Below are positions 1 to 64,000 of a stretch of 64,000 bases of DNA, one piece after another. The stretch comes from Alphaproteobacteria bacterium (GTDB lineage Bacteria; Pseudomonadota; Alphaproteobacteria; Caulobacterales; Parvularculaceae). The DNA is taken from positions 1 through 64,000 of the forward strand of contig JAUIMC010000008.1 of NCBI GenBank assembly GCA_030433215.1. Reading direction: 5' to 3'. A program made the position numbers and the translations under genes. The notes below the pieces were generated by a model that worked only from the letters and a program-made list of their open reading frames with translations, was not told the DNA's origin and searched no databases. Every line of letters starts with the position of its first letter. Position 1 is the first letter of the stretch.

Positions 1-61
1 TGGCCAGCATTTCCTGGCCGACATTGCCGGTGGCGCCGACAACCGCGACGTTGACTTCCAT
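1..61 (-). CDS. asd: Aspartate-semialdehyde dehydrogenase, N-terminus only (cut by window edge)
   Basis: Only the first 20 codons are in the window. They read MEVNVAVVGATGNVGQEM, the NADP-binding glycine-rich start (GATGNVG) typical of aspartate-semialdehyde dehydrogenase, which makes L-aspartate-4-semialdehyde for lysine/diaminopimelate, threonine and methionine synthesis. The ATG is preceded on the minus strand by a GGAG ribosome-binding site. The gene is divergent from the MgtC-like gene at 234. The assignment rests on this short N-terminus; another Rossmann dehydrogenase such as ArgC is less likely. Confidence 0.7.
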   Translation of the reverse strand, partial: MEVNVAVVGATGNVGQEMLA

Positions 62-233
62 GGTGCACTCCAGAGTAACGGGCCGCGACAAACGATGTTG
101 AGCTGATGATGTCAACCCGAAAGGCGGCGAGGGGGCTTTTGCGCGGTCTTTGCGAGGATTTCCAGTGAAAAAATGTCGCTTAGGGATCAGTCGGGCTATA
201 CTCGGTGTTTCCTCCTCTCCCGAAGGAGCCGTC

Positions 234-1502
234 ATGCCCGATTTCGCCGCCGACATATCCCTCGACGACCTCATTCATCTCGCGGTTGCGCTGGCGATCG
301 GCTTTCTCATCGGCTTCGAGCGGGAGCACACGCACCGGGCCGAGGCGCGCGAGCACAGCTTCGCCGGCGCCCGGACCTTCGCCCTGACGGCGCTGGCGGG
401 CGCCCTGTCGGGCCTTGCCGACGAGGGGCTGATCCTTCCCTCGGTCTTGTTGCTGTCGATCGCGGCGCTCACGGCGGTCGCTTACTGGTCCTCGGCGCGG
501 GAAAAGCCGGGCGCCGGCGGCACGACCGAGATCGCGCTCTTCCTCACCTTCGTGCTCGGCCTCGCCGCGACGCGCGGCTATGTGGTGGAAGCGGCGATCG
601 GCGGGGTCGCGACGGCGATCATCCTGAGCATCAAGCAAAACGTGCAGCACTGGGCCTCGTCACTGAGCGAGCGCGAGCTGCATGCGGCGCTGCGCCTGCT
701 CGCGATTTCCGTCATCGTGCTGCCGATCCTCCCCGATCAGGATTTCGGTCCTTATGACGCGCTCAATCCGCGCACCATCTGGCTGATGGTGGTGTTCATC
801 AGCGGGCTGTCCTTTTTCGGCTACTGGCTGATCAAGCTTGTGGGCGAGAGCGGCGGCATTCTCATCACCGGCCTCACGGGCGGGCTCGCTTCCTCGACGG
901 CGACGACGCTGTCCCTGTCGCGCTTCGCCAAGGACGGCGCCGAGGGCCGCGCGGTGGCCGCGGGCATCATCGCGGCGAATGTGGTGATGCTGATCCGCGT
1001 CGGCATCCTCGTAGCGGCGATCTCGCGGCCGGTGCTGGCGGCGCTCTGGCCGGCGCTGCTCGCCGGGGCGCTCGCGGGCGCGGCGGCGGCGCTTTATCTC
1101 TGGCGCGGGCGCGACACCTCGACAAACGCGAAAGCCGCGCTCGATATCGACAACCCCATGGAAATCCGCCCGGCCCTGTTTTTCGCGGCGCTGCTCGCCG
1201 TCATTTCCGTCGCCGCGGCTTTCGGCGCCGACAAGTTCGGGGATGCGGGGCTCGCCATTGTGGGCCTCATTTCGGGCCTCGCCGATGTGGACGCGATTAC
1301 GCTGACCGCCGGGCGCCAGGCTGCGGCCGGGTCCATCGGCGCGGACGGCGCCGCGCTTGCCGTGATGGCGGCGGTGGGCTCGAACATCGTCGTCAAGGCT
1401 GGCATGGCCTGGGGCATCGCCGGGCCGCGCACCGGCGCGCCCGTGGCGGTCGCCTGCGGCGTCGCGGCGGCGGCGAGCGCCGTGGTGTTTTTCGTTTTCT
1501 AG
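234..1502 (+). CDS. MgtC/SapB-DUF4010 family integral membrane protein
   Basis: A 422-residue polytopic membrane protein. The N-terminal third resembles MgtC/SapB (AIGFLIGFEREH near residues 22-33), and the remainder is DUF4010-like with about ten hydrophobic helices rich in Ala and Gly. MgtC proteins act in low-magnesium survival and modulate the F-ATPase, but the role of the long MgtC-DUF4010 fusion is unknown. I chose the ATG at 234 because GAAGGAG lies just upstream; an in-frame TTG at 150 would add 28 residues unlike the family. The stop overlaps the convergent LD-carboxypeptidase stop by four bases. Family sure, function open. Confidence 0.8.
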   Translation: MPDFAADISLDDLIHLAVALAIGFLIGFEREHTHRAEAREHSFAGARTFALTALAGALSGLADEGLILPSVLLLSIAALTAVAYWSSAREKPGAGGTTEIALFLTFVLGLAATRGYVVEAAIGGVATAIILSIKQNVQHWASSLSERELHAALRLLAISVIVLPILPDQDFGPYDALNPRTIWLMVVFISGLSFFGYWLIKLVGESGGILITGLTGGLASSTATTLSLSRFAKDGAEGRAVAAGIIAANVVMLIRVGILVAAISRPVLAALWPALLAGALAGAAAALYLWRGRDTSTNAKAALDIDNPMEIRPALFFAALLAVISVAAAFGADKFGDAGLAIVGLISGLADVDAITLTAGRQAAAGSIGADGAALAVMAAVGSNIVVKAGMAWGIAGPRTGAPVAVACGVAAAASAVVFFVF

Positions 1503-2341
1503 GCGGCAGGCGCCGCGCCGAAGGGGACGACCTTGTTGCCGGAATCGTGACCGATATCGGCGCGGCCGAGATAGGGAACGCCGGCGCGGCCGCACCAGTA
1601 TTCGATGACCTCTTCCTCACTCGCGCCGAAGGGCCGGTCGTTTTCGGGAATGTCGCTGAGGCGGCCGAGCATGACGCCTTCGGCGTTCCGAATGTTTTTG
1701 TCACCCATGATCGAGAACAGCGCGCGGTCGGTCGCGTAGAGATATTCGCCTACATCCTCGAGCATGACGATATGGCCGGAAAGATCGGGCATCCAGTCTG
1801 TGCCAGCGAGGTGGGCGAGAATGGTGATGTTGAAGGCCGCGCATTTTTTGCCGGACTTGGCGGTCGGCTCGACGCCCGAAGCATCGCCGTCGACAAGAAA
1901 GGCGAGGGAACGTGCAATCGCCTCTTCGCCGCCCTCACGGGGCAGATCCGCCGGGATGGGCCCGTGAACCGGGCGGCCGATCCCTTGCTTGTAGAGGCGG
2001 GCCAGCAGCATGCCGTTGTCGGAATAACCGAGCCAGGTTTTCGTGCGCGCATAATCGTTGAGCTTGGCGAAGAGCGCCTCATCGAGGCGGCAGGCGCCGT
2101 AGCCCCCGCGCGCGAACCACACCGCATCATATTGCGGATCGTTGGCGACCTCGAGAAAGGCGGCCGAGCGCTCCGCATCGCTCCCGGCGAAATGGCCGGC
2201 GGCGGCAAAGCACTGCTCATGGAAATGGAGTTTCACCGAATCGCCAAATCGCGCCGCCGCGATCCCGGCGGTCTTTTCCGCAAGGTCTTGTGTGATCGGC
2301 CCGCCGGGACAGACGAGAGCTATGTGTTTCTGATTATCCAT
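1499..2341 (-). CDS. ldcA: LD-carboxypeptidase, peptidase family S66 (LdcA-like)
   Basis: A 280-residue cytosolic serine peptidase of the S66 (LdcA/MccF) family. The family removes the terminal D-Ala from the murein tetrapeptide, giving the tripeptide that is re-used in cell-wall recycling. The nucleophile is Ser107 in LGYSDNG, after the ARGGYG turn near residues 77-82. Length is close to the usual ~300. It is divergent from a Mur-ligase gene at 2434, and a tripeptide ligase would use the product of this enzyme, so the pair probably forms a recycling step. MccF-type self-immunity is an alternative, but there is no toxin operon nearby. Confidence 0.82.
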   Translation of the reverse strand: MDNQKHIALVCPGGPITQDLAEKTAGIAAARFGDSVKLHFHEQCFAAAGHFAGSDAERSAAFLEVANDPQYDAVWFARGGYGACRLDEALFAKLNDYARTKTWLGYSDNGMLLARLYKQGIGRPVHGPIPADLPREGGEEAIARSLAFLVDGDASGVEPTAKSGKKCAAFNITILAHLAGTDWMPDLSGHIVMLEDVGEYLYATDRALFSIMGDKNIRNAEGVMLGRLSDIPENDRPFGASEEEVIEYWCGRAGVPYLGRADIGHDSGNKVVPFGAAPAA

Positions 2342-2433
2342 CTTTGCGCTTTAGCCTAGCAACCGGGCGTAAATCAGGCCCTAACCATCTTGGTGACGCA
2401 CTATAAACAGATTTCGCCTATAGCCTCGGGTCC

Positions 2434-3828
2434 ATGACGCATTCAAAAGACTATTTCTTCTGCGGGATCGGCGGGTCGGGCATGCTGCCGCTGGCGATGA
2501 TCGTCGCTGCGCGCGGGGCCCATGTGGAGGGCTCGGACCGGGCCCTCGATCAGGGCCGCACGGGCGCGAAATTCGATTATCTGCGCTCCCTCGGCATTGC
2601 GCTCCACCCCCAGGACGGCTCCGGCGTCTGCCGCCCCTCGCAGACCCTCGTCGCCTCCGCCGCGGTGGAGGAGACGGTGCCCGACGTCGTCGCTGCGAAG
2701 AAAGCGGGCGCGGCGCGCCTTTCCCGCGCCGAATTGCTGGCCGAGCTTTTCAACGAGTCTGAATGCCCTATCGGCGTCGCCGGCACCAGCGGCAAGTCGA
2801 CCACCACGGGCATGATCGGCTGGATTCTGCATCACGCCAGGAAATCCCCCACGGTGATGAACGGCGCCGTGATGAAGAATTTCGTCAAACCCGATGCGCT
2901 GTTCGCAAGCGCCGTCGTGGGCGAGGGCGAGGCTTTCGTTTCCGAAGTCGATGAAAGCGACGGCTCCATCGCCATGTTCCGCCCGAAGATCGCTGTACTG
3001 AACAATGTCGCGCTCGATCATAAGTCTATGGATGAATTGCGCGGCCTCTTCGACGATTTTATCGGTCACGCGGATACGGCGATCCTCAATCTCGACAATG
3101 ATGAGACATCGCGATTGGCGGCAATGTATCAAAAGGCGAAAATTACATACAGCCTATTTCGCGATGATGGTGATTTGACTGCAATTGACATCAAGCCGCA
3201 ACCGTTTGGCGTTGCATTTGACGTAATTGATAGGCGAAATAACGGGATTGAGTCTGTCGCTCTGAGAATGCCCGGCCGGCACAATGTGTCGAACGCGCTG
3301 GCGGCCATCGCCGCAACGCGCGCCTGCGGCCTGTCGCTGACGCAAGCGGCTGCCGCGCTCGGCGAGTTCGAGGGCGTCAAACGCCGCCTCGAATATGTGG
3401 GGGAGGCGAAAGGCGTCACACTGATCGACGATTTCGGCCACAACCCCGACAAGATCACGGCGAGCCTTAAAACCCTGCACGAATTTCCGGGCCGGCTGCT
3501 CGTGATGTTCCAGCCCCACGGCTTCGGGCCGTTGCGGCTCATGAAAAAGGAATTCATCGAGACTTTCGCGTCGCAGCTCGCGCCCGACGACGTGCTTTTG
3601 ATGCCGGAGCCGGTTTATTTCGGCGGCACCACGGATCGCTCGGTTTCAAGCAAGGATATTGCGGAAGGGGTCAGTGCGGCGGGAAGGAATGCGAAGGCTT
3701 TGCCGACGCGCGAAGACTGCGGCGCAAAACTGTTGAAACTCGCAAAGCCTGGCGATCGCATCATCGTCATGGGCGCGCGCGACGATACGCTGTCCACATT
3801 CGCCGCCGGTCTTCTAAAACAGCTCTAG
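2434..3828 (+). CDS. Mur ligase family protein (MurC/Mpl-like, peptidoglycan recycling candidate)
   Basis: A 464-residue three-domain Mur ligase. An N-terminal Rossmann start (FFCGIGGSGM, residues 8-17) is like MurC/Mpl. The ATP loop is GTSGKSTTT at 117-125, where MurC and Mpl usually have GTHGKTTT. SEVDESDG and LNNVALDH form the Mg-binding middle domain, and DDFGHNP opens the C-terminal domain. MurC joins L-Ala to UDP-MurNAc; Mpl joins the recycled tripeptide. The divergent LdcA-like gene favours an Mpl-like role, but the altered loop leaves the substrate open. Bases about 3110-3260 are visibly poorer in GC than the rest of the gene. Confidence 0.72.
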   Translation: MTHSKDYFFCGIGGSGMLPLAMIVAARGAHVEGSDRALDQGRTGAKFDYLRSLGIALHPQDGSGVCRPSQTLVASAAVEETVPDVVAAKKAGAARLSRAELLAELFNESECPIGVAGTSGKSTTTGMIGWILHHARKSPTVMNGAVMKNFVKPDALFASAVVGEGEAFVSEVDESDGSIAMFRPKIAVLNNVALDHKSMDELRGLFDDFIGHADTAILNLDNDETSRLAAMYQKAKITYSLFRDDGDLTAIDIKPQPFGVAFDVIDRRNNGIESVALRMPGRHNVSNALAAIAATRACGLSLTQAAAALGEFEGVKRRLEYVGEAKGVTLIDDFGHNPDKITASLKTLHEFPGRLLVMFQPHGFGPLRLMKKEFIETFASQLAPDDVLLMPEPVYFGGTTDRSVSSKDIAEGVSAAGRNAKALPTREDCGAKLLKLAKPGDRIIVMGARDDTLSTFAAGLLKQL

Positions 3829-3829
3829 C

Positions 3830-4129
3830 TCAGACTTCTTTCACGTCGCGCTCGTCCGCGGCCCACATGGTGCGGCTGACGAGCCCCGCGCCGGCGAGCG
3901 CTGCGCGCCAGGCTTTCAGATGCGGCTTTTCAAAATGCGCGTTGAGCGCGTCCCAGCTGTCCCATTTCTCGATCACCAGAAAGGCGTCGGGATCGGAAAG
4001 GTCGGGGCCGTAATGATATTCGATGCAGCCGGGTTCGGCGCGGCTCGCGGCGAGCATCGCCTGCATCACGGGGCGCAGTTTTTTAAGGGCGCCTTCTTTG
4101 ACGACGATCCGCCCGGAAACAACAATCAT
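3830..4129 (-). CDS. Antibiotic biosynthesis monooxygenase (ABM) domain protein, copy 1
   Basis: A 99-residue protein with a single ABM ferredoxin-like fold. It shows the family pattern of an N-terminal strand (MIVVSGRIVVKEG), a helix with Met and Ala, then EPGCIEYHYGPDLSDPDAF and the EKWDSWDALNAHFEKPHL segment near residues 56-73. Such small proteins (YgiN-like) oxidise quinols or related aromatics, or scavenge reactive compounds; substrates are rarely known. It lies 7 bases downstream of a second ABM gene on the same strand (4137-4442), so the two probably form an operon from a duplication. Family confident, substrate unknown. Confidence 0.8.
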   Translation of the reverse strand: MIVVSGRIVVKEGALKKLRPVMQAMLAASRAEPGCIEYHYGPDLSDPDAFLVIEKWDSWDALNAHFEKPHLKAWRAALAGAGLVSRTMWAADERDVKEV

Positions 4130-4136
4130 GTATGCG

Positions 4137-4442
4137 TCATCCCATCAGGTTGCGTTCTTCGCCCGCTTCGATGAAGCGGATTTCCTGGGAGATGACGCCG
4201 ATCTCGCCAAGCTTTGCGAACCATTCGCCCATATGCGGCTGCTTCACATGGGCGTCGAGCGCCGCCCAGCTTTTCCAGTATTCCAGCACCAGGATCGTGT
4301 CCGGCTCCATGACGTCCGCGCCGAAGGAATAGCCGATGCATCCTTCTTCTTTACGGGTGGCGGCGATGACACCCTCCATCTCTTTTTGCACTTTCGCGAG
4401 GCCGCCGGGCGACAATTTCGCCTTGCCGGAAACGATGATCAT
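4137..4442 (-). CDS. Antibiotic biosynthesis monooxygenase (ABM) domain protein, copy 2
   Basis: A 101-residue ABM-fold protein, paralogous to its downstream neighbour: both begin with a MI[IV]VSG strand and share the EEGCIGYSFGAD and EYWKSWAALDAHVKQPHM blocks. The start at 4442 is set by AGGAG nine bases upstream and by alignment with copy 1; the open frame extends further upstream but without family similarity. It probably works as a homodimer, or as a heterodimer with copy 1, on a quinol or aldehyde-type small molecule. The actual substrate cannot be told from sequence. Confidence 0.8.
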   Translation of the reverse strand: MIIVSGKAKLSPGGLAKVQKEMEGVIAATRKEEGCIGYSFGADVMEPDTILVLEYWKSWAALDAHVKQPHMGEWFAKLGEIGVISQEIRFIEAGEERNLMG

Positions 4443-4523
4443 GGGGGATGCTCCTGTTTCTGCGCGGCGGACTATGGGCGCCGGGAGAGAGCCCGTCGAT
4501 AACAAAACACAACTGATCATGGC

Positions 4524-5198
4524 ATGAATAGAGAACTCAACTGGTCCGGCTGCACGGCGCCGGCGCTCTCGCGGGTCGCTGGACGTTTCGTCTCAGTGGA
4601 GCCGGCGGTCTTTCCCGAAGCGGGCGAGGCGCTGTTTCCTGTCCTTTGCGGACCGGGCGATGACGGTCTGTGGACCTACATTCCGCTTGGGCCCTTTGAG
4701 AACCCGTCGCAATTTGGCGAGGCCATGGCCGCCGCCATAAAGGCCGGCGGCTGGAAGACTCACCTCTTCCGCGATGTCGATGACGGCGCGCCGCTCGGCA
4801 TGGCGAGCTATATGCGCATCCGCCCGGAGGCGGGATCGGCCGAAATCGGCACAATCGTTTTTTCGAACAGGCTGAAACGCACCCCCGCCGCAACGGAAGC
4901 CATGTATCTCATGGCCAAGCATGTTTTCGACGATCTCGGCTATCGCCGTTACGAATGGAAATGCAATAACGCCAATGAAGCTTCGAAGCGCGCGGCGGCG
5001 CGCCTCGGTTTCTCATTTGAGGGTATTTTCCGGCAGGATCTTGTGGTGAAAGGGCGCAATCGCGACACCGCATGGTTTTCAATGCTCGACAAGGAGTGGC
5101 CGGTTGCAAAGGCTGCATTCGAGGCATGGCTGGCGCCGGAGAATTTCGATGCGGATGGCCGGCAGCTTCATCGCCTTCAGGACATGCGCGCTGCATAA
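4524..5198 (+). CDS. GNAT family N-acetyltransferase (RimJ/RimL-like)
   Basis: A 224-residue protein of the RimJ/RimL branch of GNAT acetyltransferases. Visible features are the GMASYMRIRPEAGSAEIGTI strand pair near residues 92-111, and the C-terminal YRRYEWKCNNANEASKRAAARLGF block near 140-163, where the enzyme normally holds acetyl-CoA and the acceptor amine. The same fold acetylates protein N-termini, ribosomal proteins or small amines; the acceptor here is unknown. It is divergent from the ABM pair by about 80 bases and has no strong ribosome-binding site, so translation may be modest. Confidence 0.8.
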   Translation: MNRELNWSGCTAPALSRVAGRFVSVEPAVFPEAGEALFPVLCGPGDDGLWTYIPLGPFENPSQFGEAMAAAIKAGGWKTHLFRDVDDGAPLGMASYMRIRPEAGSAEIGTIVFSNRLKRTPAATEAMYLMAKHVFDDLGYRRYEWKCNNANEASKRAAARLGFSFEGIFRQDLVVKGRNRDTAWFSMLDKEWPVAKAAFEAWLAPENFDADGRQLHRLQDMRAA

Positions 5199-5346
5199 AC
5201 TTAAATTATTCAGTACACGGCTTATAGTGTGACGAGAATTGGGCGATGTTAAGGCGTTTTTGTTTTCGGCGCCGGTGCGCGCGAATATTATAAAAAATTA
5301 ACATGCATAAGCCTTTAGGGCTCTTAGGTGGATGCACTGGGTGAGC

Positions 5347-5371
5347 GGAACTCTTTGTCCGGATGATCGTT
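5347..5371 (+). promoter_or_regulatory. Sigma-EcfG-type promoter of the LOV kinase gene
   Basis: GGAAC at 5347-5351 and CGTT at 5368-5371 are separated by exactly 16 bases, matching the known -35/-10 pattern of the alphaproteobacterial general stress sigma factor EcfG (GGAAC-N16/17-CGTT). The site is 47 bases upstream of the LOV kinase ATG, in an intergenic region of about 220 bases that is clearly more AT-rich than its surroundings. Confidence 0.65.
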
Positions 5372-5418
5372 ATTATTGCGATTGCATACATGCCCAAGAT
5401 GGGAGAGGTGTCCTAAAG

Positions 5419-6462
5419 ATGAGTGAGAAAGACAAAAAAGTCGTTCTCGGTGAAGATGATGTACGCGGCATGACGATTGAGCGCATGCCGCTCGCCATGG
5501 TCGTGACGAATCCGCGTCTGCCGGACAACCCTATCGTGTATGTGAACCGCGCTTTTGAAAGATTGAGCGGCTATTCGAGCGACGCCGCCATCGGGCGCAA
5601 TTGCCGTTTCCTGCAAGGCGCGGAAACGGACAAGAAAACCATTTCAGCGCTTGCGAAAGCCATCGATACAAAAACCGAAGTTGAAGTCGATATTCTGAAC
5701 TACCGCGCCGACGGCGAGAAGTTCATGAACCATTTGCTGATCTCGCCGATCTATGACGATGACGGCGCCGTGACGTATTTTCTCGGCGTGCAACGGCGCG
5801 CCAACGGAGATGCGCCGGCCGCCAGGGTTGATGATCAGTTGCGCGAAGTGCAGCACCGCGTGAAAAACCATTTGCAAATGGTGGTGAGCATGATCCGCAT
5901 GCAGGCCGAGCAGCGGCCCGAGGATGCGCGCGGCGAGTTCTCAACGCTCGCCAATCGGGTCGAGACCCTGCAGCTTCTCTACCAGGAGATGACCGATGCG
6001 GGCGTTGGCTCGGTGCGGGCGAAAAAGATCCAGCTCGGCGCCTATCTGACGCGCATCGTGTCGGCGATCGGGTTTCTCGGCGGCAAGGAAGGCGTGCGCA
6101 TCAATGTCGACGCCGACTCTTTCGAGACCAGCGTCGAGTTTGCCGCCCGGGTGGGGCTGATTGCGTCGGAAATTTTCACCAACGCTCTTCAGCACGCCTT
6201 TGAGGGGCGCGACAGCGGCTTTGTAGAGATCCGGGTGAAGCAGCTTTCCGGCGGCGTCATTCGCCTGCGCATCACCGATGACGGCTCCGGAATCCCCGAG
6301 GGCGTGCAATGGCCGGGCGGCAACAGCCTCGGCGGGCGCATCGTCAAGACCCTGCTCGAGGGCATCGACGGCAGGCTGTCGGTGGACACCATGCTGGGCT
6401 CGGGCACGACGGTCACCATCGACATCCCGCACCAGGGCGAGACGGCGCAGGGCGCCAACTAG
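5419..6462 (+). CDS. LOV-domain blue-light sensor histidine kinase (HisKA_2 type)
   Basis: A 347-residue soluble kinase without membrane segments. A LOV (PAS) domain spans about residues 15-128, with the flavin-adduct Cys62 in GRNCRFLQG. A HisKA_2-type dimerisation domain carries the phospho-acceptor His146 in VQHRVKNHLQ. The C-terminal HATPase domain shows the N-box SEIFTNALQHAF, DDGSGIP and NSLGGRIVKTLL. Length and layout match the short LOV-HKs (about 346 aa) of Erythrobacter and the LovhK-type kinases that feed the PhyR-EcfG stress pathway. No response regulator lies nearby, so the partner is encoded elsewhere. The ATG at 5419 is preferred over an upstream in-frame ATG at 5332 because it follows GGGAGAGG and the EcfG-type promoter. 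Confidence 0.92.
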   Translation: MSEKDKKVVLGEDDVRGMTIERMPLAMVVTNPRLPDNPIVYVNRAFERLSGYSSDAAIGRNCRFLQGAETDKKTISALAKAIDTKTEVEVDILNYRADGEKFMNHLLISPIYDDDGAVTYFLGVQRRANGDAPAARVDDQLREVQHRVKNHLQMVVSMIRMQAEQRPEDARGEFSTLANRVETLQLLYQEMTDAGVGSVRAKKIQLGAYLTRIVSAIGFLGGKEGVRINVDADSFETSVEFAARVGLIASEIFTNALQHAFEGRDSGFVEIRVKQLSGGVIRLRITDDGSGIPEGVQWPGGNSLGGRIVKTLLEGIDGRLSVDTMLGSGTTVTIDIPHQGETAQGAN

Positions 6463-6484
6463 GCCCCTCTTTTTCAGACCCGTG

Positions 6485-6512
6485 TTGCGTCGCCGAAGCG
6501 GACGGTTATAAG
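6485..6512 (+). promoter_or_regulatory. Candidate sigma-70 promoter of sucC
   Basis: TTGCGT (6485-6490) and TATAAG (6507-6512) with a 16-base spacer lie 41 bases upstream of the sucC ATG in the gap after the LOV kinase. A fair match only. Confidence 0.4.
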
Positions 6513-6553
6513 GCGGGAAACCGCACTTTTACCCCGCTTTCGGAGCCGCGAAG

Positions 6554-7747
6554 ATGAATATCCACGAATATCAGGCGAAACAGGTCCTTAAGAGCTTTGG
6601 GGCCCCGGTCTCCGAGGGCCGCGTCGTGACCAAGGCCCAGGAGGCGGAGGCTGCTGCAAACGCGCTGCCCGGCCCGGTTTACGTGGTGAAGGCCCAGATC
6701 CACGCCGGCGGGCGCGGCAAGGGCAAGTTCAAGGAAGCCTCGGCCGGCGAAGGCGGCGGCGTGCGCCTCGCCAAGTCTCCCGCCGAAGCGGCGAAATTCG
6801 CCAAGGAAATGCTCGGCGCGACCCTCGTCACCAAACAGACGGGCGAAGCCGGCAAACAGGTCAACACGATCTATGTGGAGAACGGCTCGGACATCGAGAC
6901 CGAACTTTACCTTTCCGCGTTGGTCGATCGCGGCTCAGGCCGGATCGCGTTCATCGCCTCCACCGAAGGCGGCATGAATATCGAGGAAGTCGCCGAGGAA
7001 ACCCCTGAGAAAATCGTGACCGTCGGGATCGATCCGGCGACCGGCTGCATGCCCCATCATGCGCGGCGCATTGCGCAGGCGCTGGGACTTTCGGGCAATG
7101 CGGCCAAGCAATGCGGCAAGCTCATCCCGGCGCTCTACAAGGCCTTCGTCGAAAAAGATGCGAGCCTTCTCGAGATCAACCCCTTGATCGTCACCAAGGG
7201 CGGCGACCTCCTCGTGCTCGACGCCAAGATGGGCTTCGATCCGAATGCGCTGTTCCGCCATTCCGACATTCTAGAGCTGCGCGACATCACCGAGGAAGAT
7301 CCGGCGGAAGTCAAAGCCTCCGAATTCGATCTTTCCTATGTGAAGCTCGACGGCAATATCGGCTGCATGGTCAACGGCGCCGGTCTCGCCATGTCGACCA
7401 TGGACATCATCAAGCATTACGGCGCGGAGCCCGCGAACTTCCTCGATGTGGGCGGCGGCGCGACGAAAGAGAAAGTCACCGAGGCCTTCAAGATCATCAC
7501 CTCCGATCCGGGCGTCGAGGGCATTCTCGTCAACATCTTCGGCGGCATCATGCGCTGCGACGTCATCGCGGAAGGCGTCATCGCGGCCGTGAAGGAAGTG
7601 GGCCTCACGGTGCCGCTGGTCGTGCGCCTCGAAGGCACCAATGTGGAGCAGGGCAAGGAAATCCTTGCGAACTCGGGCCTCAAGATCACCCCCGCCGACG
7701 ATCTCGAAGACGCCGCGCAGAAGGTCGTGAAAGCGGTTCAGGGCTAG
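6554..7747 (+). CDS. sucC: Succinyl-CoA synthetase beta subunit
   Basis: A 397-residue beta subunit of succinyl-CoA ligase, full length. It makes ATP (or GTP) and succinate from succinyl-CoA in the TCA cycle together with SucD. The ATP-grasp domain starts with [16 protein letters not shown] and [11 protein letters not shown]. The C-terminal CoA-ligase domain shows [25 protein letters not shown] and [15 protein letters not shown]. The partner sucD is not adjacent as usual but starts 3.5 kb downstream (11221). Upstream, the gene follows the LOV kinase by 91 bases with its own promoter-like sequence. Confidence 0.97.
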
Positions 7748-7759
7748 GCCGGGGAAGTC

Positions 7760-8185
7760 ATGTCTTCCCGGGACGCCTTTACGCTTCTTCACCCTTTGCG
7801 CGTGCGCTGGGGCGAATGCGATGCGCAGGGCATCGTCTTCAACGTCAATTATTTTCTCTATTTTGATGTGGGGATGACGGAGTGGATGCGCGCCCTCGGG
7901 CTCAAAGGCGACAAGGCGATGGATTTCTTCACCGTCCACGCCGAGGCCGACTACAAAAAATCGGCGAAGTTCGACGACATGCTTGATGTCGGCGCGCGTT
8001 GCGCAAGGCTGGGGCGCACGTCCATGACGCTTGAGTTGGGCGTTTTCCGTGACGGCGATCATCTGACATCAGGCAGGATCGTCTATGTGCACGCCGATCC
8101 GATAAGCCAGGAGAAAAAGCCGCTGCCGGAGGATTTCCTCCAAAAAGTTCTTGGCTTTGAAAAGGCAGCGCCGGCGCGCGGCTAA
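7760..8185 (+). CDS. Acyl-CoA thioesterase, 4-hydroxybenzoyl-CoA thioesterase (YbgC/FadM) family
   Basis: A 141-residue single hot-dog domain. The catalytic block WGECDAQGIVFNVNYFLYFD (residues 15-34) carries the conserved Asp of 4HBT/YbgC enzymes, which cleave acyl-CoA thioesters. It follows sucC by 12 bases and is probably co-transcribed. It differs from the tol-linked ybgC at 60845 and may act on fatty or aromatic acyl-CoA. Its stop overlaps the stop of the convergent sulfotransferase by four bases. The precise substrate is not visible. Confidence 0.85.
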   Translation: MSSRDAFTLLHPLRVRWGECDAQGIVFNVNYFLYFDVGMTEWMRALGLKGDKAMDFFTVHAEADYKKSAKFDDMLDVGARCARLGRTSMTLELGVFRDGDHLTSGRIVYVHADPISQEKKPLPEDFLQKVLGFEKAAPARG

Positions 8186-9078
8186 ATCTGATACGGAAAT
8201 TGCGAAAGGTCGACGGGCGTCAGGCTTTGCAGCCGGCGGTTGCTCTCGGCGAAGCGTCCCTCGAGAAGCGCCGCGATCTTTTCCTCGTCCTTTTTCTTGC
8301 ATGCATCCTGCCAGCTTTTCGGCGCGCGCTTGTCGATGCGCGCGGCCTGGCGAGAGACAAAAGACCGTTGCCGGCGTTGGGTCGGATCGTAAGGCCAGAA
8401 CCGATTTAGCTGGCGCACCATCCGCGTGGTGCCCGCCTTGGCGCTCTGGTAAACCGGCGCCTTCTCACACTGAAGCAGTTGGTCATTGCCGAGAAAGGCC
8501 GCGAGATTTCCGACGACCTCTCCCCCGTTCATTGCTTCAAGCGGGAGCGCCAGCACGCGTTCCCGCCCGAACAGGTCGGCATAGGCGCCGATGAGTTCGT
8601 CATACCGCAAAAATTCATGCGGACAGAACGGGCGATACCCGGGCGCGACGCCGTCCGCCCCGATATAGGCGTCGATCGGCGTCAGGCCGCCGCGCCTGAC
8701 ATGTTCGCGCCAGGCGGAATTTGCGTAAGCCTCCTGTGCGCGGAAAAGGACGATGACGCGCGCGCCGGGGAACGTCGCAGCGAGGCGCTCCGCAGTTTCA
8801 AAGCCGTCATAGCGACCGACGATAGGGTCGCCGGCGAGCGCCTCGTGACTGATGACCGGGCGTCCGCTCTTCCCGGCGCATGCGGACGAAAAATCATCCC
8901 AGATCTTTTCGGGATCGAAAGACGGTTTGGGCGTCAGGACAAAATGTTCGACCGCAGTGTTCGCATGCGTCGCCCATGGCGTCTGAAAGCCGAAGTCAGC
9001 GGTGAACACGCGGCGCTGGAGCCACGTGCTGGCCACTTTCGGATAACCGATATGGAGAATGACGTCGGAAGTCTGCAC
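8182..9078 (-). CDS. Sulfotransferase family protein
   Basis: A 298-residue protein with the two PAPS-binding signatures of sulfotransferases: an N-terminal 5'-phosphosulfate loop (HIGYPKVASTW, about residues 9-19) and a 3'-phosphate block (VIVLFRAQEAYANSAWREH near the middle) with the Arg and Ser. It would transfer sulfate from PAPS to a hydroxyl group of a sugar or lipid. I place the start at a GTG (9078) with AAGG upstream, just before the loop; an in-frame TTG at 9114 would add 12 residues. No glycan operon surrounds it, so the acceptor is unknown. Confidence 0.75.
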   Translation of the reverse strand: MQTSDVILHIGYPKVASTWLQRRVFTADFGFQTPWATHANTAVEHFVLTPKPSFDPEKIWDDFSSACAGKSGRPVISHEALAGDPIVGRYDGFETAERLAATFPGARVIVLFRAQEAYANSAWREHVRRGGLTPIDAYIGADGVAPGYRPFCPHEFLRYDELIGAYADLFGRERVLALPLEAMNGGEVVGNLAAFLGNDQLLQCEKAPVYQSAKAGTTRMVRQLNRFWPYDPTQRRQRSFVSRQAARIDKRAPKSWQDACKKKDEEKIAALLEGRFAESNRRLQSLTPVDLSQFPYQI

Positions 9079-9241
9079 GAGGGCCAGCCTTGTCCTTTTC
9101 GCGGCGTCCGGCAAGCCGGGGCGCGCGTTTATAGGACGGCTTTATGAACAAAGCCTCACATCGGGCGGCGCGCGTCAGGGGCCTCAGATCGGACCGGCCT
9201 GGCGCAGCGCGCAATCGCGCCGCGCCATCTAGCGCTCCGGC

Positions 9242-9604
9242 TTACCAGTAGCGTTCGGTCTTGTAATAGTCATAGGCCGCGTCGCGGGCGCCGAGGCCGT
9301 CATTTTCGGTCAGCTCGTGCAGCGAATCTTTCGGCGCCTGTTCGAGCTGCTCTTTTGTGTAAGGCACGACATAGCCGCCCTTGTCTTTCTCGAAATTCAG
9401 GCTGGCCCAGGGGATCGGATGAAACTTTTCGCCGAGCCCGAGAAAGCCGCCGAACCCGACGATCCCGAACATGATGTTGTTCGTGGTCTTGTCGAGCATG
9501 ACGTCTTCGATTTCGCCAATCTGGTCGCCCGCCGTATTGTAAACCGGCGTGCCGATGACGCGCGACGCGCGAATGGCGGTTGTATGTCCGGTTGCTGTGG
9601 GCAT
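9242..9604 (-). CDS. PRC-barrel domain protein
   Basis: A 120-residue cytosolic protein with one PRC-barrel domain. IRASRVIGTPVYNTAGDQIG opens the barrel near residues 10-29, followed by GEIEDVMLDKTTNNIMFGIV. Such single-domain proteins are frequent in general-stress regulons of alphaproteobacteria; some help RNA handling, most have no known partner. The second ATG (9604) is preferred because AAGGAG sits six bases before it, while the ATG at 9610 directly abuts that motif. An EcfG-like promoter (9637-9662) lies immediately upstream, supporting stress induction. The gene is divergent from the cupin gene. Confidence 0.85.
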   Translation of the reverse strand: MPTATGHTTAIRASRVIGTPVYNTAGDQIGEIEDVMLDKTTNNIMFGIVGFGGFLGLGEKFHPIPWASLNFEKDKGGYVVPYTKEQLEQAPKDSLHELTENDGLGARDAAYDYYKTERYW

Positions 9605-9636
9605 ACTCATCTCCTTGATGGTGGTGACGTCAGGGC

Positions 9637-9662
9637 AACAGCGGGCTGCGGTTCTTCGTTCC
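9637..9662 (-). promoter_or_regulatory. EcfG-like promoter of the PRC-barrel gene
   Basis: Read on the minus strand: GGAAC (9662-9658), a 17-base spacer, then TGTT (9640-9637). It differs from the GGAAC-N16/17-CGTT consensus by one base in the -10 element. It sits 33 bases upstream of the PRC-barrel start. Confidence 0.5.
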
Positions 9663-9713
9663 GGCCGCCTCGCGCTTTTCAGCGAATGTTCATGAACGAC
9701 GAAGGGTGACGTC

Positions 9714-10079
9714 ATGGCTGTAAAAAAGATCAATATCCCCGAGGCTTTCGATCATATTCACGAATGTTGGTCGCCGCACATTGCGGCGCGCGTCAACGGA
9801 CAGGAAGTGCGCATCGCGAAGATCGACGGCGCCTTCGAGTGGCATCGTCACGAGGGCGTCGAGGAAGCCTTCTTCGTCGTCAAAGGTTCTTTCACCATGC
9901 GTTTCCGGGATGAAGACGTGACGCTGGAGGAGGGCGACTTTCTCACCGTGCCCGCCGGCGTCGAGCACATGCCGGTCGCGGAAAAGGAATGCTGGATCAT
10001 GATGGTCGAAAGCGCCGGCACGCTGAATACCGGCGATCATGTCTCCGAGCGGACGAAGACCGATCTGCCCGAGCTTTGA
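9714..10079 (+). CDS. Cupin-domain protein
   Basis: A 121-residue single cupin. Motif 1 is seen as WHRHEGVEEAFFVVKG (about residues 43-58) with two metal-binding His and a Glu. Motif 2 is seen as EGDFLTVPAGVEHMP (about 73-87) with the third His. It is probably a metal-dependent small-molecule binding protein or enzyme of the mannose-6-phosphate-isomerase-like cupin type. It is divergent from the stress-type PRC-barrel gene and convergent with the DUF1206 gene. The substrate is not inferable. Confidence 0.82.
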   Translation: MAVKKINIPEAFDHIHECWSPHIAARVNGQEVRIAKIDGAFEWHRHEGVEEAFFVVKGSFTMRFRDEDVTLEEGDFLTVPAGVEHMPVAEKECWIMMVESAGTLNTGDHVSERTKTDLPEL

Positions 10080-10093
10080 GCCGGAAAAGAAAA

Positions 10094-10120
10094 AAGCCGC
10101 GCGGGAAGTCCGCGCGGCTT
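10094..10120 (-). terminator. Intrinsic terminator, probably for the DUF1206 gene (possibly bidirectional)
   Basis: A perfect 11-bp stem (AAGCCGCGCGG at 10094-10104 paired with 10110-10120) with a 5-base loop. On the minus strand it is followed by a run of T interrupted once (plus strand A-run at 10087-10095), so it best stops transcripts of the DUF1206 gene. It sits 14 bases after the cupin stop and may also act on the plus strand. Confidence 0.75.
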
Positions 10121-10261
10121 GAAGTCGGGAGGGGCTATAAAGCATGAGCTTTCAGCGCGCTCTCTCTTGCAGGGGAATGTTGCGCCGGCGCGACCGTTTC
10201 GTGACAGTTTGGTGGCGAAGGGCTTTCGGCCGTGCGGCCGGCGGTCGCACCGCGCATCCAA

Positions 10262-11077
10262 TCAGGAAAGCGCGGCGGGAAAGTCGCCCCGGGACAGCGA
10301 CAGCGGCGCGCGATAGGCGGCGAGCACAAAGCAATAAAGCGAGAACGCCACCATGCCGGCGCCCGAAAGACCGAGCAGGGTGCGCCCGAAGGGCTGGGTT
10401 TCCAGAAGCGTCAGCGCTTCGCCAAGCCCGACCGCGTGCTCGGGATTGGTGGTCAATCCCGCATAGGCGATCATGCCGCCGATGATCAGCAGCACGAAAC
10501 CATGGGCGGCAAGGCCGAAGCGGACGAGCGGAGCAAGGCGGCGGGTGGTCTCGGTCTCGCGCAGATCGATGCGGAAGGTCCGCGCGCCCGATTTGTAGAA
10601 GAAATACAGCCCGACCCCGATGGCGATCATCCCCGCGAGCGCCACCGCCCAGCGTCCGAAGGGCGCGCCCATGACGGTCGCGCTCCAGTTCGCGGCGGTA
10701 TTGTCGTCGGCCTTGGCGCCCTTGATCATGATGGTGACCGCCGTCGCGCTCAAAAAAACATGAGAGGCGCCGGAGAAAAATTTGGTCAGCCGCGAGCCGA
10801 GGCCGCGGGCGTGATCGCCCTCGTCTTCGAGATCGAAGGCGGCGTCGGCGAAGCGCCAGAGGGCGAAAGCGAGGAGGCCGAGCGCCACGAAACCGACGAG
10901 GGCGATGCCGAAAGGCTGGCGGACCAGATAGTTAAGCGCGCCCGTGGCGCCTTCCGCCTCGCCGCCATTGATCGCGGCGAAGACCGCGAGGACGCCGATC
11001 AGCAGGTAAACGAGCCCGCGGGCGCTATATCCGGTGCGCATGGCGCTCTCGAGCGCGGCGTTCTTTTTTTCATGCAT
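10262..11077 (-). CDS. DUF1206 family membrane protein
   Basis: A 271-residue inner-membrane protein made of three DUF1206 repeats of two helices each. Repeat starts are recognisable at TGYSARGLVYLLIGVLAVFAA, in the middle block beginning SGASHVFLSATAVTI, and at RFGLAAHGFVLLIIGGMIAY. The function of the family is unknown; it recurs in stress-related contexts. Here an EcfG-like promoter (11107-11132) lies 29 bases upstream of the ATG, and a strong terminator follows at 10094-10120, so it is probably a single-gene unit. It is the last of five genes that separate sucC from sucD. Confidence 0.85.
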   Translation of the reverse strand: MHEKKNAALESAMRTGYSARGLVYLLIGVLAVFAAINGGEAEGATGALNYLVRQPFGIALVGFVALGLLAFALWRFADAAFDLEDEGDHARGLGSRLTKFFSGASHVFLSATAVTIMIKGAKADDNTAANWSATVMGAPFGRWAVALAGMIAIGVGLYFFYKSGARTFRIDLRETETTRRLAPLVRFGLAAHGFVLLIIGGMIAYAGLTTNPEHAVGLGEALTLLETQPFGRTLLGLSGAGMVAFSLYCFVLAAYRAPLSLSRGDFPAALS

Positions 11078-11106
11078 GAGGGGCCATCCTGGCTCACCTG
11101 GGCCTT

Positions 11107-11132
11107 AACAGCGCCGCTGGCCGTCCGGTTCC
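11107..11132 (-). promoter_or_regulatory. EcfG-like promoter of the DUF1206 gene
   Basis: Minus strand GGAAC (11132-11128), 17-base spacer, TGTT (11110-11107). This is the same one-base variant of the EcfG consensus as at the PRC-barrel gene, correctly oriented and 29 bases from the start codon. Confidence 0.5.
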
Positions 11133-11220
11133 GCAAGAAAACGGGGCTCCGCCATTGCCGCCGCCGACCAGCTTGGCTAGGAGAGGCCAACTTCCGGCTT
11201 CAAGTTTGAGAATCCCATCC

Positions 11221-12120
11221 ATGTCCATTCTGATCGACAAGAACACCAAGGTCATCTGCCAGGGCCTGACTGGCAAGACCGGCAGCTTCCACACCGAGCA
11301 GGCGATCGCCTACGGCACCAAAATGGTCGGCGGCGTGACGCCGGGCAAAGGCGGGTCGACCTGGGAGGCCGGGGAGCCCGCAAAAGGCAAGACCCTTCCC
11401 GTTTTCGACACGGTCGCCGAGGCGCGCGAGAAGACCGGCGCTGACGCATCGGTGATCTATGTGCCGCCCCCCTTCGCGGCGGATTCGATCCTTGAGGCTG
11501 TGGCGGCTGAAATCCCGCTTGTTATCTGCATCACCGAGGGCATCCCGGTGCTCGACATGGTGAAGGTCAAGCGGGCCCTCGACGGCTCCAAGACCCGCCT
11601 GGTCGGTCCCAACTGCCCTGGCGTCATCACCCCGGACGAGTGCAAGATCGGGATCATGCCGGGCCATATCCACCGCAAGGGCCATGTTGGCGTCATCTCC
11701 CGCTCGGGCACGCTCACCTATGAGGCGGTGCACCAGACGACGGCCGCCGGGCTTGGCCAGTCGACCTGCGTCGGGATCGGCGGCGACCCGGTCAAAGGCA
11801 CCGATTTCATCGAAGTTCTCGACATGTTTCTTCACGATGACGAGACCCACTCGATCATCATGATCGGCGAGATCGGCGGTTCAGCCGAGGCCGATGCGGC
11901 CAAATTCCTGGCGAGCCACAAGATAAAGAAGCCCACTGTGGGCTTTATCGCCGGCGTCACGGCCCCTCCGGGCCGGCGCATGGGCCATGCCGGGGCGCTG
12001 GTTTCGGGCGCTGACGACACCGCCGCGGCGAAGATCGATGCCATGAAATCGGCCGGCGTCGCGGTCTCGCCCACGCCGGCTGCGATGGGCCGGACGCTTC
12101 TTGAAGTTCTCAAAAAATAA
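11221..12120 (+). CDS. sucD: Succinyl-CoA synthetase alpha subunit
   Basis: A 299-residue alpha subunit of succinyl-CoA ligase. The N-terminal CoA-binding fold begins [31 protein letters not shown] and [12 protein letters not shown] follow, and the phospho-histidine sits in [13 protein letters not shown] near the C-terminus. It partners with SucC, encoded 3.5 kb upstream. An in-frame ATG further upstream (11155) would add 22 residues outside the family. It is followed by sucA and sucB in the same direction, so it heads the TCA operon. Ribosome-binding site is weak (GAGA). Confidence 0.97.
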
Positions 12121-12222
12121 ATGATTTTATCGTTAAAGGGCGGGTCCAATAGAGATTGAAACGCGCGCAGGTTGGCGTATCTAGGGTGCTATCGTCACAA
12201 GGGCGTAAAGACGGACAGGGTC

Positions 12223-15189
12223 ATGGCCAAAGACGGGAATGCTCCCGCAGCTCCGGCGGCAGGAAAGCCGGAAAATCAATCGGTTCTTTCGGGCGCCAAC
12301 GCGCAGTATCTTGAAGCGTTGTACGCCCGTTACGCAGCCAATCCGTCCTCGGTGAGCCCGGAATGGCGGGCCTTTTTCGAAAGCGAGAGCGACTCGGGGC
12401 CGGCATTTGAGGGCCCAAGCTGGGCGCGCGCCGACTGGCCGCCCAAGGTCAATGGCGAGATCACGGCGGCCCTTGACGGCGACTGGGCGGCGGTGGAGCC
12501 GCAATTAAGGGCGAAAATCGAAGAGCGCGCGGCGCTCAACCCCGCCGCGGCGCCGGGCGGCGACGTCCATCAGGCCACGAAAGATTCCCTGCGCGCGCTG
12601 ATGCTGATCCGCGCCTATCGTATTCGCGGCCATCTGATCGCCGATCTCGATCCCCTGGGTCTTCAGAAAAAGACGGTCCACCCCGAACTCGATCCCGCCT
12701 CGCTCGGCTTCACCGAAGCCGACATGGACCGGCCGATCTATATCGATTACGTGCTCGGCCTTGAAACGGCGACCCTGCGCGAGATACTAGACATTCTGCA
12801 ACGGACTTACTGCGGCACCTTCGCGGTCGAGTTCATGCACATCACCGACCCGGAACAAAAAGCCTGGCTGCAGCAGCGCATCGAAGGGCCGGACAAGGAC
12901 ATCACCTTCACCAAGGAAGGCAAGCGCGCCATCTACAACAAGCTGGTGGAGGCGGAAGGCTTCGAGCAATTCCTGCACACCAAATATACGGGCACCAAGC
13001 GCTTCGGCCTCGATGGCGGCGAGGCTATGGTCCCGGCGCTCGAGCAGATCATCAAGCGCGGCGGCGCCCTCGGCGTCAAAGAGATTGTCATCGGCATGCC
13101 GCATCGCGGCCGCTTGAACGTGCTCGCCGCGGTGATGGGCAAGCCCTATCACCACATCTTCCACGAGTTTCAGGGCGGCTCTGTGACGCCGGACGACGTC
13201 TCCGGCTCCGGCGATGTTAAATATCACCTCGGCGCCTCCTCCGACCGCGAATTCGACGGCAACAAGGTCCACCTGTCGCTGACCGCCAACCCCTCGCATC
13301 TCGAGGCGGTGAACCCGGTCGTCATCGGCAAGGCGCGCTCCAAGCAGGACCGCATCGAGGCGCCCGATCTCGACCAGCCGCGCACCCATGTGCTGCCGCT
13401 CTTGCTGCACGGCGACGCCGCCTTTGCCGGCCAGGGCGTTGTTGCTGAATGTTTCGGCCTTTCCGGGCTTCGCGGCTATCGCGCCGGCGGCACGATCCAT
13501 TTCATCGTCAACAACCAGATCGGTTTTACGACGAGCCCGAAATTCTCGCGGTCCTCGCCTTATCCGTCTGACGTGGCGAAGATGGTCGAGGCGCCGATCT
13601 TCCATGTAAATGGCGACGACCCGGAGGCGGTGGTTTACGCCGCGAAGGTCGCGACGGAGTTTCGTCAGAAATTCGCCGCCGACGTCGTCATCGACATGTT
13701 CTGCTACCGCCGCTTCGGCCACAATGAAGGCGACGAGCCGGGCTTCACCCAGCCGAACATGTACAAGAAGATCCGCAAGCTGGAGACGACCCAGGCGGTT
13801 TATGCGCGACGCATGGTCGAGGAGGGCATCCTCAGCAAGGGCGATGTCGAGGCGGAAAAATCGAAATTCCGCGAATTCCTCGACAGCGAATTCGCTGCGG
13901 CGGAAAGTTTCAAGCCCAACAAGGCCGACTGGCTCGACGGACAATGGTCGGGTTTCGTGCCGCCGGTGGACGACGACCGCCGCGGCGACACGGCGATCGA
14001 GCTTGAAGAGCTGAAAGACATCGGCTCATCGCTCACGCGCTTTCCCAAGACCTTCAATATCCACAAGACGCTCTCGCGCATCCTCGAACAGAAAAAGAAA
14101 ATGTTCGACAGCGGTGAGGGGATCGACTGGGCGACGGCGGAAGCGCTGGCCTTTGGCTCGCTGGTCAAGGAAGGGTTCGGCGTGCGCCTGTCCGGTCAGG
14201 ATTCGCGCCGCGGTACCTTCTCCCAGCGTCATGCGGTCTTCATCGATCAGGAGACGGAGAAAACCTACACGCCGCTCAACCATTTGCATAACGCCGAAGC
14301 GACCTTTGAGGCGCATGATTCGAACCTCTCCGAATTTGCGGTGATGGGCTTCGAATATGGCTATTCCCTCGCCAATCCGAAATTCCTGGTGCTCTGGGAA
14401 GGCCAGTTCGGCGATTTCGCGAACGGCGCGCAGGTCATCATCGACCAGTTCATTTCCTCCGGCGAGCGCAAATGGCTGCGCATGTGCGGTCTCGTTCTCC
14501 TCTTGCCCCATGGCTATGAAGGCCAGGGGCCGGAACACTCTTCGGCGCGGCTCGAGCGCTTCCTGCAATTATGCGCGCAGGACAACATGCAAGTCGCGAA
14601 CTGCACGACCCCGGCGAATTACTTCCATATTCTGCGCCGTCAGATGCGCCGCAATTTCCGCAAGCCGCTCATCCTGATGACGCCGAAATCGCTGCTGCGG
14701 CACAAGAAATGCGTTTCCTCGCTCGACGAGATGGGCCCCGGTTCGTCCTTCCACCGGGTGTTGTGGGATGACGCCGAATACCGTCCCGGCTCCACGGTGA
14801 AGCTGGTCGCCGATTCGAAGATCAAGCGCGTCGTGATCTGTTCGGGCAAGGTCTATTACGACCTTCTCGAAGAACGCGAAAATCGCGGGATCAATGACGT
14901 CTACCTCCTGCGCGTCGAGCAGTTTTATCCGTTCCCGGCGATGTCGCTCATCAACGAGCTGCAACGCTTCCGCAACGCGGAAATGGTCTGGTGCCAGGAA
15001 GAGCCGAAAAATATGGGCGCCTGGTTCTTCATGGAGCCGAATATCGAATGGACGCTCCAGCAGATCGACGCCAAACACAAACGCCCCCGCTATGTGGGCC
15101 GCGCCGCCGCGGCCTCGCCTGCGACCGGCCTGATGAGCCGTCACAAGCAGGAACTTGCAGAATTTATGGATGATGCGCTCACGCTGTAG
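12223..15189 (+). CDS. sucA: 2-oxoglutarate dehydrogenase E1 component
   Basis: A 988-residue thiamine-diphosphate-dependent E1 of the 2-oxoglutarate dehydrogenase complex, close to the usual length. The N-terminal E2-docking part ([18 protein letters not shown]) precedes the catalytic core with [12 protein letters not shown] and [13 protein letters not shown], a transketolase-like domain ([20 protein letters not shown]) and the C-terminal domain. It decarboxylates 2-oxoglutarate and hands the succinyl group to the lipoyl arm of SucB. The ATG at 12223 is chosen over a TTG at 12172. It lies 102 bases after sucD, and sucB follows after 17 bases. Confidence 0.97.
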
Positions 15190-15206
15190 CGCTGTTGGAG
15201 AAAAAC

Positions 15207-16694
15207 ATGGCCACCGAAATCCGCGTTCCGACGCTCGGCGAATCCGTCACCGAAGCGACGATTGCGAAATGGATGAAGAACGAAGGCGACGAGGTGTTCG
15301 CCGACGAACCGATTGTCGAGCTTGAGACCGACAAGGTCTCGGTGGAGGTGCCGGCCCCGGCGGGCGGGGTGATCTCGTCGATCGCCGCCAAGGAAGGCGA
15401 CACGGTGGAAGTCGATGCGCTGCTCGGCGCCATCGAGGAAGGCGCCGCCGCGGCGCCGAAAAAAGCCCAGCCGAAAAAGGAAGCCCCGTCTCATGAAGGC
15501 GAAAAGGTCGAGGTCAAAGTGCCGGCCTCGGGCGAAAGCGTCACCGAGGCCGATATCGGCGAATGGCTGAAAAAGGAAGGCGACCGGGTCGAGCTCGACG
15601 AGCCGCTGGTCAGCCTCGAAACCGACAAGGCCGCCATGGACGTGCCGTCCCCGGCGGCGGGCGTCCTGCAGGAAATCCGCTCCAAGGAAGGCGACACGGT
15701 CGAGGTCGGCGCCGTTCTGGCGGTGATTGTCACCGGCGACGCGCCGACGAAAGGCAATGGCGCGGCGGCGCCTGCGTCAACTCAGGCTGCTGATCAATCC
15801 GAAGATAAAGCGCCTGCCGCCAGTTCCAATGAAGCGCTGTCGCCGGCGCCGCGCCGGGTCGTCGCCGAGCGCGGGCTTGATGCTTCCGCCATCGAAGGCA
15901 CCGGCAAGGGCGGGCGCGTCACCAAGGCCGACGCCCTGAAAGCTGAAGTCAAACCGCAGCAGGCCAAAGCCCCGAGCGCGCCGAAAGAGCTGGGGCCGCG
16001 CGAGGAGCGGGTGAAAATGTCCCGCCTGCGCCAGACCATCGCCCGGCGCCTGAAAGAGGCGCAGGACACGGCGGCGATGCTAACCACCTTTAACGACGTC
16101 GACATGACGGCGGTGATGGAGCTGCGCAATCAGTACAAGGACCTTTTCGACAAGAAGCACGGCATCAAGCTCGGCTTCATGTCCTTCTTCGTCAAGGCCT
16201 GCGTTCATGCGCTGAAAGAGGTGCCGGACGTCAATGCGGAAATCGACGGAAACGACATCATCTACAAGAACCATTACGATATCGGCGTCGCCGTGGGCTC
16301 CGACAAAGGGCTCGTCGTGCCGGTGCTGCGCGACGCGGACCTCAAATCCATGGCCGATATCGAGCTTGAGATCGCCGATTTCGGCAAGCGCGCGCGCTCG
16401 GGCGAATTGAAGCTCGAGGAGATGCAGGGCGGCACCTTCACCATCTCGAATGGCGGGGTCTACGGCTCGCTGCTGTCGACGCCGATCCTCAACCAGCCGC
16501 AGTCTGGCATTCTCGGCATGCACCGCATCGAGGAGCGCCCCATCGCGCGCAATGGCGAAGTCATTATCCGTCCGATGATGTATCTCGCCATGTCGTATGA
16601 TCACCGCATCGTCGACGGCAAGGGCGCGGTCACCTTCCTCGTGCGCGTGAAGGAAAATCTCGAAGACCCGCAGCGTCTGCTGCTCGATCTTTAG
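15207..16694 (+). CDS. sucB: Dihydrolipoamide succinyltransferase (E2 of 2-oxoglutarate dehydrogenase) with two lipoyl domains
   Basis: A 495-residue E2. Two lipoyl domains are visible: residues 2-78 with Lys43 in ETDKVSVEV, and residues 100-176 with Lys141 in [10 protein letters not shown] peripheral subunit-binding domain follows ([14 protein letters not shown] ... [12 protein letters not shown], about 212-247), then the catalytic domain ending in [13 protein letters not shown]. Classical SucB has one lipoyl domain and about 405 residues; the duplication accounts for the extra length. GGAG six bases before the ATG at 15207 fixes the start. It is the last gene of sucD-sucA-sucB; lpd is 1.2 kb further on. 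Confidence 0.96.
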
Positions 16695-16699
16695 AGGCT

Positions 16700-17710
16700 T
16701 CAGAACGACATCCAGGCGCCGGCCCCGTAAAGGGCGGCGATGCTGACGCCTTCGAACCCGACATTGCCGGGGCCGTGACGCTCGCGCGCGAGCATCCCCA
16801 GAATAATGAGCCCGGTCATGGCGATGGCGACGGCGATCCAGAACGCCTGGCGGTCGCTCATGGCGTGATAGATCGACCCTTGGCGGTAGGCCATGTCGGA
16901 TGCGGCGATGAAGAGGGTGTCAAAGGCGTTGCCGCCGAGAATCCCGCCGATGGCGAGCCGCACCGCGCCGCGCCGGACGGCCGCGATAGTCACGACAAGT
17001 TCCGGGGTCGAGGTCGCGATGGCGATGAAAAAGACGCCGACGGCGGTCTCGGACATGCCGAAGCGCTCGATGAAAACCGTCCCCGCCTCCGCGACCGCCC
17101 AGCCGCAGGCGAGCGTCATCGCCGCGAGCCCCGCAAACCACACCCATAACATGCGCGTCGATTGCTTTTCGTCATCGGCGTCCTCGTCTTCGGACTTGGT
17201 CTCTTCGGTTTGTCGCGGCCGCCACATGGGCTGCGTTTTCGCGTGATCGGTGAGACGCACGACGAAAGCATAAGCAGCCAGCAAGACGACGCTGACCGGG
17301 TGAACGGCGAAGAATGAAATGTCCGGTCCGGCGCGCGCCAGGATGGTTAGCGCCAACATGATCATCAGCGCCGTGCCGTAGAAAATATTCTGGAGCGACG
17401 CGGCGGCGTGTTCGAGATTCGCCCGGCGATAGGCGATATCCGCGAACACCAGGAACAGCGTTTGCGCGGCGATGCCGCCGACGGCGTTCGAGACGGCGAG
17501 TTCCGCCGCGCCGCGCCAGGCGGTGAGCGTTGAGGCGGTGAGCCCCGGCAGCGAGGTCGCCGCGCCCAGAAATACGGCGCCGAAAAACGCCGCGCCAAGC
17601 CCCAGCCGCTGGCTCAAGGCGTCTGCAATGCGCGCAAGACGCGATCCGGCGATCATGATTACCGCGCCGGCAATGACAAAGGCTGCAAAAGGGGCTGCGC
17701 CGGAGAGCAT
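16700..17710 (-). CDS. Sodium/calcium exchanger family (CaCA) membrane protein
   Basis: A 336-residue antiporter-like protein with two inverted five-helix halves and an acidic cytosolic linker (ETKSEDEDADDEKQ, about residues 169-182). The two alpha-repeats are LGAATSLPGLTAS (48-60) and IATSTPELVVT (in the second half). In known Na+/Ca2+ exchangers both repeats carry a Ca-binding Glu after SLP/STP; here the first has Gly56 instead, so ion specificity is doubtful. It lies on the opposite strand between sucB and lpd, interrupting the usual gene order. Confidence 0.78.
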   Translation of the reverse strand: MLSGAAPFAAFVIAGAVIMIAGSRLARIADALSQRLGLGAAFFGAVFLGAATSLPGLTASTLTAWRGAAELAVSNAVGGIAAQTLFLVFADIAYRRANLEHAAASLQNIFYGTALMIMLALTILARAGPDISFFAVHPVSVVLLAAYAFVVRLTDHAKTQPMWRPRQTEETKSEDEDADDEKQSTRMLWVWFAGLAAMTLACGWAVAEAGTVFIERFGMSETAVGVFFIAIATSTPELVVTIAAVRRGAVRLAIGGILGGNAFDTLFIAASDMAYRQGSIYHAMSDRQAFWIAVAIAMTGLIILGMLARERHGPGNVGFEGVSIAALYGAGAWMSF

Positions 17711-17821
17711 GGGATATTAACAAATTTTGGGGAAATGGGTTCGCGGGGGCGTTTCCGCGTCAGCGGGCGCTGTTGACGCTCCGGCCCGCTGCGCCTAGGT
17801 CCAGCGGGAACTCATTTCGGT

Positions 17822-17848
17822 TCCGGCGCAGCCTGCGCCGGACTTTTT
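17822..17848 (+). terminator. Terminator-like hairpin in the lpd leader
   Basis: A perfect 9-bp stem (17822-17830 with 17834-17842), 3-base loop, followed by CTTTTTA. It points along the plus strand and ends about 20 bases before the lpd ATG, so it either stops readthrough from upstream or acts as an attenuator of lpd. Confidence 0.65.
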
Positions 17849-17867
17849 ATGACGAACCGAGGAAGAC

Positions 17868-19274
17868 ATGGCTGATCAATACGACGTCGTCATCATCGGC
17901 GCCGGTCCCGGCGGCTATAATGCGGCGATCCGCGCCGGCCAGCTTGGCCTCAAAGCCGCGATCATCGAAAAGCGCGACAGCAAAAAGCTCGGCGGCACCT
18001 GCCTCAATGTCGGCTGCATCCCATCGAAGGCGCTGCTGCACGCCTCGCAGCTTTACGACATCGCCGTGAAGGATTTCGATGGGCTTGGGATCAAGACGAC
18101 CGGCCTCAAAGTCGATCTCGATCAAATGCTGAAGCAGAAAGACGACGCCGTCGAAGGCCTCACCAAGGGCGTTGAGTTCCTGATGAAAAAGAACAAGGTC
18201 GAGGTGTTCTACGGCGCCGGGGAGATTCTCTCCGCAGGCCGCGTCCTCGTCTCCGGCGCCGATGGCGACAAGGAGCTCGATACTAAAAACATCGTCATCG
18301 CCACGGGCTCTGAAGTCACGCCTCTGCCGGGCGTCGAGATCGACGAGCAGCAGATCGTCTCCTCCACCGGCGCCTTGTCGCTTTCGCCTGTGCCGAAACA
18401 TCTCGTCGTCATCGGCGGCGGCGTGATCGGGCTCGAACTCGGCTCCGTCTGGCGCCGGCTCGGCGCCAAGGTCACGGTGGTCGAATATCTCGACAAGATC
18501 CTGCCGACCATGGACGGGGAGGTGTCGAAACAGTTCCAGCGCATTCTCAAAAAGCAGGGCGTCGATTTCAAATTGTCCTCGAAAGTGACGGGCGCTGAAA
18601 AGCTGAAAACCAAGGTCAAGCTTTCCGTCGAACCGGCGGCGGGCGGCGAGGTCGAAACCCTCGATTGCGATGCGGTGCTGGTCGCCATCGGGCGCCGTCC
18701 CCATACGCAAGGACTGGGGCTAGATACGGTCGGCGTTAAAACCGACAAGCGCGGCTTCATCGAGACCGATCATTTCAAGACGAGCGTCGAGGGCGTCTGG
18801 GCCATCGGCGACTGCATCACGGGGCCGATGCTCGCCCATAAGGCCGAAGACGACGGAACCGCCTGCATCGAGCTGCTCGCCGGCAAGGCGGGCCATGTTA
18901 ATTACGACACGGTGCCGAGCGTCGTTTACACCTATCCGGAAGTCGCGAGCGCCGGCAAAACCGAAGAGCAACTCAAAGAGACCGGCGTCAAATACAAGAC
19001 CGGCAAGTTTCCTTTCGCAGCCAACTCGCGCGCCAAGACCAATCACGAGACGGACGGTTTCGTGAAAGTCCTCGCCGATGCGGATACGGATAAGGTGCTC
19101 GGCGTGCATATTATCGGCGTCGAAGCGGGCGAGCTCATCGCCGAGGCGGTGAGCGTCATGGAATTCGGCGGCGCGTCGGAAGACATCGCGCGCACCTGTC
19201 ACGCCCACCCGACGCGCTCGGAAGCGGTGCGTCAGGCGGCCATGGGCGTCGAAGGCTGGACCATGCAGGCATGA
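17868..19274 (+). CDS. lpd: Dihydrolipoyl dehydrogenase (E3)
   Basis: A 468-residue FAD enzyme that re-oxidises the dihydrolipoyl groups of 2-oxoglutarate dehydrogenase (and possibly pyruvate dehydrogenase). It has the FAD loop GAGPGGYNAAIRAGQLG, the redox disulfide in GGTCLNVGCIPSKALL (Cys near 44 and 49), the NAD loop GGGVIGLELGSVWRRLG, and the C-terminal His-Glu pair in HAHPTRSEA. AGGAAG precedes the ATG. It shares an ATGA overlap with the downstream acetyltransferase. The leader carries a terminator-like hairpin, which suggests separate control from sucB. Confidence 0.97.
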   Translation: MADQYDVVIIGAGPGGYNAAIRAGQLGLKAAIIEKRDSKKLGGTCLNVGCIPSKALLHASQLYDIAVKDFDGLGIKTTGLKVDLDQMLKQKDDAVEGLTKGVEFLMKKNKVEVFYGAGEILSAGRVLVSGADGDKELDTKNIVIATGSEVTPLPGVEIDEQQIVSSTGALSLSPVPKHLVVIGGGVIGLELGSVWRRLGAKVTVVEYLDKILPTMDGEVSKQFQRILKKQGVDFKLSSKVTGAEKLKTKVKLSVEPAAGGEVETLDCDAVLVAIGRRPHTQGLGLDTVGVKTDKRGFIETDHFKTSVEGVWAIGDCITGPMLAHKAEDDGTACIELLAGKAGHVNYDTVPSVVYTYPEVASAGKTEEQLKETGVKYKTGKFPFAANSRAKTNHETDGFVKVLADADTDKVLGVHIIGVEAGELIAEAVSVMEFGGASEDIARTCHAHPTRSEAVRQAAMGVEGWTMQA

Positions 19275-19744
19275 CGCCTGCGGCCGATCGGGACACTGTT
19301 TCCATTCGCCCTGTTGAAGCTGGCGACGTAGATGAGCTTTTCGCGCTGATGTGCGCGCTCGCCGACACTGAGGGCGAGCGGGCGCATCTGACCGTCACGC
19401 CGGAACGGCTTCGCGAAACCGGGTTTGGAGACCGCCCGTCCTGGAGCGGGTTTTTCGCGACGCTGTCGGGAGAGATCGCCGGTTACGCGACATTCACCCA
19501 TGATTTCCATCTGTGGAGCGGTGCAGCGCGCATCACGCTTGACGACATTTTTGTCCGCCCGGAATGCCGAAGCTTGGGAATTGGCGAGACGCTGATGAAA
19601 GCCGTCTTCGATGAAGCTGAAAAAAGGCGCGCGCTTGTCAGTTGGACGGTGCAGACCGGCAATGAGCGCGCAATCAGTTTTTATGAGCGCCTTGGCGCCA
19701 GCTATCGTGTGACGGGAAAATGTCTCTGGCGGCCGGCCGGCTGA
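19271..19744 (+). CDS. GNAT family N-acetyltransferase
   Basis: A 157-residue GNAT enzyme. The acetyl-CoA loop is seen as VRPECRSLGIGETLMKAVFD (about residues 96-115), and the C-terminal motif as TGNERAISFYERLGA. Its start overlaps the lpd stop by four bases (ATGA), so it is translationally coupled to lpd. Substrate unknown; the sequence resembles diamine/small-amine acetyltransferases in overall size. A short hairpin without a clear T-run follows the stop. Confidence 0.82.
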   Translation: MTPAADRDTVSIRPVEAGDVDELFALMCALADTEGERAHLTVTPERLRETGFGDRPSWSGFFATLSGEIAGYATFTHDFHLWSGAARITLDDIFVRPECRSLGIGETLMKAVFDEAEKRRALVSWTVQTGNERAISFYERLGASYRVTGKCLWRPAG

Positions 19745-19799
19745 AGGCCGGCCATTCGGCCTTGCCGGAACGTCCTGGGTCCGCCAGTGTTGGCCAGTC

Positions 19800-20414
19800 A
19801 TGGCCGAAACCGAAACCTCCAAACCCGACGCCGGGGCTGACGACGATGTCGGCCCGCTGGAAGAGATCGTCGATTACGCGATCGCGCATTCCGAAGACGG
19901 CCGGGTTTCCCTCAAAGCTCTGTTGAAAGCCTGGGACGACCGCAGCTACGGGCCGCTCTTTATCATGCTTGGCTTTGTGGGCGGCACGCCGCTGGCCGTC
20001 GTGCCCGGCGCGGCGGCGGTGGTCGGCGTCGTCATCGCGCTCTTGGGGCTGCAGATGACTCTGGGACTGAACCACCCCTGGCTGCCGGAGGCGGCGCTGA
20101 AACAATCCGTCTCCGAAGAAAAGCTGCGGGAGATTCGTGAAAAGATGGATAAGCCGCTGCGCTTTATCGATCATCTCATTACCGAGCGCTGGACATGGAT
20201 GGCGGGCGAGGCCATGCGCCGGGCCGCCGCGATTTTCGTCACGATCCTCGGCGTGTTGATGATTCCCTTCGACGCCGTGCCCTTCGCGGTTGCAGCGCCC
20301 GCCTGGAGCGTTGTCTTGTTCGGCGTCGCCATCATCGCCCGCGACGGCCTGGTGATGACGCTGGCGCTCGCGGCCTGTCTCGGCGTCGGCTATCTCGCCA
20401 TTGGCGCCCTTTAG
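19800..20414 (+). CDS. ExoD family exopolysaccharide-synthesis membrane protein
   Basis: A 204-residue membrane protein of the ExoD family, named for a Sinorhizobium exopolysaccharide and alkali-sensitivity locus. A cytosolic N-terminal helix (PLEEIVDYAIAHSEDGRVSLKALL is characteristic) precedes GPLFIMLGFVGGTPL and three to four membrane segments, with a conserved MIPFDAVPFAVAAPAW turn. Biochemical function is unknown. It follows the GNAT gene by 55 bases. A GGAAC-N16-TGTT match overlaps the translation start region but is too close to be convincing. Confidence 0.82.
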   Translation: MAETETSKPDAGADDDVGPLEEIVDYAIAHSEDGRVSLKALLKAWDDRSYGPLFIMLGFVGGTPLAVVPGAAAVVGVVIALLGLQMTLGLNHPWLPEAALKQSVSEEKLREIREKMDKPLRFIDHLITERWTWMAGEAMRRAAAIFVTILGVLMIPFDAVPFAVAAPAWSVVLFGVAIIARDGLVMTLALAACLGVGYLAIGAL

Positions 20415-20457
20415 AGCCGGCCTCGAACTTTACCGCTGAATGGTCTAGACAGGCGCC

Positions 20458-20712
20458 ATGAACTTGACCCTTCCGGATTTTGTCGGCTTTGCGGGCGTCA
20501 CGCTGGTTGTCGGCACCTATTTTCTTTCGCAAGTGGGCCGCATGGATGTGCGCCGGCCGCTCTATCCGGCGCTGAACGGTCTCGGCGCGCTGCTGATTCT
20601 CTATTCCCTGTCGAATACCTTCAACGCCGCCTCTTTCCTCATCGAAATGTTCTGGCTGTTGATTTCCGTGATCGGACTGATCCGTGCGTTCTGGCTGAAA
20701 TCGAAGGAATAG
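20458..20712 (+). CDS. Small CBU_0592-like membrane protein
   Basis: An 84-residue protein with three hydrophobic segments (about residues 7-24, 38-54 and 59-78) and a short basic C-terminus. The LPDFVGFAGVTLVVGTYFLSQ start and YPALNGLGALLILYSL match the small CBU_0592-type domain found in many proteobacteria. Function unknown. It follows exoD by 43 bases in the same direction and may be co-transcribed. Confidence 0.75.
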   Translation: MNLTLPDFVGFAGVTLVVGTYFLSQVGRMDVRRPLYPALNGLGALLILYSLSNTFNAASFLIEMFWLLISVIGLIRAFWLKSKE

Positions 20713-20945
20713 CGGGCGCGTGCGTCCGGCCGCCGCGACGCTCGTACGAAAGGCGAACATCAGGCGCGGTGATGGCGGCTTCGGTCACGATGCGGGGCGG
20801 GAACGCTTCGAGGCGCCGTAAATGCTGGATTCTTTGAGCATTTTCATCCTACAGTGCGCGCTAATCATGCGCGCCCCTGTGGCGCGCCGGGGGTGAGATC
20901 TGGACGCGGCGCCGCTTCGCGCTCGCCGCAAGAGGGAGTTCATAT

Positions 20946-22559
20946 ATGTTTTATCTGGTCCTGGGCGGCATTGCGCTCGTTGGCCTCCTGATGACGCTTT
21001 TTCAGATGCGCAATCATCCGAAAGGGCTGTTCATCCTGTTCTTCGCCGAAATGTGGGAACGCTTTTCCTATTACGGGATGCGCGCCCTTTTGGTCCTTTA
21101 TCTGACTCAGCATTTCCTTTTCGGAGAGCGCGCTGCCTATGGCCTTTACGGCGCCTATACGACGCTGGTTTACATCCTTCCGGTGATCGGCGGGGTTCTT
21201 GCCGACCGCTATCTCGGTCAGCGCCGCGCCGTGATGATCGGCGCCGTTTTGCTTGTGATGGGCCATCTCGGCATGGCGGTCGAGGGCGAGCCGGTGTCGC
21301 CGGGCGGGTCGCCTGATGCGACCATCATCAACATCTTCTATCTTTCGCTCGCGCTCATCATCATGGGCGTCGGATTCCTCAAAGCGAATATCTCCACCAT
21401 CGTTGGCGAGCTTTATGCGAAGACCGACACCCGCCGCGACGGCGCCTTCACGCTGTTTTACGTGGGCATCAATCTCGGCGCCGCCTTCGGCGCGCTGCTT
21501 GCCGGCTATCTCGGCGAAACCTTCGGCTGGAAATACGGTTTCGGTCTCGCCGGCATCGGCATGCTGGCGGGCCTTGTCGTTTTCGTCGCCGGCAAGTCCT
21601 GGCTGCAAGGGGCGGGCGAGTCGCCGAATCTTGCGCTCCTCAAGGCGAAACGTTTCGCCGGCCTATCGACAGAATGGCTGATCTATATCGGCACGCTCGC
21701 GATGACGATTTTCGTCTGGTATGTGGTGCGCGATCAGGACACGGTGAACGTCCTCTTGATGGTCGCCGGCGCGCTGACGGTCGGCTACATCCTTTATCGC
21801 TCTGTCTTCACGCTCGAGCCTCACGCGCGCGACCGGATTTTCGCCGCCGTGTTCCTGATCTCCATTCAGGTGCTGTTCTGGGCGCTCTTCGAACAGACCG
21901 GGTCGTCTCTCAACATCTATACGCGCGACGATGTCGACCGCACGATTTTCGGCCAGGAGATCGTGACTTCGGTGTTCCAGTCGATCAACGCGATCTACAT
22001 CATCCTGCTCGGTCCGCTGTTCGCGATGTTGTGGGTGTTTCTCGGCAAGCGCGGGCTTGAACCGACGGCGCCGCAGAAATTCGGGCTTGGCGTCATCCAG
22101 CTCGGGCTCGGCTTTCTCGTGCTCGTCTGGGGCGCCCAGACAAACGCCGGCCTAACGCCGGTCATCTTCATCTTCCTCATCTATCTGCTGCACACGACCG
22201 GCGAGCTATGCCTCTCGCCGGTGGGCCTTTCGGCCATGACCCGGCTTTCGACGCGGTCCATGGTCGGTCTCATCATGGGCACCTGGTTCCTCGCCTCCGG
22301 GGCGGGGAACGCCGTCGCTGCGATCATCGCCCAGGCGACGGCGGCCGTGGGCCCGGACGGCGAGCCTGTGGTGCTCGACGTCTATTCCAATGTGGGCTGG
22401 CTCGCCGTGGCGGTGGGCGTCGGCCTGATCGTCGTCTCGCCGGCGATCAATTACCTGATGCACCTGAAGACCCTGAAAGACGACGAGCATCCGCTCGCCG
22501 GCGAAAAGGAGATCGGCGAGCCCATGGGGCCGGGCGTTCACCCGCCCACGAAAAACTGA
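20946..22559 (+). CDS. POT family (PTR2) proton-dependent di/tripeptide transporter
   Basis: A 537-residue major-facilitator peptide symporter. The signature AEMWERFSYYGMRALLVLYL near residues 30-49 contains the ExxERF proton-coupling motif. GGVLADRYLGQRRAVMIGA and FTLFYVGINLGAAFGALLAGYLGE match the PTR2 patterns. About 14 helices fit the hydrophobic profile. It would import short peptides using the proton gradient. GAGGGAG precedes the ATG. A 233-base leader upstream shows no recognised element. A strong terminator follows at 22580. Confidence 0.93.
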   Translation: MFYLVLGGIALVGLLMTLFQMRNHPKGLFILFFAEMWERFSYYGMRALLVLYLTQHFLFGERAAYGLYGAYTTLVYILPVIGGVLADRYLGQRRAVMIGAVLLVMGHLGMAVEGEPVSPGGSPDATIINIFYLSLALIIMGVGFLKANISTIVGELYAKTDTRRDGAFTLFYVGINLGAAFGALLAGYLGETFGWKYGFGLAGIGMLAGLVVFVAGKSWLQGAGESPNLALLKAKRFAGLSTEWLIYIGTLAMTIFVWYVVRDQDTVNVLLMVAGALTVGYILYRSVFTLEPHARDRIFAAVFLISIQVLFWALFEQTGSSLNIYTRDDVDRTIFGQEIVTSVFQSINAIYIILLGPLFAMLWVFLGKRGLEPTAPQKFGLGVIQLGLGFLVLVWGAQTNAGLTPVIFIFLIYLLHTTGELCLSPVGLSAMTRLSTRSMVGLIMGTWFLASGAGNAVAAIIAQATAAVGPDGEPVVLDVYSNVGWLAVAVGVGLIVVSPAINYLMHLKTLKDDEHPLAGEKEIGEPMGPGVHPPTKN

Positions 22560-22579
22560 TCCCGCTCCATCTTGTGAAG

Positions 22580-22611
22580 CGCCCGGCGGTCGAACCGCCG
22601 GGCGTTTTCTT
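22580..22611 (+). terminator. Intrinsic terminator after the peptide transporter
   Basis: An 11-bp GC-rich stem (22580-22590 with 22594-22604), CGA loop, followed by TTTTCTT. It ends the transporter transcript 21 bases after its stop and lies just before the adenosyltransferase start. Confidence 0.88.
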
Positions 22612-22625
22612 ATAAAGTGAGGCCT

Positions 22626-23186
22626 ATGTCAGACAGGCTCAACAAAATCGTGACCCGCGGCGGCGACAAGGGCGAAACCTCGCTCGCCGACGGAACCCGC
22701 CTTGCGAAAGACGATGCGCGCATTGCGCTGATCGGCGAGGTGGATGAATTGAATTCCCATATCGGGGTCGTCATCGCGCATCTGGAAAAAGGATCGCTCG
22801 CCGATCTTCTGACCGGGGTGCAGCATGATCTGTTCGATCTCGGCGGCGCCTTGTCCTTTCCAGGCGCGCCGGTTCTGTCGGACGATCATCTGGCGCGGCT
22901 CGAAGACGCAGCGGCGGCGATGAACAAGGACCTGCCGCCCTTGAAGGAGTTCATTCTTCCTGCCGGCGCGCCGGTCATTGCCTTTGCCCATGTGGCGCGC
23001 GCCGTTTGCCGCCGGGCCGAGCGGGCCATGGCGGCGTTCCATCGCGATGCGCCGGAGGCGTCCATGGGTCTGCAATATCTCAATCGCCTGTCGGATGTTC
23101 TCTTTATCGCCGCGCGGGCCGAAGCCAGGCGTCAGGAGATTCCGGAAGTCTACTGGCGCAAGGAAAAGAGCGCCGGGGCCGATTAA
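22626..23186 (+). CDS. ATP:cob(I)alamin adenosyltransferase, PduO type
   Basis: A 186-residue four-helix-bundle enzyme that transfers adenosyl from ATP to cob(I)alamin, making coenzyme B12. The N-terminal ATP motif TRGGDKGETSLADGTRLAK (about residues 9-27) and C-terminal RRAERAM and LNRLSDVLFIAAR are diagnostic. The ATG at 22626 follows GTGAGG; a GTG at 22617 would add three residues. It is convergent with the B12 uptake operon and shares four bases with the btuD stop, so salvage and adenosylation genes sit together. Confidence 0.92.
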   Translation: MSDRLNKIVTRGGDKGETSLADGTRLAKDDARIALIGEVDELNSHIGVVIAHLEKGSLADLLTGVQHDLFDLGGALSFPGAPVLSDDHLARLEDAAAAMNKDLPPLKEFILPAGAPVIAFAHVARAVCRRAERAMAAFHRDAPEASMGLQYLNRLSDVLFIAARAEARRQEIPEVYWRKEKSAGAD

Positions 23187-23944
23187 TTTTCCATCGCGTG
23201 AATGGCGAGGCCGCCTTCAGCATCGAAGCGGGCGCTGATTTTGAATACCCGCTGCAACAGATCATCGGTCAATACATCCTTGGGGGCGCCGTCCGCGGCG
23301 ACGCTGCTGTCATGCATCATCACGATACGCGTGCAATAGCGCGCCGCCAGCGTCAGATCGTGCAGCGCCGCCATGACGGCTTTTCCTTCGTCCGCCTTGG
23401 CGCGCAGGAGCTGCATAACCGACAGCTGATGGGCCGGGTCGAGGGCGGCGGCGGGTTCATCCGCAAGGAGGAGCGGCGTTTCGCCTGCAAGCGCGCGGGC
23501 CAGATGCACGCGCGAGAGTTCGCCGCCGGAAAGTTCGCTTGCCGGGCGGTCGGCGAGATGGCTTGCGCCGCAGGCGTCAAGCGCGCGGTCTACGGCTTCG
23601 GTGTCGCGCGCATCTTCCGTCAACGGATTGCCCCAAGCGAAACGCCCGAGCGCCACGAGGCTGCGCACGGGCATCGCCCAGTAAAGCGGGCGTGTCTGCG
23701 GCAGGTAGGAAAGCGCGCGCGCCTTTTCCTTGGCGGAGAGCGTCTCCATCGCCGCGCCGGCGAGCCGCCGCGTGCCCGTCTCAATGGGTAAAAGTCCGGC
23801 GGCGGTTTTGAGGAGGGTCGATTTCCCTGCGCCATTAGGGCCGATCAGACCGATGAATTCACCTTCGCGCGCGCTCATGGAAACGTCGCTCAGAATGCAC
23901 CGGCCTTTGAGCGATACTGAGATATGATCGAGGTCGAGGATCAT
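23183..23944 (-). CDS. btuD: Vitamin B12 ABC transporter ATPase
   Basis: A 253-residue ABC ATPase of the FecCD/BtuD type. It has Walker A GPNGAGKST (about residues 34-42), signature LSGGELSRVHLARAL, Walker B LLLADEPAAALDP and the switch His in ALHDLTLA. It powers import through BtuC. Its start overlaps the btuC stop by four bases, and it is the last gene of the riboswitch-controlled btuBFCD operon. The B12 assignment comes from the riboswitch and the adenosyltransferase next door; sequence alone would also allow haem or siderophore. Confidence 0.9.
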   Translation of the reverse strand: MILDLDHISVSLKGRCILSDVSMSAREGEFIGLIGPNGAGKSTLLKTAAGLLPIETGTRRLAGAAMETLSAKEKARALSYLPQTRPLYWAMPVRSLVALGRFAWGNPLTEDARDTEAVDRALDACGASHLADRPASELSGGELSRVHLARALAGETPLLLADEPAAALDPAHQLSVMQLLRAKADEGKAVMAALHDLTLAARYCTRIVMMHDSSVAADGAPKDVLTDDLLQRVFKISARFDAEGGLAIHAMEN

Positions 23945-24930
23945 GAGGCGATCCTTTTCGTCGTCGCCGCGACCCAGACGAAGCCGGGCGCTCCGATCAG
24001 CGCTGCGGCGACGCCCAGCCTCAATTCCTGATCGAAAGGCAAGAGGCGGATGACGATATCGGCGCCCGCGAGCATGAGGCCGCCCATCAGCGCCGAGGGC
24101 AAAAGAAGCCGCGCCGGGTTCTGTCCGGCGAAGGCGCGCACGAGATGCGGCGCGACAATGCCCACAAAGCCGATGGCGCCGGCGGTGGCGACGCTGGCGC
24201 CCACAAGAAACGCCGCGCCGATGATGACGAGCGCGCGAGTGCGTTTGAGATCCGCGCCCAAACTGTCGGCGGTTTCCTCACCCAACGTCAGGGCGAGAAG
24301 GCCCGGCGCCGCGGCGATAATCATGACGAAACCGAGAAACGCGAAAGGCGCGGCGAGGGCGAGATCGGCAAAGCTCCGGTTCGCGACCGTGCCGAACAGC
24401 CAGTTGATAAGATCGGACAGCGCGAAGGGGTTCGGCGAGAGATTCATGGCGAGCGAGATCAGCGCGCCGGAAAAAGACGACAGCCCGACGCCGATAAGAA
24501 TGAGCCTTGCGGTGGTGACGCGCCCCGCGCCCAGCGCATAGAGCGCCGCCGTCGCGCCGAGGGCAAAGAGGATCGCCATCATCGGCGCGGCCCAGAAGGC
24601 GAGCGCAGCGAGATTGAAATAGATCGCGATAACCGCGCCGAGCGCGGCGGCCGCGGAAACGCCGAGCACGCCCGGATCGGCGAGCGGGTTGCGCAATAAT
24701 CCTTGCAGCCCCGCCCCCGCCGCGCCGAGACAGGCCCCGGCGAGAAAGGCGGCGAGCGCGCGTGGCAGGCGGATCTCGCGAATGATGGCCGAGACGGCGC
24801 CCTGATCGGAAAAAAGCGCGGCGAGCGCGTCCCCCGGGGCGATCGCCGCCGGGCCGATAAACAGCGACAGGAGAATGAGCGCGATGCTGGCGCCCGCCAG
24901 AATAGCGTTGAGGGAAAGGGCGCGCATCAT
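23941..24930 (-). CDS. btuC: Vitamin B12 ABC transporter permease, FecCD family
   Basis: A 329-residue permease with about ten helices. FecCD motifs include LPRALAAFLAGACLGAAGAGLQGLLRNPLADPGVLGVSAAAALGA near residues 55-98 (read here only as landmark blocks) and GFVGIVAPHLVRAFAG, the coupling region to the ATPase. It imports cobalamin delivered by BtuF. Four-base overlaps with btuF and btuD show tight translational coupling. Confidence 0.9.
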   Translation of the reverse strand: MMRALSLNAILAGASIALILLSLFIGPAAIAPGDALAALFSDQGAVSAIIREIRLPRALAAFLAGACLGAAGAGLQGLLRNPLADPGVLGVSAAAALGAVIAIYFNLAALAFWAAPMMAILFALGATAALYALGAGRVTTARLILIGVGLSSFSGALISLAMNLSPNPFALSDLINWLFGTVANRSFADLALAAPFAFLGFVMIIAAAPGLLALTLGEETADSLGADLKRTRALVIIGAAFLVGASVATAGAIGFVGIVAPHLVRAFAGQNPARLLLPSALMGGLMLAGADIVIRLLPFDQELRLGVAAALIGAPGFVWVAATTKRIAS

Positions 24931-25733
24931 TCAGCGCCTTTCGCGATCATTTCCGCCGCATCGACGGCGAACCAGGCGGCGCAGCTTACTATGTCCGCCG
25001 GCAACTGCACGGAAGGCGTTTCAGCGAGGAGCTTTTTCAAAGCGGGATGTCGCGCGGCCGACCAGTGATTGATGTCCTGATCACGGGAGACGAAAAATCC
25101 GCCGACGATGAAGTCCGGCGGCGCCAGCAGAACTTCTTCCGCCGACAGAGAAGGCCAGTAAGACTTGCCTTCCTGCGCAGCAATATTGACGAGGCCGGCG
25201 GCGTTTATCGCCGCGTCGATCATCGTATGAGCGCCGGCGGTGACGCCGCCTGGCGTGACGTAAAGCGCGCGCTTTTTTGAGTCGTTGTCTCGCGCCAGCG
25301 CGTCGAGACGCGCCTCCATATCGGCGATCAGGGCTTCGCCGCGCGGCTCTTGGTCGAGGGCATCGGCGACGAGACGGATATTGTCTTTGACGCCGTCGAA
25401 ATCTTCCGGATAGCCGAGCGAGACCACGCGCGCGCCAAAGGCGGTGAAATTTTTCTCGGCATTGGCGCCGCCGCCCCATTGGCGCAGGACAAGATCGGGC
25501 GCCAGCGCGAAAACCTCTTCGCGGGACGGACGGATCTGTTCATGTCCTGCCGCCTTATCTCGCATATGAGAGAAATCCTTGTCCGCGCCGCGCGAGACGG
25601 CGAGGACCTGGGTTTTATCGGCGAGTTTTAATAGATATTGATCGGCGCAGTAATCGAGGGAAACGGCGCGGGGGCTCGCCGCCGCCGGAAAGGCGGCGGC
25701 GAGCGCTAAAAGAAAGACAGTCAGCCGGATCAA
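24927..25733 (-). CDS. btuF: Periplasmic B12-binding protein of the ABC transporter
   Basis: A 268-residue substrate-binding protein with a cleavable signal peptide (MIRLTVFLLALAAAFPAAA). The BtuF/FhuD-type two-lobe fold begins PRAVSLDYCADQYLLKLAD and carries PSREEVFALAPDLVL, which is typical of cobalamin and siderophore binders. It overlaps btuB upstream and btuC downstream by four bases each. B12 specificity is inferred from the riboswitch controlling the operon. Confidence 0.88.
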   Translation of the reverse strand: MIRLTVFLLALAAAFPAAASPRAVSLDYCADQYLLKLADKTQVLAVSRGADKDFSHMRDKAAGHEQIRPSREEVFALAPDLVLRQWGGGANAEKNFTAFGARVVSLGYPEDFDGVKDNIRLVADALDQEPRGEALIADMEARLDALARDNDSKKRALYVTPGGVTAGAHTMIDAAINAAGLVNIAAQEGKSYWPSLSAEEVLLAPPDFIVGGFFVSRDQDINHWSAARHPALKKLLAETPSVQLPADIVSCAAWFAVDAAEMIAKGAE

Positions 25734-27550
25734 AGCCGCACCCTGACGCCGCCATAGGCGGCAAGACCCGGCTCGCCATAGCCGGAGACATCCTGATACT
25801 CCGTATCGGTTGCATTTTCCATGCGCCCGTAAATCTCCAGCGCGTCGGTGATCTGATAGGCGCCGCGCAGATCGAGGCGGACGAAGCCGTCATTGGGGGC
25901 GGGGCTGTCATTCTCGCGGCCATTGACGATGACGCTGGCGGAAAGAGACAGCTTGTCGACCGGCTTATAGGTGACGATCGCCGTGCCCTTGTGCTTCGGC
26001 TGACGCAAGAGCTGCGTATCCGTTGCAAGATCGATGGCGTCGGTGAAGGTGTAAGTGAGGTCAGCGGAAAGGCGCGGAGAGAGCGCGAAACTTCCCTCCA
26101 CCTCGACGCCGCGCGAGCGCGTTTCGTCGATATTGAAATAGCCGTTGCCGCCAAGATCGAAATCGATCTGGTCTTCAACGCGCGTGCGGAACAAGGTGAC
26201 GGCAACACGCTGGCCCCGGTCGGGGCCGAAGAGTTTTTCAACGCCGACATCGAAACCGTTGGCTTTTTCCGGGCGAAGATCGGGATTGGGAACCGTGCCG
26301 AACTGGTCGTAATTCAGTTCGAACAGGCTCGGGGCGCGAAACCCTTCACCCCAGCTTGCGCGCAGGCGCCATGTCTCGTCGACGCGCCACACGGCGGAGG
26401 CGCGCGCGGTGGTCGCGCCCTCGAAATTGGAAAACTCGTCGCGCCGTCCGCCGACGGAAAGCGTCACAGCCTCGACCGGCTCGACTTCAAGGGCTGCGAA
26501 AAGGGCGCCGGCTTTCGCGCTTTCATCGACGCCGGAAACCTCGGCGCTGGTGCGTTCGGCCTCGGCGCCGGCGAGGAGGCGGATATTCTCGCTCAAGGCG
26601 ATGTCGGCGAGGTAATCCACGGTGACGCGGTCGCCTTTCGCCGAATAGGTCTCAACGCCGTTATCGGTGTTGCGCCGGTCGATGGCGTTGTAAGCGACGG
26701 TCAGCGCGCCGTTGAAATTCGCGAAAGACTGCAAAAGCCTGCCGCTCGCGAGATAGTCTTCCGTGCGCTCGACTTCTGCGGTGTCGCCGAGCGTGTAGGC
26801 CGGCGGCGGAAAGCCGTCGATTTCGGCGCGCGAATGCGTCGTGCGCAACGCAATTTCTCCGCGCCAGTTTTCAGAGAAGCCGGCGCCTGCGGAAAGCACA
26901 GCGGTTCCGGAGCGGTAGCCGTCTTTCTCGGTTCCGGACGCAGCGCGGGAGACGCCGTCGGTCGTGACGCCGCTTAAAGAGAGGCGGCCATAGGCGCCTT
27001 TGTTTTCAAAACCGGCGGCGAGGCCTGCGCGCGCGGTTCCGAAAGAACCGCCTTCCAGGAAGCCCTCCGTTCCGCCGCGTCTTGTTGTGATGGCGATGAC
27101 GCCGCCGATAGCGTCCGCGCCGTAAAGCAGGGATTGCGGCCCGCGCAGAACTTCGATGCGTTCGACGGTGGAGGCGTCGAGATTGGCGAAGTTGAACCCG
27201 CCCTGGGGCGCTGACGGATCGTTGGCGACGACGCCGTCAATGACGATTAGCGTCTGGCCGCTCGAGGCGCCGCGGATGCGCGCGCTCGAAACGCCGCCGG
27301 CGCCGCCGTTCTGCGCAATGGCGACACCCGCCGCGTCGCGCAGGGCGTCTGCGGCGAACACATATTGCCGCTCGATGATGTCTTCGGCGGTTATGACAGA
27401 TACGGACGACCCGGTTTCAGACAGGGGCGTCGGCGCGCGCAGGGCTGAAACGATGATTTCGTCTTCAGCGTGAGCGAGATTGAAAGCGATGGCGCCCGCA
27501 AGGGCTGAAGGCAGGCAATAGCGCAAAGCGCGCGTTGATAACAAAGTCAT
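25730..27550 (-). CDS. btuB: TonB-dependent outer-membrane cobalamin receptor
   Basis: A 606-residue TonB-dependent receptor with a signal peptide (about residues 1-28). A TonB-box-like DEIIVSALR follows, then a plug domain with LRGPQSLLYGADAIGGVIAITT, and a C-terminal 22-strand barrel ending in a terminal aromatic/basic strand (AAYGGVRVRL). BtuB carries vitamin B12 across the outer membrane using energy from TonB. AAAGGAGA lies before the ATG. It heads the btuBFCD operon and is preceded by a complete cobalamin riboswitch (27635-27800). Confidence 0.93.
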   Translation of the reverse strand: MTLLSTRALRYCLPSALAGAIAFNLAHAEDEIIVSALRAPTPLSETGSSVSVITAEDIIERQYVFAADALRDAAGVAIAQNGGAGGVSSARIRGASSGQTLIVIDGVVANDPSAPQGGFNFANLDASTVERIEVLRGPQSLLYGADAIGGVIAITTRRGGTEGFLEGGSFGTARAGLAAGFENKGAYGRLSLSGVTTDGVSRAASGTEKDGYRSGTAVLSAGAGFSENWRGEIALRTTHSRAEIDGFPPPAYTLGDTAEVERTEDYLASGRLLQSFANFNGALTVAYNAIDRRNTDNGVETYSAKGDRVTVDYLADIALSENIRLLAGAEAERTSAEVSGVDESAKAGALFAALEVEPVEAVTLSVGGRRDEFSNFEGATTARASAVWRVDETWRLRASWGEGFRAPSLFELNYDQFGTVPNPDLRPEKANGFDVGVEKLFGPDRGQRVAVTLFRTRVEDQIDFDLGGNGYFNIDETRSRGVEVEGSFALSPRLSADLTYTFTDAIDLATDTQLLRQPKHKGTAIVTYKPVDKLSLSASVIVNGRENDSPAPNDGFVRLDLRGAYQITDALEIYGRMENATDTEYQDVSGYGEPGLAAYGGVRVRL

Positions 27551-27634
27551 GGCGACTCTCCTTTAAAGTTGGATGTCGCCCTGACGGAGGTTCCGCTCGC
27601 CATGGCTGATCCCGGCCGGACGAGAGACGACGCG

Positions 27635-27800
27635 GACGGCAGGTCTCCTGGCTTTGCGGATAATCGGCGCCGCCGCCTTCCCGGAGTTCAAGAGGTCTCC
27701 AGTGGCTTCGTGGCGGACGCCTGGCCGCTTACAGTTGCGGGTACAGCCGCGGATTTACACCGCGTTCCCTATTCTCTCCCATATACGGGAGCACCGTCGC
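27635..27800 (-). promoter_or_regulatory. Cobalamin (AdoCbl) riboswitch upstream of btuB
   Basis: On the minus strand the sequence shows the conserved order of a cobalamin riboswitch: GGTGC, then AATAGGGAACGCGGTG, AAATCCGCGGCTG, CCCGCAACTGTAAGCGG, GCCACTG, GGGAAGG and finally the B12 box AGCCAGGAGACCTGCC (27653-27638). About 85 bases separate it from the btuB ATG, and no intrinsic terminator is visible there, so control is probably at translation. The 340-base gap 27551-27890 holds this element, its promoter and a terminator of the next gene. Confidence 0.95.
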
Positions 27801-27805
27801 CGGCC

Positions 27806-27834
27806 TTCATAGAAAACGCCCCGCAAGAGCGCAA
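27806..27834 (-). promoter_or_regulatory. Candidate promoter of the btuB riboswitch transcript
   Basis: Minus strand TTGCGC (27834-27829), 17-base spacer, TATGAA (27811-27806), placed just upstream of the riboswitch. It overlaps the terminator hairpin of the preceding gene. Confidence 0.4.
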
Positions 27835-27862
27835 CCCATGACGGGTGTTCCTGCGGGGCGTT
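27815..27862 (-). terminator. Intrinsic terminator after the 45-residue membrane protein gene
   Basis: An 11-bp outer stem (27815-27825 with 27852-27862) around a 26-base loop that itself contains a short ACCC/GGGT stem. On the minus strand it is followed by TTTTCT. Confidence 0.7.
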
Positions 27863-27890
27863 GGAATAGCGTTTAGTTTTTGCGCCGGTT

Positions 27891-28028
27891 TTATTCGAGC
27901 GCCGCTTCGGCGGACTCTTCAGCCGAAACATCGATCATCGGCACGTCATAGAGATCGAAATACTCTACGATCGACACGACGCCGACAGCCGCCAGCAGCA
28001 ACAAAATAATCCAGAGGATAGCTTTCAT
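27891..28028 (-). CDS. Small single-pass membrane protein, 45 residues
   Basis: MKAILWIILLLLAAVGVVSIVEYF gives one strong membrane helix, followed by an acidic tail (DVPMIDVSAEESAEAALE). The ATG at 28028 has GGGGTG upstream; the open frame extends further but without protein-like composition. A terminator follows at 27815-27862, which supports a real, separately ended transcript. No known family recognised. Such short proteins often regulate membrane complexes, but no partner can be named. Confidence 0.6.
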   Translation of the reverse strand: MKAILWIILLLLAAVGVVSIVEYFDLYDVPMIDVSAEESAEAALE

Positions 28029-28216
28029 TTGGACACCCCACGTTTTTTGGTTTCCCCGCGGCGAGCCTAACCGAGGGAAATTCAGATGACCAGAATAAAG
28101 ATGAGCGCTAACGGCCGTGGCGGATGCGCTTTCCACGGGGGCTTTCGCAGATAAGTTGCGCCGGCGCAGGGCTTATCGCGCGTCTTCGCGCATATTGTGC
28201 GCATGCGAAATAATTT

Positions 28217-29575
28217 TCACTCGCCGAAACTGCCCGCCGCGCCCGGAAACACAACCGGACTTTCCGCCCCGTCTTCCGAAAGCGAAGAGACGCCGAAGAA
28301 GTAATTGTCGATGACGATATTCTCGAGCGTGTACTCCTCGACATCGCCAACATCGACGCTGTGGGTCCATTGCGGCGCGTCGGTGAGGCGCCAGTGAATG
28401 CGATAGCCGGCGAGGTTGCGGGCGGCTTTGCCTTCGGGGCGCGACCATTTCAAGGTCGTTGAGGGCTGGACGGCGCCTTCGATTTCGACATTGGCCGGGA
28501 AGGGCGGCGCCGACGCCATGGCGGCGAGCGCGACGACATTGAGAGAGGTCAGCTTGCGCGCGTAATCAAAATTGACGCCTTCGATCACGTCGCCATAAGC
28601 GATCCCGTCTTCGGTTCTGAGATCTTGATGCTGGCGCGTGTAGTTCTCATGGGTCTCCATGATTCTGACGCCCGGAATGCCGGCGGCGTTGAACGGGCGG
28701 TGATGGCCGCCGCGCGCGAAGCGGTCGAGGCGATAGACCATCATGATGTCGAGATTGGGAATGAAGTCGTCCGCAAGCTGATCGATGTAACGGGCGAGAT
28801 TGCGCGACGGGCTGTCGACTTCGCCGCCCGTGAAGCGCCGGGTCCTGGCTTCCTCCGGCGTTTCGGTTGCGCGCACGCCTTCTGAAAAGACGCGGGCGGT
28901 GGAATTGTCGATGACGCCGTCGACGCCCTCGATATTGCCGATCATGTCGTTGTTGAGAACCGCCTTGATGCGCCAGCCATTGTCGAGCGCGTAGCGGGCG
29001 AGGATCTTGCCGCCGAAAAGGCCCTGCTCTTCACCGGACAGGCCGGCATAGACGATGGTCCCGGCGAACTTCTCCTTGGAGAGAACCCGCGCCGCCTCCA
29101 GAACGCCCGCCATGCCCGATGCGTTGTCATTGGCGCCGGGGCTGTCGTCGGTCCCGTTCAGGGGATCGGAGACGCGGCTGTCGATGTCGCCGCTCATCAT
29201 CACCATGCGATCGGTGTCGAGCCGGCCGCGCTGGATCGCCACCACACTGACCACTTCCGTGCGCTCGGGGATGCGCTCCTGGCCCTCGACGAAGTCGCTG
29301 ACGGTGATGACCTCGAGGCAGCCGCCGCACTCGGCGGAAATCGCTTCAAACTCGGCCTGGATCCAGCGCCGGGCGGCGCCGATGCCGCGTGTCTCCGATT
29401 GGGTTTCCGACAGCGTATGGCGGGTGCCGAAGCCGACAAGGCGTTCAATGTCGGCCTCGATGCGCGCGGCGGACACCTGGTCTTGCAGGCGCACGAGGCG
29501 CGCGGCGTTCTCGCCTTCCGCTGCGGCGATGGGGGTTGAAATCATTAACAAAAATAAAACGATCAGGAGGCGCAT
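28217..29575 (-). CDS. Secreted M28-family metallopeptidase with C-terminal Fn3-like domain
   Basis: A 452-residue exported peptidase: signal peptide MRLLIVLFLLMISTPIAAA, then an M28 (PA-clan-like aminopeptidase fold) domain. Metal-site segments are SGDIDSR (130-132), PGANDNASG (Asp150), SGEEQG (Glu182/183), NNDMIGN, and a late His segment METHENY. In most M28 enzymes the first segment reads GHxDS; here Asp130 replaces the His. The last ~90 residues look like a fibronectin-type beta domain (TLKWSRPEGKAARNLAGYRIHW). It probably trims peptides in the periplasm, if active. Confidence 0.83.
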   Translation of the reverse strand: MRLLIVLFLLMISTPIAAAEGENAARLVRLQDQVSAARIEADIERLVGFGTRHTLSETQSETRGIGAARRWIQAEFEAISAECGGCLEVITVSDFVEGQERIPERTEVVSVVAIQRGRLDTDRMVMMSGDIDSRVSDPLNGTDDSPGANDNASGMAGVLEAARVLSKEKFAGTIVYAGLSGEEQGLFGGKILARYALDNGWRIKAVLNNDMIGNIEGVDGVIDNSTARVFSEGVRATETPEEARTRRFTGGEVDSPSRNLARYIDQLADDFIPNLDIMMVYRLDRFARGGHHRPFNAAGIPGVRIMETHENYTRQHQDLRTEDGIAYGDVIEGVNFDYARKLTSLNVVALAAMASAPPFPANVEIEGAVQPSTTLKWSRPEGKAARNLAGYRIHWRLTDAPQWTHSVDVGDVEEYTLENIVIDNYFFGVSSLSEDGAESPVVFPGAAGSFGE

Positions 29576-29603
29576 CGAAAACCTGCTTATTTTTGGCGTG
29601 GCC

Positions 29604-29629
29604 GGAACCATTGGCCCGGCCCGGCCGTT
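29604..29629 (+). promoter_or_regulatory. EcfG-type promoter match upstream of ompA
   Basis: GGAAC (29604-29608), 17-base spacer, CGTT (29626-29629): a full match to the EcfG pattern. It points toward ompA but lies about 200 bases from its ATG, implying a long leader. Confidence 0.4.
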
Positions 29630-29680
29630 AGCCCGCAATTCGGCTGACCTTGCGGGCTCCGATGCGTTGATGCAACATCG

Positions 29681-29695
29681 TTAATCCGTTATTAA
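29681..29695 (+). promoter_or_regulatory. CtrA-type binding box (TTAA-N7-TTAA)
   Basis: TTAA at 29681-29684 and 29692-29695 with seven bases between them, the spacing of the cell-cycle regulator CtrA. It sits just upstream of TTGGAG (29701-29706) and CTATAT (29725-29730), a possible promoter of the OmpA-family gene. Confidence 0.5.
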
Positions 29696-29831
29696 TCCTT
29701 TTGGAGAAATTCATACTAGCGAGGCTATATTTCGGACGCCAAACCCGCTACGGAAAGCGCGAAATTCACCCGGCGGCCGCCCCTTATCTCGCGGTTGCCG
29801 CATCCAGTCCGGTCCACCTGAGGAGGGGAAA

Positions 29832-30989
29832 ATGAAACTCAAAACGACTTTGCTGGCGGCTGCTTCGGCCATGGTCTTTGCGCCTGCCGCACAAGCCTAT
29901 GAAGGCCTTTATGGCGCGATCGGCGCCGGCCTGAACTATATGGGCTACGAAAATGACGTCAGCAATGACGGCGTCTCCACTCCCGGGCCGGTCGTCTTCG
30001 ACAGCTCCGCGGACATGGACCCCGGCATCGGCGTCTACGCCGCGCTCGGCTATGACTATGAAGGCCCGTTCCGCGCGGAACTCGAATTTTCCTATCGCTC
30101 CAATGATATCGACCAGATTGACCCCTATGGCGGCTTCAGCGGCTGGCCGGCGGGCTCGATTTCCGGCGATTACAAGACCATGGCGATCCTGGGCAACCTC
30201 ATCTACGACTTCGAAACGCAAAGCGCGCTCACGCCTTATATCGGCGTCGGCGCCGGCATCGGCTTCGTGAACCCGGACGTCGTCGGCTCGGTCACTCCGG
30301 GCGCGCCGACTTCGCCGCTCAGCATCAGCTACGGCGGCAGCGACACCGCGATCGCTTATCAGGCGCTCGCCGGCCTCGCCGTCGACCTTGCGGAAGGTCT
30401 CGCTCTCGACCTCAGCTACCGCTATTTCGGCACGACCAAGCGCGATCATTCGGGCACCATCAACGGCGCCCCGGCGACGATCTCCGCCGGCAACCGCTCG
30501 CACAGCCTGTTCGCCGGTCTGCGCTGGAACTTCGGCTCTTCCGAACCGGCTCCGGCGCCGATTGAGTATAAAGATTGCTGGGACGGCTCCAGCGTTCCGG
30601 TTTCGGCGACCTGCCCGCCGCAGCCCATGGAAGACACCGCGGCCGATCTCGAGCCGATCGCGTTCACTGTCTATTTCGACTACGACAAGTCGAACCTGAC
30701 GCCGCAAGCCTCGACCCTCGTTCAGGAAGCGGCGGCCCGGGCGCTTGAAAACGACATCGACAACGTCGTCGTCGCCGGCAACACCGACACCTCGGGCAGC
30801 TCCGCCTACAACCAGGCGCTTTCCGAACGCCGCGCCCGCACGGTGCGCGACGCGCTGATCGCCAATGGCGTTCCGGCGGAAAACATCACGCTGGAAGCTT
30901 ATGGCGAAACCAACCTCGCCAAGCCGACCCCGGATGGCGTGCGCGAGCCGCTGAACCGTCGTTCGGACGTGACGATCTCCTTCGAATAA
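29832..30989 (+). CDS. OmpA-family outer-membrane protein (beta-barrel plus peptidoglycan-binding domain)
   Basis: A 385-residue protein with signal peptide (1-22, cut after AQA). An N-terminal eight-strand-like barrel runs to about residue 238 (alternating aromatic strands ending in SLFAGLRWNFG). A short Pro-rich link and a Cys pair (DCWDGSS ... ATCPPQP) follow. A C-terminal OmpA domain shows FDYDKSNLTPQA and GNTDTSGSSAYNQALSERRARTV, binding peptidoglycan diaminopimelate. It ties the outer membrane to the cell wall. GGAGGGGA precedes the ATG and a strong terminator follows at 31020. The leader carries CtrA- and EcfG-type sites. Confidence 0.93.
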   Translation: MKLKTTLLAAASAMVFAPAAQAYEGLYGAIGAGLNYMGYENDVSNDGVSTPGPVVFDSSADMDPGIGVYAALGYDYEGPFRAELEFSYRSNDIDQIDPYGGFSGWPAGSISGDYKTMAILGNLIYDFETQSALTPYIGVGAGIGFVNPDVVGSVTPGAPTSPLSISYGGSDTAIAYQALAGLAVDLAEGLALDLSYRYFGTTKRDHSGTINGAPATISAGNRSHSLFAGLRWNFGSSEPAPAPIEYKDCWDGSSVPVSATCPPQPMEDTAADLEPIAFTVYFDYDKSNLTPQASTLVQEAAARALENDIDNVVVAGNTDTSGSSAYNQALSERRARTVRDALIANGVPAENITLEAYGETNLAKPTPDGVREPLNRRSDVTISFE

Positions 30990-31019
30990 GCCGACCGGCT
31001 TATATCAGTGAATTTCTGG

Positions 31020-31051
31020 AACCGGCGCAGTCTCTGGCTGCGCCGGTTTTC
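31020..31051 (+). terminator. Intrinsic terminator after the OmpA-family gene
   Basis: An 11-bp stem (31020-31030 with 31038-31048), 7-base loop, followed by TTTTC counted from 31047. It ends 31 bases after the OmpA stop. Confidence 0.88.
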
Positions 31052-31101
31052 ATTTGCGCGGGCGCTGCTGCGTGCGACTGGCTGAGCTTCAGGCGAAGAT
31101 C

Positions 31102-31725
31102 TTATTCGGGGGCGTAGATTTTCTTGAACGCTTCGACGCCGTTTTCGATCTGGGCGTCGATGGCGGCGTCAAGATTCTCCGGCGCCGCGCCGAGGAGAAC
31201 GCGCGTGTAGAGCGGTTCCGTAATCAAGGCACCAAGCCGCCAGATCGCATCCGATGCGTCGTCGATCTGGACAAAACCGCGCTTGGCGAGCCGTTCGAGA
31301 ATAGGCGCGCATTGCGCCACCATCCATTCCGCGCCGCGTTCGAGATACATCCTGCCGATGGCCGGGTTGCGGCCCGCCTCAAAGGCGGCGATGCGGCGCA
31401 GGGACAAGGCCTCCGGTTCAAGCACGCCTTTCACGAATTGCCGGCTCAGGGCGCGCACCAGCTCGTCCGGCGGCAGCGTCATTTCGATTTCATCGACATT
31501 GACCGGCAGAAAGGTCTTGCAGGTTTCGGTAATGGCGGCGCCGAACAGCTCTTCCTTGGAGCGGAAGCGGTTATAAACGGTTCGCTTTGAAACGCCTGCG
31601 GTGAGCGCGATCTGGTCCATGCTTGCGCCGTCGAACCCGCGGTTCAAAAACATTTTGCGCGCCGCGGCGACAATCGCCTCGGTTTTTTCGTCTGGGCGCG
31701 TCTCCAGCACCGCCGCTTCCGGCAT
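31102..31725 (-). CDS. TetR/AcrR family transcriptional regulator
   Basis: A 207-residue repressor. The N-terminal helix-turn-helix (GASMDQIALTAGVSKRTVYNRFRSKEELF, about residues 32-60, key part SKRTVYNRF) is followed by an all-helical ligand domain of the AcrR C-terminal type (MYLERGAEWM, APILERLAKRGF). The ATG at 31725 has GGGAAG upstream. It is divergent from the PBP gene at 31899, which it may regulate along with itself. The ligand is unknown. Confidence 0.88.
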   Translation of the reverse strand: MPEAAVLETRPDEKTEAIVAAARKMFLNRGFDGASMDQIALTAGVSKRTVYNRFRSKEELFGAAITETCKTFLPVNVDEIEMTLPPDELVRALSRQFVKGVLEPEALSLRRIAAFEAGRNPAIGRMYLERGAEWMVAQCAPILERLAKRGFVQIDDASDAIWRLGALITEPLYTRVLLGAAPENLDAAIDAQIENGVEAFKKIYAPE

Positions 31726-31898
31726 AGTTTGTCTTCCCGTCTTCTTAAGCGCGTCCCCCCTCGCGCTCTCGGCCCGTCCCGGCGTTTTAAGCGCCGGAGG
31801 ACCAGTATGGCGCCTTTTGGAAGCAAGTAAAATGTCAGGCGGGCCAAGGATTTGCGGCATTTACGGCTCGTTAACCACGAGGTCCGAAGCATGGGAGC

Positions 31899-33845
31899 AT
31901 GGCTCGCCGACCCGCCAAACGAAAAACCGCGGCCCGAAAGCCCGCTTCATCCCGCGCGCGCCGTCCGGCGGCGGGCGGGCGCCGGCGTTCGCGCCGCAAG
32001 CGCAGGCGGACCACGAAGACCGCGGCGTTCGCGCCTTTCGCCCGGGCGGCGTCGGAGCTTGGCGTTTTCGCTTTCACCGGGCTGATCGGTCTTGCGGCGA
32101 TCTTCGCCTATTTCGCGAGTGATCTGCCGGATACGGGCGCCTTGTGGCGCGAGGGCGAAGGGCCGCGGATTACCCTGCTCGCCGCGGACGGCGCGCCGAT
32201 CATGACGCGCGGCGCCGCCCAGGGCGCGCCCTTGAGGTTGTCGGAATTACCGGCGCATGTGCCGGAAGCCGTGCTCGCCGTCGAAGACAGAAATTTCTAT
32301 CACCATTTCGGCGCCAACCCGGTGTCGATCGTCCGGGCCCTGATCGTCAACGCCAATCAAGGCGAAGTGCGCCAGGGGGGCTCGACGATCACCCAGCAGC
32401 TTGCCAAGAACGTGTTCCTGTCCAGCGACCGGACCATGAAGCGCAAGATTCAGGAATTGATGCTCGCCTTCTGGCTAGAGCGTAAATTCCGCAAGGACGA
32501 AATTCTGACCCTTTATCTCAACCGCGTTTATTTCGGCGCCGGCGCCTATGGCGTCGATGCGGCGAGCTATCGCTATTTCGGCAAGTCGGCGCGCCATCTG
32601 AATGTGGGCGAGGCGGCGGTGCTGGCGGGGCTCCTGAAGGCGCCGTCGCGCTATGCGCCAACCTCTAATCCCGAAGACGCCGGAAAACGCGGCCGGCTCG
32701 TCATCGAACAGATGGTCGAGGCGGGCTTTTTGTCTCGCATCGAGGCCGACCGGGCGATCGGCGAGCCGATCCTGCTTGCCGCGCCGCGATTTGAGGCTGC
32801 GCCTTATTTCGTCGATTATGTGATGAAGGAGATGCGCCCGCTCGCCGCCGGCGTCGACGCCGACTTCGTGGTGCGCACCACCTTCGATCCGAAGGTCCAG
32901 GCGGCGGCGGAAACCGGGCTCATTGCGGGCGTCGCGCTGGCGGGCGGAGACCTTTCCGAGACCGAGGCCGCGGCTGTCATTCTCGACGGCGAAGGCGCGG
33001 TGCGTGCGATGATCGGCGGGCGCAATTATGCGAAAAGCCAGTATAACCGTGCGACACAGGCGCGCCGCCAGCCAGGCTCGGCGTTCAAGCCGTTCGTTTA
33101 TCTCGCCGCGCTGAAGGCGGGCGAAACGCCCGACAATCTGGTGCGCGATGAACCGGTGACCATCGGCGACTGGTCGCCCGGCAATTATCACGACAAGTTT
33201 TTCGGCGACGTCACCTTGCGCGAAGCGCTGGCGCGCTCGCTCAACAGCGCGGCGGTGCGCGTGCAGGAAAGAACCGGCCGCGCCCGGGTGCGCGAAACCG
33301 CGAAGGCCATGGGCTGGCCCGGCGATCTCAATCTCGGTCCGGCGCTGGCGCTCGGCGTCGATGAAATCTCGCCGCTCGATCTCGCCGGCGCTTATGCGCC
33401 TTTCGCCAATGGAGGGTTTCGCGTGGAGCCTTACGTAATCGATCGTATCGAAACCACGGACGGCGATCTTGTCTATCGCCGCAAGGGATCGATCATCGCC
33501 GAAGCCGCGCCCTCGCATGCGATTGCGCAGGCGAACGACATGCTGATGAGCGTCACGGAATGGGGCACGGGCCGCGCCGCGCGCATCCCCGGCTATTCGG
33601 TCGCTGGCAAGACCGGCACGTCGCAGGCGAGCCGCGACGCCTGGTTCGCGGGGCACGCAGGCGGGCTTGTGGGCGTCGTCTGGATCGGGCGCGACGACAA
33701 TGCGCCCATGGACGACGTTACCGGCGGACGGGCGCCGGCGCTGATCTGGAAGGAAATGCTGGAACGCGCGCTGCCGCCGCCGGTCTATGTTCCCCGTGCA
33801 AGACAGACTGACCCCATCGCAGGCCTCTTGGACGCCAGCGGTTAG
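31899..33845 (+). CDS. Bifunctional class A penicillin-binding protein (PBP1 family)
   Basis: A 648-residue peptidoglycan synthase. A very basic cytosolic tail (1-42) precedes one membrane anchor (about 53-74). The GT51 glycosyltransferase domain has catalytic Glu129 in AVEDRNFYHHFG and GGSTITQQLAKN. The transpeptidase domain has Ser394 in SAFK, SLN and KTGTS. It is shorter than MrcA (~850) and lacks the OB insert, resembling the compact PBP1 of many alphaproteobacteria. It polymerises lipid II and cross-links glycan at the inner membrane surface. Divergent from the TetR regulator. Confidence 0.92.
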   Translation: MARRPAKRKTAARKPASSRARRPAAGGRRRSRRKRRRTTKTAAFAPFARAASELGVFAFTGLIGLAAIFAYFASDLPDTGALWREGEGPRITLLAADGAPIMTRGAAQGAPLRLSELPAHVPEAVLAVEDRNFYHHFGANPVSIVRALIVNANQGEVRQGGSTITQQLAKNVFLSSDRTMKRKIQELMLAFWLERKFRKDEILTLYLNRVYFGAGAYGVDAASYRYFGKSARHLNVGEAAVLAGLLKAPSRYAPTSNPEDAGKRGRLVIEQMVEAGFLSRIEADRAIGEPILLAAPRFEAAPYFVDYVMKEMRPLAAGVDADFVVRTTFDPKVQAAAETGLIAGVALAGGDLSETEAAAVILDGEGAVRAMIGGRNYAKSQYNRATQARRQPGSAFKPFVYLAALKAGETPDNLVRDEPVTIGDWSPGNYHDKFFGDVTLREALARSLNSAAVRVQERTGRARVRETAKAMGWPGDLNLGPALALGVDEISPLDLAGAYAPFANGGFRVEPYVIDRIETTDGDLVYRRKGSIIAEAAPSHAIAQANDMLMSVTEWGTGRAARIPGYSVAGKTGTSQASRDAWFAGHAGGLVGVVWIGRDDNAPMDDVTGGRAPALIWKEMLERALPPPVYVPRARQTDPIAGLLDASG

Positions 33846-33946
33846 AGCAGGATCTTTTTAGGCAGAGTCCGCTCCTGCTCTAGGTCTTTGACGGTCGCGT
33901 GATCGAAGCGGAAAACCGGATTCCACTTTTCCTGATCACGCTCTGT
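33843..33946. repeat. Two-palindrome intergenic repeat (RIME-like)
   Basis: Between the convergent PBP and YgjP genes lie two imperfect palindromes. The first has 10-bp arms TAGAGCAGGA / TCCTGCTCTA (33843-33852 and 33873-33882). The second runs about 33896-33944 with GCGTGATC ... GATCACGC arms around GGAAAACCGGATTCCACTTTTCC. Both resemble the AGAGCRTGATC...GGAAAAGTGG palindromic repeats scattered between genes in many alphaproteobacteria. It overlaps the last bases of the PBP gene. Confidence 0.6.
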
Positions 33947-33947
33947 A

Positions 33948-34679
33948 CTATTTTTCTGAAACAACGCCGTAAGTGAAAAGCGCCGGCCCGTGATCGCCGA
34001 GCCAGCGCGCCGCGCCGCGCGCGTCGACCTCAAGTTCGCGCACCACGCGCCAGAAGGCCGGCGAGTGATTGAGGTGAATGAGATGCGCGCATTCATGGGC
34101 GGCGACGTAATCGAGAATTTCCGGCGGCGCCATGATCAGCCGCCAGCAAAACGACATGTCGCCGTCCGAGGTGCACGATCCCCAGCGCGTTTTGGTATCG
34201 CGAATGCGGATGGCGCGGCGTTTCTTGTCGATTTTTGCGCAATAATAATCGGCGCGCTCGGTCAGGCGCTTTCTGGCTTCGCGTTTCAGCCAGTCCGTGA
34301 CGCGCCGGTTCAGATGTTCCGCGCGCCCGCCCACGCGAATGGCGGGAAAAAGCTTGTCATCGAGCCGCGCCGCCGCGCGCAGATTTTCATCATGGATGAT
34401 GACGTGGTCGACGCCCTGGAACGGAATGCTCATGCCCGCCTGAAACGGCTTGCCGCGCAGGTCATCCGCCAGCTGGCTGGTGATCCAGTCGATGCGCTCA
34501 TGGGCGAAGCGGATGGCTTCGGGCAGGGAGCGTTTCGACGGCGCCGTGACATGAATTTCCCCAGTTACCGCATCGACCTTCAAAATCAGCCGTTTGGCGC
34601 GGCGATTGACGCGCGCGATCAGGGGCGCCGCGCGGGCGCCGATATTGATTTCAGTTCGGGTGATGTGATTAATCGACAT
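33948..34679 (-). CDS. YgjP-like zinc metallopeptidase (M48/DUF45 group)
   Basis: A 243-residue cytosolic protein. The zinc site is AAHECAHLIHLNHSPAFW, with His195, Glu196, His199 and a third ligand likely His205, as in YgjP/WLM-type metallopeptidases. The preceding DTKTRWGSCTSDGDMSFCWRL block (about 161-181) is also characteristic. Substrate and role are unknown. It is convergent with the PBP gene, separated by the palindromic repeat, and divergent from mutS by 136 bases. Confidence 0.85.
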   Translation of the reverse strand: MSINHITRTEINIGARAAPLIARVNRRAKRLILKVDAVTGEIHVTAPSKRSLPEAIRFAHERIDWITSQLADDLRGKPFQAGMSIPFQGVDHVIIHDENLRAAARLDDKLFPAIRVGGRAEHLNRRVTDWLKREARKRLTERADYYCAKIDKKRRAIRIRDTKTRWGSCTSDGDMSFCWRLIMAPPEILDYVAAHECAHLIHLNHSPAFWRVVRELEVDARGAARWLGDHGPALFTYGVVSEK

Positions 34680-34815
34680 AACAGGGTACGCTCACGACTC
34701 ATCCTTACCGTTTTCGCGGAAAGATCAATTCTTAAGTTGCAATGAAGGCGAAAGAGTGTCGCCTGAAGGCTGAATGATGACGGCGGGAACAGAGAAGGAA
34801 GGATAAAAGCATAGT

Positions 34816-37506
34816 ATGAAAACGGCCGCCCAGCCGACGCCGATGATGATGCAATATCTCGCCATCAAAGAACAGGCGGGCGATGCGCTTTTGTTTTACC
34901 GCATGGGCGATTTTTACGAGTTGTTTTTCAAAGATGCCGTGATCGCCGCCGGCGTTCTTGACATCGCGCTCACAAAACGCGGCCAGCATGGCGGCGAAGA
35001 CATCCCGATGTGCGGCGTGCCGTTTCACGCTTACGAATCCTATCTGGCGAGGCTTATCCGCGCCGGACATAAAGTCGCCATCTGCGAGCAGATGGAGAGT
35101 CCGGAAGAGGCGAAAAAGCGCGGTTCGAAGTCCGTTGTCAAACGCGAAATCGTCAGAACGGTGACGCCGGGGACGATTGTTGAGGATGCGCTCCTCGATG
35201 CGCGGTCCAATAATTTTCTCGCCGCGCTTGCTGTCCATCGCGACGGCGCCGAAGCGGCGCTCGCCTGGGTCGATGTGTCGACAGGCGAGATTTCCGTACG
35301 TGAAACAGATATTGAACGGATCGCCGCCGACCTCGCCGCCATCGCGCCGAAAGAACTGGTGCTGCCGGACTTCGAGGAAGAGAGCCCATGGCGCGCGGCG
35401 GTGACGGCGCGCAGCCAGGCGATCACGCTGACGCCTCAGGCGGCGCATCTGTTCGATTCCGCCGCCGGCCAGCGGCGCATCATGGAGACCTACAATGTCG
35501 CTTCGCTCGACGGGTTCGGCGCCTTTTCGCGCGCCGAATGCGGGAGCCTCGGCGCGCTTTTGAGCTATGTGACGCTGACCCAGGCCGGGCGTCTGCCGGC
35601 GCTCAATCCGCCGCGCCGCTCGGCGATTTCCGACGCGATGGTGATCGACGCGGCGACGCGCGTGTCGCTGGAGCTGTTGCAGACGCAGACCGGGGCGCGC
35701 AAGGGCTCGCTTCTCTGGGCGGTCGACCGCACGGTGACCGGCGCGGGCGCGCGGGCGCTCGCCGCGCGGATTTCGGCGCCGCTGACGGATATTCAGACCA
35801 TTGCGGCGCGCCATGACGCGGTCGGCTTTTTCGAGGGCGCGCGTGACCTATGCGAAAAGACCCGCGGGTGCCTGAAGGAAACGCCCGATGCGGCGCGGGC
35901 GTTGTCGCGGCTTGCAACGGGGCGCGGCGGACCGCGCGATCTCGCCAGCCTTCGCGATGCGCTGATCCGCGCGCGCGAGATTGCCGGTGCGCTGGCCGAA
36001 GGCGAGGCGCCGCCCGATGAATTGAAACGCGCCGGCGATGCGCTCGAAGACAGAAACGGCGAAGGCTTTTCCGCTCTCATCACGACGTTGCGCGAGGCGC
36101 TGGCGGAAGAGCTTCCCATGCTCGCCCGCGACGGCGGCTTCATCGCCAAGGGCTATGATGAGGGTCTCGACACCGTCCGCATGCTGAGGGATGAATCGCG
36201 CCGGGTTATTGCCGGGCTCGAGGCGCAATATCGCGAGCTTGCCGGCGTCAAGACGCTGAAGATCAAGCACAACAATGTGCTTGGCTATTTCGTCGAGACG
36301 CCGCCGTCCCAGGGCGACAAGCTGATGGCGGCGCCCCTGAACGAGACCTTTATTCATCGCCAGACGCTGGCGAGCGCCGTGCGGTTCACCACGGCGGAGC
36401 TCGCCGAGCTCGACGCCAAGATCACCCGCGCCCGGGACGAATCGCTCGCCCGCGAGCTTGAGCTTTTTAATACGCTCTGCGCATCTGTGCTCGATCGGCG
36501 CGGCGCCATTGCGGGCGCCGCCGCGGCGCTGGCGGAAATCGACATCGCGGCGGCCGGCGCGGTCCTCGCTTTTGAGCAGCGCTATGTCCGCCCGCAGCTC
36601 GACGACAGCTTCGCCTTCGAGATCGGGGGCGGGCGCCACCCTGTGGTGGAGCGCGCGGCGAGCGAGGCCTTCATCGCCAATGACTGCGATCTAGGCGGCG
36701 AGGAAGAGGCCAAGCTCTGGCTCGTCACCGGCCCCAACATGGCGGGCAAATCGACCTTCCTGCGCCAGAACGCGCTGATCGCCATTCTCGCCCAGGCGGG
36801 GCTTTACGTGCCGGCGGATGCGGCGCGCATTGGCGTCGTGGACCGTGTTTTCTCGCGCGTCGGCGCCTCGGACGATCTCGCCGGCGGGCGTTCGACTTTC
36901 ATGGTGGAGATGGTGGAGACCGCCGCGATCCTCAATCAGGCGACGGACCGGTCGCTGGTGGTGCTCGATGAAATCGGGCGCGGCACCTCGACTTTCGACG
37001 GCATGTCCATTGCCTGGGCGGCGGTCGAGCATCTTCATGACGTCAATCGCTGCCGCGGTCTTTTCGCCACGCATTATCACGAGCTGACGGCGCTCGCGGA
37101 AAAGCTCGCGCGTCTCGTCAATGTCTCCATGAAAGTGCGCGAGTGGAAAGATGACGTTGTCTTTTTGCACGAAGTTGCGGCGGGGCCTGCGGACCGGTCC
37201 TACGGCGTTGCCGTTGCGCGGCTCGCGGGGCTTCCGCCGAAAGCAGTGAAGCGCGCGCAAGCGGTTTTGAAAATGCTTGAGGAGCGCGGCCAGGCCGGTG
37301 GCGCCGTCAATGATTTGCCGTTGTTCGCCGCCGCTGAAGGGGCGTCGTCCGCAGACGAATCTTGTCATGAAAATGTCACGCAAGACGGCGTTCGTCATGA
37401 AACTGTCATCATAAACGCACTGGATGCGCTCGATCCCGATTCCCTTTCACCAAAAGACGCGCTTGATGCGCTTTATCGGTTGAAATCCATGTTGGATGAG
37501 CTATAG
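34816..37506 (+). CDS. mutS: DNA mismatch repair protein MutS
   Basis: An 896-residue full-length MutS. The mismatch-sensing N-terminus shows FYRMGDFYELFFKDA with the Phe-x-Glu wedge region, followed by connector, core and clamp domains. The C-terminal ATPase has TGPNMAGKSTFLRQ and DEIGRGTSTFDG. The C-terminal tail with beta-clamp and tetramer regions is present. It recognises base mismatches and small loops and recruits MutL. It starts the conserved mutS-Sel1-glnD-murJ-trpS run. Confidence 0.98.
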   Translation: MKTAAQPTPMMMQYLAIKEQAGDALLFYRMGDFYELFFKDAVIAAGVLDIALTKRGQHGGEDIPMCGVPFHAYESYLARLIRAGHKVAICEQMESPEEAKKRGSKSVVKREIVRTVTPGTIVEDALLDARSNNFLAALAVHRDGAEAALAWVDVSTGEISVRETDIERIAADLAAIAPKELVLPDFEEESPWRAAVTARSQAITLTPQAAHLFDSAAGQRRIMETYNVASLDGFGAFSRAECGSLGALLSYVTLTQAGRLPALNPPRRSAISDAMVIDAATRVSLELLQTQTGARKGSLLWAVDRTVTGAGARALAARISAPLTDIQTIAARHDAVGFFEGARDLCEKTRGCLKETPDAARALSRLATGRGGPRDLASLRDALIRAREIAGALAEGEAPPDELKRAGDALEDRNGEGFSALITTLREALAEELPMLARDGGFIAKGYDEGLDTVRMLRDESRRVIAGLEAQYRELAGVKTLKIKHNNVLGYFVETPPSQGDKLMAAPLNETFIHRQTLASAVRFTTAELAELDAKITRARDESLARELELFNTLCASVLDRRGAIAGAAAALAEIDIAAAGAVLAFEQRYVRPQLDDSFAFEIGGGRHPVVERAASEAFIANDCDLGGEEEAKLWLVTGPNMAGKSTFLRQNALIAILAQAGLYVPADAARIGVVDRVFSRVGASDDLAGGRSTFMVEMVETAAILNQATDRSLVVLDEIGRGTSTFDGMSIAWAAVEHLHDVNRCRGLFATHYHELTALAEKLARLVNVSMKVREWKDDVVFLHEVAAGPADRSYGVAVARLAGLPPKAVKRAQAVLKMLEERGQAGGAVNDLPLFAAAEGASSADESCHENVTQDGVRHETVIINALDALDPDSLSPKDALDALYRLKSMLDEL

Positions 37507-37557
37507 CCCGCGCGAAACGGGCGGCGTTGCGCGGCTCACTTCGGCAAGGGCTTCGGC

Positions 37558-38241
37558 ATGAAAAACCGGGTTTTGGTCAGCCTCGCGGCGGCGCTTTCCA
37601 TCCTCATCGCGGGCGGCGCGTCGGCAGGGTCATCCGTATCAGGATTAAATGACGGCGCGCTCGAGCGCGGCGTTGCGGCTTACCGCGCAGGCGATCACGA
37701 TGCGGCCCGGCCGCTTCTGTCGGCGGCGGCGGACGACGGCGCGGTCAAGGCCAAGCGCTATCTCGCCTATATCATGCTCGACGGGGAAACGCCGAAAGAG
37801 GACGATCTTCTCAGCGGCGTCGCGCTCTTGAAAGAGGCCGCGCTCGAAGGCGATTACGCCGCGCTGATCCGGCTTGAAAATCTCCGCCGCGAGCGGCTTG
37901 CGCACAGCCCGACCCTTGACGACATGATCGCCCTTGAAGAAGCGCGCGCCGAAGATGGCGACCCCGTCGCCGCCTGGCGCCTCGCAAAGCGCTTCGAGAC
38001 GGGCGAGGGCGTCGCGGCCTCCGAAGCCGGTATGGCGAAATGGCTGGAAGTCGCCGCCACGGCTGAGCCCGCGCGTTTTCCCAAGGCTGGCGAGGCGGCC
38101 TACCGGCTTTGCGAGCTGAACGCCCTCGGCGGCGAGGCCAAAGACCCGGATGCGGCAAGGCGCTGGTGCGCGGTTGCGGCGGAAAACGGCCATACGGGCG
38201 CGGCGATCGTGCTCCGGCGGCTGGCGCAGCTTCAGGGCTGA
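37558..38241 (+). CDS. Exported Sel1-like repeat protein
   Basis: A 227-residue protein with a signal peptide (MKNRVLVSLAAALSILIAGGASA) and Sel1-type repeats, each about 36 residues with alternating small residues (e.g. AARPLLSAAADDGAVKAKRYLAYIML, AWRLAKRFETGEGVA, ARRWCAVAAENGHTGA). Sel1 repeats are protein-protein interaction scaffolds, often periplasmic in envelope or secretion pathways. No partner is visible. It lies between mutS and glnD, which are adjacent in some relatives. Confidence 0.75.
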   Translation: MKNRVLVSLAAALSILIAGGASAGSSVSGLNDGALERGVAAYRAGDHDAARPLLSAAADDGAVKAKRYLAYIMLDGETPKEDDLLSGVALLKEAALEGDYAALIRLENLRRERLAHSPTLDDMIALEEARAEDGDPVAAWRLAKRFETGEGVAASEAGMAKWLEVAATAEPARFPKAGEAAYRLCELNALGGEAKDPDAARRWCAVAAENGHTGAAIVLRRLAQLQG

Positions 38242-38355
38242 GCTTTTTCGAACGTCTCCCGTAATTTTTGTCTCAGGTCCTGCCTGTTGAAATCGTGCGC
38301 CCGGCGCGCGACAATGCGCGCCTAGCGCAGCCCGGTTCTTTAAGCCCTTTCTCCA

Positions 38356-41076
38356 GTGACAGCAGAGCCAACGCCCTCCGGCGACAAAACCTATCTCTCC
38401 GGCGACTCGCTCGAAGAGCAGATTGCGGCGGCCATGGCGGCCGAACGCGCCGGCCAGGCCCATGGCGCGACCGGTAAAGTTTTAAAACACGCTTTTGTCG
38501 ACTTGCGCCGTCGCACCTTGCGCGAGGTGGTGCGCGGCGACCGCATCGCGGCGCGCCTCGCCAAGGGCGTCGACGATATCGTGCGTACGCTTTTTGCGCT
38601 GTCGAAGGAGGGCGTCGGCAAGGACATCGCGGTATGCGCCGTCGGCGGCTATGGCCGTTCTGAACTCGCGCCCTATTCGGACATCGACCTTCTCTTCCTG
38701 CACCGCCCCCAGGTCGAAAAGACCTTGCGCGACACCCTGAACCGCCTGCTTTACCCCTTGTGGGATTCCGGCGTGAAGCTCGGCTATGGCGCGCATACGC
38801 CGGCGAGCGCCATTGAATTCGCCAAGAACGACATCGTCGCGCGCACCGCTTATCTCGACATCCGGTTCCTGTGCGGCGCCAAGGACGTCTATGACGAATT
38901 TTACGCGAGCTTCGACAAGCTGCGCCGGCGCACCGTGCCGGAATTTGTCAGCGCCAAGCTTGAAGAACAGAACGAGCGTCAGGCGAAATTTCACGAAACC
39001 CGCTATCTCGTCGAACCGGACGTGAAGGAGGCGAAAGGCGGCCTCAGGGATTTGCAAACGATCCGCTGGATTTACCGCTACGCCTATGGCGATATCCTTC
39101 GCGATCCCAAGGAAGCCGAGCGGATCGTCGGCAAGGCGGAACGCCAGGCCTTGCAGAAAGCCAGCCGCTTCCTGTGGTCGGTGCGCGCGCATCTGCACGA
39201 TCTGCGCGGGCGCGCCGACGAAAAACTGACTTTCGACGTGCAGCCGGAAATCGCCCATCGTCTCGGTTACGCCGACCGCAAGAACATGACCGCCGCGGAG
39301 CGGTTGATGAAGCACTATTTCGTTAACGCCGTCGAAGTCGGGCGCCTGACCCGCATCCTCTGCGCGCGCCTCGAGGAGGAAAAGGCCAAGCGCTTGCCGC
39401 GTCTGCCGCGTTTCCTGCCGCGCGCGCTTCAGGAAGACGAGGCGCCGGGCAAGCCGAATCTGCGCATCAACAATGGCCGTCTCGATTTTGAGAGCGCGGC
39501 CAAGGCGCGCCGCCAGCCGCGCGATCTCTTCCGGCTTTTCCGCGCCTATGGCAAACAGCCGAAAATCGACTTTCACCCGGACGCGCTTGCGATCGTCACT
39601 GAGCAGGTGCCGAGCGTCACGGGCGAGGTGCGCCGCGATCCCGTCATCGCGAAACTTTTCGGCGGCATCCTGACCGACAGCGAGGACCCGGTGCGTGTGC
39701 TGCGCATCATGACCGAGACGGGGCTTTTGGGGAAATACATTCCCGCTTTCGGTTCGATTGTCGGGCGCATCGATTACGGGCTTTATCGCCGTTTCACGAT
39801 TGACGAACATGTGCTGCGTTGTCTCGGCCTGTTGTGCCAGATCCATCGCGGCGAAATCGAGGAAAACCACCCAATCGCCTCGATCATCGTGCGCAATGCG
39901 GAAAATCCGCTGATCTATTATTTCGGCGTGCTGCTGCATGAGGCGCGGTGGTCCCTGAAGGAAAGCTCTGTCGAGGCCTGCGAAAAGCTTGTCATCCGCG
40001 TCTCCAAGCGGCTCGGGCTCAATGAAGAGGAGGCGGCGCTCGCCGGCTGGGGCGCGGCGCGCCATTTGAAGCTCGTGCGCACCGCCGAGCGGCGCAATCT
40101 CACGGAGCCGCATGCGATTTCGGCGTTCGCCCAGTCCGTGGGCTCGCGCGCGCGTCTTGATATGATGCTTGTCTTGTCGGTCTGCCATTTGCGCGTCGTC
40201 GGCTTTCAGTCCTGGGACGAGATGACCCGGCTGCGCCTCGCCGAACTTTACGATGCGGCGGCGCTCTGGTTCGATCATGGCGAGGAGGCGCTTGGCAAAA
40301 GTCTCAACGACCGCGCCAGGACAGTGCGCAGGGAGGCCGCGGAGCGGCTTTCCGGCTGGAGCGAGAAGGAAAAGACCGCGTTTCTGGACCGCCTCGACGA
40401 TTCCATGATGCGCTCGCTCGATCCAGATATCATCGTGCGTTTTGCAACGCTCGCCCGCGCGGCGGAAAAGGATGCGGCGAACAGCGCTGTTGTCGTCACG
40501 CCGCGCGACGGCGATCTTGAAGCCATCGTCTATACCGACGACCGCGGGGGGCTGCTCGCCGATCTCGCCGGCGCCGTCGCCTCCACCGGCATGAGCGTCC
40601 GCACCGTGCAGGCGCTCACCACTGACGACGGCAAGGCCATCGACATTTTCATCGTCCAGTCTCCGGACGGCGTGCCGGTCGAAGACAAGGAGCAGGGCAA
40701 GCGCCTTCATGAAGCCCTGTTCACCGCCGCCGCCGCCGCGCCCGAAAAGCCGCCGGAGCTCCGGCGCCGTCTCGGCGACCGGCGCGAGATTTTCTCCGTC
40801 GACCCGAAGGTGCGCATCGAAACGGACGCGTCGGAAGAAGCGGCGGTGGTGGAGGCCGAAGGCCTCGACCGGCCGGGGCTTCTTTACGAGCTCACCCAGG
40901 CGCTGGCGCGCGAAAACGCCACCATCACATCGGCCCATATTGCGACATATGGCGAACGCGCTGTCGACGCATTCTACCTTCAGACCGAAGACGGCCTGAA
41001 GCTGGAAGACGACGCGGCGCTGGCGCGCATTAAAAAAGCGCTGGTGGAAGTGCTGACGGCTGGCTCCGGCGACTGA
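38356..41076 (+). CDS. glnD: PII uridylyltransferase GlnD with degenerate HD domain
   Basis: A 906-residue GlnD starting with GTG. The nucleotidyltransferase domain is intact: AVGGYGRSELAPYSDIDLLF (95-114) with Asp109 and Asp111. The central HD domain, which removes UMP from PII, keeps His485 in DEH. However it has His528-Glu529 where relatives have His-Asp, lacks the following KGxxxDHS block, and has His611 where an Asp is expected. Two ACT domains for glutamine sensing close the protein. Uridylylation of PII should work; removal may not. It is followed 51 bases later by murJ. Confidence 0.94.
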   Translation: MTAEPTPSGDKTYLSGDSLEEQIAAAMAAERAGQAHGATGKVLKHAFVDLRRRTLREVVRGDRIAARLAKGVDDIVRTLFALSKEGVGKDIAVCAVGGYGRSELAPYSDIDLLFLHRPQVEKTLRDTLNRLLYPLWDSGVKLGYGAHTPASAIEFAKNDIVARTAYLDIRFLCGAKDVYDEFYASFDKLRRRTVPEFVSAKLEEQNERQAKFHETRYLVEPDVKEAKGGLRDLQTIRWIYRYAYGDILRDPKEAERIVGKAERQALQKASRFLWSVRAHLHDLRGRADEKLTFDVQPEIAHRLGYADRKNMTAAERLMKHYFVNAVEVGRLTRILCARLEEEKAKRLPRLPRFLPRALQEDEAPGKPNLRINNGRLDFESAAKARRQPRDLFRLFRAYGKQPKIDFHPDALAIVTEQVPSVTGEVRRDPVIAKLFGGILTDSEDPVRVLRIMTETGLLGKYIPAFGSIVGRIDYGLYRRFTIDEHVLRCLGLLCQIHRGEIEENHPIASIIVRNAENPLIYYFGVLLHEARWSLKESSVEACEKLVIRVSKRLGLNEEEAALAGWGAARHLKLVRTAERRNLTEPHAISAFAQSVGSRARLDMMLVLSVCHLRVVGFQSWDEMTRLRLAELYDAAALWFDHGEEALGKSLNDRARTVRREAAERLSGWSEKEKTAFLDRLDDSMMRSLDPDIIVRFATLARAAEKDAANSAVVVTPRDGDLEAIVYTDDRGGLLADLAGAVASTGMSVRTVQALTTDDGKAIDIFIVQSPDGVPVEDKEQGKRLHEALFTAAAAAPEKPPELRRRLGDRREIFSVDPKVRIETDASEEAAVVEAEGLDRPGLLYELTQALARENATITSAHIATYGERAVDAFYLQTEDGLKLEDDAALARIKKALVEVLTAGSGD

Positions 41077-41127
41077 ACAGGGCTAAGCCCCGCTAGACCT
41101 GTGGTGCTTTGAAGCGCGAAACCTTTC

Positions 41128-42723
41128 ATGAGCGGCAATATCTTCAGATCTCTGGCGACGGTAAGCGGCATGACCATGGTCAGCCGCGTCCTCGGTTTCG
41201 CGCGCCAGATTTTGATGGCGGGGATTATCGGCGCCGGCGGCAATCCGGTGGCGGACGCGTTCTGGGCGGCCTTTCGCCTGCCCAATATGTTTCGGCGCCT
41301 GTTCGCCGAAGGGGCGTTTCACGCCGCTTTCATTCCGATGTTTCAGGGCCGCCGCACCGACGGCGGCGAGGCGGACGCCAAAGCCTTCGCCGAGGAAGTG
41401 CTGGCCGGTCTCATCTTTATACTGACGATCCTGACCGCGCTTGTGGAAATCGCGGCGCCGGCCTTCGTTTTTCTTCTCGCGTCGGGGTTTGAAGACAATC
41501 CGGAAAAGTTTGAACTGACGACGCTCTATACCCGCATCATGTTCCCCTATCTCATGATGATGTCGTTGGTCGGGCTCTACAGCGGGGTTTTGAATTCCCT
41601 CGGCCGTTTTGCGGCTTCGGCGGCCGCGCCCATCGCACTCAACATCTTCATGATCGGCGCGCTTCTCATCTATGCCGACGCTGAAACGGAAATTTCGGGG
41701 CTCGCCGTCGCCTGGGGCGTCGCCGCGGGCGGGCTGGCGCAGTTTCTCCTCCTCGTCGTCGGCGCCTGGCGGCAGGGCTATCTCCTGAAACTAAGGCTCC
41801 CGCGCCTGACGCCCGCCATGAAGCGGCTCTTCGCGCTCGGCGCGCCGGGCTTCATCAGCGCTGGCGCGTTGCAGATCAATCTCATCGTCGGCACCAATAT
41901 CGCCAGTCAGGAGCAGGGCGCCGTCTCCTGGCTGATGAACGCCGACCAGCTTTATCAATTGCCGCTCTCGGTGATCGGCATCGCGCTCGGCGTCGTTCTC
42001 CTGCCCATGCTCTCGGCAAGGGTGAAGGCGGGCGATGAAAAAGGCGCGGCGCGGGCTCTCAACCGCGCGCTTGAACTCTCGGCGCTGCTCGCCATTCCCG
42101 CCGCCGCCGCCTTCGTCATTATGGGCGAGGCGATCTGCGACGCGCTGTTCCGCGGGCTCGCGGGCGACGCCCTGTCGCTGGTCGGCGTCCGGCGCTCGGC
42201 CTTCACGGAAGAAGACGTGGTGATGACCGGCGCGGCGCTGGCGATCTTCGGGGCGGGGCTGCCCGCCTTTGTCTGGCTGAAGATTTTCGCGCCGGCCTAT
42301 TTCGCGCGCGAGGACACGCGCACGCCCATGAATTACGCGCTTGTCGCCATCGCCGTGAATACCGGGCTGTCGCTCGCGCTGTTTCCCTTTTTCGGATTTC
42401 TCGCCGTGGCGGGGGCCACGTCTTTTGCGGCCTGGCTGCAAATGACGCTTCTCGCCCAGCGCCTTTACCGGCTGCATCTCTTCCGCCCCAGCGCCAAGCT
42501 CATGGGCCGCTTCGCCCGCATTCTCGTCTGCGTTGCGGGGCTTTCCGGCTTTCTTCTCTGGGGCCTGACGCGCACCGAGGCGATGGCGGGGCTCTTCTGG
42601 GGGCGCGAATGGCTGGCGGTGCTGGCGCTGTCGGCCGCGGGGCTCGTTCTCTACGGCGCGCTCGCCCTGGCGCTTGGCGCCGCGCGCCCCGGCGACTACA
42701 AGACCGGCGCGGGCGGCCGCTAA
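41128..42723 (+). CDS. murJ: Lipid II flippase MurJ
   Basis: A 531-residue MOP-superfamily protein with about 14 helices. The N-terminus (SRVLGFARQILMAGIIGAG) and the NMFRRLFAEGAFHAAFIP segment are classic MurJ/MviN. It moves lipid II across the inner membrane for peptidoglycan synthesis and is normally essential. It lies between glnD and trpS, a standard alphaproteobacterial order. Confidence 0.97.
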   Translation: MSGNIFRSLATVSGMTMVSRVLGFARQILMAGIIGAGGNPVADAFWAAFRLPNMFRRLFAEGAFHAAFIPMFQGRRTDGGEADAKAFAEEVLAGLIFILTILTALVEIAAPAFVFLLASGFEDNPEKFELTTLYTRIMFPYLMMMSLVGLYSGVLNSLGRFAASAAAPIALNIFMIGALLIYADAETEISGLAVAWGVAAGGLAQFLLLVVGAWRQGYLLKLRLPRLTPAMKRLFALGAPGFISAGALQINLIVGTNIASQEQGAVSWLMNADQLYQLPLSVIGIALGVVLLPMLSARVKAGDEKGAARALNRALELSALLAIPAAAAFVIMGEAICDALFRGLAGDALSLVGVRRSAFTEEDVVMTGAALAIFGAGLPAFVWLKIFAPAYFAREDTRTPMNYALVAIAVNTGLSLALFPFFGFLAVAGATSFAAWLQMTLLAQRLYRLHLFRPSAKLMGRFARILVCVAGLSGFLLWGLTRTEAMAGLFWGREWLAVLALSAAGLVLYGALALALGAARPGDYKTGAGGR

Positions 42724-42760
42724 GGCCGTCAGTTTCAGCAAAGGCAGGCGGATTTAAAAA

Positions 42761-43789
42761 ATGAGCGATTACCAGGGTCCCATGCGCGTGCTGTCGGGCA
42801 TTCAGACGTCCGGCGAAATGCACCTTGGCAATTATCTCGGCGCGATCCGCAAATTCGTCGCCCTGCAGCACCAGCATGAGTGCCTTTACTTCCTCGCCGA
42901 CATGCATGCGGTGACGGTCTGGCAGGACCCGGAGCAGCTTCGCCGCCAGACCCTGCATATCGCCGCGTCCTTCATGGCGGCGGGCATCGACCCGGAGACC
43001 GCGACCGTTTTCCCGCAGAGCCAGGTGCGCGCCCATGCCGAGCTCGCCTGGATCTTCAACTGCGTGGCGCGGCTCGGCTGGCTCGACCGCATGACCCAGT
43101 TCAAGGACAAGGCCGGCAAGAATGCCGAGCGCGCCTCGGTAGGGCTTTACACCTATCCGGTGCTGCAGGCGGCGGACATTCTCGTCTACAAAGCGACCCA
43201 TGTGCCCGTGGGCGAAGACCAGAAGCAGCATCTGGAGCTGTCGCGCGACATCGCCGGCAAGTTCAATCACGACTATGAAAAGCCGGATTTCTTTCCGCTG
43301 CCCGAACCGCTGATCAAGGGCGAGTTCGGCGAAGCGGGCGCGCGCATCATGTCCTTGCGCGACGGGTCGAAGAAAATGTCGAAATCGGATCCGTCGGAAA
43401 ATGCCTGCATCTTCCTGCGCGACGACGCGGACGCCATCGCCAAGAAAATCAAGAAGGCGAAGTCGGACGCGGACGCGCTCCCATCCGAACCGGACGGGCT
43501 TGAAGACCGGCCTGAGGCGAAGAACCTCGTCGGCATTTACACTGCGCTGTCGGGCAAGTCTTCGGCGGAAGTGCTTGTCGAGTTCGGCGGTCAGGGCTTC
43601 GGCGTTTTCAAGCCGGCCCTCGCCGAGCTTGTTGTGGAGAAGATCGCGCCCATCGGCGAGGAATTGCGCCGGCTCGAGGCCGATCCCGGTTATCTCCAGG
43701 GTGCGCTCCGGACCGGCGCGGAAAAAGCCGCCTCAATCGCCGACCCGGTGGTTCGCGAGGTCAAGGACATCGTCGGTTTCCTGACCTAG
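42761..43789 (+). CDS. trpS: Tryptophanyl-tRNA synthetase
   Basis: A 342-residue class I synthetase that charges tRNA-Trp. It has the HIGH-type motif [12 protein letters not shown] (about residues 18-29), [23 protein letters not shown] and the KMSKS motif in [10 protein letters not shown] (about 206-215). Length is normal. It follows murJ by 37 bases, and a GGCGTTA inverted repeat lies downstream. Confidence 0.97.
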
Positions 43790-43833
43790 CCCGCCTTTCT
43801 TTCCGGCTCTCTTTCCGGCCCGCTTTGTGGTCA

Positions 43834-43856
43834 GGCGTTACTGAATTGTTAACGCC
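43834..43856. other. Inverted repeat between trpS and the glycosyltransferase gene
   Basis: GGCGTTA (43834-43840) and TAACGCC (43850-43856) with nine bases between. It has operator-like symmetry, or a weak hairpin without a T-run. Confidence 0.35.
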
Positions 43857-43906
43857 TTCGCGCGATGGTTCGCCCGAGCATGGTTAACCTTTAGGCGAAG
43901 ACCGTT

Positions 43907-44920
43907 ATGGGCGACGGCGCGATCGACAGGATCGAAGAGGCGCAAAGCGTGGCGCGCAAAGCGAGGCCCCGTCCCGCGCGTCCGCTCATTTCCGTTGTGG
44001 CGCCCTGTTTCAACGAAGCCGACGCGCTCGGGCCCTTCATGGCGGCGATGACGCCGGTCCTTGGCGGCGCCGATTTCGAATACGAACTCGTTTTCGTCGA
44101 TGACGGCTCCACGGACGGCACCCGCGACAAGCTCGAACATCTGGCGGCGCAGAACAGCCATGTGAAAGTGGTGATCTTCTCGCGCAATTTCGGCAAGGAA
44201 GCCGCGCTGACCGCCGGGCTCGATCACGCCAAGGGCGATGCGGTCGTGGTCATCGACACCGACCTTCAGGACCCACCGGAACTGATCCGCGATTTTGTCG
44301 CCAAATGGCGCGAGGGCGTCGACGTCGTTTACGGCAAGCGCGAAGACCGCGCGACGGACACCGCGGCCAAGCGCATGACGGCGGAAGGCTTCTATCAGTT
44401 CTTCAACCGCATTTCGGCGGTGAAAATCCCTGAAAACACCGGCGATTTCCGGCTGATGGACCGGCGCGTTGTCGACGCCATCAAGGCATTGCCCGAACGC
44501 TCGCGCTTCATGAAGGGACTTTTCGCCTGGGCCGGCTTTTCTTCCGCCGCGGTGCCTTATGCGCGTCCGGCGCGCGCAGCCGGCTCGACCAAGTTCAATC
44601 TCTGGAAGCTCTGGAACTTTGCGATTGACGGGATCGTCAGCTTTTCAACCGCGCCGTTGCGGGTGTGGAGCTATATCGGCGCGGTCGTTGCGTTTTTCTC
44701 ATTTCTCTACGCTTCTTTTATTATCATGCTGACGGTCATTACCGGCGTCGATGTGCCCGGTTATGCGTCATTGATCGTCCTCATCCTTTTCTTCGGCAGC
44801 GTGCAGATGATTTCTGTCGGCGTTCTCGGCGAATATATTTCGCGGCTCTTTATCGAGGTGAAGCGCCGGCCCATCTATATCGTCGACGATGTCATCGGCG
44901 AGGACGCCCCCTCACAGTAA
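43907..44920 (+). CDS. Membrane-anchored family 2 glycosyltransferase (GtrB/ArnC/DPM-like)
   Basis: A 337-residue GT2 enzyme. The catalytic domain shows SVVAPCFNEADAL, FVDDGSTDGT (first Asp pair) and VVIDTDLQDPPELI (DxD metal site). Two C-terminal helices (about 246-270 and 280-304) resemble GtrB and ArnC, which load sugars from nucleotide donors onto undecaprenyl phosphate at the inner membrane. No flippase or acceptor glycosyltransferase is next to it, so the sugar is unknown. Confidence 0.9.
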   Translation: MGDGAIDRIEEAQSVARKARPRPARPLISVVAPCFNEADALGPFMAAMTPVLGGADFEYELVFVDDGSTDGTRDKLEHLAAQNSHVKVVIFSRNFGKEAALTAGLDHAKGDAVVVIDTDLQDPPELIRDFVAKWREGVDVVYGKREDRATDTAAKRMTAEGFYQFFNRISAVKIPENTGDFRLMDRRVVDAIKALPERSRFMKGLFAWAGFSSAAVPYARPARAAGSTKFNLWKLWNFAIDGIVSFSTAPLRVWSYIGAVVAFFSFLYASFIIMLTVITGVDVPGYASLIVLILFFGSVQMISVGVLGEYISRLFIEVKRRPIYIVDDVIGEDAPSQ

Positions 44921-45023
44921 AACGGCCGGCGCTGTGCCGCGTCTTATACGCCATGCCAAGTTGCAGGCTTTGCCGGCGCGGGGCATATAGTCCTTTGAGT
45001 TGTGGCGGAGAGACGAGGCGGGC

Positions 45024-46286
45024 GTGAGACGATTGGCGGCGATGATAGCGTTCGTTTTGCTCACGGCCTGTGGGCGCGGAGCCGCGCCCGCGCCGGAAAA
45101 ACCCGCCGCCGAGCCCTCCGGCTCCATCGTTCGTTTCGCCGCCTTCAACGCCTATCTCAACCGGCCGGAAGAGGGCGGGCTGATTGCGGATCTGGAAACG
45201 CCGGACAATTTACAGGCGCAAAAGGTCGCCGAAATCATCCAGCGGACGGCCCCGGACGTCCTCCTTCTCAGCGAGTTCGATTACGATGAGGAAGGGGAGG
45301 CGCTGCGCCTCTTCCGCGAAAACTACCTTGAGCGTAGCTGGAACGGCGCCGACCCGGCGGTCTATCCCTACGCCTATCTCGCGCCGTCAAATACCGGCGT
45401 TCCATCCGGTCATGATCTCGACCGCGACGGCGTTGTGACGGCGGAGCCCGGCGAGCGCGCCTATGGCGGCGACGCTTTTGGGTTCGGCGCCTTTCCGGGG
45501 CAATATGCGTTCGTCCTGTTGTCGAAATATCCCATAGACGAAGCGGGCGTCAGAACGTTTCAGACTTTTCTCTGGAAGGATATGCCCGGCGCCATGTTGC
45601 CCGACGATCCGGAGACGCCGGCGCCGGATGACTGGTACAGTATAGAGGCGCTGGAGGTTTTCCGGCTTTCCTCCAAATCCCACGCCGATATTCCTGTGAT
45701 CATCGGCGGCGCGCGCGTTCATGTGCTGGCGAGCCATCCGACGCCGCCGAGTTTTGACGGCGAAGAGGATCGCAACGGCAAACGCAATCATGACGAAATC
45801 CGTCTCTGGACGGATTACATCGCGGGCGCGGATTACCTTTATGACGATAAGGGCGGCGAGGGCGGTCTCCCGGCGGGAGAACGCTTCGTCATCATGGGCG
45901 ATCTGAACGCCGACCCCCATGACGGCGACGGCGTCCCAAGCGGCATTGGCGGGCTTCTGTCGTCGCCGCTGGTCGCGGATGCGCCCTTCCCGAAAAGCGA
46001 AGGCGGCGCGCAGCAGGCCGCGCTTCAGGGCGGCGCCAATGAGACGCAAAAGGGCGATCCCGCCGAAGACACCGCCGATTTCGGCGACGATCCGGAACAA
46101 GGCGGCGTCGGCAATCTGCACCTCGACTATGTCTTGTTTTCAAAAGCCGGACTGCGCGAGGAAGCCGCCGGCGTTTTCTGGCCGGCGAGCGATCAACCCC
46201 ATTACGATCTCGTGGGGCCGGGCTTTCCGGTGGAAAGCTCCGATCACCGATTGGTCTGGCGCGATCTTGAAATCGTTAAAGACTGA
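45024..46286 (+). CDS. Endonuclease/exonuclease/phosphatase-family lipoprotein
   Basis: A 420-residue secreted hydrolase. The GTG start at 45024 follows GAGGCGGG and gives a lipoprotein signal (AAMIAFVLLTACGRG, lipobox LTAC); a TTG at 45000 is less likely. The EEP fold is recognisable from RFAAFNAYLNR, LLLSEFDYDE, VIMGDLNADPHDGDG and SSDHRLVW. A DLDRDGVVTAEPG stretch resembles an EF-hand-type calcium loop. It is likely a phosphodiesterase or phosphatase at the envelope; the substrate (nucleic acid, phospholipid or inositol phosphate) is unknown. Confidence 0.8.
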   Translation: MRRLAAMIAFVLLTACGRGAAPAPEKPAAEPSGSIVRFAAFNAYLNRPEEGGLIADLETPDNLQAQKVAEIIQRTAPDVLLLSEFDYDEEGEALRLFRENYLERSWNGADPAVYPYAYLAPSNTGVPSGHDLDRDGVVTAEPGERAYGGDAFGFGAFPGQYAFVLLSKYPIDEAGVRTFQTFLWKDMPGAMLPDDPETPAPDDWYSIEALEVFRLSSKSHADIPVIIGGARVHVLASHPTPPSFDGEEDRNGKRNHDEIRLWTDYIAGADYLYDDKGGEGGLPAGERFVIMGDLNADPHDGDGVPSGIGGLLSSPLVADAPFPKSEGGAQQAALQGGANETQKGDPAEDTADFGDDPEQGGVGNLHLDYVLFSKAGLREEAAGVFWPASDQPHYDLVGPGFPVESSDHRLVWRDLEIVKD

Positions 46287-46291
46287 GACGC

Positions 46292-47188
46292 TTAAAACGT
46301 CGCCGCGAAGAGCGGCCGGTTGGGCCCGAACCCGGCGCGCTTCATGCCGTCGGAATTCCACGCGAAAGCGACTTCGCCCTCGTTCGAGACCGCGATGACG
46401 CCGCCGTCGCCGCCGAGCCTGGCGACATCCTTGATGAGGCCGGAGGCGGCGGTCTGAAGATCGGCGCCCTGATAGCGAACGCGGCTCGCCACATCCTGCG
46501 CCCCGCCGGCGAGAATGAAATATTCCCCGAGCCCGGTGCAGGACGCGCCGACAAATTCGTCGGCCCAGGTGCCGGACCCGATCAGCGGCGTGTCGCCGAC
46601 CCGTCCTTCGAGCTTGCCGAAAACCCCGCCCGTGGAGGTCGCGGCGGCGATGCGGCCTTCCGCGTCGAGGGCGACGGCGCCCACCGTGCCGTGGCCGAGT
46701 TCGGCCTGGGTCATCTCTTCGGGTTCGACGCCCACGGGCACGACGTAATAGCTCTCCGGATTTTCAACGAAGGCGAGGCCTTGGCGGCTGCAGAAATTTT
46801 CCGCGCCGCGCCCGGCCAGCATCACATGGGGCGTCGTGTCCATCACCGCGCGCGCCGCCCGGATGGGGGATTTCAGGTGCTTCACCGCCGCGACCGATCC
46901 CGCCTTGCGGGCGAGGTTTCCGGTTTCGCTCGCCATGATCGACGCGTCGAGCTCGGCATAGCCCGCCCGGTTCGGCGGGGCGCCCTTGCCCGCGATGTAA
47001 AGCCCGGAGGCTTCCATGGCCTCCACCAGCGTTTCGACGACATCGACCGCCGGCGCGCCGTCATGGAGGAGCGCCTCGCCGCGCCCGGCAAGCTCGAGAA
47101 GGTGCGCTTCAGCTTTTGAATAGTCGCGGCCCTTGCGGGCGCCGGCGCCGCCGTGAAGGGCGAGGGCGACGGTCGGTTTTTTGGACAT
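46292..47188 (-). CDS. Isoaspartyl peptidase / type 2 L-asparaginase (Ntn hydrolase)
   Basis: A 298-residue precursor of the plant-type asparaginase family. The nucleophile Thr168 sits in [11 protein letters not shown]; self-cleavage before it yields alpha and beta subunits. [14 protein letters not shown] and the final CTGLGEYFI segment match the family. It removes isoaspartyl residues from damaged peptides and can hydrolyse asparagine. No signal peptide is visible, so it acts in the cytosol. It is convergent with the lipoprotein gene (6-base gap). Confidence 0.9.
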
Positions 47189-47299
47189 GGTCGGTATCCG
47201 CCTGTTGCCGCCCCTATGTAGGGCGGAACCGGGCGCCTAGCCAACGGGGGTTCAAGCTTTTATGAGAACGCCCGACCGTTTGCATTGCAGGAGACAGAC

Positions 47300-48019
47300 A
47301 TGACCCGCCTCGCCTTGATCCGTCACGGCCAAAGCCAGTGGAACCTTGAAAACCGCTTCACCGGCTGGGTCGATGTGGATCTCACGGAAAAAGGCGTCGC
47401 CGAAGCGAAAAAGGCCGGCGATCTCCTGCGCGACACGGGCGTTGAGTTCTCCGCCTGCTACACCTCGGTGCAAAAGCGCGCCATCCGCACGCTCTGGATC
47501 GCGCTCGATGAGATGGACCGCATGTGGCTGCCGGTCACGAGGGCCTGGCAATTGAACGAGCGCCATTATGGCGGGCTCACCGGGCTCGATAAGGCCGAGA
47601 CCGCCGAAAAACATGGCGAGGATCAGGTGAAGGTCTGGCGCCGGAGCTATGACACGCCGCCGCCGGCCATGGAGGCGGGCAGCGAGTTCGATCTCTCAAA
47701 AGATCCCCGCTACAAGCTTTACGGCGCCGACGTGCCGGCGACGGAGTCTCTCAAGCTCACCCTCGAGCGGGTGCAACCCTATTTCGAAAAAGAGATCGCG
47801 CCGCGCCTCAAGGCCGGCGAGTCGCTGATTATCGCCGCCCACGGCAATTCCCTGCGCGCGCTGGTCAAGATCCTCTTCAATGTCGCCGATGACGACATCG
47901 TCCATGTGGAGATCCCTACGGGCAATCCCCTGCTGATCGATCTCGATGGAAATCTGAAGCCGACGGACGCGCGCTATCTCGATGAAGCCCGCGCACAGCC
48001 TCTTCCGGACGCCGGTTAA
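47300..48019 (+). CDS. gpmA: 2,3-bisphosphoglycerate-dependent phosphoglycerate mutase
   Basis: A 239-residue glycolytic mutase interconverting 3- and 2-phosphoglycerate. The phospho-His motif is [18 protein letters not shown] (His9), with [14 protein letters not shown] and the second His in [18 protein letters not shown] lies upstream of the ATG at 47300. It is convergent with zapA (2-base gap) and close to tkt, gap, pgk and fba. Confidence 0.96.
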
Positions 48020-48021
48020 GC

Positions 48022-48348
48022 TTAATTATCGAGCTTTGACGCGATGTCGTTGACGCGCTTTGCGGCCGCATCGACGGCGCGGCTCGCCCCGCCCATGGTG
48101 TCCGGGTCGAGCTGTTCGCCGGCGCCGTCCATGTCCTCGAGCTGGTCGCGGGCCTCGAAGAGCTCGTCGCAGATGGTCAGCGCCGACAAAAGCATCAGCC
48201 GCGCATCGGAGACGTCGGGCAATTCCGCGGCCATCGCCGAGGCGCGCTTGTCGAGAAACGCCGCCAGCTGGCGCAGGCGGTCTTCCTGGCCCGCCTCGCA
48301 GGTGACGCGGTATTCACGGTCGTTCACGCGGATTTCAACCTGGCTCAT
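48022..48348 (-). CDS. zapA: Cell division protein ZapA
   Basis: A 108-residue FtsZ-ring stabiliser. The N-terminal beta motif (VEIRVNDREYRVTCEAGQEDRLRQLAAFLDKR, residues about 4-35) and C-terminal coiled coil are typical of ZapA. It bundles FtsZ filaments at midcell. Its start overlaps the stop of the upstream DUF4164 gene by four bases, so the two are translationally coupled. Confidence 0.92.
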   Translation of the reverse strand: MSQVEIRVNDREYRVTCEAGQEDRLRQLAAFLDKRASAMAAELPDVSDARLMLLSALTICDELFEARDQLEDMDGAGEQLDPDTMGGASRAVDAAAKRVNDIASKLDN

Positions 48349-48581
48349 GGTTCACCGCCTTTCTTTTCGTCCTCGGCGAGGATCGCCTTGAGGTCGCTGA
48401 TCGCCGCGGCCACGCCGCGGGCGGCATTGTCGGTCTGCTTGCGGGCGGCCAGCGCCTGGCGGCGGGCGGCCGTCATGGACTCCTCGGTGATGGAGGCCTC
48501 GTCCAGCTTGGCGTCGAGGCGCGATTCGAGGGCTTCGATCGCCTCGGCGAGGCTCTGCACCGCTTTTTCGAGCGCTGTCAT
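48345..48581 (-). CDS. DUF4164-like small coiled-coil protein
   Basis: A 78-residue, entirely helical protein with heptad-like Leu and Ala spacing (MTALEKAVQSLAEAIEALES, then SITEESMTAARRQALAARKQ). A protein of this size and pattern, annotated DUF4164, regularly precedes zapA in alphaproteobacteria. Coupling to zapA suggests a cell-division role, but no function is established. The gene is divergent from tkt by 160 bases. Confidence 0.8.
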   Translation of the reverse strand: MTALEKAVQSLAEAIEALESRLDAKLDEASITEESMTAARRQALAARKQTDNAARGVAAAISDLKAILAEDEKKGGEP

Positions 48582-48741
48582 GGTCGATTGTTTCCGTTTC
48601 ACCCGCTGAAAGCCGGGCCAATGTGGCCCTCGATGCTGATTCTGTCCAGCGGGGATCGGGCGAGCCTTGACCCCCGCACGCGCGCGATGCATGAAGCCCC
48701 CGAAAGTCAACGCTTTTCGAGACATATTGGGGGTTTCCCGC

Positions 48742-50727
48742 ATGACCGGCGCCGGCCCAGATCGGGCTGATTTTCCACAGATGGCGAATGCGATCCGCGC
48801 TCTGGCGATGGACGCAGTCGAGAAAGCCAATTCGGGCCACCCGGGCATGCCCATGGGCATGGCGGATGTGGCGACCACCCTTTTCGCCGAACATTTGAAA
48901 TTCGACGCAGGCAATCCTGACTGGCCGGACCGGGACCGTTTCGTCCTGTCCGCCGGCCACGGCTCCATGCTGATTTATTCCCTCGCCTATCTCCTGGGCT
49001 ATGAGGGGATGACGCTCGACGAGATCAAGAATTTCCGCCAGCTGGGTTCGAAGACCGCCGGCCACCCCGAATATGGTCACGCGCCGGCCGTTGAAACCAC
49101 CACCGGCCCGCTGGGCCAGGGGCTCGCCAATGCGGTGGGGATGGCGCTCGCCGAAGCGCATCTGAACGCCCGGTTCGGCGACGACGTTGTCGATCACCAC
49201 ACCTACGCCATCGCCGGCGACGGCTGCCTCATGGAAGGCATCAGCCAGGAAGCGATTTCGCTCGCGGGTCATCTGAAGCTCCGTAAGCTGATCGTCCTTT
49301 GGGACGACAACAATATCTCCATCGACGGGCCGCTGTCCCTGTCCGACTCCACCGACCAGCTCGCGCGCTTTGCGGCCTCCGGCTGGGCGACGGCGCGCGT
49401 CGACGGGCACGATCCGGCGGCGGTGTCCGCCGCGATCGAAAAGGCCAAAGCCTCCGACCGGCCGACGCTGATCGCCTGCCGCACCACCATCGGTTATGGC
49501 GCGCCGACCAAAGCCGGCACCTCCGGCGCGCACGGCTCGCCCCTGGGCGAGGGCGAGATCGAGGGCGCGCGTCAGGCGCTTGACTGGCCGCATGCGCCGT
49601 TCGAGATTCCGGACGGTCTTCTCGCCAAATGGCGCGCAGCCGGCGCGCGCGGGGCCGAGACCCGCGCAGCCTGGGAAGCGCGGCTTTCTAAAGACGCCCA
49701 CTGCGAAGCCTTCAAGACCGCCATGGCGGGCGATTATGCCGGCGTGCTTCACGAGGCGATTGCGAAATACAACGCCTCGCTCGTCGACACGCCGCAAAAG
49801 CTCGCGACGCGCAAGGCTTCCGAACTGGCGCTTGATGTCATCAACGAAGTTGTCGCCGAAACCGTGGGCGGCTCGGCCGACCTCACCGGTTCCAACAACA
49901 CCAAGACCAAGAATATCGACGCTCTGTCTGCGGAGAATTACGCCGGGCGCTATGTCTATTACGGCATTCGCGAGCACGGCATGGCGGCGGCCATGAACGG
50001 CATGGCGCTGCATGGCGGCGTCGTTCCCTATGGCGGCACCTTCCTCGTCTTTTCCGATTATTGCCGTCCGTCGATCCGCCTGTCGGCGCTGATGGGCGCG
50101 CGCGTCGTCTATGTGATGACCCACGATTCCATCGGGCTCGGCGAAGACGGACCGACGCACCAGCCGGTCGAACATCTGGCGGCCTTGCGCGCGATCCCCA
50201 ATCTCAACGTCTATCGTCCCTGCGACGGCGTCGAGACCGCCGAATGCTGGGAAATGGCGCTGAAGACCATCGCGACGCCTTCTGTGATTGCGCTCACCCG
50301 TCAGGGGCTGGAGCAGGCGCGCCTGAAAGCCTCCGACGAAAATCTCACCGCCAAAGGCGCCTATGTGATCGCCGGCAAGGACGCCGAAGACGTGACCCTG
50401 ATCGCCTCGGGCTCGGAAGTCTCCCTGGCGCTGAAGGCGCGCGAGGCGCTGAAGGAAGACGGGATCAAGGCCCGGGTCGTTTCCGCGCCCTGTTTCGAGC
50501 TTTTCGAGATGCAGCCGGAAAGCTACCGCAAAGACGTTCTCGGCAAGGCCCCGCGCGTCGGGATCGAAGCGGCCATCCGTCAGGGCTGGGACGTGTTCCT
50601 GCGCCGCAAGGACGGCTTTGTCGGCATGACCGGTTTCGGCGCCTCGGCGCCCGCCGGCGACCTGTTCACCCATTTCGGCATCACCGCGGAGGCTGTCGCC
50701 GCGGAAGCAAAACGCTTGATTAGTTAG
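48742..50727 (+). CDS. tkt: Transketolase
   Basis: A 661-residue thiamine-diphosphate enzyme linking the pentose-phosphate pathway and glycolysis. It has [29 protein letters not shown], the ThDP loop [12 protein letters not shown] and [24 protein letters not shown]. The ATG at 48742 follows GGGGG and matches the usual N-terminus; a TTG 75 bases upstream would add unrelated residues. It leads the sugar-metabolism run tkt-gap-pgk-fba. The opposite strand of tkt and gap is open over a very long stretch but is not coding. Confidence 0.97.
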
Positions 50728-50739
50728 GAGAAACGAAAA

Positions 50740-51747
50740 ATGGCGCTCAAGATTGCAATCAACGGCTTTGGACGGATCGGACGTCTTGCGCTCCGCTCGA
50801 TCGTCGAGACCGGACGCAAGGGCGTTGACATCGTCGCGATCAACGATCTTGGACCGGTGGAGACCAACGCCCATCTCGTCCAGTACGACTCGATCCACGG
50901 ACGTTTCCCGCATGAAGTCAAAGTGCGCAACGACACCATCGATGTGGGCCTCGGCCCGATCAAGGTGTTCGCCGAACGCGATCCGACGAAGCTGCCCTGG
51001 GGCGAGATTGGCGTCGACATCGTTTACGAGTGCACGGGGCTTTTTGCGTCGCGCGAGAAGGCGGCGATGCATCTCGATGCGGGCGCGAAACGCGTTCTCG
51101 TCTCCGCGCCGGCGACCGAAGCCGACAAGACCATCGTTTTCGGCGTCAATCACGGCACGCTGACTGGCCAGGACCATGTCGTTTCCAACGCGTCCTGCAC
51201 CACCAACTGCCTCGCGCCGGTTGCGAAAGTGCTGAACGACGCGGTCGGGATCGAGCGCGGCTACATGACGACGATCCACTCCTACACCGGCGACCAGCCG
51301 ACGCTGGACACCATGCACAAGGATCTCTACCGCGCCCGCGCCGCGGCGATGAACATGATCCCGACCTCGACCGGCGCGGCGAAAGCCGTGGGCCTCGTCC
51401 TGCCCGACCTCAACGGCAAGCTCGACGGCTCGTCGATCCGCGTGCCGACGGCGAACGTCTCCGTTGTCGATCTCGTCTTCACGCCGAAGAAAGACACGAC
51501 GGTGGAAGAGGTCAACAACGCCATCATCGAGGCGGCGAACGGCAAACTGCGCGGCGTTCTCGGCGTCACCGACAAGCCGCTCGTCTCGTCCGACTTCAAT
51601 CACGACCCCCATTCCTCGACCTTTGCGCTCAACCAGACGCAGATCCTCGAGGGCAAGCTCGTGCGCATCCTCACCTGGTACGACAATGAGTGGGGCTTCT
51701 CGACGCGCATGACCGATACGGCGCTTGAAATGGGCCGCCACCTTTAA
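50740..51747 (+). CDS. gap: Glyceraldehyde-3-phosphate dehydrogenase
   Basis: A 335-residue NAD-dependent dehydrogenase. It has NGFGRIGRLALRS at the N-terminus, the catalytic Cys153 in SNASCTTNCLAPVAK, and WYDNEWGFSTRM at the C-terminus. It converts glyceraldehyde-3-phosphate to 1,3-bisphosphoglycerate. It starts 12 bases after tkt. The small lipoprotein gene with its own promoter separates it from pgk. Confidence 0.98.
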   Translation: MALKIAINGFGRIGRLALRSIVETGRKGVDIVAINDLGPVETNAHLVQYDSIHGRFPHEVKVRNDTIDVGLGPIKVFAERDPTKLPWGEIGVDIVYECTGLFASREKAAMHLDAGAKRVLVSAPATEADKTIVFGVNHGTLTGQDHVVSNASCTTNCLAPVAKVLNDAVGIERGYMTTIHSYTGDQPTLDTMHKDLYRARAAAMNMIPTSTGAAKAVGLVLPDLNGKLDGSSIRVPTANVSVVDLVFTPKKDTTVEEVNNAIIEAANGKLRGVLGVTDKPLVSSDFNHDPHSSTFALNQTQILEGKLVRILTWYDNEWGFSTRMTDTALEMGRHL

Positions 51748-51749
51748 AG

Positions 51750-51775
51750 GGAACTGACATCGCTGGAAATTCGTT
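51750..51775 (+). promoter_or_regulatory. Sigma-EcfG-type promoter of the small lipoprotein gene
   Basis: GGAAC (51750-51754), a 17-base spacer, CGTT (51772-51775): a full match to the EcfG general-stress pattern. It starts two bases after the gap stop and ends 32 bases before the ATG of the lipoprotein gene. Confidence 0.62.
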
Positions 51776-51807
51776 TCTCCGGAAACGTCTTTCCAGCGGA
51801 GACCGCC

Positions 51808-52233
51808 ATGACCCTCTATTCGACGCATGCAAGAGTTCTCGTCCCGCTCGCCTTTCTGGGCGCGGCCGCGTGCAACGAAAAAGTCGTCGTCAAGGAGCCC
51901 GAAGCGACGCAAGAGGGCGAGGTCCTCATCGGCGATGATGTCGATCCGCTTTATATCGGTGTCTGGGCGGCGCGGCCTGATCTTTGCGACGCCGAGCCGG
52001 GCGCGGTCGAGTTCACCGAAAACCGGTTCCTCGGTTATGAAAACGCCTGCGATATTCTCTCTTCGGAAGAGGGGACCGATGGCGGCTGGCGGTTAGAGAT
52101 GCGCTGCGAAGGCGAGGGCGAAACGGCGCTCGAGACCTTCGATGTCGATCTCGACGGCGAAAGCCTGCGTTTTTCGCGCAATGGCGGCGAGCCTGTGACT
52201 TTAGTTTCCTGTACGGATGATGACGAGGACTGA
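51808..52233 (+). CDS. Small acidic lipoprotein or exported protein, unknown family
   Basis: A 141-residue protein with an export signal ending LAFLGAAAC, probably a lipoprotein although -3 is Ala rather than Leu. The mature part is very acidic, with a repeated beta pattern (YIGVWAARPDLC, VEFTENRFLGYENACDIL, GGWRLEMRCEGEGE, SLRFSRNGGEPVTLVSC). It has four further Cys that could form two disulfides. I do not recognise the family; the pattern recalls small periplasmic lipocalin-like or META-like folds. An EcfG-type promoter directly upstream suggests general-stress induction. GGAGA precedes the ATG. Confidence 0.7.
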   Translation: MTLYSTHARVLVPLAFLGAAACNEKVVVKEPEATQEGEVLIGDDVDPLYIGVWAARPDLCDAEPGAVEFTENRFLGYENACDILSSEEGTDGGWRLEMRCEGEGETALETFDVDLDGESLRFSRNGGEPVTLVSCTDDDED

Positions 52234-52238
52234 CCTGA

Positions 52239-53429
52239 ATGGCGCATCGCACCCTTGACGATCTCGATGTTGCAGGAAAACGCGTTCTCTGCCGCGTCGA
52301 TTTCAACGTCCCCATGAAAGACGGCGAAGTCACCGACGCGACGCGGATTGAGCGCGCCCTGCCGACCATCAACGAGCTTTCGAAGAAGGGCGCGAAGGTC
52401 ATTCTGCTTTCCCATTTTGATCGGCCCAAGGGCAAGGTCGTGCCGGAAATGTCGTTGAAGCCGGTCGCCGCGGCGCTTGAGAAATTTCTCGGCGGCCCGG
52501 TGGACTTCGCCTCCGACTGCATCGGCGATGAAGCCAAGAAAGTCGTCAAGAACATGCTCGACGGTGATGTGGCGGTGTTCGAGAACACCCGCTTTCACGC
52601 CGGTGAAGAAAAGAACGATCCGGACTTCGCCAAGGCCCTCGCCGAAAACGGCGACGCCTATGTGAACGACGCCTTTTCCGCCGCGCACCGCGCCCACGCC
52701 TCGACGGAAGGGATCGCGCATCTTCTGCCGTCGGCGGCGGGCCGCGCCATGGAGCGCGAACTCGATTATCTGAAAGCCGCTTTGTCCGAGCCGGTCCGTC
52801 CCATGATGGCGGTGGTCGGCGGCGCGAAAGTCTCCACCAAGATCGAGCTTTTGCTGAACCTCGTCGGCAGGGCCGACATCCTGGTCGTCGGCGGCGGCAT
52901 GGCGAACACCTTTCTTTTCGCCAAAGGGATCGGTGTCGGCAAGTCGCTGTGCGAGCCGGACCTTGCGGACACGGCGCGCGAGATCATGAGCCAGGCCAGC
53001 ACAAAGGGCTGCGAGATTGTTCTTCCGAGCGACGTTGTCGTCGCCAAGGAGTTCAAGGAAGGCGCGGACCGGGAAGTCAAACCCGCGGACGCGGTCGGCG
53101 CCGACGACATGATCCTCGATCTCGGCCCCGACACGGTCGATCTCATCGCGGCGAAAATCGAAAGCGCCAAGACGCTTGTCTGGAACGGGCCGCTCGGCGC
53201 CTTCGAGATCAAACCATTCGACACGGCGACGGTGGAGGCGGCGCGCTACGCCGCCAAGCGCGTCGAGAATGACGGTCTTGTGGCGGTCGCCGGCGGCGGC
53301 GACACGGTGGCCGCGCTCGCCGCGGCGGGCGTGGAAGACGATTTCACCTATGTTTCAACGGCGGGCGGCGCGTTTCTTGAATGGCTCGAAGGCAAAACGC
53401 TGCCCGGCGTTGCGGCTTTAGAGAATTAA
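52239..53429 (+). CDS. pgk: Phosphoglycerate kinase
   Basis: A 396-residue kinase making ATP from 1,3-bisphosphoglycerate. The N-terminal [13 protein letters not shown] and LSHFDRPKG, the hinge and substrate region ENTRFHAGE, and GGGDTVAAL at the C-terminus are diagnostic. It starts 5 bases after the stress-type lipoprotein gene, so its transcript may come from both the tkt-gap promoter and the EcfG-type promoter. Confidence 0.98.
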
Positions 53430-53474
53430 TCGGCGCCTGGCGCTTTTGAAATTTTATTGAGTTGGGAGAGCAAG

Positions 53475-54368
53475 ATGACTCAAGCGAAAATGGCCGAGCA
53501 GGCCGCGAACAAAGACGGGTTTATCGCGGCCCTCGATCAGTCCGGCGGGTCGACGCCGAAAGCGCTGAAGCTTTACGGCGTCGAGGAAAGCCAGTGGTCG
53601 AATGACGAGGAAATGTTCGGCCTCATTCACGACATGCGCGCGCGGATCATCAAGTCGCCGGCCTTTACGGGCGACAAGGTGATGGGCGCCATTCTCTTCG
53701 AGCGCACCATGGACGGCGAGATCGACGGCTTGCCCACCGCGCAATATCTCTGGGAAAAGCGCGGCGTCGTTCCCTTCCTCAAGGTCGACAAGGGGCTCGC
53801 GGACGAAAAAGACGGCGTGAAGCTGATGAAGCCCATGCCCGATCTCGACGCGCTTCTGGAGCGCGCGGTCAAGAAAGGCATTTTCGGCACGAAGATGCGC
53901 TCGGTCGTTGACGCCGCGAACCCGAAAGGCATCGCCGCGATCGTCGATCAGCAATTCGAAGTCGGCAACCAGATCCTTTCTCACGGGCTCGTGCCGATCC
54001 TCGAGCCGGAAGTGACGATCTCGATTGCCGACAAGGCGGAAGCCGAAGCCATTCTGCTGGCGGAAATCAAGAAGCATCTCGATCAGGTTCCCGCCGGCAA
54101 GCAGGTGATGCTGAAGCTGACGCTGCCGACCAAGGCCAATCTCTACAAGCCGCTCATCGACGATCCCCGCGTCATGCGCGTGGTGGCGCTTTCCGGTGGT
54201 TATTCCCGCGAGGAAGCCAACGAGAAACTGGCGCAGAACACCGGCATGATCGCCAGCTTTTCGCGCGCTCTGACCGAAGGGCTTTCGGCCAAGCAGAGCG
54301 ATGCGGATTTCGACGCCAAGCTGGCGGCGGCGATCGACAGCATTTTCGAGGCCTCCCGCGCCGGCTAA
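53475..54368 (+). CDS. fda: Fructose-bisphosphate aldolase class I (short bacterial type)
   Basis: A 297-residue class I (Schiff-base) aldolase. [13 protein letters not shown] at residues 19-31, [13 protein letters not shown], the Schiff-base lysine Lys214 in VMLKLTLPT and [11 protein letters not shown] match the short bacterial enzyme (as in Staphylococcus). It splits fructose-1,6-bisphosphate. Most alphaproteobacteria carry class I or II here; this one needs no metal. GGGAGAG fixes the ATG at 53475. A strong terminator follows at 54409, ending the glycolytic operon. Confidence 0.93.
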
Positions 54369-54408
54369 GCCAAGGGGGCGTCTCGCCCGACATTGTCGCC
54401 AATCTCAA

Positions 54409-54443
54409 GGCCGGGGCCGCATGCCAGCGCCCCGGCCGTTTTT
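54409..54443 (+). terminator. Intrinsic terminator of the tkt-gap-pgk-fba operon
   Basis: A 9-bp GGCCGGGGC/GCCCCGGCC stem (54409-54417 with 54429-54437), 11-base loop, then GTTTTTC. It sits 40 bases after the aldolase stop. Confidence 0.85.
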
Positions 54444-54580
54444 CGTCTGGCTTACGGAAATTCCATCATGGGCCCTCTTGCAATTCGGCCCGCCCGGCGC
54501 GACATTCATGAAAGGTAAACTGGTTAGTGTAACGCTATCCGGTAACACCAATGAAACGCGCAGGGATTAGGCGAAAATCC

Positions 54581-55456
54581 ATGACGGACGCAGCACAAGC
54601 CGAAAAGCCGCCGAAAAAGGAAGTCCCGCCCGAGGACTATGTCTGGATCAACGGCTTTCCGACGCCGCCGTCGGAGCCGGTGCGCCCCTTCCATGCTTTC
54701 GCGTCCGTTTTGCGGCTGATCCGTAACAAGGAAGACACGCGGCAGGTTTTCGAAATCGTCCAGGCGCTGTCGGGCGATTCCTCCAAGCGCCTCTTCAAGC
54801 GGTTCACCGATACGGATTATGGCCGCCGCGTCGTCACTGAGCCGGTGAGGCTGGAAGAAGTGCTCGGCGACCGCGAGCGCCTTCGCGCTTACCCGGAAGG
54901 CACGCTGGCGCGGGTCTATCTCGCTTTCATGGAAGGCGAAAACCTGACGCCGGAAGGCTTGCGGTCGGCGGCGGAAGAGGCCGACATCGATTACGAGGCC
55001 TATCCGGAATTTTCCGAGCTGATGCGTCTCTTCATGCATCTTCAGGTCAATCACGATCTCTGGCACGTCCTGTCGGGCTATGGCCGCGACGCCCTGGGCG
55101 AACTTTGCAATCTCGTCTTCACCCGCCAGCAGACGAAAAACCCCGGCTTCCGTCTCATCGTGCTGATTGGCGGTTTGGCGGTGAAGCTCGACAACTGGTC
55201 GGTTCCCACCATCAAGGCGCTGAGGGAAGCGGGCCGCAATGCGAAGAAGAGCGCGTGGATTCTCGCCCATGATGTCGAGGACTTGCTGGCGTTGCCGCTC
55301 GCCGACGCGCGGGCGCGGCTCAATATCGCGCCGCCGGAAATCTACAACGCCATTCCCGCTGATGTGCGCTACGCGCTCCTGAAGCCGAAAATCGAGCAGA
55401 CGCAGACGGAACGCGAAAGGGCGGCCCGCGAACGTGCGGCCCTGCAATCGGCCTAG
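54581..55456 (+). CDS. Coq4-family ubiquinone-biosynthesis-type protein
   Basis: A 291-residue protein with the Coq4 zinc motif HDxxHx(11)E: NHDLWHVLSGYGRDALGE (His158, Asp159, His162, Glu174). Eukaryotic Coq4 organises the ubiquinone synthesis complex and takes part in C1 processing of the ring; bacterial homologues are less studied. The start is uncertain: the ATG at 54581 has AGG ten bases upstream, while an ATG at 54551 adds a basic decapeptide. It lies between the aldolase terminator and thiE. Confidence 0.82.
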   Translation: MTDAAQAEKPPKKEVPPEDYVWINGFPTPPSEPVRPFHAFASVLRLIRNKEDTRQVFEIVQALSGDSSKRLFKRFTDTDYGRRVVTEPVRLEEVLGDRERLRAYPEGTLARVYLAFMEGENLTPEGLRSAAEEADIDYEAYPEFSELMRLFMHLQVNHDLWHVLSGYGRDALGELCNLVFTRQQTKNPGFRLIVLIGGLAVKLDNWSVPTIKALREAGRNAKKSAWILAHDVEDLLALPLADARARLNIAPPEIYNAIPADVRYALLKPKIEQTQTERERAARERAALQSA

Positions 55457-55513
55457 TCTGCAATTCTCGGAAACACCTTCCCAGCGCATCCGCGCTTTCC
55501 TATATAGCGCCCG

Positions 55514-56161
55514 ATGCCTCACGACTGCCGCCTTTACCTCATCACGCCGCCGCAGATCGCCGATCTCGAGCAGTTCTGCGACTCATTCGAACGCGCGCTC
55601 GGCGCGGGCGACATCGCCTGCGTGCAATTGCGGCTGAAAACCCCCGAAGGCGAAGCCGTGGGCGACGACGAAGTGCTGGCCGCGGCGGCGGCGCTGCTGC
55701 CGATCGCGCAAAAACACGATGCGGCCTTCCTCATCAATGACCGCCCTGACCTTGCGCTGAAATCCGGCGCCGACGGCGTTCATGTGGGCCAGACCGATGC
55801 GCGCTGCGAACAGGCGCGCGCGGCGCTGGGCGACGACGCGACCGTGGGCGTCACCTGTCACAATTCGAAACATCTGGCGCTCCTCGCCGGCGAGGCGGGG
55901 GCGGACTATGTCGCCTTCGGCGCCTTCTATCCGACCAGGACGAAAGAGGCGCCGACGCAGGCCGATCCCGCGCTGCTTGAATGGTGGAGCTTTGCGACGA
56001 CGCTGCCTTCCGTCGCCATCGGCGGGATCACGCCGGACAATTGCGGCCCCCTGGTGCGCGCCGGGGCGGATTTCCTCGCTGTGTCGGGCGCGGTCTGGAG
56101 CTGGGAAGAGGGCCCCGCCGCCGCGGTGAAGGCGTTCGAAAGCGCAATTCGCGACGCCTGA
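55514..56161 (+). CDS. thiE: Thiamine-phosphate synthase
   Basis: A 215-residue TIM-barrel enzyme that couples the pyrimidine and thiazole phosphates into thiamine phosphate. It has CVQLRLK, FLINDRPDLAL, ADGVHVGQTDA, the pyrophosphate loop GAFYPTRTKEAPT and AIGGITPDN. No TPP riboswitch is seen in the 57-base gap upstream. Other thi genes are not in the window. Confidence 0.93.
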   Translation: MPHDCRLYLITPPQIADLEQFCDSFERALGAGDIACVQLRLKTPEGEAVGDDEVLAAAAALLPIAQKHDAAFLINDRPDLALKSGADGVHVGQTDARCEQARAALGDDATVGVTCHNSKHLALLAGEAGADYVAFGAFYPTRTKEAPTQADPALLEWWSFATTLPSVAIGGITPDNCGPLVRAGADFLAVSGAVWSWEEGPAAAVKAFESAIRDA

Positions 56162-56240
56162 CCCTTTCTGGAACAGATCTTGCGAGACCTCCCGCCGGGT
56201 ATGGTGTGGAGGCGCGGCTTGGGAAAGTCGCGCGCAAGCG

Positions 56241-56348
56241 ATGAAATCTCAATGGATCATGACAGGCTGTGCCGCGGCGATCATTTTGATCTGCTTTGCG
56301 GCGGCCTTTCTTGAAGGCGCGCAGATCGCCGTCAACGCAGCTCGGTAG
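56241..56348 (+). CDS. Possible 35-residue single-pass membrane peptide
   Basis: ATG at 56241 opens MKSQWIMTGCAAAIILICFAAAFLEGAQIAVNAAR. This is one membrane helix with a basic-side-in charge pattern, and in size and composition it is like small membrane proteins. The ribosome-binding site is weak (GCGCAAGCG). It lies in the 255-base gap between thiE and a Sel1 gene; its stop lies within a perfect 13-base tandem repeat. Could be chance. Confidence 0.4.
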   Translation: MKSQWIMTGCAAAIILICFAAAFLEGAQIAVNAAR

Positions 56349-56370
56349 GGCCGCTCAGTAGGGCCGCTCA
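56345..56370 (+). repeat. Tandem 13-bp direct repeat
   Basis: GTAGGGCCGCTCA occurs twice back to back (56345-56357, 56358-56370) just upstream of the Sel1 gene. Confidence 0.9.
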
Positions 56371-56416
56371 AGAGAGGCGCTAGGCGCGGGCGGCGAAACC
56401 GCGTAAACCGGCGGCG

Positions 56417-57415
56417 ATGATCGCCCGGTTTGCGATAGCGCTTTATCTCATCTTCGCCGCTGCGCCCGCCTTCGCGCAGGACGCCCGCGCCGGCGCGGCT
56501 TACGCGGCCCTGAGCGAAGGCCGTTACGAGGACGCGTTGCGCGAAGCCGAAACGCTATCGCAATCAGGCAACGCCGAGGGCGACGCCATTCTCGCTTATC
56601 TCCACGAAAACGGGCTCGGCGTCGACCGCGATCTTCAGCATGCGGTGGATCTTTATACCAAGGCCGCCCGCGCCGGGCAGCCGGACGCGCAATTCGCGCT
56701 GGGCGAGCTCGCCATGTTCGGCGACGGGGTCGAGCGCAGCGCGGAAACGGCGGCGGGCTGGTACAAGCTCGCCGCGCGCCAGGGCCATGCGCGTGCGAAA
56801 CTGCGTCTCGGCGTGATGCACGCTGAAGGCGACGGCATGGAAAAGGACCAGAGGCGCGCCATCGATCTCTTCCGCGAGGCGGCGGAGGGCGGCGAGCCGG
56901 AGGCGGCGCGCAATCTCGCCATCGCCTATCTGTCCGGCGACGGCGTCGTGCGCGATTACCGCACGGCGGCGGATTGGTTCGAAAAAGCCGCCGATCAAGG
57001 CGACCCGGTGGCGAGCTACAATCTCGGACTGCTCCTGCAATCGGGAACGCTGGCGCCGCCGGATATCGACAAGGCGGCGGCGCGCATGCGCGCGGCGGCC
57101 GAGGCCGGTTTCGCCCCGGCCATGGTCGGGCTCGGGCTTCTCATCCATGACGGCGCGACAAGCGATGAGCTTCCCTCCGACTGGTTCGCGCGCGCGGCGG
57201 AGGCCGGCGACGCCCAAGGCCGGTTCCTTTACGCCGTGGCGCTGGCCGAAGGCGACGGTCGCGATGTCGATATCGACGCCGCCATCGCCCAGCTCGATGC
57301 GCTTCTTGAGGAGCCTGCGGAGCCCGACCTCATTCAGCAGGCGCGGTCCCTGCGCAAGGATCTGGAGCGCCGGAAAAAGGGCGGGCGTTTCGGCTTCGGC
57401 AAAAAAGAGAACTGA
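56417..57415 (+). CDS. Exported Sel1-like repeat protein
   Basis: A 332-residue protein with a signal peptide (MIARFAIALYLIFAAAPAFA) and six or seven Sel1 repeats of about 36 residues. Examples are AVDLYTKAARAGQPDAQFALGELAMFGDG and AIDLFREAAEGGEPEAARNLAIAYLSGDG, each with a conserved Ala/Gly pattern. It ends in a basic tail (ERRKKGGRFGFGKK). It is a periplasmic interaction scaffold; partner unknown. It precedes ruvC by 54 bases and is larger than the other Sel1 protein at 37558. Confidence 0.85.
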   Translation: MIARFAIALYLIFAAAPAFAQDARAGAAYAALSEGRYEDALREAETLSQSGNAEGDAILAYLHENGLGVDRDLQHAVDLYTKAARAGQPDAQFALGELAMFGDGVERSAETAAGWYKLAARQGHARAKLRLGVMHAEGDGMEKDQRRAIDLFREAAEGGEPEAARNLAIAYLSGDGVVRDYRTAADWFEKAADQGDPVASYNLGLLLQSGTLAPPDIDKAAARMRAAAEAGFAPAMVGLGLLIHDGATSDELPSDWFARAAEAGDAQGRFLYAVALAEGDGRDVDIDAAIAQLDALLEEPAEPDLIQQARSLRKDLERRKKGGRFGFGKKEN

Positions 57416-57469
57416 GACTTTGGGGAAAGGTTATTCCCCTTTTGTTCCAAACCCCGTTATGGTCCGGCC

Positions 57470-57970
57470 ATGAGCGCAGTGATTCGCATTCTGGGCGTCG
57501 ATCCCGGCTCGGCGGCCACCGGCTGGGGCGTCGTCGACATGGCCGGCGCGCGGCTTTCCTATGTGGCCTCCGGCGTCATCCGCCCGAAGAAAACCGCGGC
57601 CCACGCCGAAAAGCTCAGCGTCATTTTCGAGGGGCTTCAGTCGGTCATCGCCGATTTTGACCCCGGCGAGGCGGCGGTGGAGGAGACGTTCGTCAATGCG
57701 AGCCCGCGCGACGCGCTGGTTTTGGGGCAGGCGCGCGGCGTCGCGCTTCTGGCGCCGGGGCAGGCCGGTTTGAGCGTTGCGGAATACGCCGCGAACTCGG
57801 TGAAGAAATCGGTGGTCGGCAAGGGTCATGCGGACAAGGCCCAGGTCGCGGCCATGGTGAAAGTGCTCTTGCCCAAATGCGGCAAGCTCGCGAGCGATGA
57901 GGCGGACGCGCTCGCGGTCGCGATCTGTCACGCGCATCACGCGGGCATGAGACGGTTGGAGGCTTCGTAA
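57470..57970 (+). CDS. ruvC: Crossover junction endodeoxyribonuclease RuvC
   Basis: A 166-residue Holliday-junction resolvase. Acidic catalytic residues are Asp11 in GVDPGSAATG, Glu71 in AAVEETF, and Asp143/Asp146 in ASDEADALAVAICH. It cuts junctions moved by RuvAB in recombinational repair. It is immediately followed by ruvA (no gap). Confidence 0.95.
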   Translation: MSAVIRILGVDPGSAATGWGVVDMAGARLSYVASGVIRPKKTAAHAEKLSVIFEGLQSVIADFDPGEAAVEETFVNASPRDALVLGQARGVALLAPGQAGLSVAEYAANSVKKSVVGKGHADKAQVAAMVKVLLPKCGKLASDEADALAVAICHAHHAGMRRLEAS

Positions 57971-58603
57971 ATGATCGGCAGGCTGAAGGGTTTGGTCGTC
58001 ACGGTGACGGAAGAAACGGCGCTGATCGACGTCAATGGCGTCGGCTACGAGATCTACGCCGCCCCGCGCGTGTTGCAGAACCTTGCGCCGGGCGAGGAGG
58101 CGATTGTCTCCATCGAAACGCTGGTGCGCGAGGACATGATCCGGCTTTACGGCTTTCCGTCGGAGAATGAGCGTCAGGCCTTCCGGCTGTTGCAGAGCGT
58201 GCAAGGGGTCGGCGCGCGCCATGCGCTCGCGGTGTTGCAGGTCTTGTCGCCGTCGGAGCTTTATGACGCGGTGACGGCGGAAGATGTGACCGCCGTTTCG
58301 CGCGCGCACGGCGTCGGCAAGAAACTCGCCCAGCGTGTGGTTACGGAATTACAGTCGAAAGCAGGAGCGCTCGCCGGCGCCACCGGCGAGGTCTATTCCC
58401 TGGCGGCGCGCAAGAAAGTTTCGGAAGCCGGGTCCGCCGATCCCGTGCTGGCGGCGAAAGCCGACGCGGTCTCGGCGCTCGCCAATCTCGGCTATGACGG
58501 CGTCGAGGCGCGCAAAGCCGTCGCCCGCGCCGCCGAAAGCCTGGATAGTCCCGGCGTCGAAGCGCTGATCAAGGCGGCGCTGAAAGAACTGGCCGCAGCG
58601 TGA
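57971..58603 (+). CDS. ruvA: Holliday junction DNA-binding protein RuvA
   Basis: A 210-residue RuvA. The N-terminal OB fold begins MIGRLKGLVVTVTEETALIDVNGVGYEI, helix-hairpin-helix segments follow (LQSVQGVGARHALAVLQVL and HGVGKKLAQRVVTEL), and the small C-terminal domain contacts RuvB. It tetramerises on four-way junctions. Downstream, the FtsH-N-like gene is inserted before ruvB. Confidence 0.95.
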   Translation: MIGRLKGLVVTVTEETALIDVNGVGYEIYAAPRVLQNLAPGEEAIVSIETLVREDMIRLYGFPSENERQAFRLLQSVQGVGARHALAVLQVLSPSELYDAVTAEDVTAVSRAHGVGKKLAQRVVTELQSKAGALAGATGEVYSLAARKKVSEAGSADPVLAAKADAVSALANLGYDGVEARKAVARAAESLDSPGVEALIKAALKELAAA

Positions 58604-58614
58604 GGGGGTGCTTT

Positions 58615-59115
58615 GTGCAAAAGATTTTACTCTTTGCGGCGGCTCTTTTCTTTCTGTCCGCGCCTGCGTCCGCGCAAGAAGATCAGTCGCCATGGTATGA
58701 ACCTTATGAACAGATTTCCTACAGCGAGCTCAGAACGCTGATTGACAATGGCGAGGTCGATGAAGCCAGAGTGCTGAATGATGGCTGGTGGGTGACGGTA
58801 AAGACGAAAGAGGGGGAATACTTCGATACGAAGGTGACGCCGGAAACCCCGATCGCCGATCATCTTTATGAAGCCGGTATTCCGGTGACGATCGAACATT
58901 ACAACGAAGGATCGGAAGAGGAAGCGGATGATTTGCCGGCTTGGCTTAGCTTGGTCATTAACATCCTTCCTTTGCTTCTGTTTTTGGTGTTTTTTGCCGG
59001 TATAATTTTCCTGTCGCGCAAACAAACGAACGCTTATTACGGCCGTGCGGAGAAGATGCAGGCGGACTTTTTTGAGCGTCTGGAAAAACTGTTGACCGAG
59101 CGCAAAGAAAACTAA
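58615..59115 (+). CDS. FtsH periplasmic-domain-only membrane protein (no ATPase or protease)
   Basis: A 166-residue protein. A signal peptide ([20 protein letters not shown]) precedes a region (about 32-100) with the pattern of the FtsH periplasmic domain: [54 protein letters not shown]. One membrane helix (110-133, [20 protein letters not shown]) and a short charged cytosolic tail (134-166) follow. The AAA ATPase and zinc protease of FtsH are absent. The GTG start at 58615 follows GAGGGGG; an earlier GTG at 58600 is possible. It overlaps ruvB by one base. The gene looks lower in GC than ruvA and ruvB. Function unknown; it may bind or modulate FtsH. Confidence 0.7.
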
Positions 59116-60149
59116 TGGCTGAACCCGCTTACGATAATGACCGGCTGATCGATGGCGAGAGGAAGCCGCAAGACGCCGATGCGGCGCTGCGGCCCAAAAA
59201 GCTCGACGATTTCGTCGGCCAGCCGAGCGCCAAGGACAATCTGCGCGTTTTCGTGCAGGCGGCCCGCGCGCGCGCCGAAGCCCTCGACCATGTGCTCTTT
59301 CATGGGCCCCCGGGGCTCGGCAAGACGACCCTGGCGCAGATCGTCGCCAATGAGCTTGAAGTGAATTTCCGCGCCACCTCGGGCCCGGCTATTACGAAAC
59401 CCGGCGATCTCGCCGCGCTCCTCACCAACTTGGAAGCCGGCGATGTTCTCTTCATCGACGAGATTCACCGCCTCTCGCCCGCGGTTGAGGAAGTGCTCTA
59501 TCCGGCCATGGAAGACTTCGCCCTTGATCTCATCATCGGCGAAGGCCCGGCGGCGCGCTCGGTTCGCATCGATCTGCCGCGCTTCACCCTGATCGGCGCC
59601 ACGACGCGCTCGGGGCTGCTCGCCAAACCCCTGCTCGACCGTTTCGGCATTCCGGTGCGCCTCGATTTCTATTCGGAAAAAGACCTCGCCCACATCGTCG
59701 CGCGCGGGGCCTCTCTGTTGAACGCCGAAATGTCGCCCGACGGCGCCGGAGAGATCGCAAGACGCGCAAGGGGCACGCCGCGCGTCGCCGGGCGTTTGCT
59801 TCGCCGGGTGCGCGACGTCGCAACCGTTGAAGGGGCGGGCGTGATCGACGCGGGCGTCGCCGACAAGGCGCTGAAACGCCTCGAGATCGACAAGCTTGGC
59901 CTCGACCCGCTCGACCGGCGCTATCTTCGTCTGATTGCGGAGCATTTCGGCGGCGGTCCCGTGGGCGTCGAAACCATTGCGGCGGCTTTGGCCGAAGCGC
60001 GCGACGCCGTAGAGGACGTCGTCGAGCCCTTCCTGTTGCAGCAGGGGCTTATACAACGCACGCCCCGCGGGCGCGTGCTCTCTGTCAGCGCCTGGACCCA
60101 TCTGGGTCTCGCCGCGCCGAAGGATGCCTCTTCCGATCTCTTCGACTAA
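59115..60149 (+). CDS. ruvB: Holliday junction branch-migration ATPase RuvB
   Basis: A 344-residue AAA+ motor. It has Walker [14 protein letters not shown], Walker [11 protein letters not shown], sensor [10 protein letters not shown], and the arginine-finger region LLDRFG. The C-terminal winged helix carries [14 protein letters not shown]. It pumps DNA through RuvA-bound junctions. Its ATG shares one base with the stop of the FtsH-N-like gene, so the two are probably translated from the same mRNA. Confidence 0.97.
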
Positions 60150-60155
60150 TTTTTC

Positions 60156-60187
60156 CGCTCATTCCCGCTTTCGCGGGAATGAGCGGG
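60156..60187. repeat. REP-like perfect palindrome
   Basis: CCGCTCATTCCCGC (60156-60169), TTTC loop, GCGGGAATGAGCGG (60174-60187): a perfect 14-bp stem directly after ruvB. It has no downstream T-run, so it looks like a repetitive extragenic palindrome rather than a simple terminator. Confidence 0.75.
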
Positions 60188-60267
60188 CCGGAAGTTGATC
60201 CAATTTAGTCATCATCTGGTGACCATTGCGCCGTATTCTGACGGTTCCATCAGGGGAGGCGCAAGCT

Positions 60268-60783
60268 ATGGGCGGATCGGTTTTCCTCACGCTGTTTTTC
60301 GGGCTGTTTCTGGCCATTGGGCTCGCCATGCTGGGCTGGGGCGGGCGCTCCTATTATTACTCGCAGCAGGCGGCGCACTGGCCCACGGCGCCGGGCGAGG
60401 TCACCGCTTCTGACTTCCGCGTCAATTCCGACAGCGACGGCACGACCTACGAAGCCAAAATAGAATACCGCTATAACCCCGACGGCTATGAACGCACGGG
60501 CAAGACCATTGCGTTCGGCTATACCGGGAGTTCCGGCCAGCAGTTTCATCGCGAGATCTATGAGGCGCTGCCCGTGGGGGCGCAGGTCGCCGTGCGCTAC
60601 GATCCCTCAAGCCCGGACCGCGCGACGCTGTCTCATGGCGTCAACAAGTCGATCCTGTTCATCCTCATCTTCGGCGCCGTGTGGACATTCTTCACGGTCG
60701 GCATCGCCTCGATCTTTCTGTTGAGCGAATCCGGCGCCGGCGGTCTCCTCGACAATATGCTGATCTATTCCACGGGGCGCTGA
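60268..60783 (+). CDS. DUF3592 membrane protein
   Basis: A 171-residue protein. One membrane helix near the N-terminus (about 6-24), an extracytoplasmic beta domain with WPTAPGEVTASDFRV, YEAKIEYRYNPDGY, VAVRYDPSSPDRATL (the DUF3592 pattern), and a second helix near 131-155. Function unknown. The ATG at 60268 follows GGGGAGG. It lies between ruvB and ybgC. Confidence 0.82.
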   Translation: MGGSVFLTLFFGLFLAIGLAMLGWGGRSYYYSQQAAHWPTAPGEVTASDFRVNSDSDGTTYEAKIEYRYNPDGYERTGKTIAFGYTGSSGQQFHREIYEALPVGAQVAVRYDPSSPDRATLSHGVNKSILFILIFGAVWTFFTVGIASIFLLSESGAGGLLDNMLIYSTGR

Positions 60784-60844
60784 CGGCGCCTTGCCATGGC
60801 GGGACGCCTTGCCATGGGAGGGCGGGCGCGAGCATGATCGGCCC

Positions 60845-61243
60845 ATGAGCGACAAGACTTTCACCCTGCCGATCCGCATCTATTACGAGGACACGGATTT
60901 CTCCGGCGTCGTCTATCATGCGGCCTATCTCAAATTCTTCGAGCGCGGGCGCACGGAAGCCCTGCGCGAAACCGGCGTTCATCATTCCGAACTTTTGGGG
61001 CGCGAGGAGCCCCTCGCCTTTACGGTGCGGAAGATGACCACCGAATGGCTCGTCCCGGCGAAGATCGACGACATGCTCGAGGTGAGGACCCGCTTCGTTG
61101 AGGCGAAAGGCGCGCGCATGACGCTTTCCCAGGAGATCTGGCGGGAGGAGACCCTGCTGGCGCGCGCGGAGGTTGAGGCGGCCTGCATGTCGCTCGAGGG
61201 GCGGCCCCGGCGCCTGCCGCCGGATATTATCGCCCGTTTTTGA
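60845..61243 (+). CDS. ybgC: Tol-Pal-associated acyl-CoA thioesterase YbgC
   Basis: A 132-residue hot-dog thioesterase. The family motif YYEDTDFSGVVYHAAYLKFFERGRTE (about residues 13-38) holds the catalytic Asp, and EGRPRRLPPD closes the protein. YbgC hydrolyses short acyl-CoA and is nearly always linked to tol-pal genes, as here. The ATG at 60845 is chosen by fit to the family. A 13-base direct repeat lies upstream (60787-60817). Confidence 0.92.
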   Translation: MSDKTFTLPIRIYYEDTDFSGVVYHAAYLKFFERGRTEALRETGVHHSELLGREEPLAFTVRKMTTEWLVPAKIDDMLEVRTRFVEAKGARMTLSQEIWREETLLARAEVEAACMSLEGRPRRLPPDIIARF

Positions 61244-61396
61244 TCGGGCCTTTGCGGCCGGTCCTCGTAAACCTTTCATTAACCGTCATTAAACTTTGGA
61301 AATCGGCGCCTCGGGGACCTTCGCCGGCCCCGCAATCGCCTAAATTCCGGCCATAAGGGGATTAAATGTAAAGCCGTTCAATGTTAACCATGGCCT

Positions 61397-61447
61397 GGGC
61401 GTTTTGAAGGAAAGCCGCGTTTGCCGGTTTTCCGTCTCAAAACGCCC
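61397..61447 (+). promoter_or_regulatory. Long hairpin in the tolQ leader (hairpin 1)
   Basis: A perfect 11-bp outer stem (61397-61407 with 61437-61447) and an inner stem (61409-61417 with 61425-61433, one G-T pair). It lies in the 373-base gap 61244-61616 between ybgC and tolQ, which also holds hairpins 2-4 and AT-rich sequence at 61270-61300; no open frame is supported there. Confidence 0.6.
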
Positions 61448-61463
61448 AAATGTTGAGTATTGA

Positions 61464-61484
61464 GCATCCTGAATGTCAGGATGC
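61464..61484 (+). promoter_or_regulatory. Hairpin 2 in the tolQ leader
   Basis: Perfect 9-bp stem GCATCCTGA / TCAGGATGC with an ATG loop. No T-run follows. Confidence 0.6.
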
Positions 61485-61507
61485 TGGAGGCCCGGCGCGG
61501 GGCGAAC

Positions 61508-61593
61508 GCGCAACCGGGCGGTTTGCGCCGATTTCCTGCTTTGAAAGGCGGGGATCAGCGAAGAATTCTGTATGTCCCGCTCAGTGCAGCGGG
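61508..61593 (+). promoter_or_regulatory. Hairpins 3 and 4 in the tolQ leader
   Basis: GCGCAA/TTGCGC (61508-61513 with 61523-61528) and CCCGCT/AGCGGG (61576-61581 with 61588-61593). Hairpin 4 ends 23 bases before the tolQ ATG, close to its GAGGG ribosome-binding site. Confidence 0.45.
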
Positions 61594-61616
61594 CGGCTTG
61601 AGGGATGAAGTAAGCA

Positions 61617-62333
61617 ATGGAAACAGAAGTCGTAAGCGCTGCAGCCGGAGCGGGGGCCGATTTCAGCCTCTGGAGCCTTTTCCTGCGCGCGGACCCGGTG
61701 GTGAAATCGGTGATGGGCATTCTCGTCATCGCCTCGGTCTGGTCATGGGCGGTGATCTTCGAGAAATCGATGACCTTCGGGCGCATCAAGTCGAAGGCGA
61801 ACAAGTTCGAAGACCAGTTCTGGTCCGGCAAGCCCCTCGACGAACTCTACCGCAAGATCCGCGACAAGCAGGACCATCCCATGGCGCGCGTCTTCGCCGC
61901 CGGCATGGAGGAATGGAGCCAGGCGAAAAGCGGCGGGCGCACGGACGCCCTCGTCATTTCCTCGCGCGACCGCATCGACAAGATGCTGAACGTCTCCGTG
62001 GCGCGCGAGCTCGAAAAAGCCGAAACCAATCTCGGCATCCTCGCCACCGTCGGCTCGGTCTCGCCGTTTATCGGCCTTTTCGGCACGGTCTGGGGCATCA
62101 TGAACGCTTTCACCGCGATCGGCATGACCAAGGACACGAACCTCGCGGTCGTGGCGCCCGGCATCGCTGAGGCGCTGTTTGCGACGGCGCTCGGGCTTAT
62201 CGCGGCGATCCCCGCGGTCATCGGCTACAACCGCTATTCCGGGGTGCTCAATTCCTTCGCCGTGCGCCTGCAAGGCTTCGCCGACGAGTTTTCCGCCATC
62301 CTCTCCGGCCAGCTTGACGGGAGAACGCGCTGA
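61617..62333 (+). CDS. tolQ: Tol-Pal proton channel subunit TolQ
   Basis: A 238-residue inner-membrane protein of the ExbB/TolQ/MotA type with three helices (about 19-43, 134-160, 172-195). LATVGSVSPFIGLFGTVWGIMNAF and GIAEALFATALGLIAAIPAVIGYN are the conserved pore segments. With TolR it uses the proton gradient to energise TolA and draw in the outer membrane during division. It overlaps tolR by one base. Confidence 0.96.
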   Translation: METEVVSAAAGAGADFSLWSLFLRADPVVKSVMGILVIASVWSWAVIFEKSMTFGRIKSKANKFEDQFWSGKPLDELYRKIRDKQDHPMARVFAAGMEEWSQAKSGGRTDALVISSRDRIDKMLNVSVARELEKAETNLGILATVGSVSPFIGLFGTVWGIMNAFTAIGMTKDTNLAVVAPGIAEALFATALGLIAAIPAVIGYNRYSGVLNSFAVRLQGFADEFSAILSGQLDGRTR

Positions 62334-62767
62334 TGGCGGTCAGTCTCAACACCGGCGGCGGGCGCCACCGTCCCGGCCACACCCGGCCCATGGCCGAAAT
62401 CAACGTAACGCCCATGGTCGACGTCATGCTTGTTCTCCTGATCGTTTTCATGGTCGCCGCGCCGCTTTTGACCGTCGGCGTCGCCGTCGATCTGCCCGAG
62501 ACCTCGGCCAATCCGATCCAGGACGAGGGCGAGCCCCTGACGGTGACCGTCTCCGCGGACGGCACGATCTATGTGCAGGAAACGGTCGTGGAATACGAAA
62601 ATCTCGTGCCGCATCTCGAAGCCGTGGCGACCGCCGGCTATGACCAGCGCATTTTCATTCGCGGCGACCAGAACCGCGCCTATGGCGACATTGTCCGCGT
62701 CATGGGCCGCATCAACGCCGCCGGATTCCGCCGCATCGGTCTCGTGACCGATCCGGAACTGGAATGA
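62333..62767 (+). CDS. tolR: Tol-Pal proton channel subunit TolR
   Basis: A 144-residue ExbD/TolR protein. One membrane helix carries the proton-carrying Asp in NVTPMVDVMLVLLIVFMV. The periplasmic domain ends with GDQNRAYGDIVRVMGRINAAG. It partners with TolQ; tolA follows 38 bases later. Confidence 0.96.
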   Translation: MAVSLNTGGGRHRPGHTRPMAEINVTPMVDVMLVLLIVFMVAAPLLTVGVAVDLPETSANPIQDEGEPLTVTVSADGTIYVQETVVEYENLVPHLEAVATAGYDQRIFIRGDQNRAYGDIVRVMGRINAAGFRRIGLVTDPELE

Positions 62768-62805
62768 GGCATACGGACGTTTTGTAGTCAGGACCCCTTA
62801 GGTTC

Positions 62806-63687
62806 ATGCGTTTTGGCCTCTTTGCATCGGTGCTGTTTCACCTCGCTGTTATTTTCGGCGGGCTGGTCTGGCTGCCGTCTTTTCGCAAGCTGCCCGATGT
62901 CGCGCCGGAGCCTTACATCCCGCTCGACCTCATCAAGGACGCCGAGCTCGATCTGAAAACCAGCGTCCCGGCCGCCGCGCCCGAGCCCGTCGAGGAAGAA
63001 GAGCCGGAACCGGACCTGCCTGAACCTGTTGTCGAGGAGGAGCCTGCGCCGGCCGAAGAAGCCGCGGAGCCGGAACCCACGCCAGAGCCCGAGCCCGAAC
63101 CGGAGCCTGTCGAGGAGGAGCCGGCGCCCGAACCCGAGCCTGAAGAACCCGAGCCGGAACCCCAGCCTGACCCGGAGCCGCCCAAGGAAGCGCCGACCGT
63201 GAAGCCGAAGCCGCAAGAGGACGAGCTTGATCTCGACGCCCTGTCGAAGCTGATCGACAAGGAGCGCGAGACCGAACAGACGCAGCAACAGCGCGACGCG
63301 CCCTCGCAAACGACCGAGCAGGCGGACGAGGCGCGCCCGGCCATCGGCGCCGGCGACCGGCTGACGGCCAGCGACGAGGCCAAGCTGAAAGCGGCCATGG
63401 CCCGGTGCTGGAACGCCAGCGCCATCATCGGCGCGCCGGAGCCGGAACAGCTTCTGGTGGTGATCGATTTCGAACTCAACCGCGACGGCACGCTCGCCTC
63501 GCCTCCGAGGGTGGTGAACGAGCTGCAAATCAATCTATCGGGAAACAGGTTCTGGCGGGTGGCGCAGCGCGAGGCGCTCAGCGCCGTCTCCAAATGCGCG
63601 CCTTACGATTTCCTGCCCGTGGAGCGTTACGAGAGCTGGAAGGAATTCCGCTTCAATTTCAGCCCCTCCGACATGGTCGGGCTTTGA
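62806..63687 (+). CDS. tolA: TolA-type envelope energy transducer with Pro/Glu-rich linker
   Basis: A 293-residue protein in the TolA position. One N-terminal helix (RFGLFASVLFHLAVIFGGLVWL) is followed by a long linker of repeated Pro-Glu units (about residues 60-130). A C-terminal TolA/TonB-like domain follows (SDEAKLKAAMARCW near 186-199, VVIDFELNRDGTL, FRFNFSPSDM). Classical TolA has a long Ala/Lys-rich helix instead of a rigid Pro-Glu stretch; this looks TonB-like in its middle. Position between tolR and tolB supports the TolA role. Confidence 0.85.
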   Translation: MRFGLFASVLFHLAVIFGGLVWLPSFRKLPDVAPEPYIPLDLIKDAELDLKTSVPAAAPEPVEEEEPEPDLPEPVVEEEPAPAEEAAEPEPTPEPEPEPEPVEEEPAPEPEPEEPEPEPQPDPEPPKEAPTVKPKPQEDELDLDALSKLIDKERETEQTQQQRDAPSQTTEQADEARPAIGAGDRLTASDEAKLKAAMARCWNASAIIGAPEPEQLLVVIDFELNRDGTLASPPRVVNELQINLSGNRFWRVAQREALSAVSKCAPYDFLPVERYESWKEFRFNFSPSDMVGL

Positions 63688-63780
63688 GGCGGAAAAAGCA
63701 TGAAGCGTTTGTCAGTTCGAAAGCGCGTCGACTGAATTTAGGGTGAACATTTTTCAGGGGGCCTGAAAGAGAGTAACGAC

Positions 63781-64000
63781 ATGAAAAAGATTTTGACCAT
63801 CCTCCTGACCGCGTTTGTTGCGGCTGTTTCGCTGGCCCTGTCGCCGGCGACGGCGCAGCGCGCGACCATCGACATCACGCAAGGCAATGTCGACCCGATG
63901 CCCGTCGCGGCGCCGGATTTCATCGGCGCGGACGAACAGACCATGGGGCTCGGGCGCGACATCACCGGCGTCATCATGAACGATCTCGATCGTTCTGGTC
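63781..64000 (+). CDS. tolB: Tol-Pal beta-propeller protein TolB, N-terminus (cut by window edge)
   Basis: Starts MKKILTILLTAFVAAVSLALSPATAQ, a signal peptide, then the TolB N-terminal domain (TIDITQGNVDPMPVAAPDF, GLGRDITGVIMNDLDRSG). TolB connects Pal and TolA in the periplasm. AGAGAG precedes the ATG at 63781. The rest lies beyond the window. Confidence 0.93.
   Translation, partial: MKKILTILLTAFVAAVSLALSPATAQRATIDITQGNVDPMPVAAPDFIGADEQTMGLGRDITGVIMNDLDRSG

Follow-up and report, generated by a model that had tools for sequence, protein, structure and literature searches.

The junction between ruvA and ruvB is a hypervariable slot in a clade of four genera (g1, g3, g5 and g6), and one of its several alternative cargoes is a gene, here called X, whose product consists of an FtsH periplasmic-type domain and a membrane helix with neither ATPase nor peptidase. 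The slot is new and is the more surprising part of the finding, since a hypervariable single-gene slot would not be expected within a conserved recombination-repair operon, and it offers a test bed for how such a slot is filled and emptied. While the FtsH_ext domain is already known, no description of its arrangement as in X, of a bacterial FtsH_ext-only protein, or of the ruvA-ruvB slot was found among the titles and abstracts listed in searches of open-access papers. The window, by which we mean the whole 64,000-nucleotide stretch that was analysed, contains X within a ruvC-ruvA-X-ruvB run with the following features, where the gene names ruvC, ruvA and ruvB are presumed, the latter two following the preliminary description and the likeness of the sequences:

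57470..57970, + strand: presumed ruvC, which opens the ruvC-ruvA-X-ruvB run (open reading frame)
57971..58603, + strand: presumed ruvA, neighbour of X (open reading frame)
58615..59115, + strand: X, FtsH_ext-only membrane protein of 166 amino acids with a GTG start (open reading frame, Pfam and family search)
58615..58674, + strand: signal-peptide-like N-terminus, residues 1-20, ending in A-S-A, in place of FtsH TM1 (A-x-A in all six X proteins)
58705..58899, + strand: alpha/beta domain of the FtsH periplasmic type, roughly residues 31-95 (Pfam and structure model)
58939..59019, + strand: predicted membrane helix equivalent to FtsH TM2, about residues 109-135 (FtsH comparison and model)
59020..59112, + strand: C-terminal helical tail of about 31 residues, which replaces the FtsH linker and AAA domain (border set by eye)
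59115..60149, + strand: presumed ruvB, whose ATG begins on the final base of the stop codon of X (open reading frame)

The open reading frame of X runs from the GTG at 58615 to the stop codon at 59113-59115, exactly where the preliminary description had placed it. The stop codon overlaps the ATG start of ruvB by one base (TAATG), and a GA-rich stretch lies 5' of the start codon. The GC content of X is 49%, as against 66% for both ruvA and ruvB, and its GC3 is 57%, as against 80% and 78%, in line with the lower GC reported earlier. Just 3' of ruvB, at 60150-60190, there is a GC-rich inverted repeat (CTCATTCCCGC...GCGGGAATGAG), which is either terminator-like or a dispersed repeat. A whole-genome search located FtsH_ext at two places on the same contig, X and one ftsH. 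The latter is complete, lies about 9.3 kb downstream of X in the same orientation and encodes 645 amino acids from its MNGRN start. The genome also contains hflK and an adjacent hflC-like gene.

The Pfam domain FtsH_ext (PF06480) spans residues 4-91 of X with a score of 38.6 bits, above the cut-off of 25.5 (35.6 bits in the whole-genome search); the other Pfam listing, TrbC, is below its cut-off (E 0.036). A profile of X has FtsH chains as its top match in the PDB (best E 2.5e-9), and the predicted structure of the window X has the FtsH periplasmic fold, as has that of the least window-like homologue, which itself falls below the Pfam listing. The earlier assignment to the FtsH periplasmic domain is thereby upheld: the predicted fold is not a different one, and none of the six X proteins is fused to another domain. 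The AAA domain is missing, as had been claimed, with no AAA family listed by Pfam at E values up to 10 and the chain stopping about 31 residues past TM2. Likewise, Pfam lists neither a peptidase (M41) nor an SPFH/Band_7 family for X, NCBIfam lists nothing, and the HExxH motif is missing from the sequence. Two membrane helices had been proposed, of which the second stands: it is 61% identical over 28 columns to the TM2 of the FtsH from the same genome, and residues 109-165 form a helix in the structure model. The first hydrophobic stretch, however, comes with an A-x-A motif in all six X proteins and looks from its sequence like a cleavable signal peptide rather than FtsH TM1. The tail is helical in the model and amphipathic beyond 95% of shuffles in three of the six proteins. 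Within the periplasmic domain, all six have an insertion of two residues and four have G-W-W-V, which points to a changed role for X. In a manual alignment, four of the six proteins have an acidic residue at the place of E. coli FtsH position 62.

Searches with a six-row profile of X identified it in 6 of the 62 genomes in the family set: the genome of the window (G000) and G022, G024 and G026 in genus g1, G029 in g3, and G032 in g6. G032 has the same sequence as L004, a MAG record of an uncultured alphaproteobacterium. Other ruvA-X-ruvB loci thus exist. X directly follows ruvA in all six genomes (spacing -4 to 18 bp) and directly precedes ruvB in five (-8 to 1 bp), the exception being G026, where a DUF559 gene separates X from ruvB. 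No X was seen at any other genomic place in the family search, and the remaining matches listed were open frames of at least 231 amino acids. Among the matches listed, no further X was found in 299 genomes of the order (a set that contains the six known), in 385 of the class, or in 398 of the phylum at E <= 1e-12; these draws overlap, the order and class figures rest on the best part of the matches, and distant relatives can escape a profile of six rows. The short frames with FtsH_ext in G623, G545, G678, G679, G067 and G336 were rejected as FtsH cut at a contig end, and the protein matched weakly in G018 is a different one. FtsH_ext is present in 57 and HflK in all 62 of the family genomes, as compared to six with X, so X is dispensable. 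In G022, G024 and G029, X and ftsH share a contig at a distance of about 9.4-10.4 kb; in G026 and G032 they are on different contigs. The G026 MAG has two copies of ruvA, one on contig C88 (4 kb) with X and DUF559 in the slot, and one on C55 with DUF1508; C88 may be a contaminant. The FtsH frame of G026, on C55, is just 399 amino acids long. A second FtsH_ext match, in a 628-residue frame and additional to the usual FtsH, was seen in a g2 genome (G028:C1:371458-371724).

Differences from the window X at codon positions 1/2/3 amount to 31/23/62% in G026, 42/33/70% in G022, 53/40/65% in G024, 48/39/66% in G029 and 47/38/69% in G032, so that third positions vary more (62-70%) than first and second positions (23-53%) in all five comparisons. 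Because of this excess, and because the frames of all six X proteins are open at the same place, X is more than a chance open reading frame. A decaying ftsH fragment without function would fit the low GC, the patchy presence and the fast divergence, but we consider this highly improbable in view of the six open frames with their more variable third positions, the A-x-A motif kept across three genera, and the fold that is predicted even for the least window-like homologue.

The slot was surveyed in 56 ruvA-ruvB pairs, some of them partial, from 55 of the 62 genomes (G026 twice); the other seven genomes yielded no pair on one stretch. In genera g2, g4 and g7 (19 pairs), at most 7 bp separate ruvA and ruvB, as against 0-1108 bp in g1, g3, g5 and g6 (37 pairs). 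The two genes had been described as normally adjacent, which does not hold for this clade, where over 100 bp separate them in 24 of the 37 copies and the contents differ. As a control, the ruvC-ruvA spacing was -4 to 0 bp in all 31 clade members of the 37 in which it could be measured. The 24 long slots contain X (six), a DUF1508 protein (four), a DUF559 protein (three), a small membrane protein (three), single orphans (three) or repeat-like sequence only (five), with additional DUF559 genes beside X in one case and beside DUF1508 in another. These labels were set by hand, with Pfam run on one example per kind (two for DUF1508) and the others tied to them by translated similarity. The small membrane proteins (L069 of G027, L073 of G011 and L079 of G017) form a family that is found only in the slot, with three of three matches there among the 62 genomes, and the one from G011 has no Pfam match above the cut-off. 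DUF1508 is also found outside the slot. Where DUF559 precedes ruvB, the 5' end of ruvB is partly repeated upstream of it, perfectly over 76 bp in L080 (G021), over 18 and 20 bp in L123 (G026, C88) and over 22 bp in L096 (G060); no such repeat was found in L068 and L093. These repeats suggest that the DUF559 gene went into the beginning of ruvB and that a duplication accompanied the insertion, leaving ruvB whole.

A rival explanation, which we regard as unlikely, is that X is an accessory cargo of a swap locus that exchanges small genes between relatives, some of them perhaps involved in conflicts with phages or mobile DNA, and that X persists through this role rather than through housekeeping of FtsH. 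Consistent with this, the slot labels require 23 changes on the RuvAB tree, similar to shuffled labels, which average 23.3 and need no more changes in 110 of 200 shuffles, and the X label alone requires six changes for six rows. Only the "empty" label is clustered (12 versus 18.5 changes). The nearest row of each X row lacks X, with one weak join (92/43). In the nearest relative (G023, RuvA 94% identical, 185 bp between ruvA and ruvB), no trace of X DNA was found at E <= 1. The distances of X and RuvAB are not clearly correlated (r 0.31, with 191 of 720 permutations as high), X has a lower GC content than its neighbours in all six genomes (39-56% versus 59-68% for ruvA and ruvB), and the small membrane-protein family is likewise confined to the slot. 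However, the same scatter could arise from ancestral presence and many losses, and the RuvAB tree has a poorly resolved backbone, with 17 of its 53 inner branches open. Exchange as a mobile cargo is also at odds with the family search, in which X was seen nowhere but after ruvA, and with the lack of X matches in phages and plasmids. Similarly, a PADLOC scan of seven proteins gave no family for the window X at E up to 0.1, parts of larger models for a DUF559 protein, and a single model, at E 0.026, for one membrane protein.

To learn more about the origin of X, we compared it with FtsH over 28 TM2 columns, using 26 FtsH rows from the g1-like clade, four from other genera of the family and four from other families. 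The mean TM2 identity to clade FtsH is 52% in G000, 49% in G026 and 68% in G022, as compared to 27, 25 and 39% to FtsH from other genera, and 21, 25 and 31% to FtsH from other families. The corresponding identities to clade FtsH are 30% in G029, 42% in G024 and 35% in G032, the last being no closer to the clade than to other genera (36%). There is no clade signal in the periplasmic domain, which is 33, 31, 35, 29, 30 and 21% identical to clade FtsH (G000, G026, G022, G029, G024 and G032, respectively), with 36% to other genera in G000. Since TM2 in three of the six X proteins is far nearer to clade FtsH than to the FtsH of other families, X looks by sequence like a partial duplicate of ftsH that is old and evolves fast, with TM2 pointing to clade FtsH as the source for these three and the others compatible with it. 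The proposal of a foreign, acquired insertion is thus probably wrong: acquisition from outside the family is unlikely given the TM2 of these three and the lack of further X in the matches listed for the wider draws and in phages and plasmids. Gene conversion between X and the resident ftsH is not supported, as the FtsH from the same genome ranks 4, 16, 6, 11 and 21 of 34 in similarity to X (five genomes, with G022 unranked). In a tree of X and FtsH (43 rows), five X proteins group together, and the G032 X, whose branch is very long, falls among the FtsH rows. The well-supported branches ask for two X-label changes, so that X may have had a second origin (G032), but rows as long as this are easily misplaced in such a tree.

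FtsH, which many bacteria need for viability, is controlled by partners that contact its periplasmic and membrane portions. The reading that we tentatively prefer, and that may well be mistaken, is that X is an ATPase-less accessory subunit, which either joins FtsH-HflKC complexes or competes in them. The domain, fold, location, scatter and protein-level constraint of X have computed support, as has the clade-FtsH origin for three of the six. For its topology, cleavage, co-expression, binding and effect on proteolysis, we infer the following steps. A partial ftsH duplicate would have been kept as a separate gene, retaining the periplasmic domain and TM2, which are the parts where FtsH subunits pack together and lie under HflK/HflC, with TM1 changed to a signal peptide and the linker, ATPase and peptidase to a short helix. 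The protein would be exported but stay tethered to the membrane by a single helix, the tail remaining in the cytosol. It could enter FtsH rings, or replace FtsH in the HflKC cage, and thereby lower or redirect FtsH proteolysis. As X lies in the hypervariable slot of the ruv operon, it would be made together with RuvA and RuvB.

According to the respective papers, the N-domains of E. coli FtsH form hexamers without the motor (4v0b; PMC13097134), HflK Arg191 contacts FtsH residues 62-64 (PMC12048511), deleting the linker that follows TM2 eliminated proteolysis but not the hexamer (PMC7949044), and Gly-poor linkers go with low FtsH activity (PMC10850787). These data on N-domain hexamers, the HflK contact site and the linker, together with the X chain ending in a predicted helix and then nothing, are among the reasons for favouring a subunit of FtsH complexes. 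The others are the FtsH_ext match and predicted fold of X, the TM2 likeness to clade FtsH in three proteins, the acidic residue aligned with position 62 in four, the hflK and hflC-like genes of this genome, and the helical, partly amphipathic tail. Our confidence was lowered by the comparison of X proteins with each other, which does not favour TM2: the closest three (G000, G026 and G022) are 61% identical in the periplasmic domain and 55% in TM2, and all six are 35 and 38% identical, as compared to 57 and 83% between clade FtsH proteins. Among the FtsH proteins themselves, TM2 is thus the better kept part, and its high likeness in X says little about whether a contact has been kept. Further points against the subunit reading are the insertion peculiar to X, the absence of any hint that X is paired with the resident FtsH, the lower TM2 likeness to clade FtsH in the other three X proteins, the missing clade signal in the periplasmic domain, and the dispensability of X. 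Alternatively, and somewhat unlikely in our view, FtsH would be just the ancestor and no longer be touched by X, which would be a one-pass envelope protein, perhaps self-assembling, with a sensing periplasmic domain and a cytosolic helix that binds another partner. The far faster evolution of X (20-54% pairwise identity among the six X proteins versus 72-85% for RuvAB), the periplasmic domain that is 61% identical among the closest three X proteins and 31-35% identical to clade FtsH, the insertion of its own in this domain, and the tail that is partly kept even between the window X and its least similar homologue all agree with such a loss of contact, but the 49-68% mean TM2 identity of the same three proteins to clade FtsH does not. 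A subunit of FtsH complexes could be combined with the slot in a broader and improbable proposal, namely that the ruvA-ruvB junction serves specifically for swapping single genes that are expressed along with the Holliday-junction motor. Its alternative cargoes would be membrane proteins that evolve fast and occur at no other place in the family, among them an ATPase-less FtsH subunit that poisons or retunes FtsH-HflKC. If so, an interchangeable part would couple the expression of recombination repair to membrane proteolysis.

X shares with the N-terminal part of FtsH, an M41 AAA protease, the periplasmic alpha/beta domain and, in three of six proteins, a TM2 similar to that of clade FtsH. It differs in that it lacks the AAA and peptidase domains, has a signal-peptide-like segment instead of TM1 and a predicted helix instead of the Gly-containing linker, and contains the two-residue periplasmic insertion. 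A natural protein with only the periplasmic and membrane parts of FtsH would be a tool to separate assembly, HflKC docking and substrate entry from the motor. HflK/HflC, YccA and lambda CIII are modulators of FtsH, and the proposed effect of X would by analogy be a similar modulation in the membrane. However, HflK/C are SPFH proteins, whereas X is related to FtsH itself. The plant FtsHi pseudo-proteases are, like X, relatives of FtsH without protease activity; they keep the ATPase domain, whereas X has neither this domain nor a protease motif. FtsH2 of P. aeruginosa clone C, described in PMC10850787, is, like X, an extra FtsH relative, and its activity is decided by the segment after TM2, but it is a full protease that was horizontally acquired. 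Four FtsHi proteins form complexes with Ycf2 and FtsH12, as stated in PMC9020784, and the name "FtsH extracellular", as it appears in PMC10158938, denotes a relative of plant FtsHi5.
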